A stretch of 64,000 bases of DNA from Hallerella succinigenes (GTDB lineage Bacteria > Fibrobacterota > Fibrobacteria > Fibrobacterales > Fibrobacteraceae): positions 2,170,001 to 2,234,000 of the forward strand of contig NZ_PGEX01000001.1 in NCBI RefSeq assembly GCF_002797675.1. The letters run 5' to 3'. The translations under genes were made by a program, and so were the position numbers. Numbering within the stretch: the stretch's first letter is position 1; each line of letters begins with the position of its first letter. Of the stretch, positions 1-64,000 are shown piece by piece. Below the pieces are notes generated by a model that was not told the origin of the DNA, ran no database searches, and saw only the letters and a list, made by a program, of their open reading frames with translations.

Positions 1-284
1 AAAACCGCGGCGGTCATGCGCATCAGGAATGTCACCAGTTGCTGATTGCCGCTTCGGGCGCTTTTGATGCCAAAATCGATGACGGTCAAAATTCACAGAT
101 CATCCATTTGGACAGACCTTACTATGGCGTGTATGTGCCACCTGGAGTCTGGGCGGAAGAATTGAATTTCTCTTCGGGATCAATCTGCCTTGTTTTAGCT
201 TCGCATCCGTATGAGGAAGCGGATTACATCCGTGATTACAAACGCTTCCTTTCTTATGCAGAAAATCTTCGGGAGGGAAAATGA
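1..284 (+). CDS. Sugar 3,4-ketoisomerase, FdtA/QdtA-like cupin (3' part)
   Basis: The gene enters from the left edge; the reading frame begins at base 3 and no start is visible. The visible part opens with RGGHAHQ, the His-rich metal/active-site motif of the FdtA/QdtA/WxcM C-terminal cupin family, and continues through [17 protein letters not shown] to a typical tail with [10 protein letters not shown]. In characterised members this enzyme isomerises dTDP-4-keto-6-deoxyglucose to the 3-keto sugar, which the next enzyme aminates. The ATG of the following aminotransferase overlaps the stop by 4 bases, so the two are translationally coupled. The family call is firm; whether the product is the Fuc3N or the Qui3N precursor cannot be told from this fragment. 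Confidence 0.85.
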
Positions 285-1384
285 TTCCCTATCTGGATTT
301 GAAACGGGTGACGGATTCTTTTGAACCGGGACTTTCCAAGGCTTTGGAAAATGCGGTCAAGAGCGGTTGGTATATTCGTGGCAAGGAATGCGAACGATTT
401 GAAAAGGCGTTTGCCAAATACTGCGGAACGGAATACTGCATTGGCGTTGCAAACGGTCTTGAAGCTTTAACTCTGATTTTCAAAGCGTATATTCAAATGG
501 GCCGTTTAAATCGCGGGGACTTTGTGGTTGTCCCGGCGAATACTTATATCGCATCGGTCCTTTCGATTAGTGAAGCGGGCCTTGTTCCTCTGCTTACCGA
601 TCCGGATACGCAAACGCTCAATCTTTCAGTTGAAGGCGTCAAGCGTGTATGGAATCCGCAGGTGAAAGCGATTCTTGCGGTCGATTTATACGGAAGAGCG
701 ATTCCGGGCAAGGAACTTTCGGAATTTGCAAAGATCCACGATTTGATTTTAGTAGAAGATGCCGCTCAAGGGCACGGTGCTGTAGAAAATCACAAGCGTG
801 CAGGATCTTTTGGCGATGCGGCCGGTTTTAGTTTTTACCCGGGTAAAAATTTGGGAGCGCTTGGCGATGCCGGTGCTGTCACGACTTCGGATGCGGAACT
901 TGCGAAGACGATCCGCGCTCTTGCCAATTACGGTAGCGAACAAAAGTATGTGAATTTGTTCAAAGGAATGAATTCCCGCTTGGATGAATTGCAGGCGGCA
1001 ATCCTTTCTTTGAAGCTTCCTCGCTTGGATTCGGATAACGCGAAACGCTCGCAGATCGCTAAACGTTACATGAAGTACATTTCGAATCCGCTGGTGACGC
1101 TTCCAAGTCCAGGAAAACCCGGCGAACATGTTTGGCATATCTTCGCCATTCGGACTTCTTACCGCAAGGCGCTCCAAGAGTATTTGACGCATTCGGGCGT
1201 GGGTACGCTCATCCATTATCCGATTCCGCCGCATCGCCAAAGTGCTTACGGGGAACTCGGGGAACTCTACTTTCCGATCGCGGAAGAAATCGCGGATACG
1301 GAACTCAGTCTTCCGCTGTATCCGCAAATGACCGAAGACGAAATTTCGAAAGTCATCGAGGCTGTGAATGCGTTTCATCTGTAG
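281..1384 (+). CDS. DegT/DnrJ/EryC1/StrS aminotransferase (FdtB/QdtB-like)
   Basis: A 367-residue PLP-dependent sugar aminotransferase of normal family length. The Schiff-base lysine is K189 in [16 protein letters not shown], with the upstream [10 protein letters not shown] motif that contacts the cofactor. Following a 3,4-ketoisomerase, it most likely converts the 3-keto-6-deoxy dTDP-sugar to the 3-amino sugar for O-antigen or exopolysaccharide. Its ATG overlaps the upstream gene by 4 bases, and the downstream acyltransferase starts inside its last 17 bases. The function is inferred from family and neighbours; substrate stereochemistry is unknown. Confidence 0.9.
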
Positions 1385-1976
1385 AATTGTCCGCAAAGCG
1401 GCTGCGCTTTCGCGCAAGGCTTTTTACCGCGTCCTTTCCGATGCAAAAGTGGAAGGTTCTCCTCGGCTTGCGTCTCCGCTGCTCGCTCAAGGTGCGGGAA
1501 CGGTTCGCTTTGAAAAGAATGTTCACGTGGGACTCGCTTTCGATACGGACTTCTGGACTTCGTATGTCTTTGTGAATCCGCGGACAAAAGAAGCTCTCAT
1601 TCAAATCGGGGAAGATTCCTGGGTGGGCAATCATTTTGTAGCGATTGCCGAAGGTCCGGGCATTTCGATTGGGAAGAAGGTCTTAATCGGTACGCGAGTT
1701 GAAATCTACGATTCGGATTTTCATACAGTCTTGCCGAATGTGCGCCTATCGGCGACTCCAAAACGGGCTGCGGTCAAAATCGCCGATGATGTTTGGATCG
1801 GTAACAATGTGACGATTCTCAAGGGAACTGAAATCGGGGAACATTCCGTGGTTGCGGCAGGAGCCGTTGTCTCGGGAAAATTCCCATCGAATGTCGTTCT
1901 CGGAGGCGTTCCGGCAAAAGTGATTCGCAAGATAGATCCGTTAGAAATTTTGGACGAGGTCGCTTCCCATGGCTGA
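1368..1976 (+). CDS. Hexapeptide-repeat acyltransferase (WbbJ/maltose O-acetyltransferase-like)
   Basis: A 202-residue left-handed beta-helix transferase. Repeats are visible from about residue 85 ([26 protein letters not shown]) to the C-terminus, where [16 protein letters not shown] and the closing [12 protein letters not shown] are diagnostic. The DSDFH segment corresponds to the catalytic-His loop of the family. By position it probably acetylates the amino sugar made by the two preceding enzymes or the finished repeat unit. It looks more like the WbbJ/Maa type than classical FdtC/QdtC, so N- versus O-acetylation is open. It overlaps both neighbours (17 bases upstream, 8 downstream). Confidence 0.8.
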
Positions 1977-2910
1977 GATTACCGTCCGACGTTACACAGC
2001 CGCTGATGCTAAAAAGTGGAACGATTTCATTGCGAAAAAATCCCGCAATGGCAACTTCCTTTTTGACCGGAACTACATGGATTACCATGCGGACCGTTTT
2101 CCGGACTGTTCGTTTCTCTTTTATAAAAAAAATGACATCTGTGCCGTGATTCCGGGCACTCTCGATGCAGATGGCGTTTTCAGTTCCCATGCAGGGCTTA
2201 CTTTTGGCGGATTCGTTGTAGGCGCTTCGGTAAAGACAATGGATGTCAAATGCCTTTTTGATTTGCTCGATGCGGAGCTTCAAAAGCTCGGGGCGAAGAA
2301 GGTGATTTACAAAGCGCTCCCGTGGATTTATGCGGAACGCCCTTCGCAAGAAGATCTGTACTGGCTCTTTCGCAAAAATGCGAGGATCCGCGCCCGTTTG
2401 ATTTCAAGCACGATCGAGCCGAAGGTTACACAGCCTTCCTCTAAAAAGAAGTATTACCTGAACAAGGGAAATCGCTTAGGACTCCTATTCGCGGAATCGA
2501 AGGATTTTAGCGGATTCTGGGACCTGCTCGACAGCTGCCTGCAAGAAGGGCACGGAGCGCATCCGGTCCATTCCAAGGCGGAACTCGAACTTCTTTCGAG
2601 CCGTTTTCCAAAGAATATCAAGCTTTACACGGTGACGCTCAACGGTGAACTTCTTTCGGGAAGCGTCGTGTACATTTCAAGCCAGGTTGCCCATGCGCAG
2701 TATTTGGCGAGTTCTGCAAAAGGACGCTCTTTGAATGCGATGGATTTTTTGATGATGAACGAAACGAATGCCTTTCCCGAAGTCCGCTGGCTTGACTGGG
2801 GAACTTCGAATGAAGAACAGGGTCGCGTTTTGAACGAAGGCTTGGTGCATCAAAAAGAAATCTGTGCGGCCCGTGGTGTCGCTTACGATATTTACGAGTA
2901 CGATCTATGA
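1969..2910 (+). CDS. FemAB/GNAT-type acyltransferase of the polysaccharide cluster
   Basis: A 313-residue cytosolic protein that opens with a GNAT/FemAB-like pattern (TVRRYTAADAKKWNDF) and has the second-half layout of the GNAT_6/FemAB superfamily: YTVTLNGELLSGSVVYIS, then HAQYLASS and a WLDWGTSNEEQ segment. Proteins of this type in surface-sugar clusters transfer an acyl or aminoacyl group to a sugar amine. No signal peptide or membrane segment is seen. It overlaps both neighbours by a few bases, so it belongs to the same operon. The substrate is unknown. Confidence 0.65.
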   Translation: MAEITVRRYTAADAKKWNDFIAKKSRNGNFLFDRNYMDYHADRFPDCSFLFYKKNDICAVIPGTLDADGVFSSHAGLTFGGFVVGASVKTMDVKCLFDLLDAELQKLGAKKVIYKALPWIYAERPSQEDLYWLFRKNARIRARLISSTIEPKVTQPSSKKKYYLNKGNRLGLLFAESKDFSGFWDLLDSCLQEGHGAHPVHSKAELELLSSRFPKNIKLYTVTLNGELLSGSVVYISSQVAHAQYLASSAKGRSLNAMDFLMMNETNAFPEVRWLDWGTSNEEQGRVLNEGLVHQKEICAARGVAYDIYEYDL

Positions 2911-4172
2911 AATCTTCGGGATTCTGGAAACAGTCTGCGGGTTCTGCGGTTGCGACGGCGATTCGCATTCTTTGCGCTTTTATCACGAATAAGTTTTTGG
3001 CTTCGATCATGGGGCCAGTCGGTTTTGCGGCTGTGGGGCAGTTGCAGAACCTGATCACCTTTGGACAAGGAACTTCTTCCCTTGCGCTGCAGAACGGTTG
3101 GGTGAGCCTCACCGCCCGTTACAAGGATAAGGAAAAGGAACTGGGCCCGATTTGGCGTGGCGGATTTCGAATTAGCGTGTACGCGTCGATTGCGACGGCG
3201 ATTTTCTTTGCGTTGTTCGCTTTTTTTTCTCCGTTGCAGACCCTTTTCCCAGGCGTGCCGAAGCGTCTTTTGCAGGCGGCGATTCTCTTTGCGATTCCGG
3301 GGATGATCGCCCTTTCGATAACGACGATTTGCCAGGCGGTGATGAATGGCCTTTCGGATTATAAGCGCTGGGCTTCGATCACGATTATTTCTTCGGTCTT
3401 GAATTGTGTTTGGGTGATTGTCATGGTGCAGACGCGATCCTTGTCGGTGTTGAGCGCCGTGGCGACGCAGTCGTTGCTTTCTTGCGCTTTTGCGATTTGG
3501 AACGCCAAAAAAGGCGGTTTCCGTTACAAGCGTTTTAGTGCGATGCTCCAGAGCAATACCCAGATTTGGCGAGGTTATGCGTGGATGGGCCTTGTGCCGA
3601 TGGTGCTGACTCCTGTGCTCTATATGTTTGTGCGTTCCTATTTGGCAAAGCAGTTTGGTTGGGATGCGGCGGGTCTTTGGCAGGGCGCAGTGCGTATTTC
3701 GGATTTTTTCAATGTCGGTTTTTCTTCGATTTTAGGGGTTGTATTGCTTCCGCGTCTTTCGGCGGCGATTTCTTCTGAAGAATTCTACAGAACGCTTCGC
3801 GGACTTTTGTTGCGCGTCATGGCGCTTGCCGGTTTGGTTGTGGGCATTCTCTTTTGGTTCCGTGAATATGTGGTGGTGATTGCGCTATCGCAAACCTTCC
3901 TTCCGTTAAAGGAACTGATCCCGTTGCAGTTTGTGGGAGACTTCTTTAAGGCGGGCTGCTGGTGCCTTGGCCTTGCGCTCGTTGCGCGGAAAGAAACGGT
4001 GGCATTCCTTTCTGTGGAAGTGGCTGCCGATGTTTTGTTCGCCGTTTTGACGGTTTTGGGTTCGGCTTCTTTGGGCTACCATGCGCCTTTTGCTGCTTAC
4101 GCCGTTGAAAATGGGATTTGCTTTGTAGCCCTGTTGATTCTGTTGCGGAGACTTTCATGGAAGAACCTTTAG
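2907..4172 (+). CDS. O-antigen/polysaccharide flippase, Wzx-like
   Basis: A 421-residue, almost wholly hydrophobic protein with about 12 predicted transmembrane segments and the N-terminal signature of O-antigen translocases (SAVATAIRILCAFITNKFLA, then GPVGFAAVGQLQNL). Members of this MOP-superfamily family flip undecaprenyl-linked repeat units across the inner membrane. Its start overlaps the preceding gene by 4 bases and its end overlaps the next glycosyltransferase by 16. A Wzx-like protein implies a Wzy-dependent pathway, but no polymerase is inside this window. Confidence 0.85.
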   Translation: MKSSGFWKQSAGSAVATAIRILCAFITNKFLASIMGPVGFAAVGQLQNLITFGQGTSSLALQNGWVSLTARYKDKEKELGPIWRGGFRISVYASIATAIFFALFAFFSPLQTLFPGVPKRLLQAAILFAIPGMIALSITTICQAVMNGLSDYKRWASITIISSVLNCVWVIVMVQTRSLSVLSAVATQSLLSCAFAIWNAKKGGFRYKRFSAMLQSNTQIWRGYAWMGLVPMVLTPVLYMFVRSYLAKQFGWDAAGLWQGAVRISDFFNVGFSSILGVVLLPRLSAAISSEEFYRTLRGLLLRVMALAGLVVGILFWFREYVVVIALSQTFLPLKELIPLQFVGDFFKAGCWCLGLALVARKETVAFLSVEVAADVLFAVLTVLGSASLGYHAPFAAYAVENGICFVALLILLRRLSWKNL

Positions 4173-5026
4173 TTTCCGTGCTGCTTTCAAGCTACAATCA
4201 CGCGCCGTACGTCGAAGCGTCCGTGCGTTCCGTGATGGCGCAAAAAGGCGTTCCATTCGAACTCATCGTCATTGATGACGGAAGCACAGACGAAAGTCCG
4301 CAAATTTTGGAAAGGCTCTCTAAAGAATTCGGATTCTTTTACAAGCACCGCGAAAACAAAGGTCTCGTCAAAACCCTGAACGAACTGATTTCCTTTTCGC
4401 ACGGAAAGTACTTTTGCACATTCGCCTCGGACGACATCATGGCTCCGGGGCGCTTAGAAGCAGAGAGCCGCTTCTTGGAATCGCACCCTCAAGTGCCTGC
4501 CTGCGCCGGGCAAATTGTGAATATGCTTCCCGATGGAACGCTCGAAGGTTCACCCGATTCCCGTTTTGACCGTGCCACGGAAGCTTCTTTTGAAGACATT
4601 CTGCTTGGACGCGTCGAATTGAACGGCTCCACAGAAATGATTGTCAAAAGCAAGTTCGCCGAAGTCGGCTTCTACGATGAAAGTTTTCGCTTTGAAGATT
4701 TTCCGGCGTGGCTTGCCCTTTCGAACCGCTTTGGAAACATTCCCATTTTGAAAACGGTCTGCAGTCATTACCGAGTTCTTCCGAATTCGATGCACAAGAA
4801 TCTAAACTTTATCTATGCACAGATTCTTGCGGTGGTTGAAAAGTACAAGACCCATGCCGCTTACCGCAAAGCGGTGAACCTTTGGAAAACCCGCTGGTTC
4901 TCATCGCTCGCTTACGATCAAAAGGGAGAAGCTCTGCGCATGCTTCCGAAGCTTTCGAACGCATCGCTCGCTTTCTGGATCCACCTTCCCAAACTTTTGA
5001 TTCCTCGAAAGTTCTTGAAGTATTAG
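4157..5026 (+). CDS. Glycosyltransferase family 2
   Basis: A GT-A fold enzyme of 289 residues. The N-terminus has VSVLLSSYNHAPYVEAS and VIDDGSTDES, with the nucleotide-sugar binding DDD-type element FASDDIMAPG near residue 90. The ATG at 4157 was chosen over an in-frame ATG at 4118 because it places the VSVLLSSYN strand at the very N-terminus, as usual in the family. It overlaps the flippase by 16 bases. It probably adds a sugar to the lipid-linked repeat unit; donor and acceptor cannot be told. Confidence 0.85.
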   Translation: MEEPLVSVLLSSYNHAPYVEASVRSVMAQKGVPFELIVIDDGSTDESPQILERLSKEFGFFYKHRENKGLVKTLNELISFSHGKYFCTFASDDIMAPGRLEAESRFLESHPQVPACAGQIVNMLPDGTLEGSPDSRFDRATEASFEDILLGRVELNGSTEMIVKSKFAEVGFYDESFRFEDFPAWLALSNRFGNIPILKTVCSHYRVLPNSMHKNLNFIYAQILAVVEKYKTHAAYRKAVNLWKTRWFSSLAYDQKGEALRMLPKLSNASLAFWIHLPKLLIPRKFLKY

Positions 5027-5035
5027 GCGGAAAAT

Positions 5036-5749
5036 ATGATTTCAGTCTGCATGGCGACATACAACGGGGAAGCCTTTATTCGGGAACAGCTTTTGAGCAT
5101 TCTTTCGCAGCTCTCGCTCAAAGATGAAGTGCTGATAGCCGATGACGGCTCTTCCGATGCGACGCTTGAAATCATCCAGGGTTTGAACGATTCCCGCATC
5201 AAGGTTCTTGCGCCTGAACAAAAAAACTTGGGCCCGACCTATAACCTGGAAAGGGCTCTTGCTTCGGCAAGGGGAGAATTCATTTTTCTTGCGGACCAGG
5301 ACGATTTATGGCTCGAAAATAAAGTTTCCAAGGTTCTTGCGGAATTTGAAAATTTAACGGTTAGCTGCGTTTTGCATGATGCCTACTTTTATGCGCAGAA
5401 TGCAACGGGAAAGTGGGAACAGGGAAAGCGCCTCTTTGAAGTGCGCCCACCGTGGCATGGAATCTGGGCAAATGTGCTCAAAAACAGCTTTACAGGCTGC
5501 TGCATGGCGTTTCGCAGGGAACTCCTCGATTTAGCACTTCCATTCCCTCAGGGTCTTCCGATGCACGATCAGTGGATTGGAATTTGTGCGGAAAAAACAA
5601 AAAAGGCACGTTTCTTGAACGAGCCTCTCTTGGAATATCGCCAACATGCGCACAATTCGACCGCCCTTTTAGAACAGAACAAGGCGAGCCTTGCGCAAAA
5701 GATTTTATGGCGTCTGAGTCTTCTCCGAATTCTGCTTGGTCGCCATTAA
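5036..5749 (+). CDS. Glycosyltransferase family 2 (rhamnosyltransferase-like)
   Basis: A 237-residue GT2 enzyme beginning MISVCMATYNGEAF, followed by LIADDGSSDAT and the acceptor-side ADQDDLWLENK motif common in rhamnosyl and related transferases that build O-units. It lies 9 bases after the preceding glycosyltransferase and is the last plus-strand gene of the cluster. Its final 45 bases overlap the 3' end of a gene on the other strand. Sugar specificity is not predictable. Confidence 0.85.
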   Translation: MISVCMATYNGEAFIREQLLSILSQLSLKDEVLIADDGSSDATLEIIQGLNDSRIKVLAPEQKNLGPTYNLERALASARGEFIFLADQDDLWLENKVSKVLAEFENLTVSCVLHDAYFYAQNATGKWEQGKRLFEVRPPWHGIWANVLKNSFTGCCMAFRRELLDLALPFPQGLPMHDQWIGICAEKTKKARFLNEPLLEYRQHAHNSTALLEQNKASLAQKILWRLSLLRILLGRH

Positions 5750-6196
5750 GGATCCCCAGGCGACTTGCACAAAGGCGCCTGCACGCACAAGGTCCGATTG
5801 GGCATTCTGGTAATCCGTCAAAAGCTTGTTGAAACCGAAAACGTCGCGTCTTTGCGTTTTTTCAAGGATATTCTGCTTAAAACGGGCAATGACGGCGAGC
5901 TTATCGCAAGAAACCGCCAAGGCGTCGATATATGCGGGAACTGCATTCAAAAAGTCTTTTTCGTTGGGGAAGGCTTGCCCTAAATTGTTTTCGATGAACT
6001 TCTTTTGGGCAAGGGCCTGATCCTTGACTTCGCCCATAAAGCGTTCGATACGGATAAAGTCTACCTGCGGAAAGATCAGGCTGAACGGCCAGAGTTTTTT
6101 CCAATGGAATTTGAACATGGACTCGTGGGCGGCGTTTTTCGCCTTGATCAGCTCTTTTAAGTTTTCGAAAACGGCTTCGGAAAGACTTTTTTGCAT
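5705..6196 (-). CDS. Hypothetical helical protein, 163 aa
   Basis: I do not recognise a family. The product is soluble, Lys/Ala/Phe-rich and probably all-helical, with no signal peptide or membrane segment. On the minus strand the ATG is preceded by AAAGGG, a good ribosome-binding site, and by TATAAT and TATATT sequences at about 6220-6236, so the gene looks real. It converges on the glycosyltransferase gene and overlaps its last 45 bases, so its C-terminal residues are encoded antisense to that enzyme's tail. Confidence 0.6.
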   Translation of the reverse strand: MQKSLSEAVFENLKELIKAKNAAHESMFKFHWKKLWPFSLIFPQVDFIRIERFMGEVKDQALAQKKFIENNLGQAFPNEKDFLNAVPAYIDALAVSCDKLAVIARFKQNILEKTQRRDVFGFNKLLTDYQNAQSDLVRAGAFVQVAWGSLMATKQNSEKTQTP

Positions 6197-6269
6197 TTTT
6201 TTCCCTTTTCTTCTTTAGGCGAAAATATACATTATACTTATCAATTCTATTTGAGGAGAATTATAGCGT

Positions 6270-6737
6270 ATGGATTCGAAAAAGATGAAACTCATCTTGG
6301 CGGTCTCTGTTGCGGTTAACGTGGCATTGCTCGTCATCATGTTCGCTCTCAAGAGCGGTTATGCAGAACAGGCCCAGGCATCTTACAAGGTGGCTACTAA
6401 GGCTTACACGGATCAGGTTGCGAAGACGGTGAAAGCCCAGAACGATTTCATCCAGAAGGGAAATCTGATCTGGCAGCTCACTTTCGAAACGACTGCGCAG
6501 AATCTTTCCAAGTCGGCTTTTGACGCTCGCGTCGCAGCTCTCGACGAAGGCAAGCTTTTAAATCCGCAGACATCTGGTGAAGTGACGACCCTTTCTTGTG
6601 GTGAAAACTGCAAGGTTTCGTTCACGTTCAAGGGTGGCAAGTTTGTTTCTGTCGACAACCAGGAACTCGTCGCCCTCTCTCCGTCTGCAACATTCAAGGT
6701 CGAAGCTCCGGCTCCGTTCTCTTTTAAGGAAAAGTAG
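6270..6737 (+). CDS. Hypothetical membrane-anchored protein, paralogue 1
   Basis: A 155-residue protein with a single N-terminal hydrophobic segment at about residues 6-26 (ILAVSVAVNVALLVIMFAL), followed by a helical part (YKVATKAYTDQVAKTVKAQNDF) and a small predicted beta region with two cysteines (SCGENC). A strong GAGGAG ribosome-binding site precedes the ATG. It is probably an inner-membrane protein with a periplasmic domain. The next gene, 8 bases downstream, encodes a protein of the same layout, so the two are tandem paralogues. The function is unknown. Confidence 0.7.
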   Translation: MDSKKMKLILAVSVAVNVALLVIMFALKSGYAEQAQASYKVATKAYTDQVAKTVKAQNDFIQKGNLIWQLTFETTAQNLSKSAFDARVAALDEGKLLNPQTSGEVTTLSCGENCKVSFTFKGGKFVSVDNQELVALSPSATFKVEAPAPFSFKEK

Positions 6738-6745
6738 GAGGAATT

Positions 6746-7249
6746 ATGGCGTCTAAAGTGAAAGTGTTTACGATTGCATCCTTGGCCTTGAACGTCGCAG
6801 TGGCAGGCCTTCTCGTGATGCAGAAGGGTAACTACGTTTCCCAGGCTGAAGAAGCTTACCAGAAAAAGACCAATGCTTATTACAAGCAGGCGACGAACAT
6901 TGTCGAAGGCCAGAACTCGGTCATTGAAAACAATGCGGTCCTTTGGAATCTTGCTTGCTCAGCCAATATGCAGGTGAAAAACTCCAAGGAATTTGCCATT
7001 CTCGAAAAGCGCCTCGCAAACCCGTCGATTTTCTCGAGCAAGGTTCAGGGATCTCCGGACGGTAAGGGCAAACTCCGCACGGTTTCCTGGAACAGCGATT
7101 ATTACATCGTCGCAAGCTTCGACAAGTCGAACAAGCTCATCGGTGTGAATGTGGATGCTCTTCTCGGCAACGCAGACGCTCCGGCTCTTTCCGATGAACC
7201 GGAAGAAGTCGTTGAAACCGATTCCGAACCGGCAGAAGCTGCGGAATAG
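6746..7249 (+). CDS. Hypothetical membrane-anchored protein, paralogue 2
   Basis: A 167-residue sister of the preceding gene: an N-terminal membrane anchor (FTIASLALNVAVAGLLVM), the same tyrosine-rich helix (AYQKKTNAYYKQATNIVEGQNS), a globular part and an acidic Glu/Asp-rich C-terminal tail. AGGAGG lies immediately upstream. The two genes form a bicistronic unit closed by the hairpin at 7271-7297. The shared pattern of anchor, K/Y-rich helix and the conserved N-x-W-x-L region suggests an ancient duplication. No function can be assigned. Confidence 0.7.
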   Translation: MASKVKVFTIASLALNVAVAGLLVMQKGNYVSQAEEAYQKKTNAYYKQATNIVEGQNSVIENNAVLWNLACSANMQVKNSKEFAILEKRLANPSIFSSKVQGSPDGKGKLRTVSWNSDYYIVASFDKSNKLIGVNVDALLGNADAPALSDEPEEVVETDSEPAEAAE

Positions 7250-7270
7250 TTCTTCTTCAAATTTCAAAGC

Positions 7271-7297
7271 AAAAGGCGGTGCATTGCACCGCCTTTT
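7271..7297. terminator. Bidirectional intrinsic terminator
   Basis: A perfect palindrome (AAAAGGCGGTGCA and its complement) with A and T runs on the two flanks. It lies between the convergent ends of the paralogue pair and the diguanylate cyclase, so it can serve both strands. Confidence 0.85.
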
Positions 7298-7313
7298 CTT
7301 TGCTTGTGAAATT

Positions 7314-9131
7314 TTACGCGTCTTTTTCTTTGCTCGAAGAATCCTGCTCGCCTGTGGGAGGCGACTGATTTTCGCTGTTGAACTGACCCTTGGCGTATTT
7401 CAATTCGTCTTTGGCTGCCTTCAAATCGTCTTCGCTGATGTCTTCCGGGTTGAAGAGGACGATCTTGTTTCGACCGGTTTGCTTGCCTTCGTAGAGGGCG
7501 CGGTCCGCGAGGTTGATACTGTAATCCATGCCCAAGCGTTCGTCGTATTCGGCGACGCCCACGGTAACGGTCACGTGCAAGCTTTGATTGGCAAAGCTGA
7601 TTTTGGTTTCTTCAATCTTTTTGCGCAGGCGTTCTGCGACAAGTTTTGCACCGCCGAGAGGTGTTTCCGGTAAGAGCGTGAGGAATTCTTCACCGCCCCA
7701 GCGAGATACGATGTCTTGCTTGCGCAGGCTTTTCTTCATCGTTTCGGCAACGGTTTTCAGCACCAAGTCGCCGCAGATGTGCCCGTAGTGGTCGTTGATG
7801 TCCTTGAACTTGTCAATGTCCACAAAGAGGAACGAGAACTTGCGCTTGGATCTGTCGAAACGGGAAATTTCATAGCTGATCTTTTCGCGGATGTCTCGGC
7901 GGTTCGGGAGCTGTGTCAGTTCATCCGTGCGGGAAATCATTTTTAGAAGTTCATTTGCCTTGGCGAGTTCTTCTGTGCGCTTGTAAACTTCCTGTTCCAA
8001 GTTAGCCTGGTGCTCGGCGAGTGCGGACATTTTTTCGCGGATAGTCAAGCGCATTTTGTCGAACACGCAAGCGAGTACGTGAATTTCATTGTTCTTGGTG
8101 CTCGTGATACCGCTCGATTCTTCGTAATTTCCGTCTGCGATTACAAGCATCTTGTTGATGAGCGCTTGTATCGGGGTTTCGATGCGGTAAAAGATCCAAA
8201 CTGTTATGATGAGAATTGCGATCAAGGAAATAATGCCGATGTACAAGAAAATCTTGCTGAAGGTTTTTGCGGAGGCTTCCACTTCGATCATCGGCTGAAT
8301 GGCGAGAACGCCGAGCTTGATTCGCGGATTGTATTCGTAATTGACCAGGTATTCCTCGCCGTCTATCAAAGTGAAGTTCGGTTGGGATGGGGTAAAGTTC
8401 TTCGCGTTGAACGATTCCAGTCCCAGATCCTGAGCTCTGGCCTGTCCGTTTACCCATTGGCGAATGTTCGGGTGGTAAACGATCACATCGCTTTCATCGA
8501 CGATGACAAAGAAACCTTTATTGCCCAACTTATAAGATTCAAAGATTTCCCATAGGCGGCGGAACGAGAACGAGGCCGCGAGAAAGCCGTTGGCTTTTGC
8601 TCGGTTTTCGACGAGAACAGCGACAATCTTTTTCGGAGTGTGCTGTTCCCAGAAGAGTGGAGAAATGTAAGGATGCTGCGGTTCTACGGCGTTGAAGTCC
8701 TTGAGTTCATGATAAGCGGTATTGACGCGCGCAATTCCGACCATGGAGTTGTCGCTGACCTTTTCATGCTTGGAATTGTAAAGAACAACGTGTTCGCCTG
8801 GAATAAAGAGCGGAGCCACATTGTAACCTTTTAAGAATCCGCCGGATTCTGTTGGGTCCTGGTTTTCAATATAGGGAGTTGTTGCCAAAAGGGTAAGGCG
8901 TCCCAAGAACAAGTCGTATTGCCCTTCGATGACGGTCATCACCTGATGCAGAGAAAGCTTATTCTGTTCCTGGGCTTCTTTTTTAACAAGATTCAATTGA
9001 TTGGAAATCATAAAGATAGCGCCGCCGAAAAGTACGACAAAGAACGCAAGCGCAAACGCCATCAAGCTTCGGAAAGCGATGGTGTTTACTAGTGGGATAT
9101 TACTCTTTATGTTGCCTGTACCTTTTGACAT
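7314..9131 (-). CDS. Membrane diguanylate cyclase with periplasmic sensor (Cache-HAMP-GGDEF)
   Basis: A 605-residue sensor enzyme that makes cyclic di-GMP. An N-terminal membrane helix (about 22-44) is followed by a Cache-like periplasmic domain to about 300, a second membrane helix (FLYIGIISLIAILIITVW), a HAMP-like linker, a coiled coil and the GGDEF domain. The active-site motif is GGEEF at 479-483, preceded by an intact inhibitory I-site R470-K-Q-D473, so product inhibition is expected. It lies 12 bases after the solute-binding protein gene on the same strand, which suggests that ligand capture feeds this cyclase. A Ser/Lys/Glu-rich tail ends the protein. Confidence 0.9.
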   Translation of the reverse strand: MSKGTGNIKSNIPLVNTIAFRSLMAFALAFFVVLFGGAIFMISNQLNLVKKEAQEQNKLSLHQVMTVIEGQYDLFLGRLTLLATTPYIENQDPTESGGFLKGYNVAPLFIPGEHVVLYNSKHEKVSDNSMVGIARVNTAYHELKDFNAVEPQHPYISPLFWEQHTPKKIVAVLVENRAKANGFLAASFSFRRLWEIFESYKLGNKGFFVIVDESDVIVYHPNIRQWVNGQARAQDLGLESFNAKNFTPSQPNFTLIDGEEYLVNYEYNPRIKLGVLAIQPMIEVEASAKTFSKIFLYIGIISLIAILIITVWIFYRIETPIQALINKMLVIADGNYEESSGITSTKNNEIHVLACVFDKMRLTIREKMSALAEHQANLEQEVYKRTEELAKANELLKMISRTDELTQLPNRRDIREKISYEISRFDRSKRKFSFLFVDIDKFKDINDHYGHICGDLVLKTVAETMKKSLRKQDIVSRWGGEEFLTLLPETPLGGAKLVAERLRKKIEETKISFANQSLHVTVTVGVAEYDERLGMDYSINLADRALYEGKQTGRNKIVLFNPEDISEDDLKAAKDELKYAKGQFNSENQSPPTGEQDSSSKEKDA

Positions 9132-9143
9132 TAGACTAAACCT

Positions 9144-10676
9144 TTATTTTTTCCGTTTACGTATGATCGTTACAATGAAGCCGGAGAATACGGCGAGAAG
9201 GAAAATGATAGCGGTAAAGCCGATTTGCTTATTGGAACCATCTTTTGCTTCTGCTGAATCTATAGTTTTACTCACAGAATCTACAGCGTTGACTTGATGT
9301 GTGGTGACTTTTTTCCAAAGCGCGAGGAACTCGTCTAACCGCATGGGAGGAGTCGTATTGGCCGGAGCGTGCAAGATATCGTTGATCTTTTGGTTGTGAG
9401 TTAAAAGCGTGCTGTACATTGCTTCTTCGGAATAGAGACCTCCGATGTCGAGATAGCCCCAAATGTCGCTAAAGAGATTGATCAATGCGCCTTCCACAAG
9501 CGTCCATTCCGGAATGTTCGGGTAGTTGCGACCGTCTTCTAAGTGATCGATCAAAACCTTATAAGAAGAATCCTTTGCCCACGTATTCAAAACGTCGGTA
9601 ACAGGCGGAAGGAATCCGATTTGCTTTGTATAAGCGTGCAGGTTGTCGTCGCGAATGAGGAATTTCAAAAGCTTGACTGCATTGGCGTTCTTCGCTTTGG
9701 AAGCCGGGATGGCAAGGTTACTTCCACCGATGAAGCAGACGCTGCCCGCCTTGCCAGCCGGAACCGGCATGATGTCGATGCCATCGGCACTGATTGTCGA
9801 AGCGGCAAGACCGCCGATGGCGGCTTCATAACGGATTTGCATCACGAGTTCGGCCGTGTTCAGAATGAAACCGAGTTCGCCATTGTTAAAAAGTTGAACG
9901 ATTTGTGCGGTATTGTGTCGCAAATTCGCCTTATCCACCAGGGAATCCATCACGAAGTTAAGGTAAGCGGCGATGCCTTCAATCGTGTTCGGGTCCAGGA
10001 GGTTAGAATGCCAAGCTCCATGATCATCTTTTTTGACAAAGGATCCGCCTGCGGACCAAACCCACGGAGCGAAGTTATGCGGAATGTTCCAGTCGCTCTT
10101 GCCCGGGAATGCGAAGGCTCGAATCTTGAATCCGTCTTTGCTCTGCAGGTTAAGATTATTGATCTTCTTTAAGGATTGGTAGAAACCTTCATAGGTTGCC
10201 ACATCTTTGGCGGTTATGCCGGCTTTTGCCAAAATGGACTTATTCACCATGAGAGCGCGGGCGTCAATGAACCAAGGAATCGAATAGGTCGCAGAATCAC
10301 CATCCGTACCGGTGGTCTTCCAGCTGACTTTCATAAAACGCTCTGGTTTGATTTCGGGGAGATAGGCATCGAGTTTTGCCAGCTGGCCGCGAGAGGCGAA
10401 ATAGGAAATCCAGGTAGTGCCGAGCTGCAAAACATCCGGCGCGTTTTGCTTGCCTTCCAAGACGGAGGTGATCAAACTCCAGGCTTCGCCCCAGTCAAGA
10501 ACTTTCACCTTGGTTTTTAAGCCAGTCTCTTGTTCAAAAAGCGCAAGACGCTGTTCGAGCATTCCCTGCGGGTTTGCTCCGTTTGGCATAATCCAAACTT
10601 CAAGTGGTTGGGCTGCAACCAATCCTGCGATAAGCAGTAGCACAGCTAAAAAACGCAAAAAAACTCTTTGAGGCAT
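9144..10676 (-). CDS. Family 1 extracellular solute-binding protein with C-terminal membrane anchor
   Basis: A roughly 510-residue protein with a signal peptide (FLRFLAVLLLIAGLVAA) and a full sugar-type ABC solute-binding fold (EVWIMPNGANPQGML, PDVLQLGTTWISYFASRGQL). Unusually it ends in a transmembrane helix (IGFTAIIFLLAVFSGFIVTI) followed by RKRKK, so it should be tethered in the inner membrane facing the periplasm. No ABC permease or ATPase genes are adjacent; the next gene is a diguanylate cyclase. I chose the ATG at 10676 because AGGAG lies 6 bases upstream; the ATG at 10682 abuts that site, and a much longer frame has no family support. Inference: a periplasmic sensor, not an importer. 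Confidence 0.85.
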   Translation of the reverse strand: MPQRVFLRFLAVLLLIAGLVAAQPLEVWIMPNGANPQGMLEQRLALFEQETGLKTKVKVLDWGEAWSLITSVLEGKQNAPDVLQLGTTWISYFASRGQLAKLDAYLPEIKPERFMKVSWKTTGTDGDSATYSIPWFIDARALMVNKSILAKAGITAKDVATYEGFYQSLKKINNLNLQSKDGFKIRAFAFPGKSDWNIPHNFAPWVWSAGGSFVKKDDHGAWHSNLLDPNTIEGIAAYLNFVMDSLVDKANLRHNTAQIVQLFNNGELGFILNTAELVMQIRYEAAIGGLAASTISADGIDIMPVPAGKAGSVCFIGGSNLAIPASKAKNANAVKLLKFLIRDDNLHAYTKQIGFLPPVTDVLNTWAKDSSYKVLIDHLEDGRNYPNIPEWTLVEGALINLFSDIWGYLDIGGLYSEEAMYSTLLTHNQKINDILHAPANTTPPMRLDEFLALWKKVTTHQVNAVDSVSKTIDSAEAKDGSNKQIGFTAIIFLLAVFSGFIVTIIRKRKK

Positions 10677-11006
10677 AGCCATCTCCTGATAATACAAAAC
10701 GCAAGCAATGTATGATACAAATCTATATGTAATTGCTTGCGTGCGATGCACAAATTCTTGAAATTTAATAAAAAACGGCAACTTCGTCACAAAAAAGTAA
10801 GCTTCCAATGTGATGAAACTCTCTTGCGCAATGGGCAAAAAATTATAAAGAATTCTTTGGAAAAGGTGCGAAAAACGATTCCTGCAGCGTTTGAATTTCT
10901 CAAAAATCTTTCTACATTGCTCGACAAAAACAACGCGCTGTTTGTAACGAACGTAAGTCCAGTTGCAAAAGGAAATCGTTGTTTTTTTTGTTTTAAAGAG
11001 GTAAAA
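10677..11006. other. Divergent intergenic region between solute-binding protein and efflux pump
   Basis: A 330-base AT-rich gap with no gene I can support. It holds the 11-bp inverted repeat listed separately, a minus-strand TACATT about 30 bases before the solute-binding protein start, and a second TACATT near 10911 on the plus strand that could serve the efflux pump gene. Confidence 0.5.
10699..10742. promoter_or_regulatory. 11-bp inverted repeat, probable operator of the sensor operon
   Basis: ACGCAAGCAAT at 10699-10709 and its exact complement at 10732-10742 are separated by 22 bases, about three helical turns centre to centre. On the minus strand a TACATT hexamer (10707-10712) overlaps one arm, and the other arm covers the -35 area. 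This placement suggests repressor binding ahead of the solute-binding protein and cyclase genes. The regulator is not identified. Confidence 0.6.
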
Positions 11007-12215
11007 ATGACAGCCACACAAAAGAAATATCCGAACGGTTACGTCTATTTGTCGATTATGCTTGGCATGTTGACCGCGTTTACACCGTTCGTTACGGACT
11101 TCTACTTGCCGGCGCTTCCGTCTCTTACGGATTACTTTAGCGCGAGCGCTTCGTCGGTCCAGATGAGCCTTACCATGAGCATGCTCGGCCTTGCTTGTGG
11201 ACAGCTTTTGGTGGGGCCGATCAGCGATAAGTTTGGGCGGAAAAAACTGCTGATCGCTTCGCTTGTCGTTTTTTTGGTGACGACTCTTCTTTGCCTTTTT
11301 GCACCGAATATCTGGAGCTTTAATCTGTACCGTCTGTTTCAAGGTATGGCGGGTTCTGGCGGTCTTGTGATTTCTCGTTCGGTGACGACGGACTCTTTTC
11401 GCGGAAAACTGCTTTCAAAATTCCTTGCACTTGTGAGTGCGATTAACGGGATTGCCCCTGTGACGGCGCCTGTATTTGGCGGAATCCTTTTGAAGTTTAC
11501 GAGCTGGAAGGGAACTTTTGTCGCCCTACTTGTGATTGGTGTTGTGCTTCTTGGACTTGCTCTTCGCTTTACAGAAACGCTTGCGGAGCGCCGCCGCTCT
11601 CAAAAGTCCTTGCTCTCGACTTTTGCACTTTATGGTAAGGTTTTGAAAAATGGGGAATACGTGCGGAACTTGATGATCTTTGTGACGTCGAGCTTTGTTT
11701 TGTTCGCCTATATTTCGGCATCGCCTTTTATTTTTCAGGTAGGATATGGCTTTTCGCCGATGATGTTCAGCTTTGTTTTTGCGCTGAATGCGGTCGGGAT
11801 TGGTGTTGGCTGTGCGCTTTCGAGTCAGTTTAGCGAGGATTTGAAGGCTCTTCGTTTTGGTGCTGTTTTGCTGGTCATCGCTTCGATTGTTGCGTTCTCG
11901 CTCTTGTTTGTCAAGGCGGGACCGATTTGGGTTGAGGCTTCGTTCTTTGTGCTGCTCTTTTCTTTTGGCCTTTTGCAGCCTCCGGCGACGGCGCAGACCT
12001 TGCGCACGGAACGCGCGAATGGTGGAACGGCGAGTGCTTTGATGGGAGCGCTTGGCTTTATGATGGGAAGCATCGCGTCGCCGCTTGTGGGCGTTGGGGA
12101 TACGTTCCAAACGCTTGGAATCGCTTTGCTTGTGGGGAGCGTCGCCGTGCTTTTTTCGACTCTTGTGGCGACTTCTTCGCGGTATAAAAAAGTGACAGCC
12201 CCGGTCGTTGCTTAA
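11007..12215 (+). CDS. MFS drug efflux transporter, Bcr/CflA family
   Basis: A 402-residue major-facilitator protein with 12 predicted membrane helices. DFYLPALPSLTDYF in helix 1 is the Bcr/CflA signature, and GPISDKFGRKKLL is the MFS loop 2-3 motif. Family members export bicyclomycin, sulfonamides or related compounds by proton antiport. The ATG at 11007 has an AAAGAGG site in front and gives the usual N-terminus; the frame is open for 90 more codons upstream but that part has no membrane-protein character. The gene stands alone. Confidence 0.85.
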   Translation: MTATQKKYPNGYVYLSIMLGMLTAFTPFVTDFYLPALPSLTDYFSASASSVQMSLTMSMLGLACGQLLVGPISDKFGRKKLLIASLVVFLVTTLLCLFAPNIWSFNLYRLFQGMAGSGGLVISRSVTTDSFRGKLLSKFLALVSAINGIAPVTAPVFGGILLKFTSWKGTFVALLVIGVVLLGLALRFTETLAERRRSQKSLLSTFALYGKVLKNGEYVRNLMIFVTSSFVLFAYISASPFIFQVGYGFSPMMFSFVFALNAVGIGVGCALSSQFSEDLKALRFGAVLLVIASIVAFSLLFVKAGPIWVEASFFVLLFSFGLLQPPATAQTLRTERANGGTASALMGALGFMMGSIASPLVGVGDTFQTLGIALLVGSVAVLFSTLVATSSRYKKVTAPVVA

Positions 12216-12261
12216 ATCGGTGTTTTTTTGGATACAATCCATTCCTTTCGAATAAAAAAAG

Positions 12262-12267
12262 TACATT
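12262..12267 (+). promoter_or_regulatory. -10-like TACATT 7 bases before the start codon
   Basis: TACATT is followed by 7 bases containing AAGG and then the ATG of the zinc-ribbon gene. Transcription would begin at or next to the start codon. Confidence 0.45.
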
Positions 12268-12274
12268 GTAAGGT

Positions 12275-12700
12275 ATGGAAAAAATGCATATCAAATGCCC
12301 ACATTGTGGAAACGAGATGGATGTTTCGCTTCATGGGAAAAAGAGTTCTCTGGTCGTCTGTGTCTGCGGTCGTTGCAAATCGCCGTTGATTACGATGGAA
12401 GGGGAAGTTTTTGAACTCGATCGTGAAGAATTTCACACGCTTCGCAAAAAGTTGACGCGCGTCGTCGATGCATTGCGTGAAAGCGCCGAGATGCATCATG
12501 ACATTTTCCCGCTGCTGAATAAGGTGCGTGAAGCGGCAGCAGCAAGCGAGCTGGAAGCGCTTCAATCCGCTCCGCATCCCGAACCGCCTTCCGCAGAAAA
12601 GAATACGAAAACGGACAAGATTTCGCAGGAAGATTTGGACAATCTCCGCATCGACCTCGAAACCTGTAAAGACGTTTCTGACTTTATCGATCGCCTGTGA
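12275..12700 (+). CDS. Zinc-ribbon protein coupled to hrpA
   Basis: A 141-residue soluble protein. The first 40 residues hold a zinc ribbon made of CPHCGNEM and CGRCKSPL, the CxxC...CxxC pattern that binds one zinc ion. A helical region (EEFHTLRKKLTRVVDALRE) follows, then an acidic Pro/Glu-rich linker and a short C-terminal helix. The last bases overlap the GTG of hrpA, so the two proteins are made together; a role as RNA- or ribosome-binding partner of the helicase is an inference from that coupling only. Confidence 0.65.
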   Translation: MEKMHIKCPHCGNEMDVSLHGKKSSLVVCVCGRCKSPLITMEGEVFELDREEFHTLRKKLTRVVDALRESAEMHHDIFPLLNKVREAAAASELEALQSAPHPEPPSAEKNTKTDKISQEDLDNLRIDLETCKDVSDFIDRL

Positions 12701-15700
12701 CCGCGGATTATGCACAGCTGAAAATCGAATATCCGGATCTTCCCGTTGTCAAAAAACGGGCAGAGTTTTTGGAGCTTTTAAAAAAACATCAGGTCGTAAT
12801 CGTCAAGGCGGACACGGGTTCCGGTAAGTCGACTCAGGTTCCCAAGTTTTTGCTCGAAAGCGGTCTTGCGGCTGGTGGCAGAATCGGTGTGACGGAACCC
12901 CGCAGACTTGCGGCGATGTCTATCGCAGACCGTTTGCGTGAAGAATTGAAAGATGAAAATCTTGTTTCGACGCGAATCCGTTTTTTGGAAGAAGGTCCTA
13001 AAGACGCTCCGATTAAAGTGATGACGGACGGTATCCTTTTGCAGGAATTCCGCCAGGATCGCCTGTTCAAAATGTATTCCGCAATCATGGTCGACGAAGC
13101 GCATGAACGCTCGCTCAACATCGATATTTTGCTCGGCATTTTTAAGGGCGTATTAAAAGAACGCCCGGAGTTTCGATTGGTGATTGCGAGTGCGACCCTT
13201 GACGCCAAACTTTTTGAAAAGTTTTATGAAAATTCGGCGGTTCTCGAAGCGGAAGGGCGCATGTACCCGGTCCAAATCATCTTTGCCGATCCGCAAGAGA
13301 ATTCCTCTAAGAGCAAAGGCGATTCGGGCCTTGTCGAAGAAGCTCGTGATGCGATTCTTGCTTTGGAAGAAGAAGGGAAAGATCACCTGCTCTGTTTTCT
13401 TCCCACAGAACGCGACATTCAGGATTTGAGCGCCGAACTGATTCAAAAGCTCGACGATAAAAAGTTTGACGTGCTTTCGCTCTTTGGACGCATGAGTCCT
13501 CGGGAACAGAAAAAGGTCTTTCAAAATTCCGGAAAGACGCGCATTGTGCTCGCGACGAATATCGCGGAAACATCTTTGACGATTCCGGGAATTGCGTATG
13601 TGGTCGATACGGGAATGGCGCGTGTTTCGCGATACAATCCGCAGACGCGTATCCAAGGACTTCCGGTGGAAAAAATTTCACAGGCGAGCGCCCGTCAACG
13701 TACAGGACGTGCGGGTCGCGTCAAACCGGGCGTTTGCGTTCGCCTGTACACAGAAGAAGATTTTAACGACCGCGAAGAATTTACCGAACCGGAAATTCGC
13801 CGTTCAAACCTTTCGAATGTGGTGCTGCAACTCCGCAGCCTGAACCTTTCCGTGGAAGATTTCCCGTTCATTCAGCCGCCTCCGAGATCCGCTTTCCGTG
13901 GCGCGTACAAGTCGCTGTTTGAACTCGGTGCACTCTCGAGCGTGGAACGCGGTGCGCGAGTGACGCCTTTTGGCGCAGAAATGGCGCACCTGCCGATGGA
14001 TGTCGCACTTTCTGCCGTCTTGTTAAGGGCGCGGAACGCGGGCGTTTTGCAACCGGCGATTATCGTCTGCTCGGCGCTTTCCATTCAGGATCCAAGGCTT
14101 TTCCCGTCGGAAGAACCGATGAAGGAAAAAGCCCGTCGAATGCACAAGGGCATGGGCGGTCACAAGAGCGACTTTTTGACCTTCCTTGCGGAATGGAACG
14201 GTTTTTGTAGGGAATGGAACGGTACCACTTGGAATGCGCTTCGCAAGTACTGCGAAAAGCATTTTATGCATTTTTTGCGCTGTCGCGAATGGATCGATCT
14301 TTATGAACAATTCTCTCGCATTCTCAAGGTCAAGTTCGGCTCTTATGTTTGTCCGTTTGATTCCTTTCACCGCGATAATTTGCACATTGCCCTTTTGACG
14401 GGATTCCTCGGTGGTGTTGCACGCAGGGATCGCGATAATGGTTGCTACCGTCTTGTCGGCGGTCGTGATGCTTACCTTTTCCCGGGAAGCGATCTCGCTG
14501 GAAAGTTCCCGGAGTTTGTGCTTTCGGCAGAAGTCCGTGAAACGAGCCGCGTCTTTTTGACGAAAGCTTCGGAGATCATGCCGGAGTGGATCATCAAGGT
14601 CGCCAAGGACTTTTGTACTTACCGCTGGTTTGAACCGCGCTGGAATCCGGAACGTGGCTTTGTGGAAGCGGTCGAAGAGGTTTCTTTCCGCGGCATGGTC
14701 CTTTCCCGTTCGCACCGCGTTGATTATGGACGCGTGAATCCAGAAGAAGCGGCGCGGATTTTCTTTCTCGAAGCGATCGTCGAAGGGGATATGCCAAGGC
14801 CTTTTCCCTTTATGCAGCACAATGAACGCGTTTTGGAAGCGCTGCGTGCGAGCGAAGTGCGTTTGCGACGTTGGGGAATTTGTCCGTCGGATGATCTGCA
14901 GGTGGATTATTTGATGGAACGCGCTCCGGGCGTGTTCTCCCTGCAGACGTTAAAAGAATTTATGGCGAAGAATACGGACAAGGCGCTCCGTTATACAGAA
15001 GAGGATTGGTTCCACGCTTCGGAAACGGGGATGGAACATTTTGAATCCTTCAAGAACAATCCGGTCATTGCGGCGGCGTACCGTCAAAAGCTTGCCAAGG
15101 CGCAAGAAGAGCGCAAGGCGGCGCAACATGGCGGCGTTGTCGAATTTCAGAAAATTCTCGACCGTCAAATTCGATCGGAACTCGTCTTTGATTCAAGTAA
15201 AACCTGGGACGGTCTTTCTCTTGAAATCCCGGCGGACTTTTTGCCAAAACTTTCCCCAGCGATTCTTGCCCATGAGCTTTCGAAATGGCGAGCCTGGATG
15301 GTGGAAGCGTTCATTCGTGAACTGCCCAAGGGTGACCGTAAAAAGCTCGAACAGAAGAAGGATGACCTGGACGACCGCTTCGTGGATTTTCTCGAAAGGA
15401 ATCCGCAAAAGTCTCCGCTCATTTCGTTGTACGAAGCCTTTGAAAGCTTTGGAAGTTCCGAAGCTGCGCTTCCGGTTTTGAATCCGCAAAACGAGCATCA
15501 TCTGATGCTTCATTTGTCTATCACCTCTTCGGAATTTTCCGAAAAATTCCCGTTAGAACTTTCTCCGGAATGGGGCGCCTGCATTTTCTTTGATGCGGTT
15601 CGTCCGCTGGTGCAGAAAGCGGCTTTGGCGATGCCTGTGCTTGGCGTTTCTTACGGTTGGAAGCCGCAAGGCGCATTGGCGATGCAGACGGAAGAAGCGG

Positions 15701-16509
15701 ATTTTTGGCAAAGGTTCTATCGCAGAACGCGCTTGGTGAGTCTAGAAGATTCGGCTCTCAAGTCTTTGTTTGAAGCCCGCTTTGCGTTCCTCAATCGCAG
15801 GGATGAATCGGGCTGGGCTTTGCGTTCTTTGCTTGCGATGACGGATGCGGAAAAGGAAAAGTTTACCGTCGATTACTTGGACGAAGTGCTTGCGCGGTTC
15901 TCCGGAATTGAATTTGCGCGATCACGCAAGGTGCGCTCTTTTGCCGATATTTCGTCCCGGGAAACGACCGCGGAAACGAATTCCCGCGAAGGGCTTTTCC
16001 GCTTGGTCTTTGACGCTTCGTATCTCGGCGTGACCGCTTTTGTTCGGGCGTGGGACGCTTTCCGCGAAGCGTTCGTCGGGTTCCGTCGAGGAACAAAGGT
16101 CTCGGAAAAACTTCTCCAGTTGGCGTCTCGCCTAGCTGCAGAAGAAAACCTTTACGCTCGTCTGCGGCTAATTTCCGCTTTTGTCTTGCCCGAAAAGGCT
16201 TCGGAATGGGGCGAATGGAAAGAGGGGCTTTCGCTTCCGACCGTCAAGAATCTGCGCGAAAAATTTTCCTCGTATTTTGCTGGCCGCTTTTTGAAGGATC
16301 ATGAGTTGAAAAATGCTCGGGACACGCTCTCGCTCGCCGAAAAGGTGCGCTCGGATGCGGATTCCTTTGATGCGATCGTTTCGCTCCAGATTCTGCTTGA
16401 AAACTTTGAACTTTTGCGTTATAAACGCTCCTTCCTTGCCCAGGCTCCCGAAGAAAAGGTCGAAAGGGACGATCTCTTGAAACTTCGGGCACGATTCAAG
16501 AGTCGCTGA
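12697..16509 (+). CDS. hrpA: DEAH-box ATP-dependent RNA helicase HrpA
   Basis: A 1270-residue helicase, close to the usual HrpA length. Walker A is ADTGSGKST (38-46), DEAH is at 133-136, SAT follows in ASATLD, and motif VI is QRTGRAGR. Then come the HA2/ratchet region, the OB fold and the long DUF3418-type C-terminal domain typical of bacterial HrpA. In E. coli HrpA unwinds RNA and helps rescue collided ribosomes. The start is GTG at 12697, overlapping the stop of the zinc-ribbon gene (GTGA); this places the N-terminal helix just before the helicase core. Confidence 0.95.
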   Translation: MTADYAQLKIEYPDLPVVKKRAEFLELLKKHQVVIVKADTGSGKSTQVPKFLLESGLAAGGRIGVTEPRRLAAMSIADRLREELKDENLVSTRIRFLEEGPKDAPIKVMTDGILLQEFRQDRLFKMYSAIMVDEAHERSLNIDILLGIFKGVLKERPEFRLVIASATLDAKLFEKFYENSAVLEAEGRMYPVQIIFADPQENSSKSKGDSGLVEEARDAILALEEEGKDHLLCFLPTERDIQDLSAELIQKLDDKKFDVLSLFGRMSPREQKKVFQNSGKTRIVLATNIAETSLTIPGIAYVVDTGMARVSRYNPQTRIQGLPVEKISQASARQRTGRAGRVKPGVCVRLYTEEDFNDREEFTEPEIRRSNLSNVVLQLRSLNLSVEDFPFIQPPPRSAFRGAYKSLFELGALSSVERGARVTPFGAEMAHLPMDVALSAVLLRARNAGVLQPAIIVCSALSIQDPRLFPSEEPMKEKARRMHKGMGGHKSDFLTFLAEWNGFCREWNGTTWNALRKYCEKHFMHFLRCREWIDLYEQFSRILKVKFGSYVCPFDSFHRDNLHIALLTGFLGGVARRDRDNGCYRLVGGRDAYLFPGSDLAGKFPEFVLSAEVRETSRVFLTKASEIMPEWIIKVAKDFCTYRWFEPRWNPERGFVEAVEEVSFRGMVLSRSHRVDYGRVNPEEAARIFFLEAIVEGDMPRPFPFMQHNERVLEALRASEVRLRRWGICPSDDLQVDYLMERAPGVFSLQTLKEFMAKNTDKALRYTEEDWFHASETGMEHFESFKNNPVIAAAYRQKLAKAQEERKAAQHGGVVEFQKILDRQIRSELVFDSSKTWDGLSLEIPADFLPKLSPAILAHELSKWRAWMVEAFIRELPKGDRKKLEQKKDDLDDRFVDFLERNPQKSPLISLYEAFESFGSSEAALPVLNPQNEHHLMLHLSITSSEFSEKFPLELSPEWGACIFFDAVRPLVQKAALAMPVLGVSYGWKPQGALAMQTEEADFWQRFYRRTRLVSLEDSALKSLFEARFAFLNRRDESGWALRSLLAMTDAEKEKFTVDYLDEVLARFSGIEFARSRKVRSFADISSRETTAETNSREGLFRLVFDASYLGVTAFVRAWDAFREAFVGFRRGTKVSEKLLQLASRLAAEENLYARLRLISAFVLPEKASEWGEWKEGLSLPTVKNLREKFSSYFAGRFLKDHELKNARDTLSLAEKVRSDADSFDAIVSLQILLENFELLRYKRSFLAQAPEEKVERDDLLKLRARFKSR

Positions 16510-16535
16510 GATCCAAATTTTCTAATTTGGAAACG

Positions 16536-17348
16536 ATGCGCTTTTTACTCTTACCGACCCTTTTGTTGACGATGGGCCTTGTCGCGTGCAAGGTTTCAGG
16601 TTCGGCTTCGGACCCGACTCTTGCCCGTGTGGAAAATTCGGAATTGAAATTGTCCGAAATGCAGGCAGAAGGAGTCTGGGACTCCCTTTCGATCGAAGAG
16701 CGGACTAGCCGAGTGGATCATTGGATTTCCCGTGAATCGGTTTATGAACGTGCTTTGGAAGACCGGGTGGACGAACGTCCTGAAATCAAGCGCCTGATTG
16801 AAGATGCCAAGAAGAAGATCATTCTGGGAGCTTACTTTGCTCAGGTGACGGATACGATTTCGGTTTCGGAAATGGAAGTCGCCGCTTATTACGATGCGCA
16901 TCCTGAAAATTTTGCTTTGGAATCGGATGTTTACGACCTTGCCGTGGTGACGTACATGAGCGGAACGACGGCCTGGCAGTACTACGGTCCGGCGACGCGC
17001 AAGGTGATTACGCAAGCACCTTCCAAGAGCTGGCTTGTGCGCGAAGTGGAAACCTTTGATTCGGTGACGGTTGCACCGTTTGACTGCCCGAGTGTAGAAC
17101 TCGGAACGCTTGCGGTCGGGAAAATTTCTCCGCCGAAGACCTGTGGAAAGCATTTGAAGAGCGTGATCGTGCTTGCTAAGCAGGATTCCGGCTCAGTGCG
17201 ACCTTTTACGGATGTGGCGGAGCTTGCACAGGTTCTTGCCGCAAACAGCAAGCGCAAGGAATTTATCGCGAACTTTAAGGATGATATCAAGAAGCGTCAG
17301 GCGATTTTCGTCTACCCGGAAGAAATTGCCAAATCCGCGACCCATTGA
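16536..17348 (+). CDS. SurA-like periplasmic lipoprotein without clear PPIase domain
   Basis: A 270-residue lipoprotein. The signal peptide ends in the lipobox LVAC, so the mature protein starts at that cysteine. The next part (LARVENSELKLSEMQ, then RVDHWISRESVYERALE) has the SurA N-terminal chaperone layout with its helical bundle. I find no convincing parvulin signature in the C-terminal half, so this is probably a chaperone-only relative. It lies directly upstream of a full SurA and is presumably co-transcribed. ATG 16536 was preferred to TTG 16527 because it begins the signal peptide. Confidence 0.7.
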   Translation: MRFLLLPTLLLTMGLVACKVSGSASDPTLARVENSELKLSEMQAEGVWDSLSIEERTSRVDHWISRESVYERALEDRVDERPEIKRLIEDAKKKIILGAYFAQVTDTISVSEMEVAAYYDAHPENFALESDVYDLAVVTYMSGTTAWQYYGPATRKVITQAPSKSWLVREVETFDSVTVAPFDCPSVELGTLAVGKISPPKTCGKHLKSVIVLAKQDSGSVRPFTDVAELAQVLAANSKRKEFIANFKDDIKKRQAIFVYPEEIAKSATH

Positions 17349-17356
17349 GAATGCTT

Positions 17357-18640
17357 ATGAAGAAATCAAATTTAATCGCTCTCGTTTTGTGGACTGCAAG
17401 TTCTCTCTTCGCAGCTCCGGAACTTTTTGAATCCATCGCCGCGATTGTCGATGGCAAGCCGATCATGCGTTCCGAAGTGATGGAAAACCTCTATCAGTTC
17501 CAGAATACGGCAGAAGCCTCGGAAAAATCGGAAAAGGAACAGATTGCGTTTGTGCTCGACCGCCTGATTGACGACAAGGTTCTGCTTTCGCGCGTGGACC
17601 GCGACTCGATTCGGATTACCGACGACGAAGTCGATCTGCGTGTGACGCAACATTTGCAGAATCTCGCGGCGCGTCAGAATATTAGCATGGAAATCCTCGA
17701 ACGCGCGATCCGTGCACAGCTCGGCATGAGCATGGTGCAGTACCGGGAAAACCTCGCAAAACAGGTTCGGGAACAGATGACGATTGGCCGTATCCGCCAG
17801 CGTTACGTCGGTGGAATCAAACCGACCCGCAAGGAAGTCGCTGAATTCTACGAACATTACAAGGATTCCATTCCTCGTCAGTACAACTGCATGCGCCTTG
17901 CGCATATCGCTTTGAAAATCGAACCGAGCCCGATGATTGTGGACTCGGTCAAGAAGATCGCTGAATCGCTAATCGATTCCTTGGATCACGGCATGAGCTG
18001 GGAAATTCTCGCCAAGAATCATTCGCAGGATTCTACAGCGGCCAAGGGCGGTGATATCGGCTACTTCCAAAAAGGTCTTTTGGATCCGGTTTACGAACGT
18101 GCCATCAAGACGGTTGATAACGGTGCCTATACGCCGAAGCCTGTAAAGACAGAGGGCGGTTGGACGATTATCCGCGTCATCGGTCGCAAGGAAGATGGCG
18201 TTCGCACGGCGAAGATTTTTTTGCAGACCATTCCTACGGCAGAAGATACCGCTCGCGTGATGAAGCTTGCGGACTCTCTACGTACCTCTTTGACGACGGA
18301 TACGCTCTTTGCGGAAGCGGCGAAAAAGTTCAGTTCCGATAAGGAAACGAACTTTAACGGAGGTCGCCTCGGTTGGCTTGAAAAGACGGACGTGGACTCG
18401 ACGTTCGCTCCGATCGTTTCGAATCTTTCGGTCGGTGAAATTTCGGAACCGTTCCCGGCTGGGGATGCTTTGCACCTGATCCGTATGGATGATATGAAGC
18501 AGGTCCGCGATTACAATCTCGACGAAGATTACATGAAAGTGGAAATGTTTGCGATTAACTACATGGAAGATCAAAAACTGCGCGAATTCGTCAAGAAGTG
18601 GCGTGAAGAAGTGCATATCGAAATTCGCATGAAGGAATAA
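17357..18640 (+). CDS. surA: Periplasmic chaperone / peptidyl-prolyl isomerase SurA
   Basis: About 427 residues: a signal peptide (NLIALVLWTASSLFA), a SurA N-terminal domain (ESIAAIVDGKPIMRSEV), then two parvulin-type rotamase domains. The first contains AAKGGDIGYFQKGLL and the second FNGGRLGWLEK, the typical GG-x-G/W core. SurA guides outer-membrane beta-barrel proteins from the Sec exit to the BAM complex. The BAM lipoprotein BamD is encoded 14 kb downstream. In-frame starts also exist at 17345 (TTG) and 17351 (ATG); 17357 has GAGA 6 bases upstream. Confidence 0.85.
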   Translation: MKKSNLIALVLWTASSLFAAPELFESIAAIVDGKPIMRSEVMENLYQFQNTAEASEKSEKEQIAFVLDRLIDDKVLLSRVDRDSIRITDDEVDLRVTQHLQNLAARQNISMEILERAIRAQLGMSMVQYRENLAKQVREQMTIGRIRQRYVGGIKPTRKEVAEFYEHYKDSIPRQYNCMRLAHIALKIEPSPMIVDSVKKIAESLIDSLDHGMSWEILAKNHSQDSTAAKGGDIGYFQKGLLDPVYERAIKTVDNGAYTPKPVKTEGGWTIIRVIGRKEDGVRTAKIFLQTIPTAEDTARVMKLADSLRTSLTTDTLFAEAAKKFSSDKETNFNGGRLGWLEKTDVDSTFAPIVSNLSVGEISEPFPAGDALHLIRMDDMKQVRDYNLDEDYMKVEMFAINYMEDQKLREFVKKWREEVHIEIRMKE

Positions 18641-18646
18641 TTCCGC

Positions 18647-19336
18647 ATGATCCAATTCTTGCATGTGACGAAGACTTACGAGGACAACTGGAAAGCCCTT
18701 TGCGATGTCACGCTTCGCATCAACCAAGGTGAATTCGTCTTTTTGACGGGTCACAGCGGTGCAGGAAAATCGACGCTTCTCAAGTTAATTTATATGGACG
18801 AACGCCCTGATGAATTCCATGGTGGCGAAGTCATGGTGCAGTTCAATAAAGACCTTGTTTTCGATACGAAAACCGCTACGGAAAAACAGGTCCAGGAACT
18901 TCGCCGTCACATGGGAATCGTCTTTCAAGACTTTAAGCTTTTGCCGGACCGCAACGTTTTTGAAAATGTAGCGCTTGCTCTCCGCATTACGGGAACTCCT
19001 GAAAAACAGTTGAATTCAAGAGTCTTTGACGCGCTCGCTCTCGTGGGAATTTCCCAAAAGAGGCTCGCTATGCCGTACACGCTTTCGGGCGGTGAACAGC
19101 AACGCGTGGCAATCGCTCGCGCCATGGTGCACAATCCGTACCTGATTCTTGCGGACGAACCGACGGGTAATCTCGATCCGGAAAATGCAAATGAAGTCTT
19201 CAGGATTTTCAAGGAAATCAACGCTCGCGGTACAACGGTTTTGATGGCGACGCACAACCCGGACTTTTACATGAACAGTCCGTTTCGGCGCTTGACGCTT
19301 TCGCATGGCGTTCTTCAGAATCGAGACATCCTTTAA
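18647..19336 (+). CDS. ftsE: Cell-division ABC ATPase FtsE
   Basis: A 229-residue ABC ATPase of FtsE size. Walker A is GHSGAGKST (35-43), the signature is LSGGEQQR and Walker B is LILADEPTG. FtsE with its membrane partner FtsX controls peptidoglycan hydrolases at the septum. No ftsX follows here: the next gene is folC, which begins 7 bases downstream. LolD is the main alternative family, but the start IQFLHVTKTY and FKLLPDRNVFENVA favour FtsE. Confidence 0.8.
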   Translation: MIQFLHVTKTYEDNWKALCDVTLRINQGEFVFLTGHSGAGKSTLLKLIYMDERPDEFHGGEVMVQFNKDLVFDTKTATEKQVQELRRHMGIVFQDFKLLPDRNVFENVALALRITGTPEKQLNSRVFDALALVGISQKRLAMPYTLSGGEQQRVAIARAMVHNPYLILADEPTGNLDPENANEVFRIFKEINARGTTVLMATHNPDFYMNSPFRRLTLSHGVLQNRDIL

Positions 19337-19343
19337 TGCTTTC

Positions 19344-20603
19344 ATGAATCTAGCTGGTATAGAATATCTGCATTCCCTAGCGCCTCTTGGAATGACAGGT
19401 GATTTAAAAAACATGGAGCGCCTGCTCGAGTTTTTGGAACATCCCGAAAAAAAGTTCCGCACGATTCATGTGGTGGGAACGGATGGAAAAGGCTCGACCT
19501 CTTTTTACTTGGCAAATATTTTGACAGCCCACGGCGTTTCTGCGGGGCTTTATACAAGTCCGCATTTGGTGAACGTTCGGGAACGTATCCGCATGGATAA
19601 TCTTCCGATTGCGGAAGAGGATTTTGACCGTTTGCTGTTGCAGGTAAAGTCTGCGGCAGAAAAAAACGATACGCATGTGTCTTTTTTTGAAGCGGTGACG
19701 CTTGTCTGTTTTCTGTATTTTGCAGAAAAGCGTGTCGGCGCGGCGGTTGTGGAAGCGGGTCTCGGCGGTCGCTTGGATTCGACGCGAACGGCTTGCGGTG
19801 AACTGGCCGTGCTGACGAGCATCGGTTTAGAGCATACGGAATGGCTCGGCTGTACGGAATCTGCGATTCTCCATGAAAAGCTCGGTGTACTTTCTCCTCG
19901 GGCGAAAATGTTTATCGGAGGCATCAGCGATGTATTGGTGCAGGATGCGGAAGAATTTGTGAAGGGCATACCGGCAACGGTCGAAAAGCCGAGCGTACTT
20001 AAAGATTTGCAGGTGCCGAATCCAGGTCGCCATTACATAGAAAACGCATCTCTTTCCCTCGCTGCAGCCAGAAGTTTTTTGGGCGAAAAGTTTTCAGAGA
20101 AAACGGCTCGGGAAGCGCTCCAAAAGTCCCTATGGATCGGGCGTATGCATAAGCTTTTGGATGCGAACGGAAAGTTCTGTTGGCTACTCGATGGCGCTCA
20201 CAATCCGCATGCGGTCAAACGCCTTGCAGAAGCCTTGGATGCCTATTACCCAAATCAAAAGTTTCCCTGCATTTTCGGCGCTTTAAAGGATAAGGCGATT
20301 GACGAAATGATTCCGATGCTGGTTCCCCATGTTTCGACGTGGCACGTGACGCGGACCCCTTACGAACGCTTCCGCGAAATCGAGGATGTGGCTCTGGAAC
20401 TCAAGTCCTTGGGCTGCTCCGTAGGAACTTCTGCACCAATGTCCAAGGCTTTTTTGGAAAAGGTCCAGGCAGAATCGAATGCGCCTGTGCTTGTGACCGG
20501 TTCCTTGTATATGATCGGCGAAACGATCGATCTTTTGAAAAACGATTTTGAAGATTTGAAGTTCTTTCGTGGCTTCTCGAAGTCCGAAAGTGAAAAACAT
20601 TAA
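19344..20603 (+). CDS. folC: Folylpolyglutamate/dihydrofolate synthase FolC
   Basis: A 419-residue Mur-ligase-fold enzyme that adds glutamate to folates. The P-loop is GTDGKGSTS, followed by TSPHLVNVRERI and EAGLGGRLDSTR, all diagnostic, with WLLDGAHNPHA in the C-terminal domain. The ATG at 19344 gives the normal FolC opening (GIEYLHSLAPLGM); an upstream in-frame ATG at 19305 lies inside ftsE. The gene sits between ftsE and pth in a same-strand run. Confidence 0.9.
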   Translation: MNLAGIEYLHSLAPLGMTGDLKNMERLLEFLEHPEKKFRTIHVVGTDGKGSTSFYLANILTAHGVSAGLYTSPHLVNVRERIRMDNLPIAEEDFDRLLLQVKSAAEKNDTHVSFFEAVTLVCFLYFAEKRVGAAVVEAGLGGRLDSTRTACGELAVLTSIGLEHTEWLGCTESAILHEKLGVLSPRAKMFIGGISDVLVQDAEEFVKGIPATVEKPSVLKDLQVPNPGRHYIENASLSLAAARSFLGEKFSEKTAREALQKSLWIGRMHKLLDANGKFCWLLDGAHNPHAVKRLAEALDAYYPNQKFPCIFGALKDKAIDEMIPMLVPHVSTWHVTRTPYERFREIEDVALELKSLGCSVGTSAPMSKAFLEKVQAESNAPVLVTGSLYMIGETIDLLKNDFEDLKFFRGFSKSESEKH

Positions 20604-20614
20604 GGAAATGCTGT

Positions 20615-21169
20615 ATGTATTTGATCGTCGGACTTGGAAATCCCGGAAACCAGTATGAAAATACGCATCACAATGCGGGCTTTATGGCTGTAGAAATGCT
20701 TGCCGATCCGGGCAAAAGCTGGAAGTCGGAATACAAGGCTTTGACGCAAAAAGTGACGGTTGGCGGGGAAGAAGTTCTGCTTGCGAAACCGCAGACGTAT
20801 ATGAACCTCTCCGGCGAAGCGGTTCAGGCCTTGATGACCTGGTACAAGGTAAAGCCGTCTCAGCTGCTTGTGTTTTCGGACGATATCAATTTGGATGTGG
20901 GCCGTATCCGTGTACGTGCAAACGGGAGCCACGGCGGTCAGAACGGGCTTCGTAATATTATTGAGCATGTGGGCGACCAGTTCGCACGTGTGCGCTTTGG
21001 CGTAGGAAAATGCCCTCCCAAGTGGGATCTTTCGAACTGGGTGCTTGCCAAGTTCCCGCCGGAAGACCGTCCTGTCTTTGACGAGGCGATTGGAAAAGTT
21101 CCTGCTTTGGTGGAATGTTATTTCAAGAACGGAATCGCCAAGTGCATGGAACGTTATAACGGCAAATAA
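20615..21169 (+). CDS. pth: Peptidyl-tRNA hydrolase
   Basis: A 184-residue enzyme of normal Pth length that frees tRNA from peptidyl-tRNA dropped by ribosomes. LIVGLGNPGNQYENTHHNAG contains the catalytic His (H19), and FSDDINLDVGRIRVR plus GSHGGQNGLRNI are the other conserved blocks. It follows folC by 11 bases. A 116-base gap with short hairpins but no clear T-run terminator separates it from the next gene. Confidence 0.95.
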   Translation: MYLIVGLGNPGNQYENTHHNAGFMAVEMLADPGKSWKSEYKALTQKVTVGGEEVLLAKPQTYMNLSGEAVQALMTWYKVKPSQLLVFSDDINLDVGRIRVRANGSHGGQNGLRNIIEHVGDQFARVRFGVGKCPPKWDLSNWVLAKFPPEDRPVFDEAIGKVPALVECYFKNGIAKCMERYNGK

Positions 21170-21285
21170 GGCCTGATATTCCAACTTAAAACAACATTTT
21201 TTTTCTCGGTCGAGGTCCTTTTCCGGTAAAAGGATGTATCTCTTTATATAGAGGGAATCATACAATCTTTTGAGGAGGTTCTTCG

Positions 21286-22200
21286 ATGGAAATTTACAAG
21301 TTGATCGACGATGTAAACGGTTATTTCGTCTTTGAAAAAGGACAGAACATGGTCCTTGTCGATACAGGTTCGCCGTTCTCTTTTCACTGTGGCTCGGAAC
21401 CTCTTTCGATCTGTTACACAACCTGTGTGACGGGAAACGATGGCGATATTTCCGAAATGTCGCAGCGTTTGCACAACGTGATTGAAAAGGATGCGAAACT
21501 CGCGCCGCTTCGCACGCTCATCGAAGGCTTTAGCTTGGAAAATTTGAACGGACTTTTCCGCTCGCGTCACGGTCAGGCCTTGGCAAAAACGCTCGGGCTG
21601 AATATTGAAGCGCTTAAGGCGGCGCATGACGGTGATGCGAAAATGACCGCCAAGGTTTTGGGCATCGATTTCGATGCGATTTCAAAACACGTCGGCGTTC
21701 CGATTACCACGATTCTCGGCACGGATTGCCTTTCTAAATTCAAAATCGTGATTGACAAAATCCGGAACCAGATTATGTTCGACACGGAAGAAATTCCGTT
21801 TGAAGGATCTTCGATTGCAACAGTAAAGCTTGGCGACTGTATGGGCATTGAAGTCAAGTTGAACGGGGTGCCGCGCAAAGTTTTGCTCGATACGGGCATC
21901 ACATCCTCTTATGCGGATAAGGTTTGGCTTGATGGCTGTGCGGATAAGGGACGCCGTATCGATTATCATCCTTTGGCGGATTATTACACGGTTCCTGTGT
22001 TCCGCGCGTTGACAGAATTCGGTGGACGGAATTACCAGGTGAAATACGGGGTGATGCCCGATATTTTGAAGACGAAGATCATGGAAGTGACGGGGCTTCC
22101 CAAAGAGGCTGTGCTGGGTGTACTCGGAGCGTCGATTTTAGAAGATCGCCGTTTTTACATCGATTTCAGCACGGATACCTTCTGCGTGGGACCTTTCTAA
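21286..22200 (+). CDS. Two-domain retropepsin-like aspartyl protease homologue
   Basis: A 304-residue soluble protein with two aspartyl-protease halves in tandem. The first has LVDTGS with D26 and, later, the hydrophobic-Gly element ILGTDCLSKFKIVID; the second has LLDTGI with D202 and the matching element LGASILEDRRFYID. Retropepsins normally carry one DTG and work as dimers; here both aspartates are in one chain, as in pepsin. No signal peptide is seen. A strong GAGGAGG site precedes the ATG. Protease activity is inferred only from the motifs. The middle region (80-130) is unassigned. Confidence 0.65.
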   Translation: MEIYKLIDDVNGYFVFEKGQNMVLVDTGSPFSFHCGSEPLSICYTTCVTGNDGDISEMSQRLHNVIEKDAKLAPLRTLIEGFSLENLNGLFRSRHGQALAKTLGLNIEALKAAHDGDAKMTAKVLGIDFDAISKHVGVPITTILGTDCLSKFKIVIDKIRNQIMFDTEEIPFEGSSIATVKLGDCMGIEVKLNGVPRKVLLDTGITSSYADKVWLDGCADKGRRIDYHPLADYYTVPVFRALTEFGGRNYQVKYGVMPDILKTKIMEVTGLPKEAVLGVLGASILEDRRFYIDFSTDTFCVGPF

Positions 22201-22239
22201 AATAGCGTCTTTTTCTATATTTGGGGTGCTGAACCGGCG

Positions 22240-22278
22240 GACAGTTCGAAAACCTCCTGTCATAAAACAAAACTAGGT
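22240..22278 (+). promoter_or_regulatory. PreQ1-I riboswitch controlling queD-queE
   Basis: P1 is GACAG (22240-22244) with CTGTC (22257-22261). The 12-base loop ends in ACCT (22252-22255), and the A-rich tail ATAAAACAAAACTAGGT follows. ACCT can pair with AGGT at 22275-22278, making the H-type pseudoknot of class I preQ1 riboswitches; loop and tail closely resemble the Thermoanaerobacter tengcongensis aptamer. The sequestered AGG is the Shine-Dalgarno of queD, 6 bases before its ATG, so preQ1 or preQ0 should shut off translation. A TATATT at 22216-22221 is a plausible -10. Confidence 0.85.
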
Positions 22279-22283
22279 ACCCT

Positions 22284-22619
22284 ATGTATAGAATTTCTAA
22301 GCGCTTTGAAATTTCCGGCGCGCACCGACTACAGCTTTCATACGAAAGCAAGTGCCAAGAGCTCCACGGTCATAATTGGATTATCACCGTTTTTTGCCAA
22401 TCAAAAACGTTGAATGCCGAAGGCATGGTCGTGGATTTTTCGCATGTGAAAAATGCGATCCAGGAAAAGCTCGATCACAAGTATTTGAATGAAGTGGTGG
22501 ATTTTAATCCGACCGCGGAAAATATGGCCAAATGGATCTGTGATCAGATTCCGAAATGCTATAAGGTTTCCGTTCAGGAAAGCGAAGGCAATGTGGCAGA
22601 ATACGCTGTCGACGGTTAG
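22284..22619 (+). CDS. queD: 6-carboxy-tetrahydropterin synthase QueD
   Basis: A 111-residue member of the PTPS/QueD family that makes 6-carboxy-5,6,7,8-tetrahydropterin for queuosine. The zinc ligands H14 and H28-G-H30 and the catalytic C24 (CQELHGHN) are all present, and VVDFSHVK is the conserved downstream block. It is translated from a Shine-Dalgarno that the preQ1-I riboswitch can mask, and it is followed 2 bases later by queE. Confidence 0.95.
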   Translation: MYRISKRFEISGAHRLQLSYESKCQELHGHNWIITVFCQSKTLNAEGMVVDFSHVKNAIQEKLDHKYLNEVVDFNPTAENMAKWICDQIPKCYKVSVQESEGNVAEYAVDG

Positions 22620-22621
22620 CG

Positions 22622-23293
22622 ATGAAAGTCTCTGAAATTTTCTTGAGCATCGAAGGCGAGGGCATTCGAACGGGTGCGCCTGCCGTTTTTGTACGCCTTT
22701 TCGGTTGCAATCTCCATTGTGCCTATTGTGATTCCCTGTATGCGATAGAAGGCTCGGATTTTGTGGAAATGTCGCCTGTCGAAATCTTTGAAAAGGTGCA
22801 GTCATTTCGTACAAAGTATGTAACGCTCACCGGTGGGGAACCGCTGATCCATGCGGATGTTCAAACGCTTTTGAAACTGTTGGACGACGCCGGTTTTGAA
22901 GTCAATATTGAAACGAACGGAACGCGCCCAAGTCCTGTCGGATACAAGAACGCTTTTTGCACCATGGATTGGAAAATTTCAAGCAGCGGCATGCGGAATG
23001 AAAAAAATTTGCAAAACCTTTTGACTCTTGAGGCTCGGGATGTGCTCAAGTTTGTCGTCGGAACGCCTGAGGATTTAGAGGATGCAGTGCATATTGTGGA
23101 AATTTTGGAAAAGGAATTCGCTAAGGAAAAACGCCCGCTTCCGGTGCTTTACGTTTCCCCGATTTTTGGATCGATGCCGTACGAGGAAATGGTGAACTGG
23201 ATTCTTGCAAACGAGGTCTTGCGGCGAAATTCTACCCGCTTTCAGGTCCAGTTGCATAAAATCATCTGGGATCCCCTGGCCCGAGGCGTTTGA
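22622..23293 (+). CDS. queE: 7-carboxy-7-deazaguanine synthase QueE (radical SAM)
   Basis: A 223-residue radical SAM enzyme that converts carboxytetrahydropterin to 7-carboxy-7-deazaguanine. The iron-sulfur cluster motif is C29-x3-C33-x2-C36 (FGCNLHCAYC), preceded by the QueE hallmark SIEGEGIRTG and followed by VTLTGGEPL for SAM binding. It lies 2 bases after queD and shares its riboswitch. queC and queF are not in the window. Confidence 0.95.
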   Translation: MKVSEIFLSIEGEGIRTGAPAVFVRLFGCNLHCAYCDSLYAIEGSDFVEMSPVEIFEKVQSFRTKYVTLTGGEPLIHADVQTLLKLLDDAGFEVNIETNGTRPSPVGYKNAFCTMDWKISSSGMRNEKNLQNLLTLEARDVLKFVVGTPEDLEDAVHIVEILEKEFAKEKRPLPVLYVSPIFGSMPYEEMVNWILANEVLRRNSTRFQVQLHKIIWDPLARGV

Positions 23294-23320
23294 AATATGA
23301 AAAAAGCCTTTAGGAAGTAA

Positions 23321-24838
<1,518 letters not shown>

Positions 24839-24858
24839 TCTTTCTTAAAAAAACTGAA

Positions 24859-24886
24859 AACGGCAAGCGATCTGCTTGCTGTTTTT
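24859..24886 (+). terminator. Intrinsic terminator of guaB
   Basis: A 10-bp stem (AACGGCAAGC with GCTTGCTGTT, one G-U pair) and loop GATCT, followed by a T run. Confidence 0.85.
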
Positions 24887-25140
24887 ATATGCATTCAAAA
24901 TTGTCGGCTAAGTCGGTGGGAGTCTTTCGTAATTTCCGGTTTGGATTGAATGATCTACATTGTTGATAGACATTTTTTAAGCTTTGGCTCTTGTTCTCCG
25001 CTCTGAAATATGACCAAAATTTTCAATCGGGAGAATGAAACAGACGCTCACGCAGATATGCTTTGGTGCGCTATACCCTGTCTTAAATCACTTTGCCCAT
25101 GAACCAATATTTTAGAAGTGCAATGTTTACAAAGAGTCTT
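24887..25140. other. Gene-free stretch between guaB and xerC
   Basis: Together with the terminator this makes a gap of about 300 bases. I see no reading frame, tRNA or clear hairpin worth naming. A TACATT at about 24955 is the only promoter-like word. Confidence 0.5.
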
Positions 25141-26037
25141 TCACGCTCGTGGATGCGTCTTCTTGAACGCTTCCTTTAAGCGTTCCGCCGAGACGTGCGT
25201 ATAGACCTGTGTTGTCGCAAGGCTTGAATGCCCAAGCATTTCTTTGACGCTCATCAGGTCTGCACCGTTTTCGAGCAGGTGCGTGGCAAAGCTATGGCGC
25301 AGAACGTGCGGACTTGCCTTGCCTTCCCAGCCGATGCTTCGAAGTAAATCGTGGATGTCCCGGCGGAGTGTTCGCACGTCGTAAGCTTGACCGTGTTCGT
25401 TCAAAAAGACAGGCGCATGTGGCGACACGAATCTGCCTTCATCGGCGAGTTTTAATTTGTATGTATTCAGCCAACGGATCAAGTCTTGCGTCAGCGGAAC
25501 AATGCGTTCCTTGGAGCCCTTACCCAAGGCGCGCACGGATTTGGCAGAAAGATCAATGCGGGACCAGGTCAGGCTCTGGCATTCGGAAATGCGCAGTCCC
25601 GAGCCGTAAATGAGTTCAAGCAATACACGGGCGCGGACCATGGGAAGCGTCGGATTTTCGATTTCCGGAAAATTTTCTTCGCCGAGATCCTTTTGGGAAA
25701 GAAACGAGACGAGCCTTCTGGGACGCTTGGGCATGGGCACAGCTTCTGCAGGATTGCTGTCGAGCAGATGGCTGCGCACAAGGTAGCTGCCAAAACTTTT
25801 GAGGCAAGCGATATGCAAATCGATACTCGCAATCGCCAGGTCTTCTTTTTGGCGCATCTGCCAGACGTAGGTTCGGATGTTTTCGATCGTAAAATCTTTC
25901 AGCTCGGCTTCGGGGCGCAAGGTCTGCAAAAATTTGGCGAGCGATTTTTGGTATGTGCTCACCGTTTGCATGGAAAATCGGCGTTCCAAGGCGATGTATT
26001 TGCAAAAGTTTTCTGTGTGTTCCGAAAGAAGAGCCAT
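25141..26037 (-). CDS. xerC: Tyrosine recombinase XerC/XerD
   Basis: A 298-residue site-specific recombinase of exact XerC/D size. An N-terminal SAM-like DNA-binding domain (HTENFCKYIALERRFS) precedes the catalytic domain with all six residues: R149 (GLRISE), K173, H244, R247 (HVLRHSF), H270 (LGHSS) and Y279. It would resolve chromosome dimers at dif. No integrase-like extras or adjacent att repeats are seen, which favours housekeeping XerC or XerD; the two cannot be separated from this sequence alone. A TAGATT hexamer lies 8 bases before the ATG. Confidence 0.85.
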   Translation of the reverse strand: MALLSEHTENFCKYIALERRFSMQTVSTYQKSLAKFLQTLRPEAELKDFTIENIRTYVWQMRQKEDLAIASIDLHIACLKSFGSYLVRSHLLDSNPAEAVPMPKRPRRLVSFLSQKDLGEENFPEIENPTLPMVRARVLLELIYGSGLRISECQSLTWSRIDLSAKSVRALGKGSKERIVPLTQDLIRWLNTYKLKLADEGRFVSPHAPVFLNEHGQAYDVRTLRRDIHDLLRSIGWEGKASPHVLRHSFATHLLENGADLMSVKEMLGHSSLATTQVYTHVSAERLKEAFKKTHPRA

Positions 26038-26098
26038 TATCCTTAAATCTACAAGTTTTTGTGGGCTCTGTTCTTTGGAAAATTTTATCTTGTGGAAA
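26038..26098. promoter_or_regulatory. Compact divergent promoter region (xerC / outer-membrane protein)
   Basis: Sixty-one bases separate two divergent starts. On the minus strand TAGATT (26046-26051) ends 8 bases before the xerC ATG; on the plus strand TATCTT (26086-26091) ends 7 bases before the ATG at 26099. Both would give nearly leaderless transcripts. Confidence 0.5.
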
Positions 26099-27262
26099 AT
26101 GTTCCGCCGAATTTATACAGCAGCGACTTTGTTCCTTTTCGCGTTTGCCTCGCAAACGTGGGCTCTGGAACGTGTCGTGGGCGCAAACGCTTCTCTTGAC
26201 ATTCATGCCGGCGCGCGTTCCTCTGCTTTAGGCGGTGCATCGATTGCGGTCGATCACGATCTTTTGGAACTTACTTCGAATCCGCAACAGCTTTCGAGTG
26301 CGGAAAATTCTTGGGTCGCCTTTAGCCACGTTGTTTATTATGAAGACACCCAGTACGATTATGGTGCAGTGCAGTTCCCGCTTGGCGATATGGGAGGCTT
26401 GGGCTTTGCTTTTTCGCGCTTTGGCGCTAATGACATTCCTTGGATTGCGGAAGGGGATCCTTTGCCGGAAGGCGATGATTACAAGACACTTTCGATTGCG
26501 GATTACGTCTTTACGCTTGCATGGGGTCGTCGCTTCTTAAACGATCGCTTGGACTTGGGCATTTCGTTCCATGGTCTTTACCGTGAACTGGACCAGAGCG
26601 GTTGGGGGTTCCGTGGAGACATCGGTGCAAATTACCATGTGCATGAACAGGTGACGGTGTCTTCGTTCCTCAAAGGCTGGACTTCGTCTGCAACGACGTG
26701 GGAAGAAGGAACCTTTGAATACAGCTCCCCGGAATGGTACTTGGGCTTGAACGTGCACCAGCCGATTTCTTACTTCTACGGAACGGCGAGTGCCTATTGG
26801 CAGAGCGCAGGAATTTTTCACCGTGAAAACCGTGACCTGGACTGGGACGGTGAAGAACGCGGTGGCCGTTTTTGGGAACATCCACTGGATTGGCTGGGCG
26901 GTGGTCGTGCGGGTGTAGAATTCGCTTTTGATTTTGGGCTGTCTTTGCGTGCTGGTTTGGCGAGCCTTTCGGAACTCGAAAGCTGGACCGCTGGCGCTGG
27001 ATTTGCTCTTTCGAATTGGTTAAGGGTTGATTACGCCTTTGAATCGCATCCGACACTTTCTGCTGTGCACCGTGTAAGCCTCGAAGTCAGCCCGGGTCTC
27101 TTCCTTTTCCCGAAGAAGAAATCGGCGTCTTCGCCTGCCTACGTGGTGGAAGCGAAGAAGGCGGAAGAAGTCAAAAAGGCTGCTATTTCTGAAATGGAGC
27201 CTGTAGAAACAGAAGAACTTGTGGAAGAAGAATCCGCAGGTGGTACTTATTGGGAAGAATGA
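26099..27262 (+). CDS. Outer-membrane beta-barrel protein (PorV/UPF0164-like)
   Basis: A 387-residue exported protein. The signal peptide (TAATLFLFAFASQTWA) leads into DIHAGARSSALGGASIAVDH, the opening of the PorV/UPF0164 outer-membrane family, followed by LTSNPQQLSS and alternating aromatic strands. The C-terminal 60 residues form a Lys/Glu-rich periplasmic-looking tail (VEAKKAEEVKKA). The start at 26099 is the only one that begins with a signal peptide; the frame is open far upstream across xerC. The next gene begins 16 bases after its stop. Confidence 0.75.
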   Translation: MFRRIYTAATLFLFAFASQTWALERVVGANASLDIHAGARSSALGGASIAVDHDLLELTSNPQQLSSAENSWVAFSHVVYYEDTQYDYGAVQFPLGDMGGLGFAFSRFGANDIPWIAEGDPLPEGDDYKTLSIADYVFTLAWGRRFLNDRLDLGISFHGLYRELDQSGWGFRGDIGANYHVHEQVTVSSFLKGWTSSATTWEEGTFEYSSPEWYLGLNVHQPISYFYGTASAYWQSAGIFHRENRDLDWDGEERGGRFWEHPLDWLGGGRAGVEFAFDFGLSLRAGLASLSELESWTAGAGFALSNWLRVDYAFESHPTLSAVHRVSLEVSPGLFLFPKKKSASSPAYVVEAKKAEEVKKAAISEMEPVETEELVEEESAGGTYWEE

Positions 27263-27278
27263 GAGGTATATTAAACCT

Positions 27279-27920
27279 ATGAGCGAATTAAGTAATTGTC
27301 GTGCAGTCGGTTTATTTGATTTGGTTTCTGCCCCCGTCACTCCGATCGGGTCTTTTGATGCGGAACAGTTTAAGCAAGACGTGAAGCCTTTGCTTGAAAA
27401 GGGTTCTTCTTTTATCGGTGTCGATACGACGGGTCTTGATTTTCTTTATAGCGATGCCTGCAGTGCATTTTGCCAGGTGCAGCAACAGCTTTCTGAAAAG
27501 CACGGCGCTTTTGCCGTCTTGACCGATCACGATGATGTTGTCACGTGCCTGAAAAAGGCGAATCTCGACAAGAGCATTCACATCTTCCGCAAGGAAGCGG
27601 ATATGGTCGCTTTCTCGATGAAGGAAGACGAGGCGATGCATAGTCCGAAGTCAGACGCAGAAGAAGTTGTCGAAGTCCCGACCGCAAAGAGCAATAATCG
27701 CCGTGAAACGGCTTCGATGAATTCTCTTCGCCGCCGTGTGACAGGTCGCTTTACCCAGAGTTTTAATGCGATTCGCAAAGATACCCAGAAGATGGAAGGC
27801 AGCCTCGAAAATCCGTTCAAGGAAGAAAAGAGCAGCGGCGCAAAGTGGCTGTGGCTCGGACTTGGATTGGTGGCTGTTGCCGCTGTGGCTGTTGTCTTTG
27901 TGATGAATTTGCATTCATGA
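27279..27920 (+). CDS. STAS-like protein with C-terminal membrane anchor
   Basis: A 213-residue protein. The first 110 residues resemble a STAS (anti-anti-sigma) fold: VDTTGLDFLYSDACSAF matches the strand-loop where such proteins carry a phosphorylatable serine, here S or D in the YSDAC turn. A basic linker (NNRRETASMNSLRRRVTGR) and a single C-terminal helix (WLWLGLGLVAVAAVAVVFVM) follow, so it is probably tail-anchored with the STAS domain in the cytosol. Its stop overlaps the ATG of the next gene. No kinase or sigma factor is adjacent; the partner is unknown. Confidence 0.6.
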   Translation: MSELSNCRAVGLFDLVSAPVTPIGSFDAEQFKQDVKPLLEKGSSFIGVDTTGLDFLYSDACSAFCQVQQQLSEKHGAFAVLTDHDDVVTCLKKANLDKSIHIFRKEADMVAFSMKEDEAMHSPKSDAEEVVEVPTAKSNNRRETASMNSLRRRVTGRFTQSFNAIRKDTQKMEGSLENPFKEEKSSGAKWLWLGLGLVAVAAVAVVFVMNLHS

Positions 27921-28855
27921 GCTCCTTTCGCGAATTCAAAGATTTTAAGTCAGACTGGAAACCGAAAAAGCGGATTCCGGTTGTGCGGACATTGATCGTT
28001 CTCGCGTTGATCTATGCGGTCTATGCGAGCGGTGCCGCTCAGAAGGCTTACCGGTTTATCGAAGACCAAAGAAAGATTACTGTCGAAGAACCGGCGTATG
28101 CGGATTTGCCGTGGCGGGAAGGTTGTGCGAAAACTCAAGGGACGAGTTTCGATTCAAAGAAAGGTTCCCTGGGACAGTGCGGCTGGATTGTGAAATCCGA
28201 AAAAGAGGTCTCCGAACTTCCGGACATTCCGTTTTTGCATTATGCGGCTTCTGTTCCGGGAATGCAGTATCCGTTGCAAGTGCATTGGATTGCGGACTCG
28301 TCGGATTTTTGGAATCCAAAGGTTTTGATTTTACGCTCCAAGAAGACGACGACTTCTTTTTACCATTTGATGCTTGCGGATTCTTCGTTTGCTTGGGTGC
28401 GTGCGGATGGTTGCCGTTATCCGGGGGCCTGTCCGAGAAATCCGTTGCAGGGCGGCGCGCTTCCGATTGAAGCGGACTTTGACTTTGGCGGTCGCGAAGA
28501 ATTGCTTTTGAAGGATTTGTTCATGGGCATCGGCGAAGCTCCGGTTTATCCGATTTTGCCCGGCTACGTGATTTCTGTTTCGAAGGATTCTCTCGGTTAC
28601 AAGCTTTATCTGGATCACGGAGGAAATCTCTTTTCCCGCGTTTCGGGTCTTTCGCAGATCGCTGCTGATATCGAAGCGGGGAAGCGTTTGGAACAGGACG
28701 ATGCCTTGGGACGTCTTGCGCCGAACGATAGCGCTGTCCTTTTTTTGGAAGTGCTCCGCAATGGACGTTTTGTCCGCTGGGATGATTTCTACAAGAAGAC
28801 CCATGTTGCCGATGCGGCGGATGTGAAGCTCTTCCTTTCGGAGATTGAATTCTAA
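27917..28855 (+). CDS. Membrane-anchored degenerate M23/LytM-like protein
   Basis: A 312-residue protein with one membrane helix (TLIVLALIYAVYASGAA, about 26-42) and a large periplasmic part. Residues of about 215-300 follow the M23 peptidase layout (PGYVISVSKDSLGYKLYLDHGGNLFSRVSGL, quoted here in two parts in family terms as a G-x-V strand and an xDHGG turn) and end in LEVLRNGRFVRWDDFY, where active enzymes have HFE. The catalytic histidine is therefore replaced, and I see no HxxxD metal motif, so it is probably inactive, like EnvC or NlpD activators of amidases. It overlaps the STAS gene by 4 bases. Confidence 0.55.
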   Translation: MSSFREFKDFKSDWKPKKRIPVVRTLIVLALIYAVYASGAAQKAYRFIEDQRKITVEEPAYADLPWREGCAKTQGTSFDSKKGSLGQCGWIVKSEKEVSELPDIPFLHYAASVPGMQYPLQVHWIADSSDFWNPKVLILRSKKTTTSFYHLMLADSSFAWVRADGCRYPGACPRNPLQGGALPIEADFDFGGREELLLKDLFMGIGEAPVYPILPGYVISVSKDSLGYKLYLDHGGNLFSRVSGLSQIAADIEAGKRLEQDDALGRLAPNDSAVLFLEVLRNGRFVRWDDFYKKTHVADAADVKLFLSEIEF

Positions 28856-28856
28856 G

Positions 28857-29999
28857 ATGAATCGTTGGATTCTTGCACTGCTCGCTTCGCTTTTGATTCT
28901 TGCCTGTGCGGAATCGGATGATGGTCCAATCCGCATTTATCCGAATGATTTTGCCGTGGGCGGTTACGGCTATATGCTTTATGCGGAACTCGATTCCGGT
29001 TATCGCTTCCACATTCAGGGCGATACGCTTGCCCTTGCGATGGACAGCATGTGGACTTTCGGCAACTGCTTTTTGAAAGACATCGAACTGTACGGCTCTT
29101 ATTCTAACGACACCATCCTGACGATTACGGTAAAGCTCTTGCTCGGTAACACCGGAACGACGGATTGCCCGCAGCCGATTTTTAGACCGGATACGGTTCT
29201 GTACTTGGCGTTTAACGAAGAATGGAAACAGAAGGGCGTGCGTGAAATTCGTGTGGAAGGCAACGCCCACAATGAATTCTATCCCGAAGATATCGATACG
29301 GCGGCCACCGCGTATGCGACTTTCAAGGATTCGATTTTGGTTAGACAGGGAAGCTTCCGCGCGGAAAGCATTTCCGTTTATCTCGATTCCTCTTTTGCAG
29401 ATCCTTACACGTATCCGCGTCGCACGTCGAGCGATACGGCGGGTGTTCTCTTTATAACGGATTCTTTGGATATCGATACGTTCCTTTACCGCTTCATGGA
29501 ATCGAACTGTGTCGAAATTCACGATTCCTGCGAAACGGTGCCGGATACAGCTTGGCGTTCTTCCTGGAGCGCACAGGATACGAATCTTGTCCCGATCCGT
29601 GCGGTCTGTGCCGAAGATACCACAGCCGATTCCTTGGTCTACTGCTTGACGGCCAACTGGAAAAACGATTCGACGTCGCTCAGCGATTCCGTTTACGAAT
29701 ATCTGGATACGACGTGGTACTATTCCAAATTTTTTATGGAACAGATTCCGAAATGTGCCAGTGTGGATCATGGAGACTTTACGGGAAGTGCTTTGCATGG
29801 ACGTTATTTTACGACGCAGCACATTCTCTTTATTCCGTCTTTCGAAGAATCGAGCTGCGGTCCTGCCGCCCTTTCGAATTGGGCCATTTACAACCTGAGC
29901 GCTCAAAAAGAAGTTTTGGATTCGGCGTTGGCGGATACGTTGCTATCGGCGTGGAAAAAAGCTTCGGTAGGCGCAAGCGAGGAAGAAGATGTCGAATAA
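28857..29999 (+). CDS. Hypothetical lipoprotein, 380 aa
   Basis: The signal peptide ends in the lipobox ILAC (WILALLASLLILAC). The mature protein is Asp/Ser/Thr/Tyr-rich with many short beta-like segments and several cysteines, typical of a surface or periplasmic lipoprotein, but I recognise no family. The ATG at 28857 was chosen over a TTG at 28845 because it starts the signal peptide. The end overlaps the Nudix gene by 11 bases, so it is part of the 27.3-30.7 kb run. Confidence 0.7.
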   Translation: MNRWILALLASLLILACAESDDGPIRIYPNDFAVGGYGYMLYAELDSGYRFHIQGDTLALAMDSMWTFGNCFLKDIELYGSYSNDTILTITVKLLLGNTGTTDCPQPIFRPDTVLYLAFNEEWKQKGVREIRVEGNAHNEFYPEDIDTAATAYATFKDSILVRQGSFRAESISVYLDSSFADPYTYPRRTSSDTAGVLFITDSLDIDTFLYRFMESNCVEIHDSCETVPDTAWRSSWSAQDTNLVPIRAVCAEDTTADSLVYCLTANWKNDSTSLSDSVYEYLDTTWYYSKFFMEQIPKCASVDHGDFTGSALHGRYFTTQHILFIPSFEESSCGPAALSNWAIYNLSAQKEVLDSALADTLLSAWKKASVGASEEEDVE

Positions 30000-30723
30000 A
30001 CCGGTGGAATACACCTTTTCGGATGAAGTCCTAGTCGAAGACCGCGATGCGGTTTTGAACAGCTTCTTGTTTCAGAATTGGCTTGCACATGCGCAAAAAA
30101 ATTTCATCATTTCGAAGATCCACTTTTCTTCGGTCGATTACCGCTTTAAGAATCATTCTCCGCTGTTCATCAAGCTGACTGCGACTGCAACGCTTCCGGA
30201 TGGAAAGCCTGTGCACGGGATTGTGCTTGTGCGCGGCAATGCGGTCGGCGTTCTCGTGGTGCTGCGCTGTGAAGGCAAGCCGTATTTGCTGCTTGTGCGT
30301 CAGCCGCGCTTTGCCATTTCGGAACCGGAATCTTTGGAAATGCCGGCGGGAATTCTCGACTGGTCCAAGGACTATCGCAAGGTCGCCCTTTCGGAATTGA
30401 AAGAAGAGGCGATGATCGATGCGACGGATGATGAACTGATTGACCTCACCGGGTTTTACACCGATGGAAAGCTCGACGGCCACGCCGGAAGTTGCGGACT
30501 TTTAGACGAACGCATTCGCCTGTATGCGATCGAAAGAGATGTAACGCCGGAAGAGCTCAAACGTTTGGATGGAAGAAATCAGGAATATACGGATGAAAAT
30601 GAATGGATCAAGACCGTCGTTTTGCCGTATGAAGAAGCGGGCAAGCAGTTCATCGATCACAAGAATCTGCTCGCGATGTTTATGTACGAGCGCTATCTTT
30701 CAGCGCAGGGCAGGCACTTGTAA
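29989..30723 (+). CDS. Nudix hydrolase, ADP-sugar pyrophosphatase-like
   Basis: A 244-residue Nudix protein with the architecture of ADP-ribose/UDP-glucose pyrophosphatases (strand VVLRCEGKPYLLLVRQPRF before the box). The Nudix box lies in AGILDWSKDYRKVALSELKEEA; the metal-binding core SELKEEA keeps the glutamates, but the usual R of the REUxEE core is Ser and the first E is Lys. Activity is likely but substrate is uncertain. The ATG overlaps the lipoprotein gene; the last 44 bases overlap the convergent PHP gene. Confidence 0.8.
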   Translation: MSNKPVEYTFSDEVLVEDRDAVLNSFLFQNWLAHAQKNFIISKIHFSSVDYRFKNHSPLFIKLTATATLPDGKPVHGIVLVRGNAVGVLVVLRCEGKPYLLLVRQPRFAISEPESLEMPAGILDWSKDYRKVALSELKEEAMIDATDDELIDLTGFYTDGKLDGHAGSCGLLDERIRLYAIERDVTPEELKRLDGRNQEYTDENEWIKTVVLPYEEAGKQFIDHKNLLAMFMYERYLSAQGRHL

Positions 30724-32185
30724 GCGCAAAGCGCTTGAAGTCGGTTTCCGCTTCGGCGCGGACATAGTTCTTGCCTGAAAGAGAAACCTTTGCTACAGCT
30801 TCAAAATCGGAAATCTTTTCAAGAGGTGCTGCAATCGGCGCCTCTTTTTTTGTACCCAAAGTTTCTTGCGCAAAAACAGTCAGGGTTTGCAGGGCGCCGA
30901 AGTCTTCGGTGCTTTGGAAATGGAATGTAACGGTTTCTCCTTCGACTGTCCACCAAAGGGCTGGTCCGTCGGTGATGTAAAGGTTCGTGCCGCGGAAAGC
31001 GGAAATCGGGTCAGAACCTTGGACGACCGTTCTCACGTATCCAAAAACGTGGGCGTGGGACTGCTTGAGTTTGAAAAGCGGAATCTTCACGCCGGTATAT
31101 TCGTTCAAATCGCCATGGGCATCGTTTCCGCCGAGCGGCAAAATGAAATTCCCTTTTTCGAGCTCTGAAATCCAGAATTCACGGCCGAGTTCAAAGCCTT
31201 TGTCTCGGGAACCGTTCCAAAATTCGAGCGCGGCAATCGGATTTTGGGATCCTTTCAAAAGATCTTCTGCGTGCCAGTCTCCACGGCGAAAAATAAAACG
31301 TTCGAGCTTTCCCATCTGTTCTTTGGGATGTGCGGCAAAACAGGGAAGTTTTGTCTGCGAAACGATTTGCGCAATGGGAAGGGTCGGTTTGTTGTCGAGC
31401 CATCTGCGTCCGCAGTCGCCTTCGCCGGGAACGTAGAAGGGGTTTCCTGGGAAGAGCAAATGGACGTTTTGACCTTGGGAGTTCCCGGCCGAAACCTCTT
31501 CGCCGGCGATCATCTTCGGAAAAGCGGGGAGCGCGGCGATTTCTTTTCGCAGCTCGTTGTAGCGAACGCTTGCGTCGGTACGGATCATGTAATTATCGTC
31601 GCGGAAGGCGAAGTCGTAAGAATGGTCCGTGCAAAAGACAAAGTCCAACCCGACGGATTGGGCCGCTTGCTGTAAAACGGCGGGCGAAGCTCCGAATTCC
31701 ACGGGGTCCGCGGAAATATACGTATGCGAGTGGGTTTCGCCTGCGATATAACCTTCTGGCTTTGGAATCGGATTTCGAAGGACCGCAATCTGGAGCGGGT
31801 TTTGCTTTAATCCGGTCAAATTAAAACGACGAATGCGCTTGCGCTTTCCGTTGAGGAGAACTGTAAGCGACGTTTCGACGGTGTAGTTTCCGGAAGGGAG
31901 TTTTCCGCAAGAAATGGGAATAAAGCGGAACGGCGTGCGAACTTCTTCTCGAATCGGCTGCGCCTTGGTGATACGGGTCGTGCCGCAGGTGAAGACCGCT
32001 TCGAAGGTTTCCAGGGTGACGGGAAAACGGTTCGCTTCACGGACGACGATAAAAAGCCTGGTATCTTCGCCGGGAACGACTTGGAAGGGGGCGTCGATCA
32101 AAATTTCGGGTTCATTTTTGTACAGCAAGGACCAAGGGAGCTTGAACTTGTAATGCATCTCCGCATAGTCAGGATCGAACCACAT
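30680..32185 (-). CDS. PHP-domain metal-dependent phosphoesterase-like protein
   Basis: A 501-residue protein. After a 150-residue beta-rich N-terminal domain comes a PHP fold: GETHSHTYISADP gives the first His-x-His, FCTDHSYD the second metal site and GNDAHGDL the C-terminal one. Such CehA-type proteins hydrolyse phosphoesters with di- or trinuclear metal centres. There is no signal peptide. The start shares a base with the stop of the upstream beta-barrel gene, so the order bamD, barrel, PHP is one operon. The substrate is unknown. Confidence 0.75.
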   Translation of the reverse strand: MWFDPDYAEMHYKFKLPWSLLYKNEPEILIDAPFQVVPGEDTRLFIVVREANRFPVTLETFEAVFTCGTTRITKAQPIREEVRTPFRFIPISCGKLPSGNYTVETSLTVLLNGKRKRIRRFNLTGLKQNPLQIAVLRNPIPKPEGYIAGETHSHTYISADPVEFGASPAVLQQAAQSVGLDFVFCTDHSYDFAFRDDNYMIRTDASVRYNELRKEIAALPAFPKMIAGEEVSAGNSQGQNVHLLFPGNPFYVPGEGDCGRRWLDNKPTLPIAQIVSQTKLPCFAAHPKEQMGKLERFIFRRGDWHAEDLLKGSQNPIAALEFWNGSRDKGFELGREFWISELEKGNFILPLGGNDAHGDLNEYTGVKIPLFKLKQSHAHVFGYVRTVVQGSDPISAFRGTNLYITDGPALWWTVEGETVTFHFQSTEDFGALQTLTVFAQETLGTKKEAPIAAPLEKISDFEAVAKVSLSGKNYVRAEAETDFKRFALTSACPALKDSART

Positions 32186-32988
32186 TACTTTTCCCGGTTC
32201 AGTACCCCGAAGCTGAACCTAAATTGCAGCATCAAGCCGCCTAAGTCCCACTTCGCCTTGTCTGTATCTTTGTCTGGAACGACACTCGAAAACGGTTCGT
32301 CCGATTCCACGATGATTCTCGAATATCCGATGTCACCGTAAATGTAAATGTTCTTCCACGTCGTCACGAGGTAGCCAAGGCTCACCCCGAAGCCGTTACC
32401 GAGGAGGGGCGTTTCGGCAGAAATATGGCCCCAGCTTGAATAGATTTCGGTACCCGGAAGCATCCAGTACCAGCGTAAAGAAACGCTAAAGAGACTTGCG
32501 TTTGAAAGGGAAATCAAATGGGTCGGGATAGCGACGCGGTATTCGAGATACAGCGGAAAACCTTGGAGCGTATAGCTGTAATTATGAATCTTGTCTTTGC
32601 GGTCGGTGACGACCACGGATTCGTTATCGTAAATATATCCGAAGCCCGCACTGACGAAATGCCCTTCTCGCCATTGGAATTGCAGACCTGCTGTAATCGG
32701 AAAACAGAAGTTCACCTTTTGGAAGTCTTGCTTGGCGACGTAGCTGCTTTCCGCTTTCGTCAAGGCTTGGGCTTTGTAATGGTTGTAAACCGTATCGACT
32801 TGAGCCTGGAATTTATCACGGTTGTCAAATCCGATAAAAGAGATAGAAGGCTGGATAAAGAACGAAAGAATGCTTCTGTCGTCTGTCGATTCGCTCACAC
32901 CTAGGCGATTCTCTTCACTCGGTAAAGCCCAAAGCGCGGAGCAGAGGCTCGTGCAAAAAACGGCGATGGAGACAAAGGGGAATCTCAA
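32185..32988 (-). CDS. Hypothetical outer-membrane beta-barrel protein
   Basis: A 267-residue protein with a signal peptide (VSIAVFCTSLCSALWALP) and a pattern of alternating hydrophobic/aromatic strands (FVSAGFGYIYDNE, IYIYGDIGYSRIIVE, LMLQFRFSFGVL), the last close to the C-terminus as in many outer-membrane proteins. No specific family is recognised. It overlaps bamD by 4 bases (ATGA), so the two are coupled. Confidence 0.65.
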   Translation of the reverse strand: MRFPFVSIAVFCTSLCSALWALPSEENRLGVSESTDDRSILSFFIQPSISFIGFDNRDKFQAQVDTVYNHYKAQALTKAESSYVAKQDFQKVNFCFPITAGLQFQWREGHFVSAGFGYIYDNESVVVTDRKDKIHNYSYTLQGFPLYLEYRVAIPTHLISLSNASLFSVSLRWYWMLPGTEIYSSWGHISAETPLLGNGFGVSLGYLVTTWKNIYIYGDIGYSRIIVESDEPFSSVVPDKDTDKAKWDLGGLMLQFRFSFGVLNREK

Positions 32989-33881
32989 TATTCGTCCTCT
33001 TCATCTTCTTCGTCAACATCGCGCTGCGCTTCGGCTTCTTCCTTCGCTTCCTGCTTTTCGATCAGCTTCTGCTTTTTTTCTTTTTCGATGCGTTGCAGGA
33101 ACTTCTTTTCGAGCTTTGCGATGTAGGCTTCTGTGGCTTCGACGGTTTCGATGCGCTTTTGGATGCTATCGGGAACGGTCAAACGGTAGTTTTCCAGGTA
33201 GTAGCGGGCCGTTTCGAACTGGTCGAGTTCCGCGTAGCTTTCGATGAGAAGGTTCAAGGCTTCCGGGCGGCGCTTGCTTTTCGGATAGAGGTCTAGGAAT
33301 TCCTTCATGTAAATGACCGTCGACTGCGGATGGTCGAGTTTGTGGTAAAGACGGGCGGTGCGGTAATCGCGCTCTGCGCGGCGTTCGATCAAAAGGTTTA
33401 TGTAGTAGTTCACGGAGTCCATCAGCGGAGATTCCGGGTAATTGGACTGGAACTTTTCAAAGTCACGCATGGCGAGGGTCGTATTGGTTTCGTCGCGGTC
33501 GATATCGTATTCGATATTGAAGGCGGCAACGGCCTTGCGGTATTCTGCGGTTTCGATAAACGGGGAACTCGGGAAGTTGTTGATAAAGCTGCCGTATTCG
33601 CCACGGGCTTCGAGCCATTCTTCCAGATTGAAGTAGCTTTCGGCGATCAGGAACTGGGCCTGTTCCATATAGCCTGTGCCGATACAGATATTCAGGATTT
33701 CTTCTAATGGCTCCTTGGCTCGGCCGTAATTGCCTTCCTTAAAGTCTTTATCTGCCGCATCAAAGCGGTTCTTGCACATGAGTGTGCGGTCACCACCGCC
33801 GTCACGCGGGACGCAAGCAATCAGAGAGTAGGCTGTTGCAGCAAGAAGAACAAAAATCGAGAAGTGTTTGTTTATGCGCAT
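32985..33881 (-). CDS. bamD: Outer-membrane assembly lipoprotein BamD-like
   Basis: A 298-residue lipoprotein. The signal peptide ends in SLIAC, and the mature chain is a series of TPR helices: FKEGNYGRAKEPLEE, LEEWLEARGEYGSFINNFP and FQSNYPESPLMDSVNY carry the NYP/PxS pattern typical of BamD. In E. coli BamD recruits substrates to the BamA barrel insertase. The C-terminal 50 residues form a Lys/Glu/Asp tail ending EDEEDEY, longer than in enterobacteria. It is the first gene of a three-gene minus-strand operon and diverges from the lptF/G pair. Confidence 0.8.
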   Translation of the reverse strand: MRINKHFSIFVLLAATAYSLIACVPRDGGGDRTLMCKNRFDAADKDFKEGNYGRAKEPLEEILNICIGTGYMEQAQFLIAESYFNLEEWLEARGEYGSFINNFPSSPFIETAEYRKAVAAFNIEYDIDRDETNTTLAMRDFEKFQSNYPESPLMDSVNYYINLLIERRAERDYRTARLYHKLDHPQSTVIYMKEFLDLYPKSKRRPEALNLLIESYAELDQFETARYYLENYRLTVPDSIQKRIETVEATEAYIAKLEKKFLQRIEKEKKQKLIEKQEAKEEAEAQRDVDEEDEEDEY

Positions 33882-33953
33882 TGGTCCGTCTAAAAAAGGA
33901 TGGAACGGTTTTTCAAGTTGCTAAATTAGCAAAAACGAGTTGAAAAAACGCCT

Positions 33954-35375
33954 ATGATTCTTGTTCGGTATGTGTTGAAGGAACATCTAGCGCCCTTTTT
34001 GCTGGCGTTGTTTGTCATCACATTCCTATTTGTCGTGGATTTTTTGGTGACGATCCTCGATAATGTGCTTTCCAAAGGCTTGCCGCTTTCGACCGTTCTT
34101 GAAATTTTTGCCCTCAATATTGTCTGGATGCTCTCGCTTTCGATTCCGATGGCGGTGCTTGTCGCCTGTCTGATGGCTTTTGGCCGCCTTTCGGGAGACC
34201 AGGAAATCACGGCGATGAAGGCGGCTGGAATTTCGCCGCTGGCGATGATGCGACCGGTTTTGCTGGTCGGCATTTTGGTCTCGGAATTGTTGATTCTTTT
34301 TAATAACTGGCTTTTGCCCGAAGCGAACCACCGTTCCGTGGAGCTGATGAGTGCCGTTTCGCGTAAAAAACCGCACGCTTTTATCGATGCAGGAAAGCTC
34401 ACGACGCAGTTCCCCGGGGTGCAGCTTTGGGTTGATCGCATTGATCCTTCGACGGGTATGCTCTACGGCATCCAGATTTTTGAAACAGAGGGCAAAGGTC
34501 CTCCCCGAGTCGTTTTGGCGGACAGCGCCTCGATGGATTACGCCGATCATGGGGCAACGCTCATGCTGCGCCTCAAAAGCGGTGAAAATCACATGGCGGA
34601 CAAGGACGATCCTTCGGGATATTTCCGGATCCGTTTCTCATCGGAAGATTTCGCCATTAAGAATGTAAACGACCGCTTGGAGCGTCGAGACCGCAAACAT
34701 CGCAGCGACCGCGAAATGCCTGTAGACATGATGCTTGACGTTATCGAAGAGGCGAAAAAAAACGAAGCGCGAATCGTCAAGGAATCGCATCAAACGCTCT
34801 TCCCAGATCTAGTCCATCTGCGGGAGTTCGCCTTGGGAGATTCGATTGTGCCGAAAAACGGCAAATGGGATATTCAGGCGGATTCTCTCCGCCATATCCG
34901 CGCCTTGCGCGACGTCGCCATTGCCGAACGCACTCGTTTACGCCTTGTGCATCGCACATCGGAACGCGTCACTTCTGAAAGGAAGCGCCAGGCTCAGTAC
35001 TGGGTGGAAGTCCATAAAAAGTTTAGCACGAGCGTCGCTTGCCTCATTTTCGTTCTGATCGGTGCGCCGCTCGGCATTATGGCTCGCAAGGGCGGTATCG
35101 GCACGGGCGTCATCTACAGCATCGCGTTCTTCGTCTTGTACTGGGTCTGCTTGATCGGGGGCGAAAACCTCGCCGACCGCTTAATCGTATCGCCGACCCT
35201 CGCCATGTGGATTTCGAATGCGATTATCGGAACGATCGGCATCCTTCTCACGTGGAAGATGGTCCGCGACCGCTATTCGGGCACGACTCCGCTTGGACAT
35301 GTGAAAAATTTCTTCGGAAATATTTGGAAAAAGATTCACCGTAAAAAGACATCTTTGCCGGAGGAAAATAGCTGA
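33954..35375 (+). CDS. LptF/LptG-family permease (YjgP/YjgQ), first copy
   Basis: A 473-residue inner-membrane protein with three N-terminal and three C-terminal helices around a periplasmic beta-jellyroll. RYVLKEHLAPFLLALFVITF at the start and VACLMAFGRLSGDQEITAMK, the coupling-helix motif, are diagnostic. LptF and LptG form the transporter that pulls lipopolysaccharide out of the inner membrane with LptB. The periplasmic part is longer than in E. coli, with a charged stretch at 235-270. The stop shares a base with the next gene's ATG. Confidence 0.85.
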   Translation: MILVRYVLKEHLAPFLLALFVITFLFVVDFLVTILDNVLSKGLPLSTVLEIFALNIVWMLSLSIPMAVLVACLMAFGRLSGDQEITAMKAAGISPLAMMRPVLLVGILVSELLILFNNWLLPEANHRSVELMSAVSRKKPHAFIDAGKLTTQFPGVQLWVDRIDPSTGMLYGIQIFETEGKGPPRVVLADSASMDYADHGATLMLRLKSGENHMADKDDPSGYFRIRFSSEDFAIKNVNDRLERRDRKHRSDREMPVDMMLDVIEEAKKNEARIVKESHQTLFPDLVHLREFALGDSIVPKNGKWDIQADSLRHIRALRDVAIAERTRLRLVHRTSERVTSERKRQAQYWVEVHKKFSTSVACLIFVLIGAPLGIMARKGGIGTGVIYSIAFFVLYWVCLIGGENLADRLIVSPTLAMWISNAIIGTIGILLTWKMVRDRYSGTTPLGHVKNFFGNIWKKIHRKKTSLPEENS

Positions 35376-36652
35376 TGAAGTTTTCCCGGTATCTCGTCTG
35401 GAATTTTGTGAAGATGTTCCTGCTCGTGCTCTTGGGCTCGGTCTTCATGTTTATCGTGATAGACTTCGTGGGCAACATCAAAACATGGCTTGCTCGGGAT
35501 CTTTCCGATGCGAAGGATTATTATATCGCCTACATGCCGTACATCGTTTACCTGGTGTCGCCTGTAGCGCTGTTTATCGGGATTGTCGCCTCGGTAGGAA
35601 ACATGTCTCGTCACCTTGAATTTACGGCGATTCAGCAGTCGGGAAGAAGCCCGTTTCGCGCCTTGGTTCCGATCCTTTTTGTCGGTGCGGCCGTGACGGC
35701 GATTTCGTTCTATCTCGATGCCAAGATCCTTCCGGATGCAAACCATCGCCGTTATAAAATCATGGAACCGATGGCGCAACAGCGCAGGGATCCGCGAGTC
35801 AAGGACAAACGCGACTTTGTGTACATTTCGGGCGATAAAACGAGCTGGTTCATGCGCATGTACGGCGGCGCAAACAAGATTGGTCGCGACGTCGTTCTGT
35901 TGATCCATCGGGACGGAGATCTCGCTGAACGTTACGACGCAAAGCGTCTGCGATGGATGATGCCGGATACGGTGCGTGTGGCGCATGCTGTGGAAGAGCC
36001 TGCTAAAACCGTTGCTCCGCGGAAAAAGGCCGAAAAAAAAGAGAAGGTTTCCCAAGATTCCGTGGTGAAAAGCATTCGGCAGAAGATGGATTCCATTCGA
36101 ATGGAAAAGTCTTCGGCATCGGCGGAAAAGGTGAAGGATTCCATTTTGGAAATCAAACCAGGCTATTGGCGTTTGGAAGAAGGTTACCAACGCGTCTTCC
36201 TCAAGGATGGCTCGGTGCAAATTCGCCATTTTATCCGTGAGAGCTTAAAAGGGAAAACGAGCCTTCTCCCAGAAGATTTTTTGGACGAACGCCAACGTGG
36301 CGACGAAATGGATGCTCAGACGATTCTTCGCAAGATCGAAGTGCAGAAGCGTTCTGGCGAAAATACGAACAAGCTCGAAACCGCCTACTTCTTTAAATAT
36401 TCGGGATCCATGATGAATTTCATCGTGCTTTTGATTGGGGCTGCTCTTGCGCATCGTTTTAACCGAAATGGAGGCCTTTCTCAAAAGTTTGGCATCGGCA
36501 TCCTGCTCGTTTTTAGTTATTATGTCATTATACGAATCGGTCTCAAGATGGGGGAAAATGGTGCGCTCTCTCCGATGCTCGGCGCTTGGATAGGACACAT
36601 TGTTTTTGCGGTCGTGGCTGTTTGGATGCTTCGTCGGTCTTTCCGCTTGTGA
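35375..36652 (+). CDS. LptF/LptG-family permease (YjgP/YjgQ), second copy
   Basis: A 425-residue partner of the preceding protein with the same six-helix layout (KFSRYLVWNFVKMFLLVLLG at the N-terminus; FTAIQQSGRSPFRALVPI as coupling helix). The periplasmic domain carries a Lys/Ser/Glu-rich insertion (PRKKAEKKEKVSQDSV). Adjacent, overlapping lptF and lptG genes are the normal arrangement; which is which is not decided here. The operon may continue into the diguanylate cyclase 29 bases on. Confidence 0.85.
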   Translation: MKFSRYLVWNFVKMFLLVLLGSVFMFIVIDFVGNIKTWLARDLSDAKDYYIAYMPYIVYLVSPVALFIGIVASVGNMSRHLEFTAIQQSGRSPFRALVPILFVGAAVTAISFYLDAKILPDANHRRYKIMEPMAQQRRDPRVKDKRDFVYISGDKTSWFMRMYGGANKIGRDVVLLIHRDGDLAERYDAKRLRWMMPDTVRVAHAVEEPAKTVAPRKKAEKKEKVSQDSVVKSIRQKMDSIRMEKSSASAEKVKDSILEIKPGYWRLEEGYQRVFLKDGSVQIRHFIRESLKGKTSLLPEDFLDERQRGDEMDAQTILRKIEVQKRSGENTNKLETAYFFKYSGSMMNFIVLLIGAALAHRFNRNGGLSQKFGIGILLVFSYYVIIRIGLKMGENGALSPMLGAWIGHIVFAVVAVWMLRRSFRL

Positions 36653-36681
36653 TCTTTTGAAATTGATGGTTGGTGGTTAGA

Positions 36682-38547
36682 ATGTCTGATATTTTATATG
36701 TCGCTTCCGGTTTGCTTATCGGCCTTGCTTTCAAAGGCGGACTGTTTCTTTTTGCGATTCCTGGTGCGCTGATCGCGCTGGTGCTTGCTTGGTTGAATCG
36801 TCCGAGCTTGCCGACGTCCAAGGCGCATACGGCGACCGTGCCTGTGCTGCGTGCAACGCGTACAACGGATGCAACAGCCATCGGTCGTATTCTGCGCCCG
36901 GCGGTGACCCAGACGAGTCAGACTCTTTCTGCCCGCGACACCTTTACCGCTTTTCCGGGTGACGGGGAATCTTCGCTCGACAAGCTCAAAGGCAATGAAA
37001 TTTGGAATAAGCTTGAACGCGATCTGGATCCGATTTACCGCTCTGTCTTGCGTTCCATTCAAACCTTGATTCCGAAGACACACTCGGTTCTTTTGTTGCT
37101 GAAGACGTTGGACGGAAAATCTTTTGCCATTCGTCAATTCTCGTCGACTGCGGAAAATGAAATCAACATGAATGCCCGCATTTTGGATGGCGTGGGCATT
37201 GTGGGGCAGCTGGCTAGTCGCGACGTGAACCGTATTCTCGAAGGGGATTTGTTAAACGGAAAGAGTTTAGGCTATTATTTGACGATTCCCGCCATTCATT
37301 CGGTGGCAGGCGTTCCGATGTTCAATAACAAGAATCAGCGAGTGGGCGCTCTCGTCATTGACTCTCTGGAACAGAACGCATTCAATGCGAACTTGATTCC
37401 GATTCTCGACAGTTTCGCTTCGATGTTCCACATGCTCACGTATAAGAGCTTCACTTCGGCTTCGAACTACCGGGAAAAGAAGAAGTTCTACGAACTTTCC
37501 GCGTATCAGCAGAAGTTCTTCAAAACGACGCTTTTGAAGGATACCTACAAGGAAATCTTTGAATACGTCAGCCAGAACTTTAGCGCCGACCGTATTATGA
37601 TTCTTGTCTTTGACAACATGGATCAGGAACAGGGTACGGTGGCATTTTGCCGTGGTGAAGACGAACGTCTTTTTGAAGGTCGTCACTTCTCGCTTTCGGA
37701 CAAGGGCATTTTGCCACTTGCCATGATGCAGCATACAGCAACGGAACGCGTTTTCACGGGCCGTGATTACGTGCTGCGTTTAAACGATGCGGAACCGCGC
37801 AATAATTCGCTCCGCTATCTCTTTGTGCAGCCGAGCTCCATGACCATGCGCAATGCATCGTTAAACCGCCCTTCGGAAATCGCCATCTGTATTGAACGTC
37901 GCCAGGCGCTTAAGTTCGAACAGTTCGAAAAGGATTTGCTCCGCTTTATGGTGAACATCGCCTACTTTGCTTATCAGCGCGGTATGCAGTTTGAACATGA
38001 ACAGTTCGAAATTTACCACGATGCTCTGACCGGCCTTTTGAACCGTCGAACGATTGATTCGAAGCTAGCTGAACTCAACCGAGTTCATCAGGAAAAGGAC
38101 GTCGGTGTCATGATGATGGATATCGACCACTTTAAGCATATCAACGACACCTACGGTCACCAGGCAGGCGATACGATTCTCAAGGGAATTGCGGCTCGTA
38201 TTTCGTCGGTGGCAAACAAGGGCGAAAATCTGCTTGCTCGCTACGGGGGTGAAGAATTCTTTGTCGCCATTCCGGGGGCGACTCAAGAAATTCTGAAGGA
38301 TACAGCAGAAGCGATTCGCGTTGCCGTCAATTCTTCTCCATTTGACATTCAGCAGGGATCTCCGATTCCAGTGACGGTCAGCATTGGATGTTACCTTGCG
38401 ACAAGAAGTTTCCAGGGAGAAATGACCCGCGCTGTGCATTACGCTGATGACGCTCTTTACAGCGCCAAGGAAGGCGGAAGAAACCGTGTGGTTGAATATC
38501 AGGAACGTGATTTTGAACCGGAAGATGCGCAGACGGAGAACGCATAA
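36682..38547 (+). CDS. Diguanylate cyclase with membrane anchor and GAF-like domain
   Basis: A 621-residue protein: two short N-terminal membrane segments (ILYVASGLLIGLAF, LFLFAIPGALIALVLAWL), a linker, a GAF-like sensory region at about 100-430, then GGDEF with the active motif GGEEF at 522-526. The I-site position reads KGEN, so product inhibition should be absent, unlike the cyclase at 7.3-9.1 kb. ATG 36682 was preferred to TTG 36670. The stop abuts the ATG of the sodium symporter, so the two are co-translated. Confidence 0.85.
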   Translation: MSDILYVASGLLIGLAFKGGLFLFAIPGALIALVLAWLNRPSLPTSKAHTATVPVLRATRTTDATAIGRILRPAVTQTSQTLSARDTFTAFPGDGESSLDKLKGNEIWNKLERDLDPIYRSVLRSIQTLIPKTHSVLLLLKTLDGKSFAIRQFSSTAENEINMNARILDGVGIVGQLASRDVNRILEGDLLNGKSLGYYLTIPAIHSVAGVPMFNNKNQRVGALVIDSLEQNAFNANLIPILDSFASMFHMLTYKSFTSASNYREKKKFYELSAYQQKFFKTTLLKDTYKEIFEYVSQNFSADRIMILVFDNMDQEQGTVAFCRGEDERLFEGRHFSLSDKGILPLAMMQHTATERVFTGRDYVLRLNDAEPRNNSLRYLFVQPSSMTMRNASLNRPSEIAICIERRQALKFEQFEKDLLRFMVNIAYFAYQRGMQFEHEQFEIYHDALTGLLNRRTIDSKLAELNRVHQEKDVGVMMMDIDHFKHINDTYGHQAGDTILKGIAARISSVANKGENLLARYGGEEFFVAIPGATQEILKDTAEAIRVAVNSSPFDIQQGSPIPVTVSIGCYLATRSFQGEMTRAVHYADDALYSAKEGGRNRVVEYQERDFEPEDAQTENA

Positions 38548-40038
38548 ATGTTCACCGTCCTCGATTGGATCGTTCTTGTTGCCTATATTCTTTTGACTGT
38601 TGGTATTGGTCTTTGGGCTTCGCGTGGAAGCAACAAAGGCTTTAGCGAATACATGCGCGGCGGCGGTGCGATGCCGTGGTTTGCGGTGGGCATTAGCTTA
38701 ATAGCCACTTCGGTGAGCGCAACTACATTCCTCGGAAATCCGGCAGAAGCTTATGCGGCGGACATGAGCTATCTCATGAATAACATCGGCGCTTTGATTG
38801 CGATTGTTGTGGTGGGACTTGTGTTTATCCCGCGCATTCGCCGTTCCAAGATTTCGAGCGCATACGAACTTTTTGAAGTGAAGTTTTCTCCGTCTGTCCG
38901 TCGTTTGGCGGCTTTTTTTTACAGCCTGCATTTGCTGTTGCGCATGGGTATTTTGCTATATGCGCCGTCTCTTGTGCTCGCTCCGATTTTGGAAATTGAC
39001 ATCCATTGGGCAATTCTCGTGACGGCCATAGTGGCTACGCTTTATACGTGGTACGGAGGATTCAAAGCGGTTATTTGGACAGATGTTTTGCAGTTCATGG
39101 TGCTTTTTGGCGGTGGAATTATTACCATTTGCATCTTGGCGAAGGGCATAGGTGGTTTTCAGGAAATGTTCGACTTGGCTTCGGCGGCGGGTAAAACGAA
39201 GTTCTTTGATGCAATCAACTGGGATCCGTCCAATTCGCGGAATCTGCTTTCGGCGGGCCTCGCCTATGCGGTTATTGAAATTTCGATTCGCGGTTGCGAC
39301 CAGCAGTTCGTGCAGCGTTATTTGAGTTGCGATTCGATCAAGTCGGCGAATGCTTCGAGTATTTTGAGCATGGTGCTCGGCGTATTTGTTTCGGTCGTGT
39401 TCTTTTGGGTGGGAGCGGGCTTGTTCGTTTATTACCAGGTGAAGGGGGTTGCGATCCTTCCGGAAGCGGTCAAGCTGAATGAAGTTTTTCCGTATTTTAT
39501 TGTGAATGTGCTTCCGCCGGGGGCGACTGGCCTTGTGATTGCTGCAATTTATGCGGCTGCGATGAGCAGTCTTTCGAGTGCAATCAATTCTTTAGGCAAC
39601 ACGTCGGTCAAGGATATTTTGCTCATCCGTTCCGAAAATGTGGCGGCGCTTTCCAAAGCGAAAAAGTGGACAATCCTTTGGGCGATTCTCAGCACGCTTT
39701 GCGCCTTTATTGCGGCGGATATGCAGAGTTCCTTGCTCTCGAATGCGCTCTTCTTTACAGGTCTTTTTACAGGACCTCTCCTGGCTCTGTTCCTGTTGGC
39801 GTTCTTTACAGATAAATTAAGTGCGCGTGCCGTTGTGCTGGGCGTGATTTGCGGCATGGCGTCTATTTTGCTCTTTAACAAGATACCGGTGTTTCCGTCT
39901 TATGTTCCGCCGTTTGGTGGAGTCTTTAACTTCTTCTGGAACCCGTTGATTTCTTGCGTTGCAACGCTTGTAATGGCGAACTTGCTTCGCTTTGTATTCC
40001 CCCAACGTGCAGAAGTTTCTGCGGAGGAAAAAGTTTGA
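38548..40038 (+). CDS. Sodium:solute symporter (SSS family)
   Basis: A 496-residue transporter with about 13 predicted helices. Family blocks include FSEYMRGGGAMPWFAVGIS, ATSVSATTFLGNPAEAYA and the Na+-site helix AAIYAAAMSSLSSAINSLGN. Members import sugars, amino acids or organic acids with sodium. It starts directly after the diguanylate cyclase stop and overlaps the TTG start of tadA, so all three form one unit. The substrate is unknown. Confidence 0.9.
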   Translation: MFTVLDWIVLVAYILLTVGIGLWASRGSNKGFSEYMRGGGAMPWFAVGISLIATSVSATTFLGNPAEAYAADMSYLMNNIGALIAIVVVGLVFIPRIRRSKISSAYELFEVKFSPSVRRLAAFFYSLHLLLRMGILLYAPSLVLAPILEIDIHWAILVTAIVATLYTWYGGFKAVIWTDVLQFMVLFGGGIITICILAKGIGGFQEMFDLASAAGKTKFFDAINWDPSNSRNLLSAGLAYAVIEISIRGCDQQFVQRYLSCDSIKSANASSILSMVLGVFVSVVFFWVGAGLFVYYQVKGVAILPEAVKLNEVFPYFIVNVLPPGATGLVIAAIYAAAMSSLSSAINSLGNTSVKDILLIRSENVAALSKAKKWTILWAILSTLCAFIAADMQSSLLSNALFFTGLFTGPLLALFLLAFFTDKLSARAVVLGVICGMASILLFNKIPVFPSYVPPFGGVFNFFWNPLISCVATLVMANLLRFVFPQRAEVSAEEKV

Positions 40039-40538
40039 CCGATCAAGAAGATATCCGTTGGATGGAAGCGGCTCTCCGTGAAGCCGAACGTGCTTATGAC
40101 CTGGGCGAAGTGCCTATAGGATGCGTAATTGTGAAAGACGGACGTTGCATTGCTCGAGGTTACAATCAGGTGGAAACCTTAAAAGATGCGACGGCGCATG
40201 CGGAAGTTTTGGCAATCGGAGCCGCTTCTTCGGCTCTTGAAAACTGGCGTCTTTCCGGTGCGACTCTTTATGTGACGCTTGAACCTTGCCCCATGTGCGC
40301 GGGCGCAATTTTGAACAGCCGAATTTCCCGAATCGTGTACGGTTCTCCCGATACGCGCTTCGGTGGCTGCGGCACGACCATTGACGTTATCACGAACAAT
40401 GCGCTTGGCCAAAAAGTCCAGGTGACAGGTGGCGTGAAGGCGGAAGAATGTTTGGGCATCCTCAAGGCGTTTTTTATGGAAATGCGCTTAAAGAAGGGTG
40501 ATTCCGGCGCAAAGCCTCCAAAAGAATCCATTTCTTAA
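40035..40538 (+). CDS. tadA: tRNA-specific adenosine deaminase TadA
   Basis: A 167-residue deaminase that converts A34 to inosine in tRNA-Arg(ACG). The zinc ligands are H55 (HAE with E57 as proton shuttle) and C85-x2-C88 (PCPMC). I take TTG at 40035 as start: GGAGG lies about 8 bases upstream, and the resulting N-terminus (DIRWMEAALREAERA) matches TadA, whereas a start at the ATG 40062 would cut the first helix. It overlaps the symporter stop by 4 bases. Confidence 0.9.
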   Translation: MTDQEDIRWMEAALREAERAYDLGEVPIGCVIVKDGRCIARGYNQVETLKDATAHAEVLAIGAASSALENWRLSGATLYVTLEPCPMCAGAILNSRISRIVYGSPDTRFGGCGTTIDVITNNALGQKVQVTGGVKAEECLGILKAFFMEMRLKKGDSGAKPPKESIS

Positions 40539-40552
40539 TTTATTTTTGAGAC

Positions 40553-41395
40553 ATGAACCGTATTGCGCTCCTGTCTCTTTTGTTTTCGCTCTTGACCGTG
40601 TTTGTCGCTTGCGAAGATAAGTCTATTTCTCTCGGTTTCAATACCCAGAATCCGACGCCAGAAAATTATGAACTGAAAAGTTCATTGCACGTGCTGTTGG
40701 ATGTGCCGAAAAACGTGCCGGTCGAAATGCAACAGTCGATGTCAGCAAAAGTCGAGGTTCTGGTGCATTCGGAACTGCTCGCCGCTTATGATGATGGCAC
40801 AGGTCGCTTTATGCTGCGAGTGGATTCTGCGAACTATTCGTCGGACAATCGCTCGGTGGAAGAAACGGATCACATTCAGCGTTATTTGAAGACTCAGCTG
40901 GTGCAATACAAGATGGGAAGCGACGGGGAAATGAGCTCGGTCCGTTTCGACGAAATGGTCGCGCTGCCGGATGTCGGCGATATCGATATCCGTCGCATCT
41001 TTCTCAAGGTTCAACCTGTTTTGCCGTCCAGTCCGCTTGCGGTGGGCGATACCTGGGAACGCCAGCAGATGCTGACGGACGACAACAACAAGCAGAGCGT
41101 GGTTTACAAATGGTTCAAGCTGGAAGAGGTTTTTGACCGGGACGGCGTAAAAATTGCAAAGCTTCGCATGAATGTGCGTTACAAGCAGAACAGTGAAGAC
41201 GACGCGCAGATCATGGAAAGCCCGGACTTTGTCTTGGGCTCGGGCACGATTCTCTTTGATATTGCCGCAGGTAAGGTTGTAGAAGGGGAACTCGATATTG
41301 AAGGAAAGGTCCGCGTCATCGAAAAGAAGGATGGTGATACCATTCCGGATCTGCGTGTGCGTCAAAAGATCACGCTGAGGAGCGTTCGCGAATGA
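40553..41395 (+). CDS. Hypothetical lipoprotein, first gene of the stator-like operon
   Basis: A 280-residue lipoprotein with lipobox FVAC. The mature part is beta-rich (SLHVLLDVPKNVPVEM, GDTWERQQMLTDDN, VYKWFKLEEVFDRDG) and looks like a periplasmic or outer-membrane-facing domain; the layout recalls DUF6263-type lipoproteins but I cannot confirm it. It overlaps the next gene by 4 bases (ATGA) and begins a chain of six genes with 14 bases or less between them. Its role is unknown; position suggests an envelope part of the stator-like machine. Confidence 0.65.
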   Translation: MNRIALLSLLFSLLTVFVACEDKSISLGFNTQNPTPENYELKSSLHVLLDVPKNVPVEMQQSMSAKVEVLVHSELLAAYDDGTGRFMLRVDSANYSSDNRSVEETDHIQRYLKTQLVQYKMGSDGEMSSVRFDEMVALPDVGDIDIRRIFLKVQPVLPSSPLAVGDTWERQQMLTDDNNKQSVVYKWFKLEEVFDRDGVKIAKLRMNVRYKQNSEDDAQIMESPDFVLGSGTILFDIAAGKVVEGELDIEGKVRVIEKKDGDTIPDLRVRQKITLRSVRE

Positions 41396-42093
41396 AACGA
41401 TTCCTTCTTGCATTCCTTTGCCTTTTCGGTGCAACGTTCGCGGTGACTCCGTTCCCGGCGATCAAGCATCACAAGGTGGTTTTGACCGAGGTTTCGTCTC
41501 CGTATGTGTTGGAAACGAGCTTTGTGCTTGGTATGGATGATACACTTCAGATTGAGCCGGGCGTGGAAGTTTTTTTTAGCGGTTACGCCAAGCTTTATTT
41601 GCGCGGAACGGTGCGTATAGAAGGAACGGTGCAAAAGCCGGTCGCCTTTATGAATGCGGATTCCTCGGAATCGTGGAACGGCTTGTATTTTTCGACGGGT
41701 GAAAATTATTTCTATGTCAAAAATCTGCGGGTGGAAAATTCCTTCCGCAACACGGTCATCCGTTCGCAGGGTCTTTTTGAAAACGTGAAGTTTGTGAATA
41801 ACTATTACGGACTTTGGGTGGAAAATTCCCCGAATTTCGATTTGGTCGGCTGTGAATTCAAACGCAACCGTTTCGCTCTTTCGGTGGGCGTCGGCTCGGT
41901 GCGTTTTAGAAATACGAAAATACACGAAAACGTTTTTGGACTTTATCTTTACAAGGGAACCTCGTTCGACGGTGAAGCAAAGTCCATATCGAACAACCTG
42001 GAAGCGGACGTCCGCAAGGAATCCGACGATCTTGCTGGCAAGGGTCGCAAGGTTTCCAGAAGCGTTTGGCAGAGAATCGAATCGGGATTTTAA
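41392..42093 (+). CDS. Exported right-handed beta-helix protein
   Basis: A 233-residue protein with a signal peptide (FLLAFLCLFGATFA). It then repeats short strands with conserved Asn/Gly ladders (LYLRGTVRIEGTVQKPV, FENVKFVNNYYGLWVEN, FRNTKIHENVFGLYLY), the pattern of a right-handed parallel beta-helix as in pectate-lyase-like and periplasmic repeat proteins. No catalytic motif is visible, so it could be a binding or structural element. It overlaps the lipoprotein gene and is followed 14 bases later by a GTG-started gene. Confidence 0.65.
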   Translation: MKRFLLAFLCLFGATFAVTPFPAIKHHKVVLTEVSSPYVLETSFVLGMDDTLQIEPGVEVFFSGYAKLYLRGTVRIEGTVQKPVAFMNADSSESWNGLYFSTGENYFYVKNLRVENSFRNTVIRSQGLFENVKFVNNYYGLWVENSPNFDLVGCEFKRNRFALSVGVGSVRFRNTKIHENVFGLYLYKGTSFDGEAKSISNNLEADVRKESDDLAGKGRKVSRSVWQRIESGF

Positions 42094-42107
42094 GGGGATA
42101 ACGACTC

Positions 42108-42998
42108 GTGGAAGAAAAATTTCGTAGAGCGATTCGAAAGATGACAGGGACGAGTTTGCTCGGTCTAGGCTTCCGCTTGGACCGTGCATCGGAACTGGCA
42201 AACCTTTCTCAGGCGATGGATATCCGCTGGTCCATTGCGCTTTACGAACATTTGGACGCTGCCGAAGCGAATCCGGAAGAAATGATGTCGGGCAGCGAAA
42301 TGATTTCAAACGGCAAGATCGCTTGGAAAATCGCAGCCGAAGACTTTCCGATCATTCTCGACGAATATCGCCAAAAATTTGAAGAATTCCGTGCCAAGTG
42401 GATCCAGCGCTTTGCAACGGAAGAAATCACCCGTATGCTTTCGCAGAACCAGTACATTCTGCGCGACGACAATGGCTGGTACTATACGGCGACGGCGGAA
42501 AAACTTCGCAACCTGTATTTCTCAACGATTCACTTGATGGTGGGGGATGCAGAAAAATTGCTCGTGAACCTTTCGGGCCGTGTAGAACATATGCAGGATA
42601 AGCTTTCTCGCTTGTGGTACAAGGAAAGCGCGGTAGATGCGTCTTCCAAGATTTTGCCCGCTCTGGAAGCGGCTCTGCGTTCAAGTGAATACGCTTTGAC
42701 ATCTCGCTTGCGTGCGTCTTTGGCGGGCGTTTCCCGTAACCGATTTATGGTGGAATTCAAACCGCCCCGTGACAAACGTCACTTTCACACGGCTCGTTCC
42801 TGTGCAAAGAATGTGGGCGCAAACAATGCGAACATCGCATACGAAAATGCGTTCCTCGCTTTTACCGATGACTTCTGTGATTACGCCCAGGGCTTAACGC
42901 TCTTTATCGGTAAGTGGTACCTTGAAAAATGGCTTTTATATCTGCGCGGATTCTCGCGTGGTCAGTTGGATCTTTTTACTCATAAAACCGTGGGATAA
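42108..42998 (+). CDS. Hypothetical helical protein in stator-like operon
   Basis: A 296-residue soluble, mostly helical protein starting with GTG; AAGGGG lies upstream. I recognise no family. Tryptophan- and Arg-rich helices (FEEFRAKWIQRFATEEI, AEKLRNLYFSTIHLM) and a C-terminal stretch with FIGKWYLEKWLLYLRGF suggest a scaffold or an ion-channel-binding cytosolic part. It lies 2 bases upstream of the MotA-like gene. It shows no resemblance I can see to ZorC, ZorD or ZorE of Zorya defence, though it occupies a comparable place in the operon. Confidence 0.65.
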   Translation: MEEKFRRAIRKMTGTSLLGLGFRLDRASELANLSQAMDIRWSIALYEHLDAAEANPEEMMSGSEMISNGKIAWKIAAEDFPIILDEYRQKFEEFRAKWIQRFATEEITRMLSQNQYILRDDNGWYYTATAEKLRNLYFSTIHLMVGDAEKLLVNLSGRVEHMQDKLSRLWYKESAVDASSKILPALEAALRSSEYALTSRLRASLAGVSRNRFMVEFKPPRDKRHFHTARSCAKNVGANNANIAYENAFLAFTDDFCDYAQGLTLFIGKWYLEKWLLYLRGFSRGQLDLFTHKTVG

Positions 42999-43000
42999 CA

Positions 43001-44812
43001 ATGACAAAATCTTCTCGGACTCTCATCATTTCCCTGATCGGTGCAGTCGTTCTTGCGATTGGCGCTGTCTATTTTGGAGCCCCGCTTTTTGGCTGGCTCA
43101 TCATGATTGCGATTTTTGCAATTTACCTTCTGACGTCGTGGAATATTTTCCGCGAAATCCGTGCGACAGATGTAGAACGGGGACAGGTGAAAAAACTTGT
43201 TGAAGTTTATAACGCAGGCAATGTTCCTGCGGATTCCGATGTGGAAGGCGAAGGCATTTTGAATTCTCGTGTGCGCTTCTTCAAGACCCTTTCGCAGAAA
43301 CAGGTCGTGGTGACGGTGCAGGACCTTCCGTTTCTCAAGTCGACGTGGGCTTCGAAGGAAGAAGAAACCGTGCACAGCCATAGCGGCGTCGTGGTGCTTC
43401 TCGGTTTGATGGGTACATTCTTCGGCTTGATGCTTTCGATCAATGCGGCGGGTTCTGCAATCGATACGAATGCGACTTCCGAAACGACGCTCGGAATTAT
43501 TCAGAACATCTTTGCGAGTATGAAGGGCATCTTCGGATCTTCCCTTTGCGGTCTGTTTGCTTCCTTGATCTTGAGCTCTATCCACTCTTCCTATGAATCG
43601 GATCATGAAAAGCTGATTGCGGAACTCGATGAATTTACGCTCTTCTATTTGATCCCGAAGACCGCTTCGGCTGAAAATGTGGCGGCAAACGAAATCCGTC
43701 GTTTGATCGATACGGTAAAGTCTTCGGATACGGCCCGTGCAGCGGATTTCCAGAGCATGGTCGAAGCTTCGAAGGCTGCGGAAGCGTCTCGTTCCGAGTC
43801 TTTGTCGGCAAGTCTCGCTTCGATGGAACAGGCTCAGAAACAGAATCTTGCCGAGCTGCAGCAGTCCTTTACGGATAGCGTTTCGAAGTTCGGTGAAAAG
43901 GCGATGCAGGATCTGGCGATTGCTCAGAAGGCGGCTCTCGAAGGCATGCAGGCTGCGGTCCAAAAGCTTTCGGAAGAATTCTCTGCGGTGCAGAAGGCCG
44001 CTGCGGAAGGCATTGTCGCTTCGGGCAAGTCGGCGTCGGCAGAACTCCGCGATTCCCTTTCTCAGGTGACTTCGGGCCTTTCCGAAGAAATGCAGAAACT
44101 TTCGACGAGCGTCAAGTCAATTGAATCGGGCGTTGTCGATGGTCTTGAAAAAGAAATTTCGAATCTCTCTTCGAGCGTTGCCAATTCCATTTCCACGCAT
44201 CTCGATTCGCAGATGGCAAATTCCGGCGAACAGTGGAACGCCTTCATGGATTCTCTCAAGGCTTCGACCGAAAAAGTCGCGGAAGCCGAACAGAAGGGTC
44301 TCGAAGTGCTCCGCTCTGTGGCAGAAGAGGTGGCTTCCAAGGCGAACGATTCCACGGTGGGACTTTCGAATACGGTCACTTCCGAAATCGAAAACCTTTC
44401 GCAGAAGGTGCAGACCTCTTTCGCAGAGCTCGCCAAGTCTTCTGCATCTCTTGTCGCTTCTCAGCAGGCACTTATCACCGGTATCGACAACCGCGTGGTG
44501 AAGGAAAACGAATCGACGGAAGCGCTCGGTTCGAACATTGCGGAAGCGGCAACGCTCATGCGTGTGAATCAGTCCGAATTTGCGGCAAACCTCGAAATGT
44601 TCGGCAAGGGCATCGAAGCGGTGCTTTCGAAGCTTTCGGGCGACGTGCCGGAACGCGAAAACGAACAGAACTTTATCGAACAGCTGAACACCGCGTTACA
44701 GTCCTTCCAGGAACGCTCTGGCGAAGTGCTGCTTGAAAACGCGTTGAAGACCCAGGAAATTCTCCTGGAAATCTTGGATCAGGTTCAGAAGGCTCCTAAG
44801 AAGGTGGACTAA
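43001..44812 (+). CDS. MotA/TolQ/ExbB-type proton-channel protein with long coiled-coil tail
   Basis: A 603-residue protein. Four hydrophobic segments occupy about residues 8-190; VVVLLGLMGTFFGLMLSI and the GIFGSSLCGLFASLIL helix match the conserved TM3/TM4 region of MotA/TolQ/ExbB proteins. From about 235 to the C-terminus the chain is Ala/Ser/Glu/Lys-rich with heptad-like repeats (MEQAQKQNLAELQQS, VQKLSEEFSAVQ), a long cytoplasmic coiled coil as in ZorA. The pair with the MotB-like gene 3 bases downstream implies a pentamer-dimer rotary or torque complex driven by ion flow. Its target is unknown. Confidence 0.8.
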   Translation: MTKSSRTLIISLIGAVVLAIGAVYFGAPLFGWLIMIAIFAIYLLTSWNIFREIRATDVERGQVKKLVEVYNAGNVPADSDVEGEGILNSRVRFFKTLSQKQVVVTVQDLPFLKSTWASKEEETVHSHSGVVVLLGLMGTFFGLMLSINAAGSAIDTNATSETTLGIIQNIFASMKGIFGSSLCGLFASLILSSIHSSYESDHEKLIAELDEFTLFYLIPKTASAENVAANEIRRLIDTVKSSDTARAADFQSMVEASKAAEASRSESLSASLASMEQAQKQNLAELQQSFTDSVSKFGEKAMQDLAIAQKAALEGMQAAVQKLSEEFSAVQKAAAEGIVASGKSASAELRDSLSQVTSGLSEEMQKLSTSVKSIESGVVDGLEKEISNLSSSVANSISTHLDSQMANSGEQWNAFMDSLKASTEKVAEAEQKGLEVLRSVAEEVASKANDSTVGLSNTVTSEIENLSQKVQTSFAELAKSSASLVASQQALITGIDNRVVKENESTEALGSNIAEAATLMRVNQSEFAANLEMFGKGIEAVLSKLSGDVPERENEQNFIEQLNTALQSFQERSGEVLLENALKTQEILLEILDQVQKAPKKVD

Positions 44813-44815
44813 TCT

Positions 44816-45460
44816 ATGGCGAAGCGTCGCGAAGATAGCCACTGGCTGATTTTTACGGACTTGACGGCAGGCCTTCTCGCCCTCTTCATTCTTGCCTTTG
44901 TCGCCATGACGACGATGAAAGAAAAGAAGGCGGAAGCTCTGACACGTACCGAACAAGAAGTCGTGAGCTGTCAAGAAGAAATGCGCCGTGTTGCCAAGGA
45001 ACGCAACGCGCTGCTTTCTCAGAGCTTGAAGGCTCCTCTCGAAAAGGGAATTATCGCACTCGAAAATGGAAACATCCAGATTCAGGCGTCCTTCCTTTTT
45101 CCGCGTAACGGAGCTGATTTGACTGCCGAAGGCGTGGGTATCATTAAATCGATTGGCCAAGGTTTGCTAGACGTACTCGATACCGGTGACGCCATCATGG
45201 TCTCCGGCTTTACCGACGACACGCCGACGAATTCTCCGACTTACACGAACTGGAACCTTTCCACAGAACGCGCTGTGAATGTGGTCAAGACTTTGATCAA
45301 CCAAGGCTTTCCGGGTGAACGTATTTTTGCCGCGGGCTTTGGACCTTTCCATCCGCGCGTGCCGAATACGAGTGAAGAAAATCGCCGTTTGAACCGCCGC
45401 GTGGAAATCGGCATTACGCCGATCCGTAAGGCAGAAGCGGCTGAGGTTGTGCAGAAATGA
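44816..45460 (+). CDS. MotB/OmpA-type stator protein
   Basis: A 214-residue partner of the MotA-like protein. One N-terminal helix carries the ion-binding aspartate D15 (FTDLTAGLLALFILAFVAM). A short coiled coil follows, then an OmpA/MotB peptidoglycan-binding domain: FTDDTPTNSP, NLSTERAVNVVKTL and the closing ENRRLNRRVEI carry the conserved Asp and Arg residues that grip diaminopimelate. It should anchor the motor to the cell wall. It overlaps the next gene by 4 bases. Confidence 0.85.
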   Translation: MAKRREDSHWLIFTDLTAGLLALFILAFVAMTTMKEKKAEALTRTEQEVVSCQEEMRRVAKERNALLSQSLKAPLEKGIIALENGNIQIQASFLFPRNGADLTAEGVGIIKSIGQGLLDVLDTGDAIMVSGFTDDTPTNSPTYTNWNLSTERAVNVVKTLINQGFPGERIFAAGFGPFHPRVPNTSEENRRLNRRVEIGITPIRKAEAAEVVQK

Positions 45461-46140
45461 GCGAAGCGTTAGACGCTGAATATATTGCCTTAAAAGGCAA
45501 AGTAGACGAGCTCCGTAAAAAGGATCGCTTGCCGTATTGGCGTCTGGCTTATGCGGAGTTTTCGCTGTCACGCATTGGCGATTACATTGCAGTCGGTGGA
45601 AAGGATGAAGCGCATGAAATGATTGTGCGTTTGAACCGTTGGGTCGATGAGCACGAAAAGGAACTCTCCCGAACGGCAAAGCCCGCGCCGGCAAAGGTTT
45701 CGCTTTGGAATGTTTCTGCCATCGAAAAGGAAATTTCTCGTTTGCAGGCTTCTCTTGCGGCTAAGAATTACCTGATTCCGGTGGCGGAACGCATTTCGTT
45801 TTCGCACAACATGGAACGTGCCAAGGAACTTCTTTCGCAAGGTAAGTTTGACAAGGCGTATTCGGAACTCTTTTCGCTTCGTTCGCAGTTGGTTTCCCGT
45901 TTGCATCGTTCTTACCGTGCGCGCGCCGCGATGATTCTTTACAGCCAACATGCTTCGGGTTTTGGACATTCTCCGACGGGTGCTGTGGTGGGACTGTATA
46001 ATGCAGAACACACGCTTGAAAATGCGCTGTCCTTAGTCGGCGAACGCGATGCCATTTGGGTGGAAGACTTCCTTGAACTCTACGACAGCCTTGCCAAGAT
46101 CACGGAACGCCTCGCTCCGCAGGATCGTAAACGCCGTTAA
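45457..46140 (+). CDS. Hypothetical helical protein, last gene of stator-like operon
   Basis: A 227-residue soluble protein, almost wholly helical, with long charged helices (KGKVDELRKKDRLPYWRLAY, LFSLRSQLVSRLHRSYR). I know no family. It begins inside the stop of the MotB-like gene (ATGA), and a strong terminator lies 42 bases after its end, so it closes the operon. Possible roles are cytosolic effector or regulator of the channel; nothing in the sequence decides this. Confidence 0.65.
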   Translation: MSEALDAEYIALKGKVDELRKKDRLPYWRLAYAEFSLSRIGDYIAVGGKDEAHEMIVRLNRWVDEHEKELSRTAKPAPAKVSLWNVSAIEKEISRLQASLAAKNYLIPVAERISFSHNMERAKELLSQGKFDKAYSELFSLRSQLVSRLHRSYRARAAMILYSQHASGFGHSPTGAVVGLYNAEHTLENALSLVGERDAIWVEDFLELYDSLAKITERLAPQDRKRR

Positions 46141-46181
46141 ATTCCGTTTCGAGCTTAAAGACTTCGATTGGACGAGAATCG

Positions 46182-46204
46182 CTCCCGCATTCGGGAGTTT
46201 TTTT
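46182..46204 (+). terminator. Intrinsic terminator of the stator-like operon
   Basis: CTCCCG, loop CATT, CGGGAG, then seven T. It lies just upstream of the csoR promoter and separates the two operons. Confidence 0.9.
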
Positions 46205-46212
46205 GTGCCCCT

Positions 46213-46241
46213 TGCAATATACCCCTTGGGGGTATTATATT
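46213..46241 (+). promoter_or_regulatory. CsoR-regulated promoter with operator in the spacer
   Basis: TTGCAA (46213-46218) and TATATT (46236-46241) are spaced by exactly 17 bases. The spacer is the palindrome ATACCCC-TTG-GGGGTAT (46219-46235), the G/C-tract type of operator bound by CsoR repressors. A repressor here would block RNA polymerase directly. The -10 ends 6 bases before the csoR ATG. Confidence 0.8.
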
Positions 46242-46247
46242 GTAGGT

Positions 46248-46529
46248 ATGAAAAAGACAAAACATCGAGATCCTGAAGAAGTCAAGCAGCTGATGGCCCG
46301 CTTGAACCGAATCGAAGGTCAGGTTAAGGGCATCAAGGGCATGATCGAAAAGGACGCCTATTGTACACACGTTTTGACCCAGGTCGCTGCGGTCAATGCT
46401 GCTCTCAATTCGTTTAATAAGGTGTTGCTTTCAAATCATCTTCGCACTTGTGTTGCAAAACATGTGCGTGAAGGCGACGACACCGTTATCGATGAGCTTT
46501 TAAAAACACTTCAAAAAATGATGAAATAA
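46248..46529 (+). CDS. csoR: CsoR-family copper-sensing repressor
   Basis: A 93-residue all-helical repressor. The Cu(I) ligands C39, H64 and C68 are all present in the C-x24-H-x3-C spacing of true CsoR (as opposed to nickel- or formaldehyde-sensing relatives). RLNRIEGQVKGIKGMIE is the family signature helix. It sits in front of a copper chaperone-like gene and copA and directly behind a matching palindromic operator, so it should be autoregulated and released by copper. Confidence 0.9.
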   Translation: MKKTKHRDPEEVKQLMARLNRIEGQVKGIKGMIEKDAYCTHVLTQVAAVNAALNSFNKVLLSNHLRTCVAKHVREGDDTVIDELLKTLQKMMK

Positions 46530-46547
46530 TTTTCCAAGGAAATCACC

Positions 46548-46916
46548 ATGATCAACATTATCATTATCACCATCATTGTACTTGCCATCTTCTTTGCCGT
46601 ACGCACCTCCATTCGCCATTTTATGGGCCAAGGCTCTTGCTGCGGCGGTAACAGCGGGGGATCCTGCGCCCTCGAAAAGAAGCTCGACGGTACGGTCGTT
46701 TTCAAAAAGAACATCAAAATTCAGGGCATGATTTGCGAAAAATGCGAGGCTCGGGTGCAGAACGCTTTGAATGAAATCAACGGGGCATCTGCCAAGGTAA
46801 ATCTGAAAAAGGCCGAGGCGAAGCTCGACGCGATCCGTGAAGTTTCGGAAGAAGAAATCCGTTCCGCTGTTCAAAATGCGGGCAATTTTAACGTCGTTTC
46901 GATCGAAGATCGCTAA
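46548..46916 (+). CDS. Membrane-anchored heavy-metal-binding protein with HMA domain
   Basis: A 122-residue protein: an N-terminal membrane helix (IIIITIIVLAIFFAV), a Cys-rich stretch (GSCCGGNSGGSC) and an HMA fold with the metal site GMICEKC followed by EARVQNALNEI. It probably collects Cu(I) at the membrane for the ATPase encoded 21 bases downstream. The second Cys cluster is an addition to the plain CopZ design. Confidence 0.8.
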   Translation: MINIIIITIIVLAIFFAVRTSIRHFMGQGSCCGGNSGGSCALEKKLDGTVVFKKNIKIQGMICEKCEARVQNALNEINGASAKVNLKKAEAKLDAIREVSEEEIRSAVQNAGNFNVVSIEDR

Positions 46917-46937
46917 CCTTGAACGCTAGAGGTTAGA

Positions 46938-49430
46938 ATGGGCAAGTACTCTGTGACAGGAATGAGCTGCGCTGCGTGCGTCGCTCGTGTGGAAAAAGCA
47001 GTCAAGGCGCTCCCCGGCGTAGATTCCTGCGCGGTGAGCCTTTTGACGCACTCCATGCAGGTAGACGGATCCGTTTCTTCATCGGATGTGATTTCTGCGG
47101 TGGAAAAGGTGGGTTACGGCGCAACGCCTGCAGGGGATTTTGTCCAGGGGAAGGGAACGACTCCCGTGCTTTCTGCGGCATCGCTTGAAAATAAAGAGAT
47201 TCCCCTTCTCAAAAGGCGCGTGATCGCCTCTCTTATCTTCCTTGTTCCGCTGTTGTATTTTAGCATGGGACACATGATGTTCGACCTTCCGCTGCCGCGC
47301 TGGTTTATGGAGCCTTTGCCGAATACCGTCGCGATTGCGCTTGTGCAGATGACGCTTGCGGGTATTATTCTGGTGATTCACCAGAAGTTCTTTGTGAACG
47401 GTTTTAAGGGTATTTTGCACCGGGCTCCGAATATGGATTCGCTGGTCGCTCTTGGCGCGGGCGTTTCTTATTTGTACAGCCTGGCTGTTTTGTTCCAGAT
47501 GACACGTGGCGGGGAAGGCGCATACTTTTTTGAAGGTGCGGCAACGATCGTCACTTTAATTGCGGTGGGCAAACTTTTAGAGGCCATTTCCAAAGGCCGC
47601 ACGACAAATGCGCTCAAAGGTTTGATGGATCTTGCTCCGAAGACGGCACGCCTCGTGGTGACGCAAAACGGTCGGGAAGTGGAAAGGATTGTCGCTGTGG
47701 AACAGCTGAAGGTGGGCGACGTTTTCGCGGTCCGTCCGGGGGACAGCATTCCAGTGGACGGTTTTGTGCTGGAAGGCTGTTCTGCGGTCAATGAATCCGC
47801 TTTGACGGGCGAAAGCATTCCGGTCGATAAAACGGTCGATGACCGCGTTTCGGCGGCGACGATCAACCGCTCCGGTTTTTTGAAGTGCAAGGCGACCCGT
47901 GTGGGTGAAGACACGACCCTTTCGAAAATCATTCAGATGGTTTCGGCGTCGGCGGCGACCAAGGCCCCGATTTCAAAGATTGCGGATCAGGTCGCAGGAT
48001 TTTTTGTGCCGGTCGTGATTTTAATTGCGGTTGTGACGATTGGCGTTTGGATTTTGGTGGGTGCCGATGTCGGTTTTGCACTTGCTCGCGGTATTGCGGT
48101 GCTTGTCATCAGTTGCCCATGTGCGCTTGGTCTTGCAACGCCTGTGGCGATTATGGTCGGTAACGGCGTCGGAGCAAAGCATGGAATCCTTTTTAAAACT
48201 TCCGCTGCGTTAGAAACAGCAGGCCGCTCCGAAATCGTGGTGCTCGACAAGACGGGAACGATTACCCGTGGCGAACCGGAAGTTACAAAGATTCTTCCGG
48301 CGGAAGGTGTATTGGAAGAAGAACTTTTGAAGCTTGCGGCGAGTCTTGAATCGAGAAGCGAACATCCCTTGGCGAAGGCGATTATGGCGAAGGCCGTAAA
48401 CGTGGATCTTTGCGAAGTTTCCGAATTTACGGCGCTTCCGGGGAACGGCCTTTCGGCAAAGATTTCTGTGGATGGGAAAAAAGAACTTTTGATCGGCGGA
48501 TCCCACAAGTTTATAGGATCGCAGGTTGCACTTTCAAAGGATGTGGACTTGCAGGTGGAATCTCTTTCGAACGCTGGAGCGACGCCGCTTTTGTTTGTGC
48601 AGGGAAAACGTTTTTTGGGAATCATTGCGGTGGCGGATCAGGTGAAGCCGGATTCTGCTACGGCGGTTTCGGAGCTTCGGCAGATGGGCCTTCGTGTGGT
48701 GATGCTCACCGGCGATAATCTGCGGACGGCGCAGACGATTGCGAAGACAGCGGGCATTGACGAGGTGATTGCCGATGTTCTTTCGAATGAAAAGGAGGCG
48801 GTCATTCAGCGGCTCCAGGCAGAACTTGCGGAAAGCGGTAAAAAGAATGCGAAGGTCGCGATGGTGGGCGACGGTATCAATGATGCGCCTGCGCTGACCC
48901 GTGCTGATGTGGGAATTGCGATTGGAGCGGGGACGGACGTGGCGATGGACGCAGCGGATGTGGTGCTTGTAAAGAGCTCTCTTTGTGACGTGGTGACCGC
49001 GATTCGTTTGAGCCGTAAAACGATTCGGAACATCCACGAAAACCTTTTCTGGGCGTTTATTTACAACGTGATCGGCATTCCGCTTGCGGCGGGCTGCTAC
49101 TACCATTTTTTCGGTTGGACTTTGAATGCGACTTTTGCCGCTCTCGCGATGAGCCTTTCGAGTTTCTGCGTGGTGACGAATGCGCTACGCTTGAATTTTT
49201 TCAAGAATCCGGAAGCGAAAAGGGCGAATTTTCGAACCTTCAAAGTCGAAGGCATGATGTGCTCGCATTGCGAAGCCCATGTCAAACAGGCTCTAGAAAC
49301 TTTGCCCGGAATCCTGTTGGCGACGGCGAATCACAAAAAGAAATCCGTCGAAATCGAATTTTCGGAAATGCCTTCGGACGCAGATATCGAAGCCGCTATC
49401 ACAAAGGCGGGCTACGTATTCAAAGGCTAA
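46938..49430 (+). CDS. copA: Copper-exporting P1B-type ATPase CopA with HMA domains at both ends
   Basis: An 830-residue copper pump. The N-terminal HMA has [11 protein letters not shown]; eight helices follow with the transport-site C393-P-C395 ([11 protein letters not shown]); the phosphorylated aspartate is D437 (DKTGT); SEHPLAKAI is the nucleotide-site HP motif and [10 protein letters not shown] the hinge. After the last helix comes an extra C-terminal HMA ([11 protein letters not shown]), uncommon in CopA. The ATG has GAGG in front. Cu(I) export is the expected role; the CsoR operator makes copper the likely inducer. Confidence 0.9.
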
Positions 49431-49446
49431 ACTAAATCTGCAAAAC

Positions 49447-49480
49447 AAAAGCCCGGCAGCTATTCTGTGACGGGCTTTTT
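49447..49480. terminator. Bidirectional terminator between copA and argH
   Basis: AAAAGCCCG and CGGGCTTTT form a 9-bp stem around a 15-base loop that can fold further (CAG with CTG). T runs exist on both strands. Confidence 0.8.
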
Positions 49481-49495
49481 GTTGAATCTGAAAAA

Positions 49496-50899
49496 TTACT
49501 TCTTCAATTCTTTCTTGAGAATGGCTTCGGCCTTTTTGAACTGGTTTTTTACAGAGTTCGCACCGGTACCGCCTTCGATGTTACGACGGGAGACGGAATA
49601 GGCAAAGGTCAAACGTTTTTTCACGTCCTTTGGATTCGGCACGCCCTTGGCAGCCCACGCTTCATCGGAAAGGTCCGTGAACTGTTCACCGAGCTTCGCG
49701 GCTTCGCCGACAAGGCTTCCCACGATACGGTGTGCATCGCGGAACGGAACGCCGTCTTCCACCAAGATGTCTGCAAGGTCCGTGGCGAGAAGGGCCGGGA
49801 GCATGCGATCTTCCATCCTGTCGAAATTCCAGCGGGCGCTTGCGATCGCTTCGCTCATAACGCGGAGAAGAACCTTGGCGGTGTGCGTGCTGTCAAAGAC
49901 CGGCTGCTTGTCTTCCTGGAGGTCGCGGCTGTAAGAAAGCGGTGCGCCCTTCACCAGAGTGAACATCGCCGTGTAATTGCCGAGCATACGACCGGACTTA
50001 CCGCGGATTAATTCCATCGAATCCGGATTCTTCTTCTGCGGCATCATGGAAGAACCGCTCGAGAAAGCGTCGGAAAGGGTGAGGTAACCGAATTCAGAAG
50101 AGCTCCAAATCACAAAGTCTTCTGCATAGCGGCTGAGCGTATTCGCGATGATTGCGAGATCGTTCAAAAATTCGAGAGCCATATCGCGGTGCGAAACAGC
50201 ATCGATGCTGTTTGCGCTCGGACGTTCAAAGCCGAGTTCTTCTGCGACGAGCTGACGGTGGTATGGGAATGCAGAACCTGCAATCGCACCGCTTCCGAGC
50301 GGAAGTTCCACGTGCAAATCGAGGAAGTTGTCAAGGCGCTTCACGTCGCGGGAAAGCGCAAAGAAGAGACTCATCATGTAATGGCTGAAGAGAATCGGCT
50401 GGGCCTGTTGCAAGTGTGTGTAGCCCGGCATAATCTTGCCGAAGTTCTTCTTGGCAACGTCCAAAACGTTCTTCTGCAGTTCAACTACGAGAGCGCGGAT
50501 TTCAACAGCGCGGTGACGCATGTAAAGTTTGAAGTCCGTGGAAACCTGGTCGTTGCGGCTTCTGCCTGTGTGAATTTTTTTGCCGAGATCGCCGATGCGG
50601 TCCGTCAAAACGCGTTCCACGGCCATGTGGACGTCTTCGTCCGTCGGGAGCCAAAGATTTTTGCCCGCATGAACATCGTCGAGAATTCCCAAAAGGCCTT
50701 TGCGAATCTTGGCATAATCTGTTTTGGTGAGAACGCCGGATTCCACAAGGCCCTTTCCATGGCCGAGAGAACCCTGAATGTCTTCTTCCAAAAGCTCCTT
50801 GTCAAAATCCAAGCTGAAGCTGAGATCGATCATGCTTTGGGCCATTCCGCAGTCAAAGCGGCCGTCCCACATCATTTTTTTGCCTTTCTTTTCGGCCAT
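49496..50899 (-). CDS. argH: Argininosuccinate lyase ArgH
   Basis: A 467-residue enzyme that splits argininosuccinate to arginine and fumarate. The family signature GSSMMPQKKNPDSMEL contains the catalytic Ser loop, and HTGRSRNDQV and GYTHLQQAQP are the other conserved blocks. ATG 50899 has AGAGG 5 bases upstream; a GTG 5 codons earlier is possible but lies on that site. Other arginine genes are not nearby. A terminator lies upstream, so the gene has its own promoter in the 47-base gap. Confidence 0.95.
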   Translation of the reverse strand: MAEKKGKKMMWDGRFDCGMAQSMIDLSFSLDFDKELLEEDIQGSLGHGKGLVESGVLTKTDYAKIRKGLLGILDDVHAGKNLWLPTDEDVHMAVERVLTDRIGDLGKKIHTGRSRNDQVSTDFKLYMRHRAVEIRALVVELQKNVLDVAKKNFGKIMPGYTHLQQAQPILFSHYMMSLFFALSRDVKRLDNFLDLHVELPLGSGAIAGSAFPYHRQLVAEELGFERPSANSIDAVSHRDMALEFLNDLAIIANTLSRYAEDFVIWSSSEFGYLTLSDAFSSGSSMMPQKKNPDSMELIRGKSGRMLGNYTAMFTLVKGAPLSYSRDLQEDKQPVFDSTHTAKVLLRVMSEAIASARWNFDRMEDRMLPALLATDLADILVEDGVPFRDAHRIVGSLVGEAAKLGEQFTDLSDEAWAAKGVPNPKDVKKRLTFAYSVSRRNIEGGTGANSVKNQFKKAEAILKKELKK

Positions 50900-50945
50900 T
50901 TGGAACCTCTTCACAAGTGAATTTTTTGATTCGCCTTAAAGATAA

Positions 50946-50987
50946 AAAATCGGCCTCCCTCTGTGGTTCTTGAGGGAGGCCGATTTC
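50946..50987 (-). terminator. Intrinsic terminator of the PAS-protein gene
   Basis: A 15-bp stem (AAATCGGCCTCCCTC with its complement) and a 10-base loop at 50947-50986. On the minus strand it is followed by a T-rich run. Confidence 0.85.
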
Positions 50988-51018
50988 TTACGAGAAGGGA
51001 GTTTTCTAGCAGTAAAAA

Positions 51019-51402
51019 TTAAAGGGCGACGATTTGCGGAGCTTCATAAAGGGGGTCTTCCACCATGAACGTTTCTTCGTTATCCGTTTCCGTGATATCC
51101 GAGAGCTTTTGGAAGGTATTTTGGTAAACTGTCTTTCCGTTCAATTCGGAGGCTTCGCGGGAAATGCTCGCGAGGAAGCTGCGTCCTTTGCGGTTCTTGA
51201 GGCGCACAATGAAGTGCGACGCCTTTGTCGTCGCGTTCTGGATGAACGAAGTCCAATCTTGGTCGTAGCGGAAAACATCGCGGATATAGTGCCATTCGAC
51301 CTGTTCTTCCTTGTATCCGAACAGACGGCAGAAACGCTTGTTTGCCGTCAGCAGGCGACCGTGATCATTGATTTCGCAGTATGCGGATTCGTTGTTCTTC
51401 AT
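51019..51402 (-). CDS. Single PAS-domain protein
   Basis: A 127-residue protein that is essentially one PAS domain: CEINDHGRLLTANKRFCRLFGY and VRLKNRKGRSFLASIS are PAS core strands, with an acidic tail. No output domain, signal peptide or membrane segment is present, so it probably acts by binding a partner. AGGAGG lies before the ATG at 51402. It lies 10 bases after the LamG lipoprotein gene on the same strand and may share its transcript. Confidence 0.7.
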   Translation of the reverse strand: MKNNESAYCEINDHGRLLTANKRFCRLFGYKEEQVEWHYIRDVFRYDQDWTSFIQNATTKASHFIVRLKNRKGRSFLASISREASELNGKTVYQNTFQKLSDITETDNEETFMVEDPLYEAPQIVAL

Positions 51403-51412
51403 ACGGTACCTC

Positions 51413-52663
51413 CTATTCTTGATAGCGATAAAGAGCGTCAATTTCTTCAATTGCGGTTGTAGAAAGTCGAACTTCGTCAATTAAAAGGTTTAAGTTTTCC
51501 TTGCCGAAGTAAAGCGGAATGCCGTTTTCTCCGACGAGAACTTCAAAATCCGTCGCCACGGTAGCTTCGAACTTGCCGTTCACGTAAAGCTTTGCCGAGT
51601 CGCCGCTCCACGAGGCCGCGAGATAAGTCCAGGAGCCGATTTCAACGGCGGCCCTGCTAATCGCTGCGCTTTCGCAACGGAGAGAATCTCCGGAACCTTG
51701 GGCGATAAAGAATCCAAAAGCGGAACCTTCGATGCCGCAGGTATCCTTTAGAACGGAAAGGCTAAAGACCGCGCTATCACTAAATCCGAGCTTTCCGACG
51801 ATATTCTTCACAAAGGCGGAATCGCTTTGCAGATTTTGAATGTTCACCCACGCTTCGACGGTAAAAGCCTTCGCGCTGTCAAGAACGCCCTTGTCGTTTT
51901 CGACGACTGCAAAATCGCTAGCGCTTTCAAAATGGAGCGCCTTGCCCGCATCACGACCCGCTTCCAAAGAGGCTTCGCCGTAAAGCACTGCATTCCCCGA
52001 AACGCCACGGACATCGGCCGCAGTATTACCGTTGAAAGATTCAAACGTCCAGTATCCTGCCATCGCGTAATCCGTCGACAGCGGCAAAATCCAGTGAGCC
52101 GGAACGGTTGCTACCGAGTAAGTTTGATTCAGTACGTAATTCGACTGTGGCGAAAGAACCTGAATCGAATGTTGTCCCTGCGGCACGTTCACGAGCGTAA
52201 AGGAACCTTCTTCATCGGTAATCGCTTTCCACGGAGAGCCGGCGAGAGAAACGACTGCACCGACTGCGGCTTCGTTGGTGCGCAAGTAAACGTTTCCAGA
52301 AAGGGTTTCGGTCTTTGTCAGTTCGGCATCGCGGGAAACCGTTTTGCCGTAGACAGAAATCGTGTCGTAGTAGGCGAAATCTTCAGAGATGGCGCTTAAA
52401 CCGTAAACGCCTTTTGCCTTAGGCGAAATCGAAAATTCGCCCTGGGAGTTCGTCGTGTCGTTGTAGACTGTCGAATCCGAACCGCTGACTGCCTGAGCTT
52501 GCACAACGACGCGGGCTGCGGCTTCTCCGCTTGGAAGCGTTAGCGTACCGGCAATCGTATTCGTCTCTTCGGAACTTCCGCCGGCCACATGTGTGGAACA
52601 GGCGAAGAAAATACCTGCGCCTAAAATCGGAAGGGCTGCAAAAAGAGCTTTCATCGGCTTCAT
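51413..52663 (-). CDS. Lipoprotein with carboxypeptidase-regulatory-like and LamG-like domains
   Basis: A 416-residue lipoprotein with lipobox FFAC. Two carboxypeptidase-regulatory-like beta-sandwiches follow (TIAGTLTLPSGEAAARV and LSGNVYLRTNEAAVGAVV), then a C-terminal concanavalin/LamG-type domain of about 210 residues (GYWTFESFNG, KAFTVEAWVNIQN, LYVNGKFEATV). It is likely an outer-membrane surface protein that binds carbohydrate, but no ligand can be named. AGGAGGT precedes the ATG, which overlaps the TIGR02147 gene. Confidence 0.8.
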   Translation of the reverse strand: MKPMKALFAALPILGAGIFFACSTHVAGGSSEETNTIAGTLTLPSGEAAARVVVQAQAVSGSDSTVYNDTTNSQGEFSISPKAKGVYGLSAISEDFAYYDTISVYGKTVSRDAELTKTETLSGNVYLRTNEAAVGAVVSLAGSPWKAITDEEGSFTLVNVPQGQHSIQVLSPQSNYVLNQTYSVATVPAHWILPLSTDYAMAGYWTFESFNGNTAADVRGVSGNAVLYGEASLEAGRDAGKALHFESASDFAVVENDKGVLDSAKAFTVEAWVNIQNLQSDSAFVKNIVGKLGFSDSAVFSLSVLKDTCGIEGSAFGFFIAQGSGDSLRCESAAISRAAVEIGSWTYLAASWSGDSAKLYVNGKFEATVATDFEVLVGENGIPLYFGKENLNLLIDEVRLSTTAIEEIDALYRYQE

Positions 52664-53502
52664 GCGGCACCTCCTTCGACAGAGGAAGAAATTTTTTTCG
52701 TCAGCGGAAAGAACTGCACATTCAAACGGTAAACGCGATCGGTTTCCGGGGATTCTGTGACGATATTTGAAATGCGACGGCGGAATTCCGCGATCTCGGC
52801 GCGGATTCTCGGTAGAATATTTTCAGGGACGCCGAGCGTTAAACCGGAAATGTCGCGCTCTTCTACGGGAACCGTGGCCAAAGCTTGAACGGCGAGCTCT
52901 CCCATTTGACGGTGCATGTCGCGCACGGCGAGCGAGGGCATTTCCAGATTGCCCGTCGAAATTTTTTGATTCGTTTGCGTTAAGGTTCCGTCCGCATTTT
53001 TAGAGAGAAGACCTGCGTTCAAAAGAACCTGGATTGATTTGCGAATCTCTGCCGCGGAACTTTTGAATATCAGCTTATCGGCGACTTCGGAAACCTTGGA
53101 TTTTGCCATGTGAGGCAAAGCTTCGCGTAGCACCGGGGAAACCCAGGATTCGTAATAATCGTACTGGTCTTCGCCGACAATTTTCACTTTGTTCGATTTT
53201 GCAATCGATCGGAGTTCTTTGAACAAAAGTTTCTTTTCTTCCGCATTTTTGCTCTGGTTCATTGCCACGAGAATGCGGAAATATTCCACATCGGCGCCGA
53301 CAAGGCCCGTTGCGTTTGCCACGCGTTCTGTTCCTCGTTCGGAAAGGTTCGCCTTGCCTTCGATCACGAGCTTCAAAAAAACGGGGGAGCTGTAACCGGC
53401 GAGCTTTGAAAATTCTCGGAACGAGAATCCATAGGGCTTTCTTTCTTGATAGAAGTCCCTGAGAAATTCTCGGAAGTCCGAATATTGCATCACCGGTTTC
53501 AT
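52660..53502 (-). CDS. TIGR02147-family regulator
   Basis: A 280-residue protein of the family first seen as a paralogous set in Fibrobacter succinogenes. The start MQYSDFREFLRDFYQERK and FREFSKLAGYSSPVFLKLV are the family hallmark, a helix-turn-helix-like N-terminus, and IRKSIQVLLNAGLLSK is a winged-helix-like middle part. Members often sit upstream of a surface-protein gene, as here (4-base overlap). A role as regulator of that lipoprotein is an inference from context. TATATT lies 8 bases before the ATG. Confidence 0.85.
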   Translation of the reverse strand: MKPVMQYSDFREFLRDFYQERKPYGFSFREFSKLAGYSSPVFLKLVIEGKANLSERGTERVANATGLVGADVEYFRILVAMNQSKNAEEKKLLFKELRSIAKSNKVKIVGEDQYDYYESWVSPVLREALPHMAKSKVSEVADKLIFKSSAAEIRKSIQVLLNAGLLSKNADGTLTQTNQKISTGNLEMPSLAVRDMHRQMGELAVQALATVPVEERDISGLTLGVPENILPRIRAEIAEFRRRISNIVTESPETDRVYRLNVQFFPLTKKISSSVEGGAA

Positions 53503-53510
53503 ACCTTTAG

Positions 53511-53516
53511 AATATA
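53511..53516 (-). promoter_or_regulatory. -10-like TATATT 8 bases before the TIGR02147 gene
   Basis: On the minus strand TATATT is followed by CTAAAGGT and the ATG at 53502. Confidence 0.45.
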
Positions 53517-53682
53517 TACTCTCAAAAACGAAAATGCAATAAAATAATGATACAAAATTAACGAAAAATCATTAAAAATACCAAAAATAGAACAAAATAT
53601 GAAAATTCTTTAAAAATCTATGATACGAAAAGGCGCGCTGTCCATTTTTTTTAATTTTAGGTAAACCTTCCACGGAGATTTT

Positions 53683-54006
53683 ATGATTGAAGAACGTTCT
53701 TCCCTCGTCTATGTAACGGGAAAAGGCAAAATTGAACAGCCGAAGCCTGTGACGGAACGCCCCAAAACGGATGGCGTGGTGCGCATCCTTTTGAAGCGTC
53801 TCGGTGGAAATAAAATGGTCAGCGTCGTCACGGGCGTCGACTTAGATGCAAACGCTTTGGCGGACCTTGGGCGCGATCTTAAGCGTAAATGCGGAACCGG
53901 TGGAACGGTCAAGGATTTCCAGATCGAAATTCAGGGCGACAAAAGGAACGTCCTCAAGGCGGAACTCGAAAAGCGGGGCTATACGGTCAAGCTCGCTGGC
54001 GGTTAG
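53683..54006 (+). CDS. yciH: SUI1/eIF1-family translation factor (YciH)
   Basis: A 107-residue protein with the SUI1 fold in its second half: DLGRDLKRKCGTGGTVKD is the signature loop and FQIEIQGDKRNVLKAELEKRG the last strand-helix. Bacterial YciH acts on start-codon selection at the 30S subunit, but its need in cells is small. CGGAG lies upstream of the ATG. It is monocistronic, with the tRNA-Asn gene convergent to it. Confidence 0.9.
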   Translation: MIEERSSLVYVTGKGKIEQPKPVTERPKTDGVVRILLKRLGGNKMVSVVTGVDLDANALADLGRDLKRKCGTGGTVKDFQIEIQGDKRNVLKAELEKRGYTVKLAGG

Positions 54007-54048
54007 TTCAGAGGTAAGAACTTGGAGTGTGAAGTGATGCCTGACCCA

Positions 54049-54079
54049 TAAAAAAAGACCCCGATTTCTCGGGGCCTTT
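54049..54079 (-). terminator. Intrinsic terminator of tRNA-Asn
   Basis: CCCCGA, loop GAAA, TCGGGG on the minus strand, followed by seven T. Confidence 0.85.
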
Positions 54080-54082
54080 AAG

Positions 54083-54155
54083 CTGCCTCAACTGGACTCG
54101 AACCAGTGACAACCTGATTAACAGTCAGGGGCTCTACCAACTGAGCTATGAGGCA
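54083..54155 (-). tRNA. tRNA-Asn (GTT)
   Basis: A 73-base cloverleaf on the minus strand. The acceptor stem is TGCCTCA with TGAGGCA and a G discriminator, the D arm contains AGCTCAGTTGGTAGAGC, the anticodon loop is CTGTTAA (anticodon GTT) and the T arm contains GGTTCGAGTCC. CCA is not encoded. Confidence 0.95.
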
Positions 54156-54225
54156 TCGTGGTGACCCAAATATAAAAAACGAGAATTTCTTGTCAAGGGG
54201 GTTGTATGAAGTATTTTCACTTTTT

Positions 54226-55215
54226 TCAATTTTTTTGATTCTCCTGACGCTTCTTCGCTTTTTCACGGGCGGTTTCCCCGATCAGATTCAGGTTCTTCCA
54301 CTTCAAAAGCTGAATCTTGTTGCCGTTTTCGTCATACATGGCGATGCCCTTGGTGTTAATCGCCTGGATTAGCTTTTTCATTTGGGCGACGAGCTGGTTA
54401 ACCTTATCCACAGTTTCTTTCGTATTCAAGAGGTTCTGCGTCAGTGTATCGGTTTCAACGGCTTGGGTAATCGCTTCGATCTTTTCGATGCCTTCAGAAA
54501 GGCCCTGCAGGGCTCCGTGCGCCTTGGCGATCGAAGAATCGGCTTGGGCTGTGATCGTACGGATGGTAGAGTCGGCGGCGTCCGCTGTTTTATGGATGGT
54601 CGCAGAGGCGTTTTCAGCCTGGGCGAGGACTTCCTGGATTTTTTTGCCGGTCGTATTTGTAGTCTTTTCAAGCCCGTTGAGCAGACTTTCGACCGTCTTC
54701 ATGGCTTCTTGGTATTTTTGGGTGACGCTTGACAATGTGTCGTTTCCCGAAAGGATGGTGAGGACGGCGTCTCGGGCGACCATCGCCTGGTCGTGCAATT
54801 CAGTGATAAAGCGAAGCGATTCGGTAATGCCCGGAACGAATTCGCCTTTAAATATATGATCCTTGGGAAGGACCTCGCCTTCGTGGGTGCGAATGAGTTC
54901 AATACGGCGCTGCCCCATCAGGGCGAATGCGGCGTTGCGAAATCGGGTGCCTTCGTGCAGGGTAATCGGTTCGTCAAAGACGACGGTCACACGGGAACGG
55001 TCGCCGAGCCACTGTACATCGCCGACGTGTCCAATCGGGTAGCCGTTTTCGGTCATCGGATCTTCGGGAGAAAGGGATCCGAGTTCCTGGAAGTCGATCG
55101 TTGCCTGGGTGGAACTTTCTTGATGCGCATGCCACATTCCGAATGAAACTCCCACGATAATCAGAAGGAGAATAGCAAAAGAAATGTAGCCTAAGGCTTT
55201 GTCCGAGATTTTCAT
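54226..55215 (-). CDS. MCE/MlaD-type phospholipid-transport substrate-binding protein
   Basis: A 329-residue protein with one N-terminal helix (YISFAILLLIIVGVSFGMW) and an MCE domain at about residues 38-105 (IGHVGDVQWLGDRSRVTVVF). A long helical region rich in Ala/Thr/Glu follows (AQADSSIAKAHGALQGL), typical of coiled-coil stretches in MCE proteins that bridge the periplasm, and then a basic tail. MlaE- and MlaF-type partners are not adjacent. TATATT ends 8 bases before the ATG. Confidence 0.75.
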   Translation of the reverse strand: MKISDKALGYISFAILLLIIVGVSFGMWHAHQESSTQATIDFQELGSLSPEDPMTENGYPIGHVGDVQWLGDRSRVTVVFDEPITLHEGTRFRNAAFALMGQRRIELIRTHEGEVLPKDHIFKGEFVPGITESLRFITELHDQAMVARDAVLTILSGNDTLSSVTQKYQEAMKTVESLLNGLEKTTNTTGKKIQEVLAQAENASATIHKTADAADSTIRTITAQADSSIAKAHGALQGLSEGIEKIEAITQAVETDTLTQNLLNTKETVDKVNQLVAQMKKLIQAINTKGIAMYDENGNKIQLLKWKNLNLIGETAREKAKKRQENQKN

Positions 55216-55223
55216 ATGGGTAG

Positions 55224-55229
55224 AATATA
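55224..55229 (-). promoter_or_regulatory. -10-like TATATT 8 bases before the MCE gene
   Basis: On the minus strand TATATT is followed by CTACCCAT and the ATG at 55215; there is no Shine-Dalgarno in the interval. Confidence 0.45.
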
Positions 55230-55278
55230 ATTTTTTGAACGCCTTAAAAGACGGTTTCGGTCAAAAGGATGCCCCTAT

Positions 55279-55384
55279 CGGACGCTGCAACGGTTTCTAC
55301 CGTTTTTTGGCATCGTAAAGGTTGCTCTCCATGTGCTAAGGCAAAGTCCGCCGGCTAAATCGCGCCTAGGGTGCCCGCAAAAAA
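55279..55384 (+). repeat. Direct repeat A flanking the zinc-ribbon gene
   Basis: It ends in a 30-base block (55355-55384 in phase with copy B at 56111-56140; block starts GCTAAATCGCG and ends GCCCGCAAAAA) that matches copy B at 27 of 30 positions. It begins with CGGACG..GCAAC, which also matches, with about 45 extra bases in between. It lies just before the -35 of the zinc-ribbon gene. Confidence 0.6.
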
Positions 55385-55387
55385 GTC

Positions 55388-55415
55388 TTGACAATTACCT
55401 AAAATAGTGTACATT
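55388..55415 (+). promoter_or_regulatory. Promoter of the zinc-ribbon gene
   Basis: A consensus TTGACA (55388-55393), 16-base spacer and TACATT (55410-55415), followed by AAGGAG and the ATG at 55442. Confidence 0.6.
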
Positions 55416-55441
55416 TGTGCATATAACAAAAAGGAGAAACT

Positions 55442-56029
55442 ATGGAGACGCAATTTTGTCAGAGCTGCGGAATGCCGCTCACAAACGAAATCCTCGGTAC
55501 GAATGCCGATGGCAGCAAGAACGAAGAGTATTGCATCTACTGCTACAAGGACGGCGCCTTCACCGGCGACTTCAACATGGAACAGATGGTTGAATTCTGC
55601 TCGCAGTTCGTCGATGAGTTAAACAAAAATACCGGCAAGAACCTCACCCGCGAAGAATACAAGGAGGAACTCCACAAGTATTTTCCGACGCTCAAGCGCT
55701 GGCGCTTCCCCGCAGATCAACTGCCGCAAGCTACTTCGCCCATGAAGCAAACATTCATCGAGGAAGTCAACGCCCTCGGCGTCAAGGACATGCCGAAAAT
55801 CGACAACCTCTTTGTGTTGCAGGGCGCGTTCATCAATCAGGAATACAAAATTAACGGCAACAGCGTCAAGTTCCTGGACGATAACGCCAGCTACTGGGGC
55901 AATCAGGTCGAAAAGAAGGGTGCCGAAGGACGCTGCTTTGGAATTGCATGCGACGAACGCTACATTCTCGTGAGCGAATATGGCAAGAACGGCGCTGACG
56001 CCGAAATCGTCGTCATCAAAAAGCGGTAA
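55442..56029 (+). CDS. Zinc-ribbon protein (Zn_ribbon_2-type N-terminus)
   Basis: A 195-residue soluble protein. The N-terminal 45 residues hold CQSCGMPL and CIYCYKDGAFTGDF, the four-cysteine zinc ribbon found in putative zinc-ribbon proteins of many anaerobes, with the usual MEQMVEF helix after it. The rest (about 80-195) is an unassigned beta-rich domain ending VSEYGKNGADAEIVVI. Codon use is richer in C-ending codons than in its neighbours, and the gene lies between two direct repeats, so it may have been acquired. The function is unknown. Confidence 0.75.
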   Translation: METQFCQSCGMPLTNEILGTNADGSKNEEYCIYCYKDGAFTGDFNMEQMVEFCSQFVDELNKNTGKNLTREEYKEELHKYFPTLKRWRFPADQLPQATSPMKQTFIEEVNALGVKDMPKIDNLFVLQGAFINQEYKINGNSVKFLDDNASYWGNQVEKKGAEGRCFGIACDERYILVSEYGKNGADAEIVVIKKR

Positions 56030-56064
56030 AGGGTATGATTAAAGCTTCTTTTCCGAATAGGGGA

Positions 56065-56140
56065 CGGACGGGGCAACAGTCCTAAATCTAGGTCGTGATG
56101 ATTGCAAAGTGCTAAATCGCGTCTGGGCTGCCCGCAAAAA
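56065..56140 (+). repeat. Direct repeat B flanking the zinc-ribbon gene
   Basis: The second copy of the element at 55279-55384, in the same orientation and 36 bases after the gene. It shares CGGACG..GCAAC, GCAAAGT and the 30-base 3' block at 56111-56140. Confidence 0.6.
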
Positions 56141-56222
56141 GCTTTTTTCCGTCGAAAACGGCGCGTATTTAACACATGGTGTTTAGGTTCGTACTTTTTT
56201 TTACCGGGCAGCCATATTTTTG

Positions 56223-56256
56223 AAAAGGGTTCTTCTGATGGGAGAACCTTTTTTTT
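56223..56256 (+). terminator. Intrinsic terminator before pgpA
   Basis: GGTTCTTC with GGAGAACC (one G-U pair), loop TGATG, extended by A-T pairs and followed by a run of eight T. It may end the zinc-ribbon transcript. Confidence 0.75.
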
Positions 56257-56281
56257 CAAAAATCGTTCGGTTAAAAAGTTC

Positions 56282-56287
56282 TACATT
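56282..56287 (+). promoter_or_regulatory. -10-like TACATT 8 bases before pgpA
   Basis: TACATT is followed by GCAAGGTG and the ATG at 56296; the sequence is almost the same as at 12262-12277. Confidence 0.45.
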
Positions 56288-56295
56288 GCAAGGTG

Positions 56296-56886
56296 ATGAA
56301 TCGAGAAGAATTACATGCCAAATATCATAAACCGAAAGTGCCGCATCAGTGGCGCTGCACCGATAAAATTTCGGCTTTGATCTGCACCTTCTTTGGAACG
56401 GGAATGCTCCCGAAAATGCCGGGATCCTATGGCAGCCTTGCCGCGGCGCTTGTCGCTTATCCGCTTGCTATTTTCAGTTCTGAATTTTGGCCGCTCCGTT
56501 ATGAATCTTGGACGGAAGAGGGCGTAACTCTCGACTCTTACGGATTCTTTTTGTTTGCGGCGCTTGTCGTCTTTTTTGCGGCGATCCCGTTTGTGAAAAA
56601 GGCGATGCGCGATACGGAGACAGAAGATCCGGGTTGGATTGTAATTGATGAAGTCTGTGGCGTCTTTATGGCGCTCGCGTTTATTTCGGCGGAGTCGATA
56701 CTTTCTAACCCATGGCTTTTGCTTGTCGCTTTTGGCGTTTTCCGCTTTTTTGATATTCTAAAACCGCTCGGCATTCACAAGTTCGAAAGTTTCCCGGGCG
56801 CTTGGGGAGTGATGGCGGACGATTTACTCGGCGGCGTTTATTCGGGCATTGTCCTGTTTGGGGTCGTGCGTGTTTTTGGACTTTAA
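56296..56886 (+). CDS. pgpA: Phosphatidylglycerophosphatase A
   Basis: A 196-residue membrane protein that removes phosphate from PGP to give phosphatidylglycerol. FFGTGMLPKMPGSYGSL is the family N-terminus, DPGWIVIDEVCGVFMAL the active-site region with the conserved Asp and Glu, and the closing DDLLGGVYSGIVL block completes the match. About four helices are predicted. GTG 56293 is an alternative start one codon earlier. The next gene begins directly after its stop. Confidence 0.9.
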   Translation: MNREELHAKYHKPKVPHQWRCTDKISALICTFFGTGMLPKMPGSYGSLAAALVAYPLAIFSSEFWPLRYESWTEEGVTLDSYGFFLFAALVVFFAAIPFVKKAMRDTETEDPGWIVIDEVCGVFMALAFISAESILSNPWLLLVAFGVFRFFDILKPLGIHKFESFPGAWGVMADDLLGGVYSGIVLFGVVRVFGL

Positions 56887-57423
56887 ATGTGGCATTTTTT
56901 AGGGCATTTTATCACGATTACCAAGCATCGAAACGAAGTCATACGACTTTGTTTTAAGGCGGGCATCGGACTTCAAGGCCTGTTTCACGACCTTTCTAAG
57001 TATTCTCCGACAGAGTTTTTGCCGGGCGTCAAGTTTTACACAGGAAAAGAATCTCCGAATAATGGGGAGCGACGCTTTTATGGTTACAGCCGTGCCTGGA
57101 TGCATCATAAGGGCCGTAATAAGCACCATTTTGAGTATTGGTACGATTATGACCTGGTGACAAAACAACTCGTTCCAGTCGATATGCCGGACCGCTATAT
57201 CAAGGAAATGTTCTGTGACCGCGTTGCAGCATCCAAAATCTACAATGGGAAGAGCTATTCCCAGAAAGATCCGTTCCTTTACCTAACAAAAAGTTCAGCT
57301 CGGGAAAAGATGACTGATTCCACATATCGGAAATTATTCTTCCTTTTAAATATGTTGGGAGAAAAAGGAGAACGGGAGACCCTAGCTTTTATCCGAAAGG
57401 CGAAGAGGCTTCCATTGGAGTAA
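56887..57423 (+). CDS. DUF5662-family protein
   Basis: A 178-residue protein whose opening (HFITITKHRNEVIRLCFKAG) and HDLSKYSPTEF plus HHKGRNKHHFEYW blocks match the DUF5662 family. The clustered His/Asp residues (HD and HHK..HHFE) look like a metal site of HD-domain type, but no activity is known to me. It begins at the base after the pgpA stop. Confidence 0.75.
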   Translation: MWHFLGHFITITKHRNEVIRLCFKAGIGLQGLFHDLSKYSPTEFLPGVKFYTGKESPNNGERRFYGYSRAWMHHKGRNKHHFEYWYDYDLVTKQLVPVDMPDRYIKEMFCDRVAASKIYNGKSYSQKDPFLYLTKSSAREKMTDSTYRKLFFLLNMLGEKGERETLAFIRKAKRLPLE

Positions 57424-57433
57424 GTGTCGGTAC

Positions 57434-58586
57434 ATGTACGAAATTAATTTGCCTGAGATTTATATTGCGGATGCGTTGGGCATTTTTTTTGATGCTCAAT
57501 GTCTTGTTTAGCGGTTCGTGGAAATTACAGAAAAAACGGAAAGAAGATAAAATCCTGCTCGGCATGATTATCACGATTTTTATTTCGTGTATTGCCGACG
57601 TGGTCACTTTTACGGTGGACGGGCTTCCGGGAACTATATTCCGAAATGTCGCTTACGCTTCAAATTTTGTGCTTTTCCTTGGAAACCTGTTCATTGGGCC
57701 TTTGTGGCTGATGATGATATTAAAGCATATTGGGGGTCGAATTCCGAAGGGGCAGCAGATTTTTACGGCGGTTGTGTCGGGATTCGGCTTTCTGTTGTTG
57801 CTATTGAATTTTGTTTATCCGATTCTTTTCTGCTTGGACGATGCGAACCGCTATTCTCGGGGTTCTTTATTCTGGATCAACAATTTGATTGAAGCTCTCT
57901 TTATGCTGGATAGCATCGCTTATTATTTGCTCATGCGCTTCCAGAATGGCGGTCTTAAATTCTTCCCTGTGATGCAGTTCTTTTTGCCCGTTTTTGTTTG
58001 CGTAGCGGTACAGAATGCGTGGTATGGAATTTCAACGATTTGGGTCGGTATTGCAGTCGGTGTGACGGGCATGAACCTTGCCCTGCAAAATGAAAATATT
58101 TTCATCGATAAATTGACGGGTCTTTTTAACCGTTACTATTTGGATAAGGTTGTGGAAGAAATGGGCAAGCGTCGTGGCTTTGTCATGATGATGCTCGATT
58201 TGAACGACTTTAAGCTGATCAATGATACTTACGGACATTCTCGTGGGGATGAAGCGCTTGCGGCGATGGCGGAAATTTTGCGAGATTCCATGGGCACTTG
58301 TGGAACGGCTATCCGCTATGCGGGCGACGAATTCGTGATTCTTGTGAACTCCGATCTACCGGGGATTGCGGAACGCTATGAAAAGCGCATTCGCAAAAAT
58401 GTGGATTTGTACAATGAACGAAGCTTAAAAAAGTACGCTCTCTCGGTTTCCATCGGAAGCGGCTACTTTAATCTGAAGGACAACAGCGTCGACGATATTT
58501 TGGAAATCATCGATAAGCGTATGTACGACGATAAACGCAGCTTTTATGAATCGGGCCATCTTCCCGATCGTAGACGTCAGGGATAA
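57434..58586 (+). CDS. Membrane GGDEF protein interrupted by a frame shift at a T8 run
   Basis: An ATG at 57434 reads MYEINLPEIYIADALGIFF and would stop after 25 codons. The rest of the gene is in another frame, open from 57465, and reads FLMLNVLFSGSW with six membrane helices and a GGDEF domain (DKLTGLFNRYY, AGDEF). The two frames join perfectly if the run of eight T at 57483-57490 were seven, so the gene is broken, phase variable or read by slippage. The variant motif AGDEF can be active in some cyclases; there is no I-site. If the upstream part is not used, the product would start at TTG 57465 or ATG 57471, with poor ribosome-binding signals. Confidence 0.75.
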
Positions 58587-59011
58587 TATTTCCCATTGAC
58601 ATAGCCCCGTCCCGAATGGTTCGGAGCGACCGGAATTTTGAGATTGTAGAAACATCTTCGGCTCTTATTCCTAAAATTTCCCTTAGTTCGTCATTCTCGG
58701 TTTGACCGGGAATCTTTTCTTTACTATCATTCTCCGCAGACATAGCCCTTTGCCGCAAGGCGAGGGGCGACAGAGATTAACGTAGAGTTAGCTCTTATTC
58801 TCGCAACTGAAATCTGGTAAATTTCAAATCTATCGAGAATAAGGCGAGCACTCACGTCCAGCAATGGGCGTGGGTCGTTTGTGCTTATTGATAGATAGGT
58901 TTACCAGAGCCTCAGTTGCGGTAAGTACATTCGACGCCACGCTTTTTTATTTGAAATCGTGACGCGAACAGCACTAAATAAGGGCCGCACACCCTTAGCT
59001 GTGAGGTTCAC
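58587..59011. other. Gene-free stretch before the restriction-modification genes
   Basis: A 425-base stretch. It holds RNA element copy 1 (58802-58948), a 6-bp hairpin TAAGGG/CCCTTA (58979-58997) directly upstream of the mod ribosome-binding site, and a short minus-strand reading frame at 58507-58758 that I do not accept as a gene. Confidence 0.5.
58802..58948 (+). ncRNA. Structured RNA-like element, copy 1
   Basis: A long imperfect hairpin with four paired blocks: 58802-58810 with 58912-58920, 58813-58821 with 58900-58908, 58828-58834 with 58890-58896 and 58838-58843 with 58884-58889. The top is a second hairpin (58853-58860 with 58865-58872) closed by a GCAA tetraloop. GCGTGGGTCG (58868-58877) can also pair with CGAC-G-CCACGC (58932-58942) followed by six T, as a pseudoknot or terminator. 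Its 25-base core (58866-58890) is identical in copy 2, while the arms differ but still pair. I know no matching family. Confidence 0.65.
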
Positions 59012-60808
59012 GTGGCAGAAACATTGGATGCTCTCAAGGTTCGTATTCACGAACTGGAAAAAGAAGTCGAACGCTGGAAGTCTCAAGTCAAAAGTGTTCG
59101 TTATGGGCTTAACTGGATGGATGTTCCAGAAGCCTTTGACAAGGATTCCGAAGACAAAATCCCAATCCTCGAAGAAGTCGCCGAAAAGGCGGTCGATGCA
59201 AAAGGCCCTTTGGCTGGCAGACCTCCCCATGTGATTATCGAAGGCGACAACTACCATGCACTCACTTGCTTGAATTACACCCACCGCGGTAAAATTGATG
59301 TCATCTATATTGATCCGCCGTACAACACGGGCTCGGATGGATTTACTTACAAGGACAAACGTTTCTTGACAGAATTTCCCGATGGGCAAAAAGTTCCTAA
59401 GGAACATCCGCTTCGCCATAGCTATTGGCTTTCGTTTATGGAAAAGCGTTTGAAGTTGGCGAAGAATTTACTGAGTGATAAGGGTGTGATTTTCATCAGT
59501 ATTGATGATAATGAACAAGCGAATTTAAAGTTGTTGTGTGATAAAGTGTTTGGGGAAGGAAATTTACTAACGACTTTCCCACGAAAGGGAATTGGTGGAC
59601 GTCAGGATAGCAAATACTATGCAATAGTTCACGAATATATTCAAGGATATGCAAAGAGGTTAGATAAGTTTGAATCAGGAAGAATGATTAAAGGAAAAAA
59701 TTTCCCTTTATTTGACGAATCTAAAAAGCTCCATTATAAAACTCAATTACTCCGGAAATGGGGTGATAATAGTAAAAGAGAAAATCGTCCAAATTTATTT
59801 TATCCAATTTATTACAACAATTCTACCAATGAGTTTAGCCTATCTAAATCGAAGAATTCTTTGGAAATATATCCAATGCTTGATTCGGATAATGAAGGAC
59901 GCTGGCGATGGGGCAAAAGTACAATGGAAGATGCTTTTCATAAAGGACTTGTCGAAATACAAAAAAACAGAAAAGGTGAATGGATTCCATATGAAAGGAT
60001 CTATGATAATCCAAATGAAGAAAGTACAAAGCCCTATTCAAGTTGGATAGATGATATTGATAATTCTACAGGAGCTTCATTGCTAAAAGAAATTCTTCAA
60101 AACGATGATTTTAGCTATCCCAAACCTGTAGACTTGATAGACAGAATTATTCGCATGAGCTCGATTCGGAAAAATATAACCATTCTCGACTTCTTCGCTG
60201 GCTCAGGTACGACTCTACATGCCACACTCAATCTTAACAAAGAAGATGATGGTAATCGCCAATGTATTCTTGTTCAGCAATCCGAAGACGACAACAACAT
60301 CTGTGAAAATGTTACCTATGAGCGCAACCGTCGTGTAATGTGCGGTTACACAAATGCAAAAGGCGAAAGTGTCGATGGTTTAGGTGGTTCGCTTAAATAT
60401 TACAAGACCGGTTTCGTTGGCAAGCATCAGAGTAAAAACGCCAATGATGCAGACAAGGTGGAACTTGCCGAAAAAGCGGGTTGCCTTATCGCACTAGCGG
60501 AAAATACCTTGGATACAATCAAGGTTCCCGAAGCGGCAAAGGGATTCTGGCAAATCTATTCCGATAATGCGGAAAAGAAAAAACGCTACACATGCATTTA
60601 TCATAATGGCGATTACGGCAAAGTTTCTGATTTTGTTGCAAAAATCGATGAATTGCGCGCTACTGATAAAAAATCGAAATTCACGGTTTATGTGTTCAGT
60701 TGGAATTCTCCCGACTTCTTTGAAAACGAATTCGATGATTTAAAAAACATCGAAATCAAGGCAATTCCCAAACCGATTCTCGAAATCTACAAGGCTTTGA
60801 ACGGGTAA
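59012..60808 (+). CDS. Type III restriction-modification methyltransferase Mod
   Basis: A 598-residue adenine-N6 methyltransferase. DPPY is at 101-104 (IDPPYNTGSDGF) and the SAM-binding motif DFFAGSG at 393-399; motif IV before motif I is the beta arrangement of type III Mod proteins. An N-terminal coiled coil (VRIHELEKEVERWKSQVK) and a C-terminal helical part frame the core. The target-recognition segment at about 59570-60170 is strikingly AT-rich compared with both sides, suggesting a swapped domain. GTG 59012 has GAGG 5 bases upstream. Res follows 4 bases after the stop. Confidence 0.9.
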   Translation: MAETLDALKVRIHELEKEVERWKSQVKSVRYGLNWMDVPEAFDKDSEDKIPILEEVAEKAVDAKGPLAGRPPHVIIEGDNYHALTCLNYTHRGKIDVIYIDPPYNTGSDGFTYKDKRFLTEFPDGQKVPKEHPLRHSYWLSFMEKRLKLAKNLLSDKGVIFISIDDNEQANLKLLCDKVFGEGNLLTTFPRKGIGGRQDSKYYAIVHEYIQGYAKRLDKFESGRMIKGKNFPLFDESKKLHYKTQLLRKWGDNSKRENRPNLFYPIYYNNSTNEFSLSKSKNSLEIYPMLDSDNEGRWRWGKSTMEDAFHKGLVEIQKNRKGEWIPYERIYDNPNEESTKPYSSWIDDIDNSTGASLLKEILQNDDFSYPKPVDLIDRIIRMSSIRKNITILDFFAGSGTTLHATLNLNKEDDGNRQCILVQQSEDDNNICENVTYERNRRVMCGYTNAKGESVDGLGGSLKYYKTGFVGKHQSKNANDADKVELAEKAGCLIALAENTLDTIKVPEAAKGFWQIYSDNAEKKKRYTCIYHNGDYGKVSDFVAKIDELRATDKKSKFTVYVFSWNSPDFFENEFDDLKNIEIKAIPKPILEIYKALNG

Positions 60809-60812
60809 TAAT

Positions 60813-63608
60813 ATGCAGATGCTTCCTTTCCAAGAAAATGCGGTCCTCGGCACGAACGGTCTCGTAGAAACGTTCAAGAAACTTTGGCAAACGGGCGGTC
60901 ATAATCTCGATATCACTTTCAAGTCTCCGACAGGTTCCGGCAAGACTTTCATGGTGTCAAATTTTGTTCGCGAATTGCAAAATGATCCTGCCTTTAACGA
61001 CGATGTAGCATTCGTTTGGATTACTTTCTCGGATGACCTTGCGATGCAAAGTCGCGACAAGTTTTATGATTACTTTTTCCCAAATATCGGGCGAAGTCTC
61101 TTGACCATCGCAGATTTTTCCGAAGGCATTCTGCACAAAGACGATATTCTGTTCTTGAATTGGCAAAAGTTAGTGGCAAAGGATGCCAAAAAGCGTTTGC
61201 TGCGTCGCCCCGACGAAGTTGAGCTGCAAAAGGAACAAGGCTTTTATTTTGAAGATGTTGCGGAAAACACAAAGAAAGAAGGTCGCGAAATTGTAATGAT
61301 TATCGATGAAAGCCACAAGAATGTGACTGCATCGGCTTATCGTGATGTTATTACGCCACTTAATCCGCGAATCATTTTGAATGTTTCTGCCACGCCGGAA
61401 AAAATTCCCACCATCAGCGATGTGCAAAATCTGCGTGCAGGCTATGTTGAAGTTAAACGCTCCGATGTCGTTGCCGCAGGTCTTATCAAGGAACAGATTA
61501 TTTCGCAAACAGAAGAAGATTTGAAAAACATTGAAGGTGAAGATTTGGATTTTGCCTTGCTGCGACTCGCCAAGGAAAAACGGGAATCTTTGGCGGAACA
61601 ATGGACTCGCCTCGGTCAAAATATCAACCCGCTTGTTTTAATTCAGTTGCCTAATGATGATTCTAAACTCAAGGATCAAGGTGTTGAAACAAAGGAAGAA
61701 CTCGTCACAAGATTTTTGACTGAAAATTGCGAAGTTCCTGCAAATAAAATTGCCAAATGGTTTGACAACAAGAAAGAAAATCTTGAGCACATTACAGATG
61801 TAGATAGTCCTATAGATTTTATGCTCTTCAAATATGCAGCAGGAACGGGGTGGGATTGTCCTCGCGCACATGTTATCGTGATGTTCCGCGAAATTGAATC
61901 GCCAACATTCAAAACACAGACTCTCGGAAGAATTTTGCGCAACCCTGTTCCGAAAGTTGACTTGACGGCGTTCCCTGAACTCCGCGAAGGATTCCTTTAC
62001 ACGAACTACCGCAAAAATGAAATCTCCGACATTCCCGACACTGTTGAAAACAAGCCAAAAACTGAAGTGACGAATCTTGCTCCGCATCTTTTCGGAGGGT
62101 TTGCCACGCAAGAAGCAACACACAATGTCATACAAGAACTGAAAACTTCTATGCTTGACGAATTGGTCGCGAATAGTTCGGACAAGCCTATTTCAGATAT
62201 TGCTCCCAAAATCGAAGCTGCGTTGCAAGAAGCGGTTAAACAGATTGCTCCAGAAATATTCCCTGTACAAGGCAACACCGTCGCATCGCCACAAACGGAA
62301 TATAATCTTTTTGGCGAAGCTGATTCTCAAGCAACAAAAAATCAAAAGACAGAACAAATTGTTGAGACAGCTACTCGAAATGTCAAGGCCATATTGAAGG
62401 AGCATTTCGGAGAGGGTGTTGCAAACAAGGCTACGGAGATTGTTGCTGAAGCCACCCGCGATTTTGCTGAAACGCTCGTTCAAAAACAGCCGTCTTCGTT
62501 CATCGTTGATCCGCTTTTGAAAAGTGATTTCATCAGCCGTGCAGACTATGGTGATATTGGTAAGGCTAGCAGTTTCCAGAGTTCGTTTGTTAAGTCAATG
62601 AACAATTATTTTGGAATTACCGAAAATGCCTATAACAATCCTTTTGCACAAGAAGGCGTTCTTGAAAAATTTGGCATAGATATGTCTCAGAGACTTTCAA
62701 CCGAAGTCTTGGCGAATGCAACCTTTGCAGGAACCAACGATTTAGGCAAGAATGTAGAGCATGAGATGAGCGACAACGAAGTCGAAAAGAACTTCATGAA
62801 TGCTTGCTACAACATTTTGGAAGAACAGACTGAACCCGATGCTAAATACGGCAACATTGCCCGTTCTTGGGGACCCTTCAAGGAAGCTCTTCGTCAATGG
62901 TTTGAACGCTATTCGATGACGAATATCGATAATGTCGGTCGTTACAAGATTTTCTTGAAGGATTTGTTTAAGAACTCTGCAAGTATATTCCGCAAAGCCA
63001 TTACACAAGCTCTCAAGGAATACAGACCTATTCGCGATGCCTTTGTTGCCGATCGTCGTAAGCAGGAAATGCAGGAGGCGTTGCCATTCAAAGTCAAGAC
63101 ATCTTATGCGTATTCAAGCGACTTTGTCGATTATAAGCCAATTATGAAGAGTATGCTTCAACCGTTCAAGCTCAAAGCAGAATATCCAGGACGCGATAAT
63201 GAAATCGCCTTTATTGAGTTTCTTGAAAAATTGCCCACGGTTGAATGGTGGTTTAAGCAGAATGATGACGGCAAGGATTTTTACGCTCTCAAGTATTTCA
63301 ATACCACTGAAAATCGAGAACGACTTTTCTATCCCGACTGGATTGTGAAATTTGTAGATGGTCGCATCGGCATTTTTGATACCAAGAGTGGATTTACAGC
63401 AGCAAATCCTGAAGGTCGTGCGGAAGCCCTTTCGAAAAAGTTGCGTGATTTGAACGAAGAGGCGGTCAAACGCGATGGTCGCGAAAAATTCGTCGGCGGT
63501 TTGTGCGTTCGTGAAAATAAACTGTGGTATTGCAACAGTGCCGAAAAATACCGTTACAAGGATGAAAAGGGCAACCTTGCTGAAGGTTGGAAATTGATGC
63601 AAGGGTAA
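60813..63608 (+). CDS. Type III restriction endonuclease Res
   Basis: A 931-residue helicase-nuclease. Walker A is SPTGSGKT (39-46), Walker B DESH at 165-168, and later helicase motifs include TGWDCPRAHV and QTLGRILRNP. The C-terminal nuclease has YPDW with D842 and DTKSG with D856 and K858, a PD-(D/E)xK site. With Mod it forms the complex that cleaves unmethylated, head-to-head sites after ATP-driven movement along DNA. No truncation or frame shift is seen. Confidence 0.9.
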   Translation: MQMLPFQENAVLGTNGLVETFKKLWQTGGHNLDITFKSPTGSGKTFMVSNFVRELQNDPAFNDDVAFVWITFSDDLAMQSRDKFYDYFFPNIGRSLLTIADFSEGILHKDDILFLNWQKLVAKDAKKRLLRRPDEVELQKEQGFYFEDVAENTKKEGREIVMIIDESHKNVTASAYRDVITPLNPRIILNVSATPEKIPTISDVQNLRAGYVEVKRSDVVAAGLIKEQIISQTEEDLKNIEGEDLDFALLRLAKEKRESLAEQWTRLGQNINPLVLIQLPNDDSKLKDQGVETKEELVTRFLTENCEVPANKIAKWFDNKKENLEHITDVDSPIDFMLFKYAAGTGWDCPRAHVIVMFREIESPTFKTQTLGRILRNPVPKVDLTAFPELREGFLYTNYRKNEISDIPDTVENKPKTEVTNLAPHLFGGFATQEATHNVIQELKTSMLDELVANSSDKPISDIAPKIEAALQEAVKQIAPEIFPVQGNTVASPQTEYNLFGEADSQATKNQKTEQIVETATRNVKAILKEHFGEGVANKATEIVAEATRDFAETLVQKQPSSFIVDPLLKSDFISRADYGDIGKASSFQSSFVKSMNNYFGITENAYNNPFAQEGVLEKFGIDMSQRLSTEVLANATFAGTNDLGKNVEHEMSDNEVEKNFMNACYNILEEQTEPDAKYGNIARSWGPFKEALRQWFERYSMTNIDNVGRYKIFLKDLFKNSASIFRKAITQALKEYRPIRDAFVADRRKQEMQEALPFKVKTSYAYSSDFVDYKPIMKSMLQPFKLKAEYPGRDNEIAFIEFLEKLPTVEWWFKQNDDGKDFYALKYFNTTENRERLFYPDWIVKFVDGRIGIFDTKSGFTAANPEGRAEALSKKLRDLNEEAVKRDGREKFVGGLCVRENKLWYCNSAEKYRYKDEKGNLAEGWKLMQG

Positions 63609-63669
63609 TGGCTATACAAATGCTGAAATAACTTAAGGAGACTTCTTTCAACACTTTAGATAATTGTAT

Positions 63670-63675
63670 TTGACA
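63670..63675 (+). promoter_or_regulatory. Consensus -35 ahead of RNA element copy 2
   Basis: TTGACA lies 23 bases before the first paired base of copy 2, the distance expected if transcription starts near 63699. The matching -10 is weak (TTGTTT, 63692-63697). Confidence 0.35.
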
Positions 63676-63698
63676 TAGACTGAAAAGATTCTTGTTTC

Positions 63699-63850
63699 CC
63701 TATCCTGAAACTACCACCTTCAGGGAATTTACACAAGAAATCAACGGATCTTACGCACCATTATCGGGGCGTGGGTCGTTTGTGCTTATTGTGTAAAAGG
63801 GTGTGGTAGCCCTCAGGATAGGTAAGTGCATTCGACACCACGCCTTTTTT
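63699..63850 (+). ncRNA. Structured RNA-like element, copy 2
   Basis: It has the same design as copy 1 with different arms: CCTATCCTGA (63699-63708) pairs with 63813-63822, CTACCAC (63711-63717) with 63803-63809 and TTTACAC (63728-63734) with 63791-63797. ACGC-CC/GG-GCGT forms the top hairpin. The core 63767-63791 is identical to copy 1. GCGTGGGTCG (63769-63778) can pair with CGAC-A-CCACGC (63833-63843), again before six T. It lies 90 bases after res, in the same orientation as copy 1. Confidence 0.65.
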
Positions 63851-63856
63851 ATTCAT

Positions 63857-64000
63857 AAAAAAGCGTTGGCATAGTGAAGTTACGACAATATGAATATGAA
63901 TCAATGGAGGTTGTTATAAAACTATAGAGTAGATGACATCGTGTTTTTAATCAGGTTTGCCGGGCAAACTGCCCGGCAGGTTATGGATTGTTGTCTCATG
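63857..64000. other. Right-end stretch without a gene
   Basis: No reading frame can be supported. A perfect hairpin GCCGGGC-AAACT-GCCCGGC lies at 63959-63977 without a T run on either side; it may belong to a feature beyond the window. Confidence 0.4.

Follow-up and report, generated by a model that had tools for sequence, protein, structure and literature searches.

Gene layout and domain architecture

The locus lies in a window of 64,000 nt, the whole stretch of DNA analysed here, whose positions serve as coordinates throughout; the genome carrying it, from a Fibrobacter-type bacterium that degrades fibre in the gut, is 3.13 Mb in a single contig. Two neighbouring genes on the minus strand encode a tethered solute-binding protein (SBP; P0001) and a predicted diguanylate cyclase (P0002) (Table 1). 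Their boundaries are exactly those of an earlier, preliminary description of this DNA, and the gap of 12 bases it gave from the SBP gene to the cyclase gene was likewise measured as 12 nt. Upstream of the pair is a divergent gene for an MFS transporter and downstream a convergent gene, which together with the hairpin terminator indicates that the SBP and cyclase genes form a unit of their own.

Table 1. Features of the SBP-cyclase locus, in window coordinates
Feature	Position	Strand	Basis
Tethered solute-binding protein gene P0001 (510 aa, SBP_bac_1)	9144..10676	-	sequence and Pfam profile
Likely ribosome-binding site AGGAG of P0001	directly upstream of ATG 10676	-	sequence
Signal peptide, residues 1-22, SPase I type (cleavage VAA/Q), no lipobox	10611..10676	-	direct sequence reading
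Periplasmic SBP domain, residues 23-435	9372..10610	-	PDB matches 7c63, 7x0i
Flexible periplasmic linker, approximately residues 460-484	9225..9299	-	model pLDDT <50; 21% pairwise identity
C-terminal transmembrane helix (residues 485-504) and cytosolic RKRKK tail	9147..9224	-	hydropathy, positive tail, helix in model
Diguanylate cyclase gene P0002 (605 aa, TM1-dCache-TM2-HAMP-coil-GGDEF)	7314..9131	-	profiles, alignment, model
Periplasmic dCache domain, residues 46-290	8262..8996	-	AlphaFold model, PDB fold search, dCache_1 2.4e-9 (below Pfam cut-off)
TM2 and HAMP, residues 293-370	8022..8255	-	profile, model; HAMP of paralogue L147 above cut-off
GGDEF domain, residues 402-556	7464..7928	-	PF00990 3.3e-47
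I-site RKQD, residues 470-473	7713..7724	-	R470, K471, D473 invariant
GGEEF active-site loop, residues 479-483	7683..7697	-	invariant
Hairpin terminator between convergent genes, closing the two-gene unit	7271..7297	.	12-bp stem, then T-rich tail

P0001 is a member of SBP_bac_1 (PF01547 over residues 42-344, 1.9e-29, 104.1 bits against a cut-off of 26). Direct reading bears out the claim that it carries a signal peptide, which is of SPase I type (MPQRVFLRFLAVLLLIAGLVAA followed by QPLEV) and lacks a lipobox; the residues preceding the mature start vary among orthologues. A hydrophobic helix at about residues 485-504 ends in RKRKK, as the preliminary description had also reported, and this C-terminal anchor is retained throughout 61 non-redundant pairs, in which the mean Kyte-Doolittle value of the best C-terminal 19-mer never falls below 1.48 (median 1.97) and every SBP has three or more K/R among its final nine residues. 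Such retention of both hydropathy and basic tail argues that the tether is no chance feature. Mean identity among pairs is 65% over the SBP domain and just 21% over the linker, which fits a flexible tether. The SBPs of Gram-negative bacteria have been described as diffusible in the periplasm (PMC9602780), and a conserved transmembrane tether is therefore unusual in itself. In a tree of SBPs the tethered proteins form one clade (support 1.0) that is separate from ABC-linked SBPs (0.95).

The assignment of P0002 as a Cache-HAMP-GGDEF cyclase with an intact I-site also stood up to profile, structural and alignment evidence. In addition to the PF00990 match, the metal-binding residues D438, N446 and D447 are invariant and a GGEEF motif is present. 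The inhibitory RxxD site (R470-K-Q-D473) sits five residues before this motif, and an alignment of 19 orthologues shows no variation in either R470-K-x-D473 or G479-G-E-E-F483, so that P0002 is a predicted diguanylate cyclase with conserved catalytic and I-site residues. Profile matches in the sensory part are to dCache_1 with a score of 37.5, below the Pfam cut-off of 45, and weakly to HAMP (0.026). When an AlphaFold model of the ectodomain (pLDDT 84, pTM 0.74) is compared with experimental structures, the best fold matches are chemoreceptor dCache domains (target-normalised TM-scores up to 0.77), which points to a predicted double-Cache fold between two transmembrane helices.

Conservation of the gene pair

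The preliminary description had proposed that the two proteins form a receptor, and had suggested searching for the same pair in other genomes, a lack of joint conservation counting against the proposal. In profile searches of 125 genomes of the class together with the window's own genome, the cyclase gene was found directly downstream and on the same strand in 83 of 83 orthologous SBP genes, which derive from 81 Fibrobacteraceae genomes and include one copy (G006) with its frame broken in two. A separate genome scan recovered the same pairing, with intergenic gaps mostly of 2-51 nt. Genus g6 and several other genomes encode neither gene. The genes flanking the pair are widely common within the window's genus; across genera, the window flanks have 0 genes in common with the loci of g2, g3, g5, g7 and g11 and one gene in common with one g4 locus. 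Since flanks are not kept between genera, the linkage of SBP and cyclase is not mere inherited synteny, and linkage without synteny is strong comparative evidence that the two would act as a functional unit. The retention of the pair across the family while its neighbours change makes it most likely a two-part receptor that converts sugars outside the cell into an internal lifestyle signal.

Search for a permease partner and sister SBPs

No ABC permease or ATPase gene is adjacent to P0001 in the window, nor to its orthologues in the pair loci, so that the earlier statement that permease genes are lacking holds locally. A clear permease partner elsewhere in the genome had been named as a second finding that would count against a receptor. 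The genome encodes 15 BPD_transp_1 domains, and the clusters read, which leave out two permease pairs near 1.08 and 1.79 Mb, belong to other system types or have their own binding protein; none of them is an evident partner for P0001, which among these clusters has neither the adjacent nor the dedicated permease and ATPase of an ABC-importer SBP. The only sugar-type permease set (L198, C1:2932500-2941500) comprises its own lipoprotein SBP, ATPase and permeases. It is this set, given that an ABC system may draw on additional SBPs, that would allow P0001 to be a transport protein for a permease encoded elsewhere, with the cyclase either incidental or sampling a transport SBP. We give this explanation almost no credence, however, as the lipoprotein SBP of the set, the genome's other close SBP, is just 31% identical to P0001 and the tethered and ABC-linked SBPs fall into separate clades.

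A second group of tethered SBPs, 33-41% identical, adjoins a gene for a fusion of a D-Ala-D-Ala carboxypeptidase (S13) and an AmiA-like amidase, a peptidoglycan hydrolase. These SBPs were considered as unpaired orthologues and rejected, as they constitute a sister clade beside the S13/AmiA-like gene. Their genomic context means that tethering alone is no proof of signalling. An apparent SBP fusion of 1387 aa (L070, G042) was also set aside; it looks like an artefact of open reading frame read-in, with an SBP bearing its own lipoprotein-like signal starting inside it.

Orphan cyclases and exchange of the output domain

A single clade holds the 13 cyclases that have no SBP gene beside them, ten of them in genomes lacking the paired type and three in genomes that also have it. 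The G031 cyclase, a candidate for a broken pair, belongs to this clade and was rejected as such. Relatives of P0002 can thus exist without an SBP. The orphan clade departs from the SBP-linked set at 12 of the 37 Cache positions that are conserved in the latter, versus 3 of 96 positions in HAMP-GGDEF (Fisher p=1.2e-5), and 9 of the 12 lie in residues 46-160, the N-terminal and presumably membrane-distal half of the Cache domain. These changes, in one clade and read from alignments, would be in keeping with a docking surface that had become dispensable, and with a changed direct ligand too. The SBP-linked state at the 12 positions may simply be ancestral.

Outside the family, the sensor is found with a different output. 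A genome from another family of the same phylum (G138) encodes an SBP with a signal peptide and C-terminal helix that is 31% identical to P0001 over its full length, helix included. A spacer of 223 nt separates its gene from a divergently oriented one that encodes a TM-Cache-TM-HAMP protein (25% identity to P0002, hhalign 99.8%), the C-terminal part of which is read as CheA-like from its similarity to P0003, a protein with Hpt and HATPase matches. In a class-level relative (G040), a Cache-HAMP module is fused to Hpt and HATPase domains; an SBP gene whose product is 48% identical to P0001 runs off one contig end and the Cache-kinase gene is cut by another, an arrangement that only suggests adjacency. 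Of the 12 diagnostic Cache positions, the G138 kinase has the SBP-linked residue at 7 and the orphan residue at 1, and the G040 kinase has them at 6 and 0, while the other differing columns in G138 are without bias towards either state (15 vs 14 of 128). The occurrence of the same Cache-HAMP sensor with a kinase output beside the G138 tethered SBP suggests that the SBP goes with the Cache sensor whatever the output, and in the two relatives taken together the constant element would be tethered SBP plus Cache, with the output varying. We regard this exchange, as read from gene content, as the strongest single argument that the SBP may be a co-receptor.

These observations bear on a further explanation, that the cyclase detects a small ligand through its dCache domain without help from the SBP, which would be co-transcribed for some other reason. 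dCache domains do usually bind ligands directly, the best fold matches of the P0002 ectodomain are to amino-acid chemoreceptor domains, and SBP-less paralogues exist. Set against this are a linkage maintained at all 83 orthologous SBP genes despite the loss of almost all other synteny, the recurrence of the SBP-Cache association with a kinase output, and the specific alteration of the Cache domain in the paralogues that lack an SBP, in light of which we judge direct sensing to be improbable.

Two approaches addressed the contact between SBP and Cache itself. The cyclase gene continues the reading frame of the SBP gene beyond its stop, and a read-through chain, used as a modelling device only, was predicted with AF2 from 20 paired orthologues. 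The co-structure prediction proposed in the preliminary description was in this way realised in part: the individual domains folded well, but the chain (pTM 0.57) yielded no usable interface, the prediction returning no inter-domain error and domain placement being uninformative. Mutual information between SBP and cyclase columns in the 61 pairs was not enriched in the Cache domain.

Ligand of the tethered SBP

The nearest solved structures to P0001 are a beta-glucoside-binding protein of Thermus thermophilus (7c63, 7.8e-61) and CbpB of Clostridium thermocellum (7x0i, 4.4e-51), the latter of which has low-micromolar or better affinity for cellodextrins and binds laminaribiose less tightly (PMC9601137). 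Both are transport SBPs with no cyclase partner described, and their matches, closest over the SBP domain, stop near residue 424-436 of P0001, before the C-terminal helix. Three point mutants of the Thermus protein (7c6x, 7c6z, 7c71) alter the Trp residues in the VLDWG and GTTW segments and the Glu in PWFSE. The equivalents in P0001 are W62, W89 and D138, two identical and the third a change of Glu to Asp, and all three are invariant in the 61 non-redundant pairs, as would be anticipated of conserved sugar-site residues. We infer that these are ligand residues because their equivalents were mutated in the Thermus structure series. Whether the SBP ligand is a beta-linked gluco-oligosaccharide we consider an even call. 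An oligosaccharide from plant fibre, as raised in the preliminary description, is plausible given the homology to binders of beta-glucosides and cellodextrins, the conserved residues, and the published link between growth on cellulose and c-di-GMP (PMC6851124).

The receptor could instead recognise another beta-linked saccharide, such as a fragment of peptidoglycan or chitin, and so report on the envelope or on neighbouring cells and not on food, a reading encouraged by the sister tethered SBPs beside the S13/AmiA-like fusion gene and by the occurrence of the pair in apparently non-gut genomes too. The linkage between GlcNAc and MurNAc is moreover beta-1,4, like that of cellobiose. We nevertheless hold this ligand class to be rather unlikely, for cellodextrins and laminaribiose are the ligands of the nearest relatives of known structure (PMC9601137), residues at the three mutated sites are matched in all pairs, and most hosts are fibre degraders of the gut.

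A proposed two-protein receptor

The two-protein receptor of the preliminary description is supported by the 83/83 pairing, flanks that are unshared with most genera, the lack of an evident permease partner among the clusters read, the exchange of outputs and the separate clade of tethered SBPs. We posit that the SBP and the Cache cyclase probably constitute such a receptor, in which the SBP is a membrane-tethered carbohydrate co-receptor controlling c-di-GMP. Once secreted, the SBP would stay anchored at the outer side of the inner membrane, held there by the C-terminal helix through a linker of approximately 25 residues, and would close on a carbohydrate, probably a beta-linked gluco-oligosaccharide. 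The ligand-closed form may then dock on the periplasmic dCache dimer of the neighbouring cyclase, and movement transmitted through TM2 and HAMP could alter the activity of the GGDEF dimer and with it cytosolic c-di-GMP, the I-site providing putative product feedback on the cyclase. Holding the SBP near its partner by a tether would make a large periplasmic pool unnecessary. Physical docking, the identity of the ligand and the downstream phenotype are the parts of this scheme that we infer, and activation as the sign of the effect is a default guess by analogy with NspS-MbaA.

A broader history is possible, if somewhat less probable than not, in which this SBP clade of the phylum left transport, gained a C-terminal anchor and became an interchangeable sensory subunit. 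One and the same pairing of tethered SBP and Cache would then act on c-di-GMP synthesis in the Fibrobacteraceae and on a CheA-like phosphorelay in relatives, with a sister group attached to a cell-wall hydrolase. If true, no carbohydrate SBP would have been shown before to set c-di-GMP, and the elevated c-di-GMP of Fibrobacter grown on cellulose may find its explanation here.

Comparison with known systems

Fibrobacter is a major degrader of cellulose in the guts of herbivores. The c-di-GMP level of F. succinogenes S85 is approximately 2.5x higher on cellulose versus glucose, and the conditions sensed by its up-regulated GGDEF proteins are stated as unknown (PMC6851124). Literature on Fibrobacter mentioning both an SBP and a diguanylate cyclase was not found to describe the pair, the nearest report being the same one, as far as its accessible text goes. 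The pair is a family-wide candidate sensor.

Receptors of comparable logic are known. In the NspS-MbaA systems of Vibrio cholerae and Sinorhizobium meliloti, the ligand state of a periplasmic binding protein sets the activity of a c-di-GMP enzyme in the inner membrane that is encoded with it or requires it (PMC8967002, PMC9993111), and as there, the SBP gene described here adjoins the gene of a membrane c-di-GMP enzyme in all 83 cases. NspS, however, is soluble and binds polyamines, and MbaA is a bifunctional GGDEF-EAL protein, whereas here a tethered protein of the sugar family SBP_bac_1 is encoded beside a pure GGDEF enzyme; the PotD model scores far below its cut-off on P0001 and no EAL domain is found in P0002. 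ArtI-STM1987 is a further c-di-GMP receptor driven by an SBP, and its sensor is also dCache_1 (PMC8846402). On the sugar side, CuaD of Ruminiclostridium cellulolyticum is a cellobiose sensor that binds CuaS whether or not cellobiose is present (PMC10384115). CuaD-CuaSR and XylFII-LytS of Clostridium beijerinckii both resemble the present pair in that a sugar SBP for sensing, separate from the one for transport, adjoins a membrane receptor; they differ in being Gram-positive, and CuaD is anchored as a lipoprotein and has a histidine kinase and gene expression as output, in contrast to the C-terminal helix and c-di-GMP here.

SBP-driven c-di-GMP receptors (PMC8967002, PMC8846402) and sensory sugar SBPs apart from transport (PMC10384115) are therefore already known, and what appears to be new, judging from the predicted proteins, is the use of a carbohydrate SBP as input to a cyclase, the anchoring of a Gram-negative SBP by a C-terminal transmembrane tether, and an exchangeable output. 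A 2022 review lists SBP_bac_3 as the only family within the periplasmic-binding-protein clan studied in c-di-GMP networks (PMC8846402), and a carbohydrate SBP controlling a cyclase would thus add a new class of input to those networks.

Genomic context of the cyclase and c-di-GMP inventory

Convergent with the gene for P0002, the dCache-HAMP-GGDEF diguanylate cyclase, are two small genes lying side by side and conserved in the genus, encoding proteins of 155 and 167 aa that are alike in layout and each carry a hydrophobic segment at the N-terminus; the second has no Pfam match. The Hallerella succinigenes genome encodes 16 GGDEF domains, two of which lie in the window besides that of P0002, and a single PilZ domain was found in it. 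Another genus of Fibrobacteraceae (g2) holds a clade of P0002 paralogues without an adjacent solute-binding protein (SBP) gene, and in three of its genomes such a paralogue coexists with an SBP-linked copy. The ORF at L191 begins with an unrelated lipoprotein-like sequence.

Relatives of the tethered SBP

In a sister clade whose SBPs also carry a C-terminal tether, the downstream neighbour encodes a D-Ala-D-Ala carboxypeptidase (S13), fused to an AmiA-like amidase where tested (L060), and aroA adjoins the SBP gene where the contig reaches that far. These are sugar-binding proteins apparently linked to cell-wall hydrolysis.

Other SBP relatives are apparently leaderless: in Anaerolineales they are flanked by LacI-type regulator and glycosidase-like genes, and one Elusimicrobiota genome carries three of them in tandem. 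Relatives of P0001, the SBP of the window, that apparently lack a signal peptide also immediately precede genes for GAF-GGDEF proteins in which no membrane domain is evident (L139, L145). This arrangement looks as if a cytosolic sugar-binding protein were partnered with a cytosolic cyclase.

Features in the window and at related loci
Feature	Position or locus	Source
Small-protein gene pair	6270-7249	window
GGDEF domain	38014-38487	window
GGDEF domain	58101-58538	window
SBP-less cyclase paralogues	L147, L180-L191	genus g2
Sister-clade tethered SBPs	L054, L056, L057, L058, L060, L066; also L125, L132, L133	
Further apparently leaderless SBP relatives	L141 1945-3195; L142 6016-7224; L138 5992-9721	Anaerolineales and one Elusimicrobiota genome
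Apparently leaderless SBP relative with GAF-GGDEF gene	L139 600-3398; L145 6007-8686	Omnitrophica and Elusimicrobia genomes
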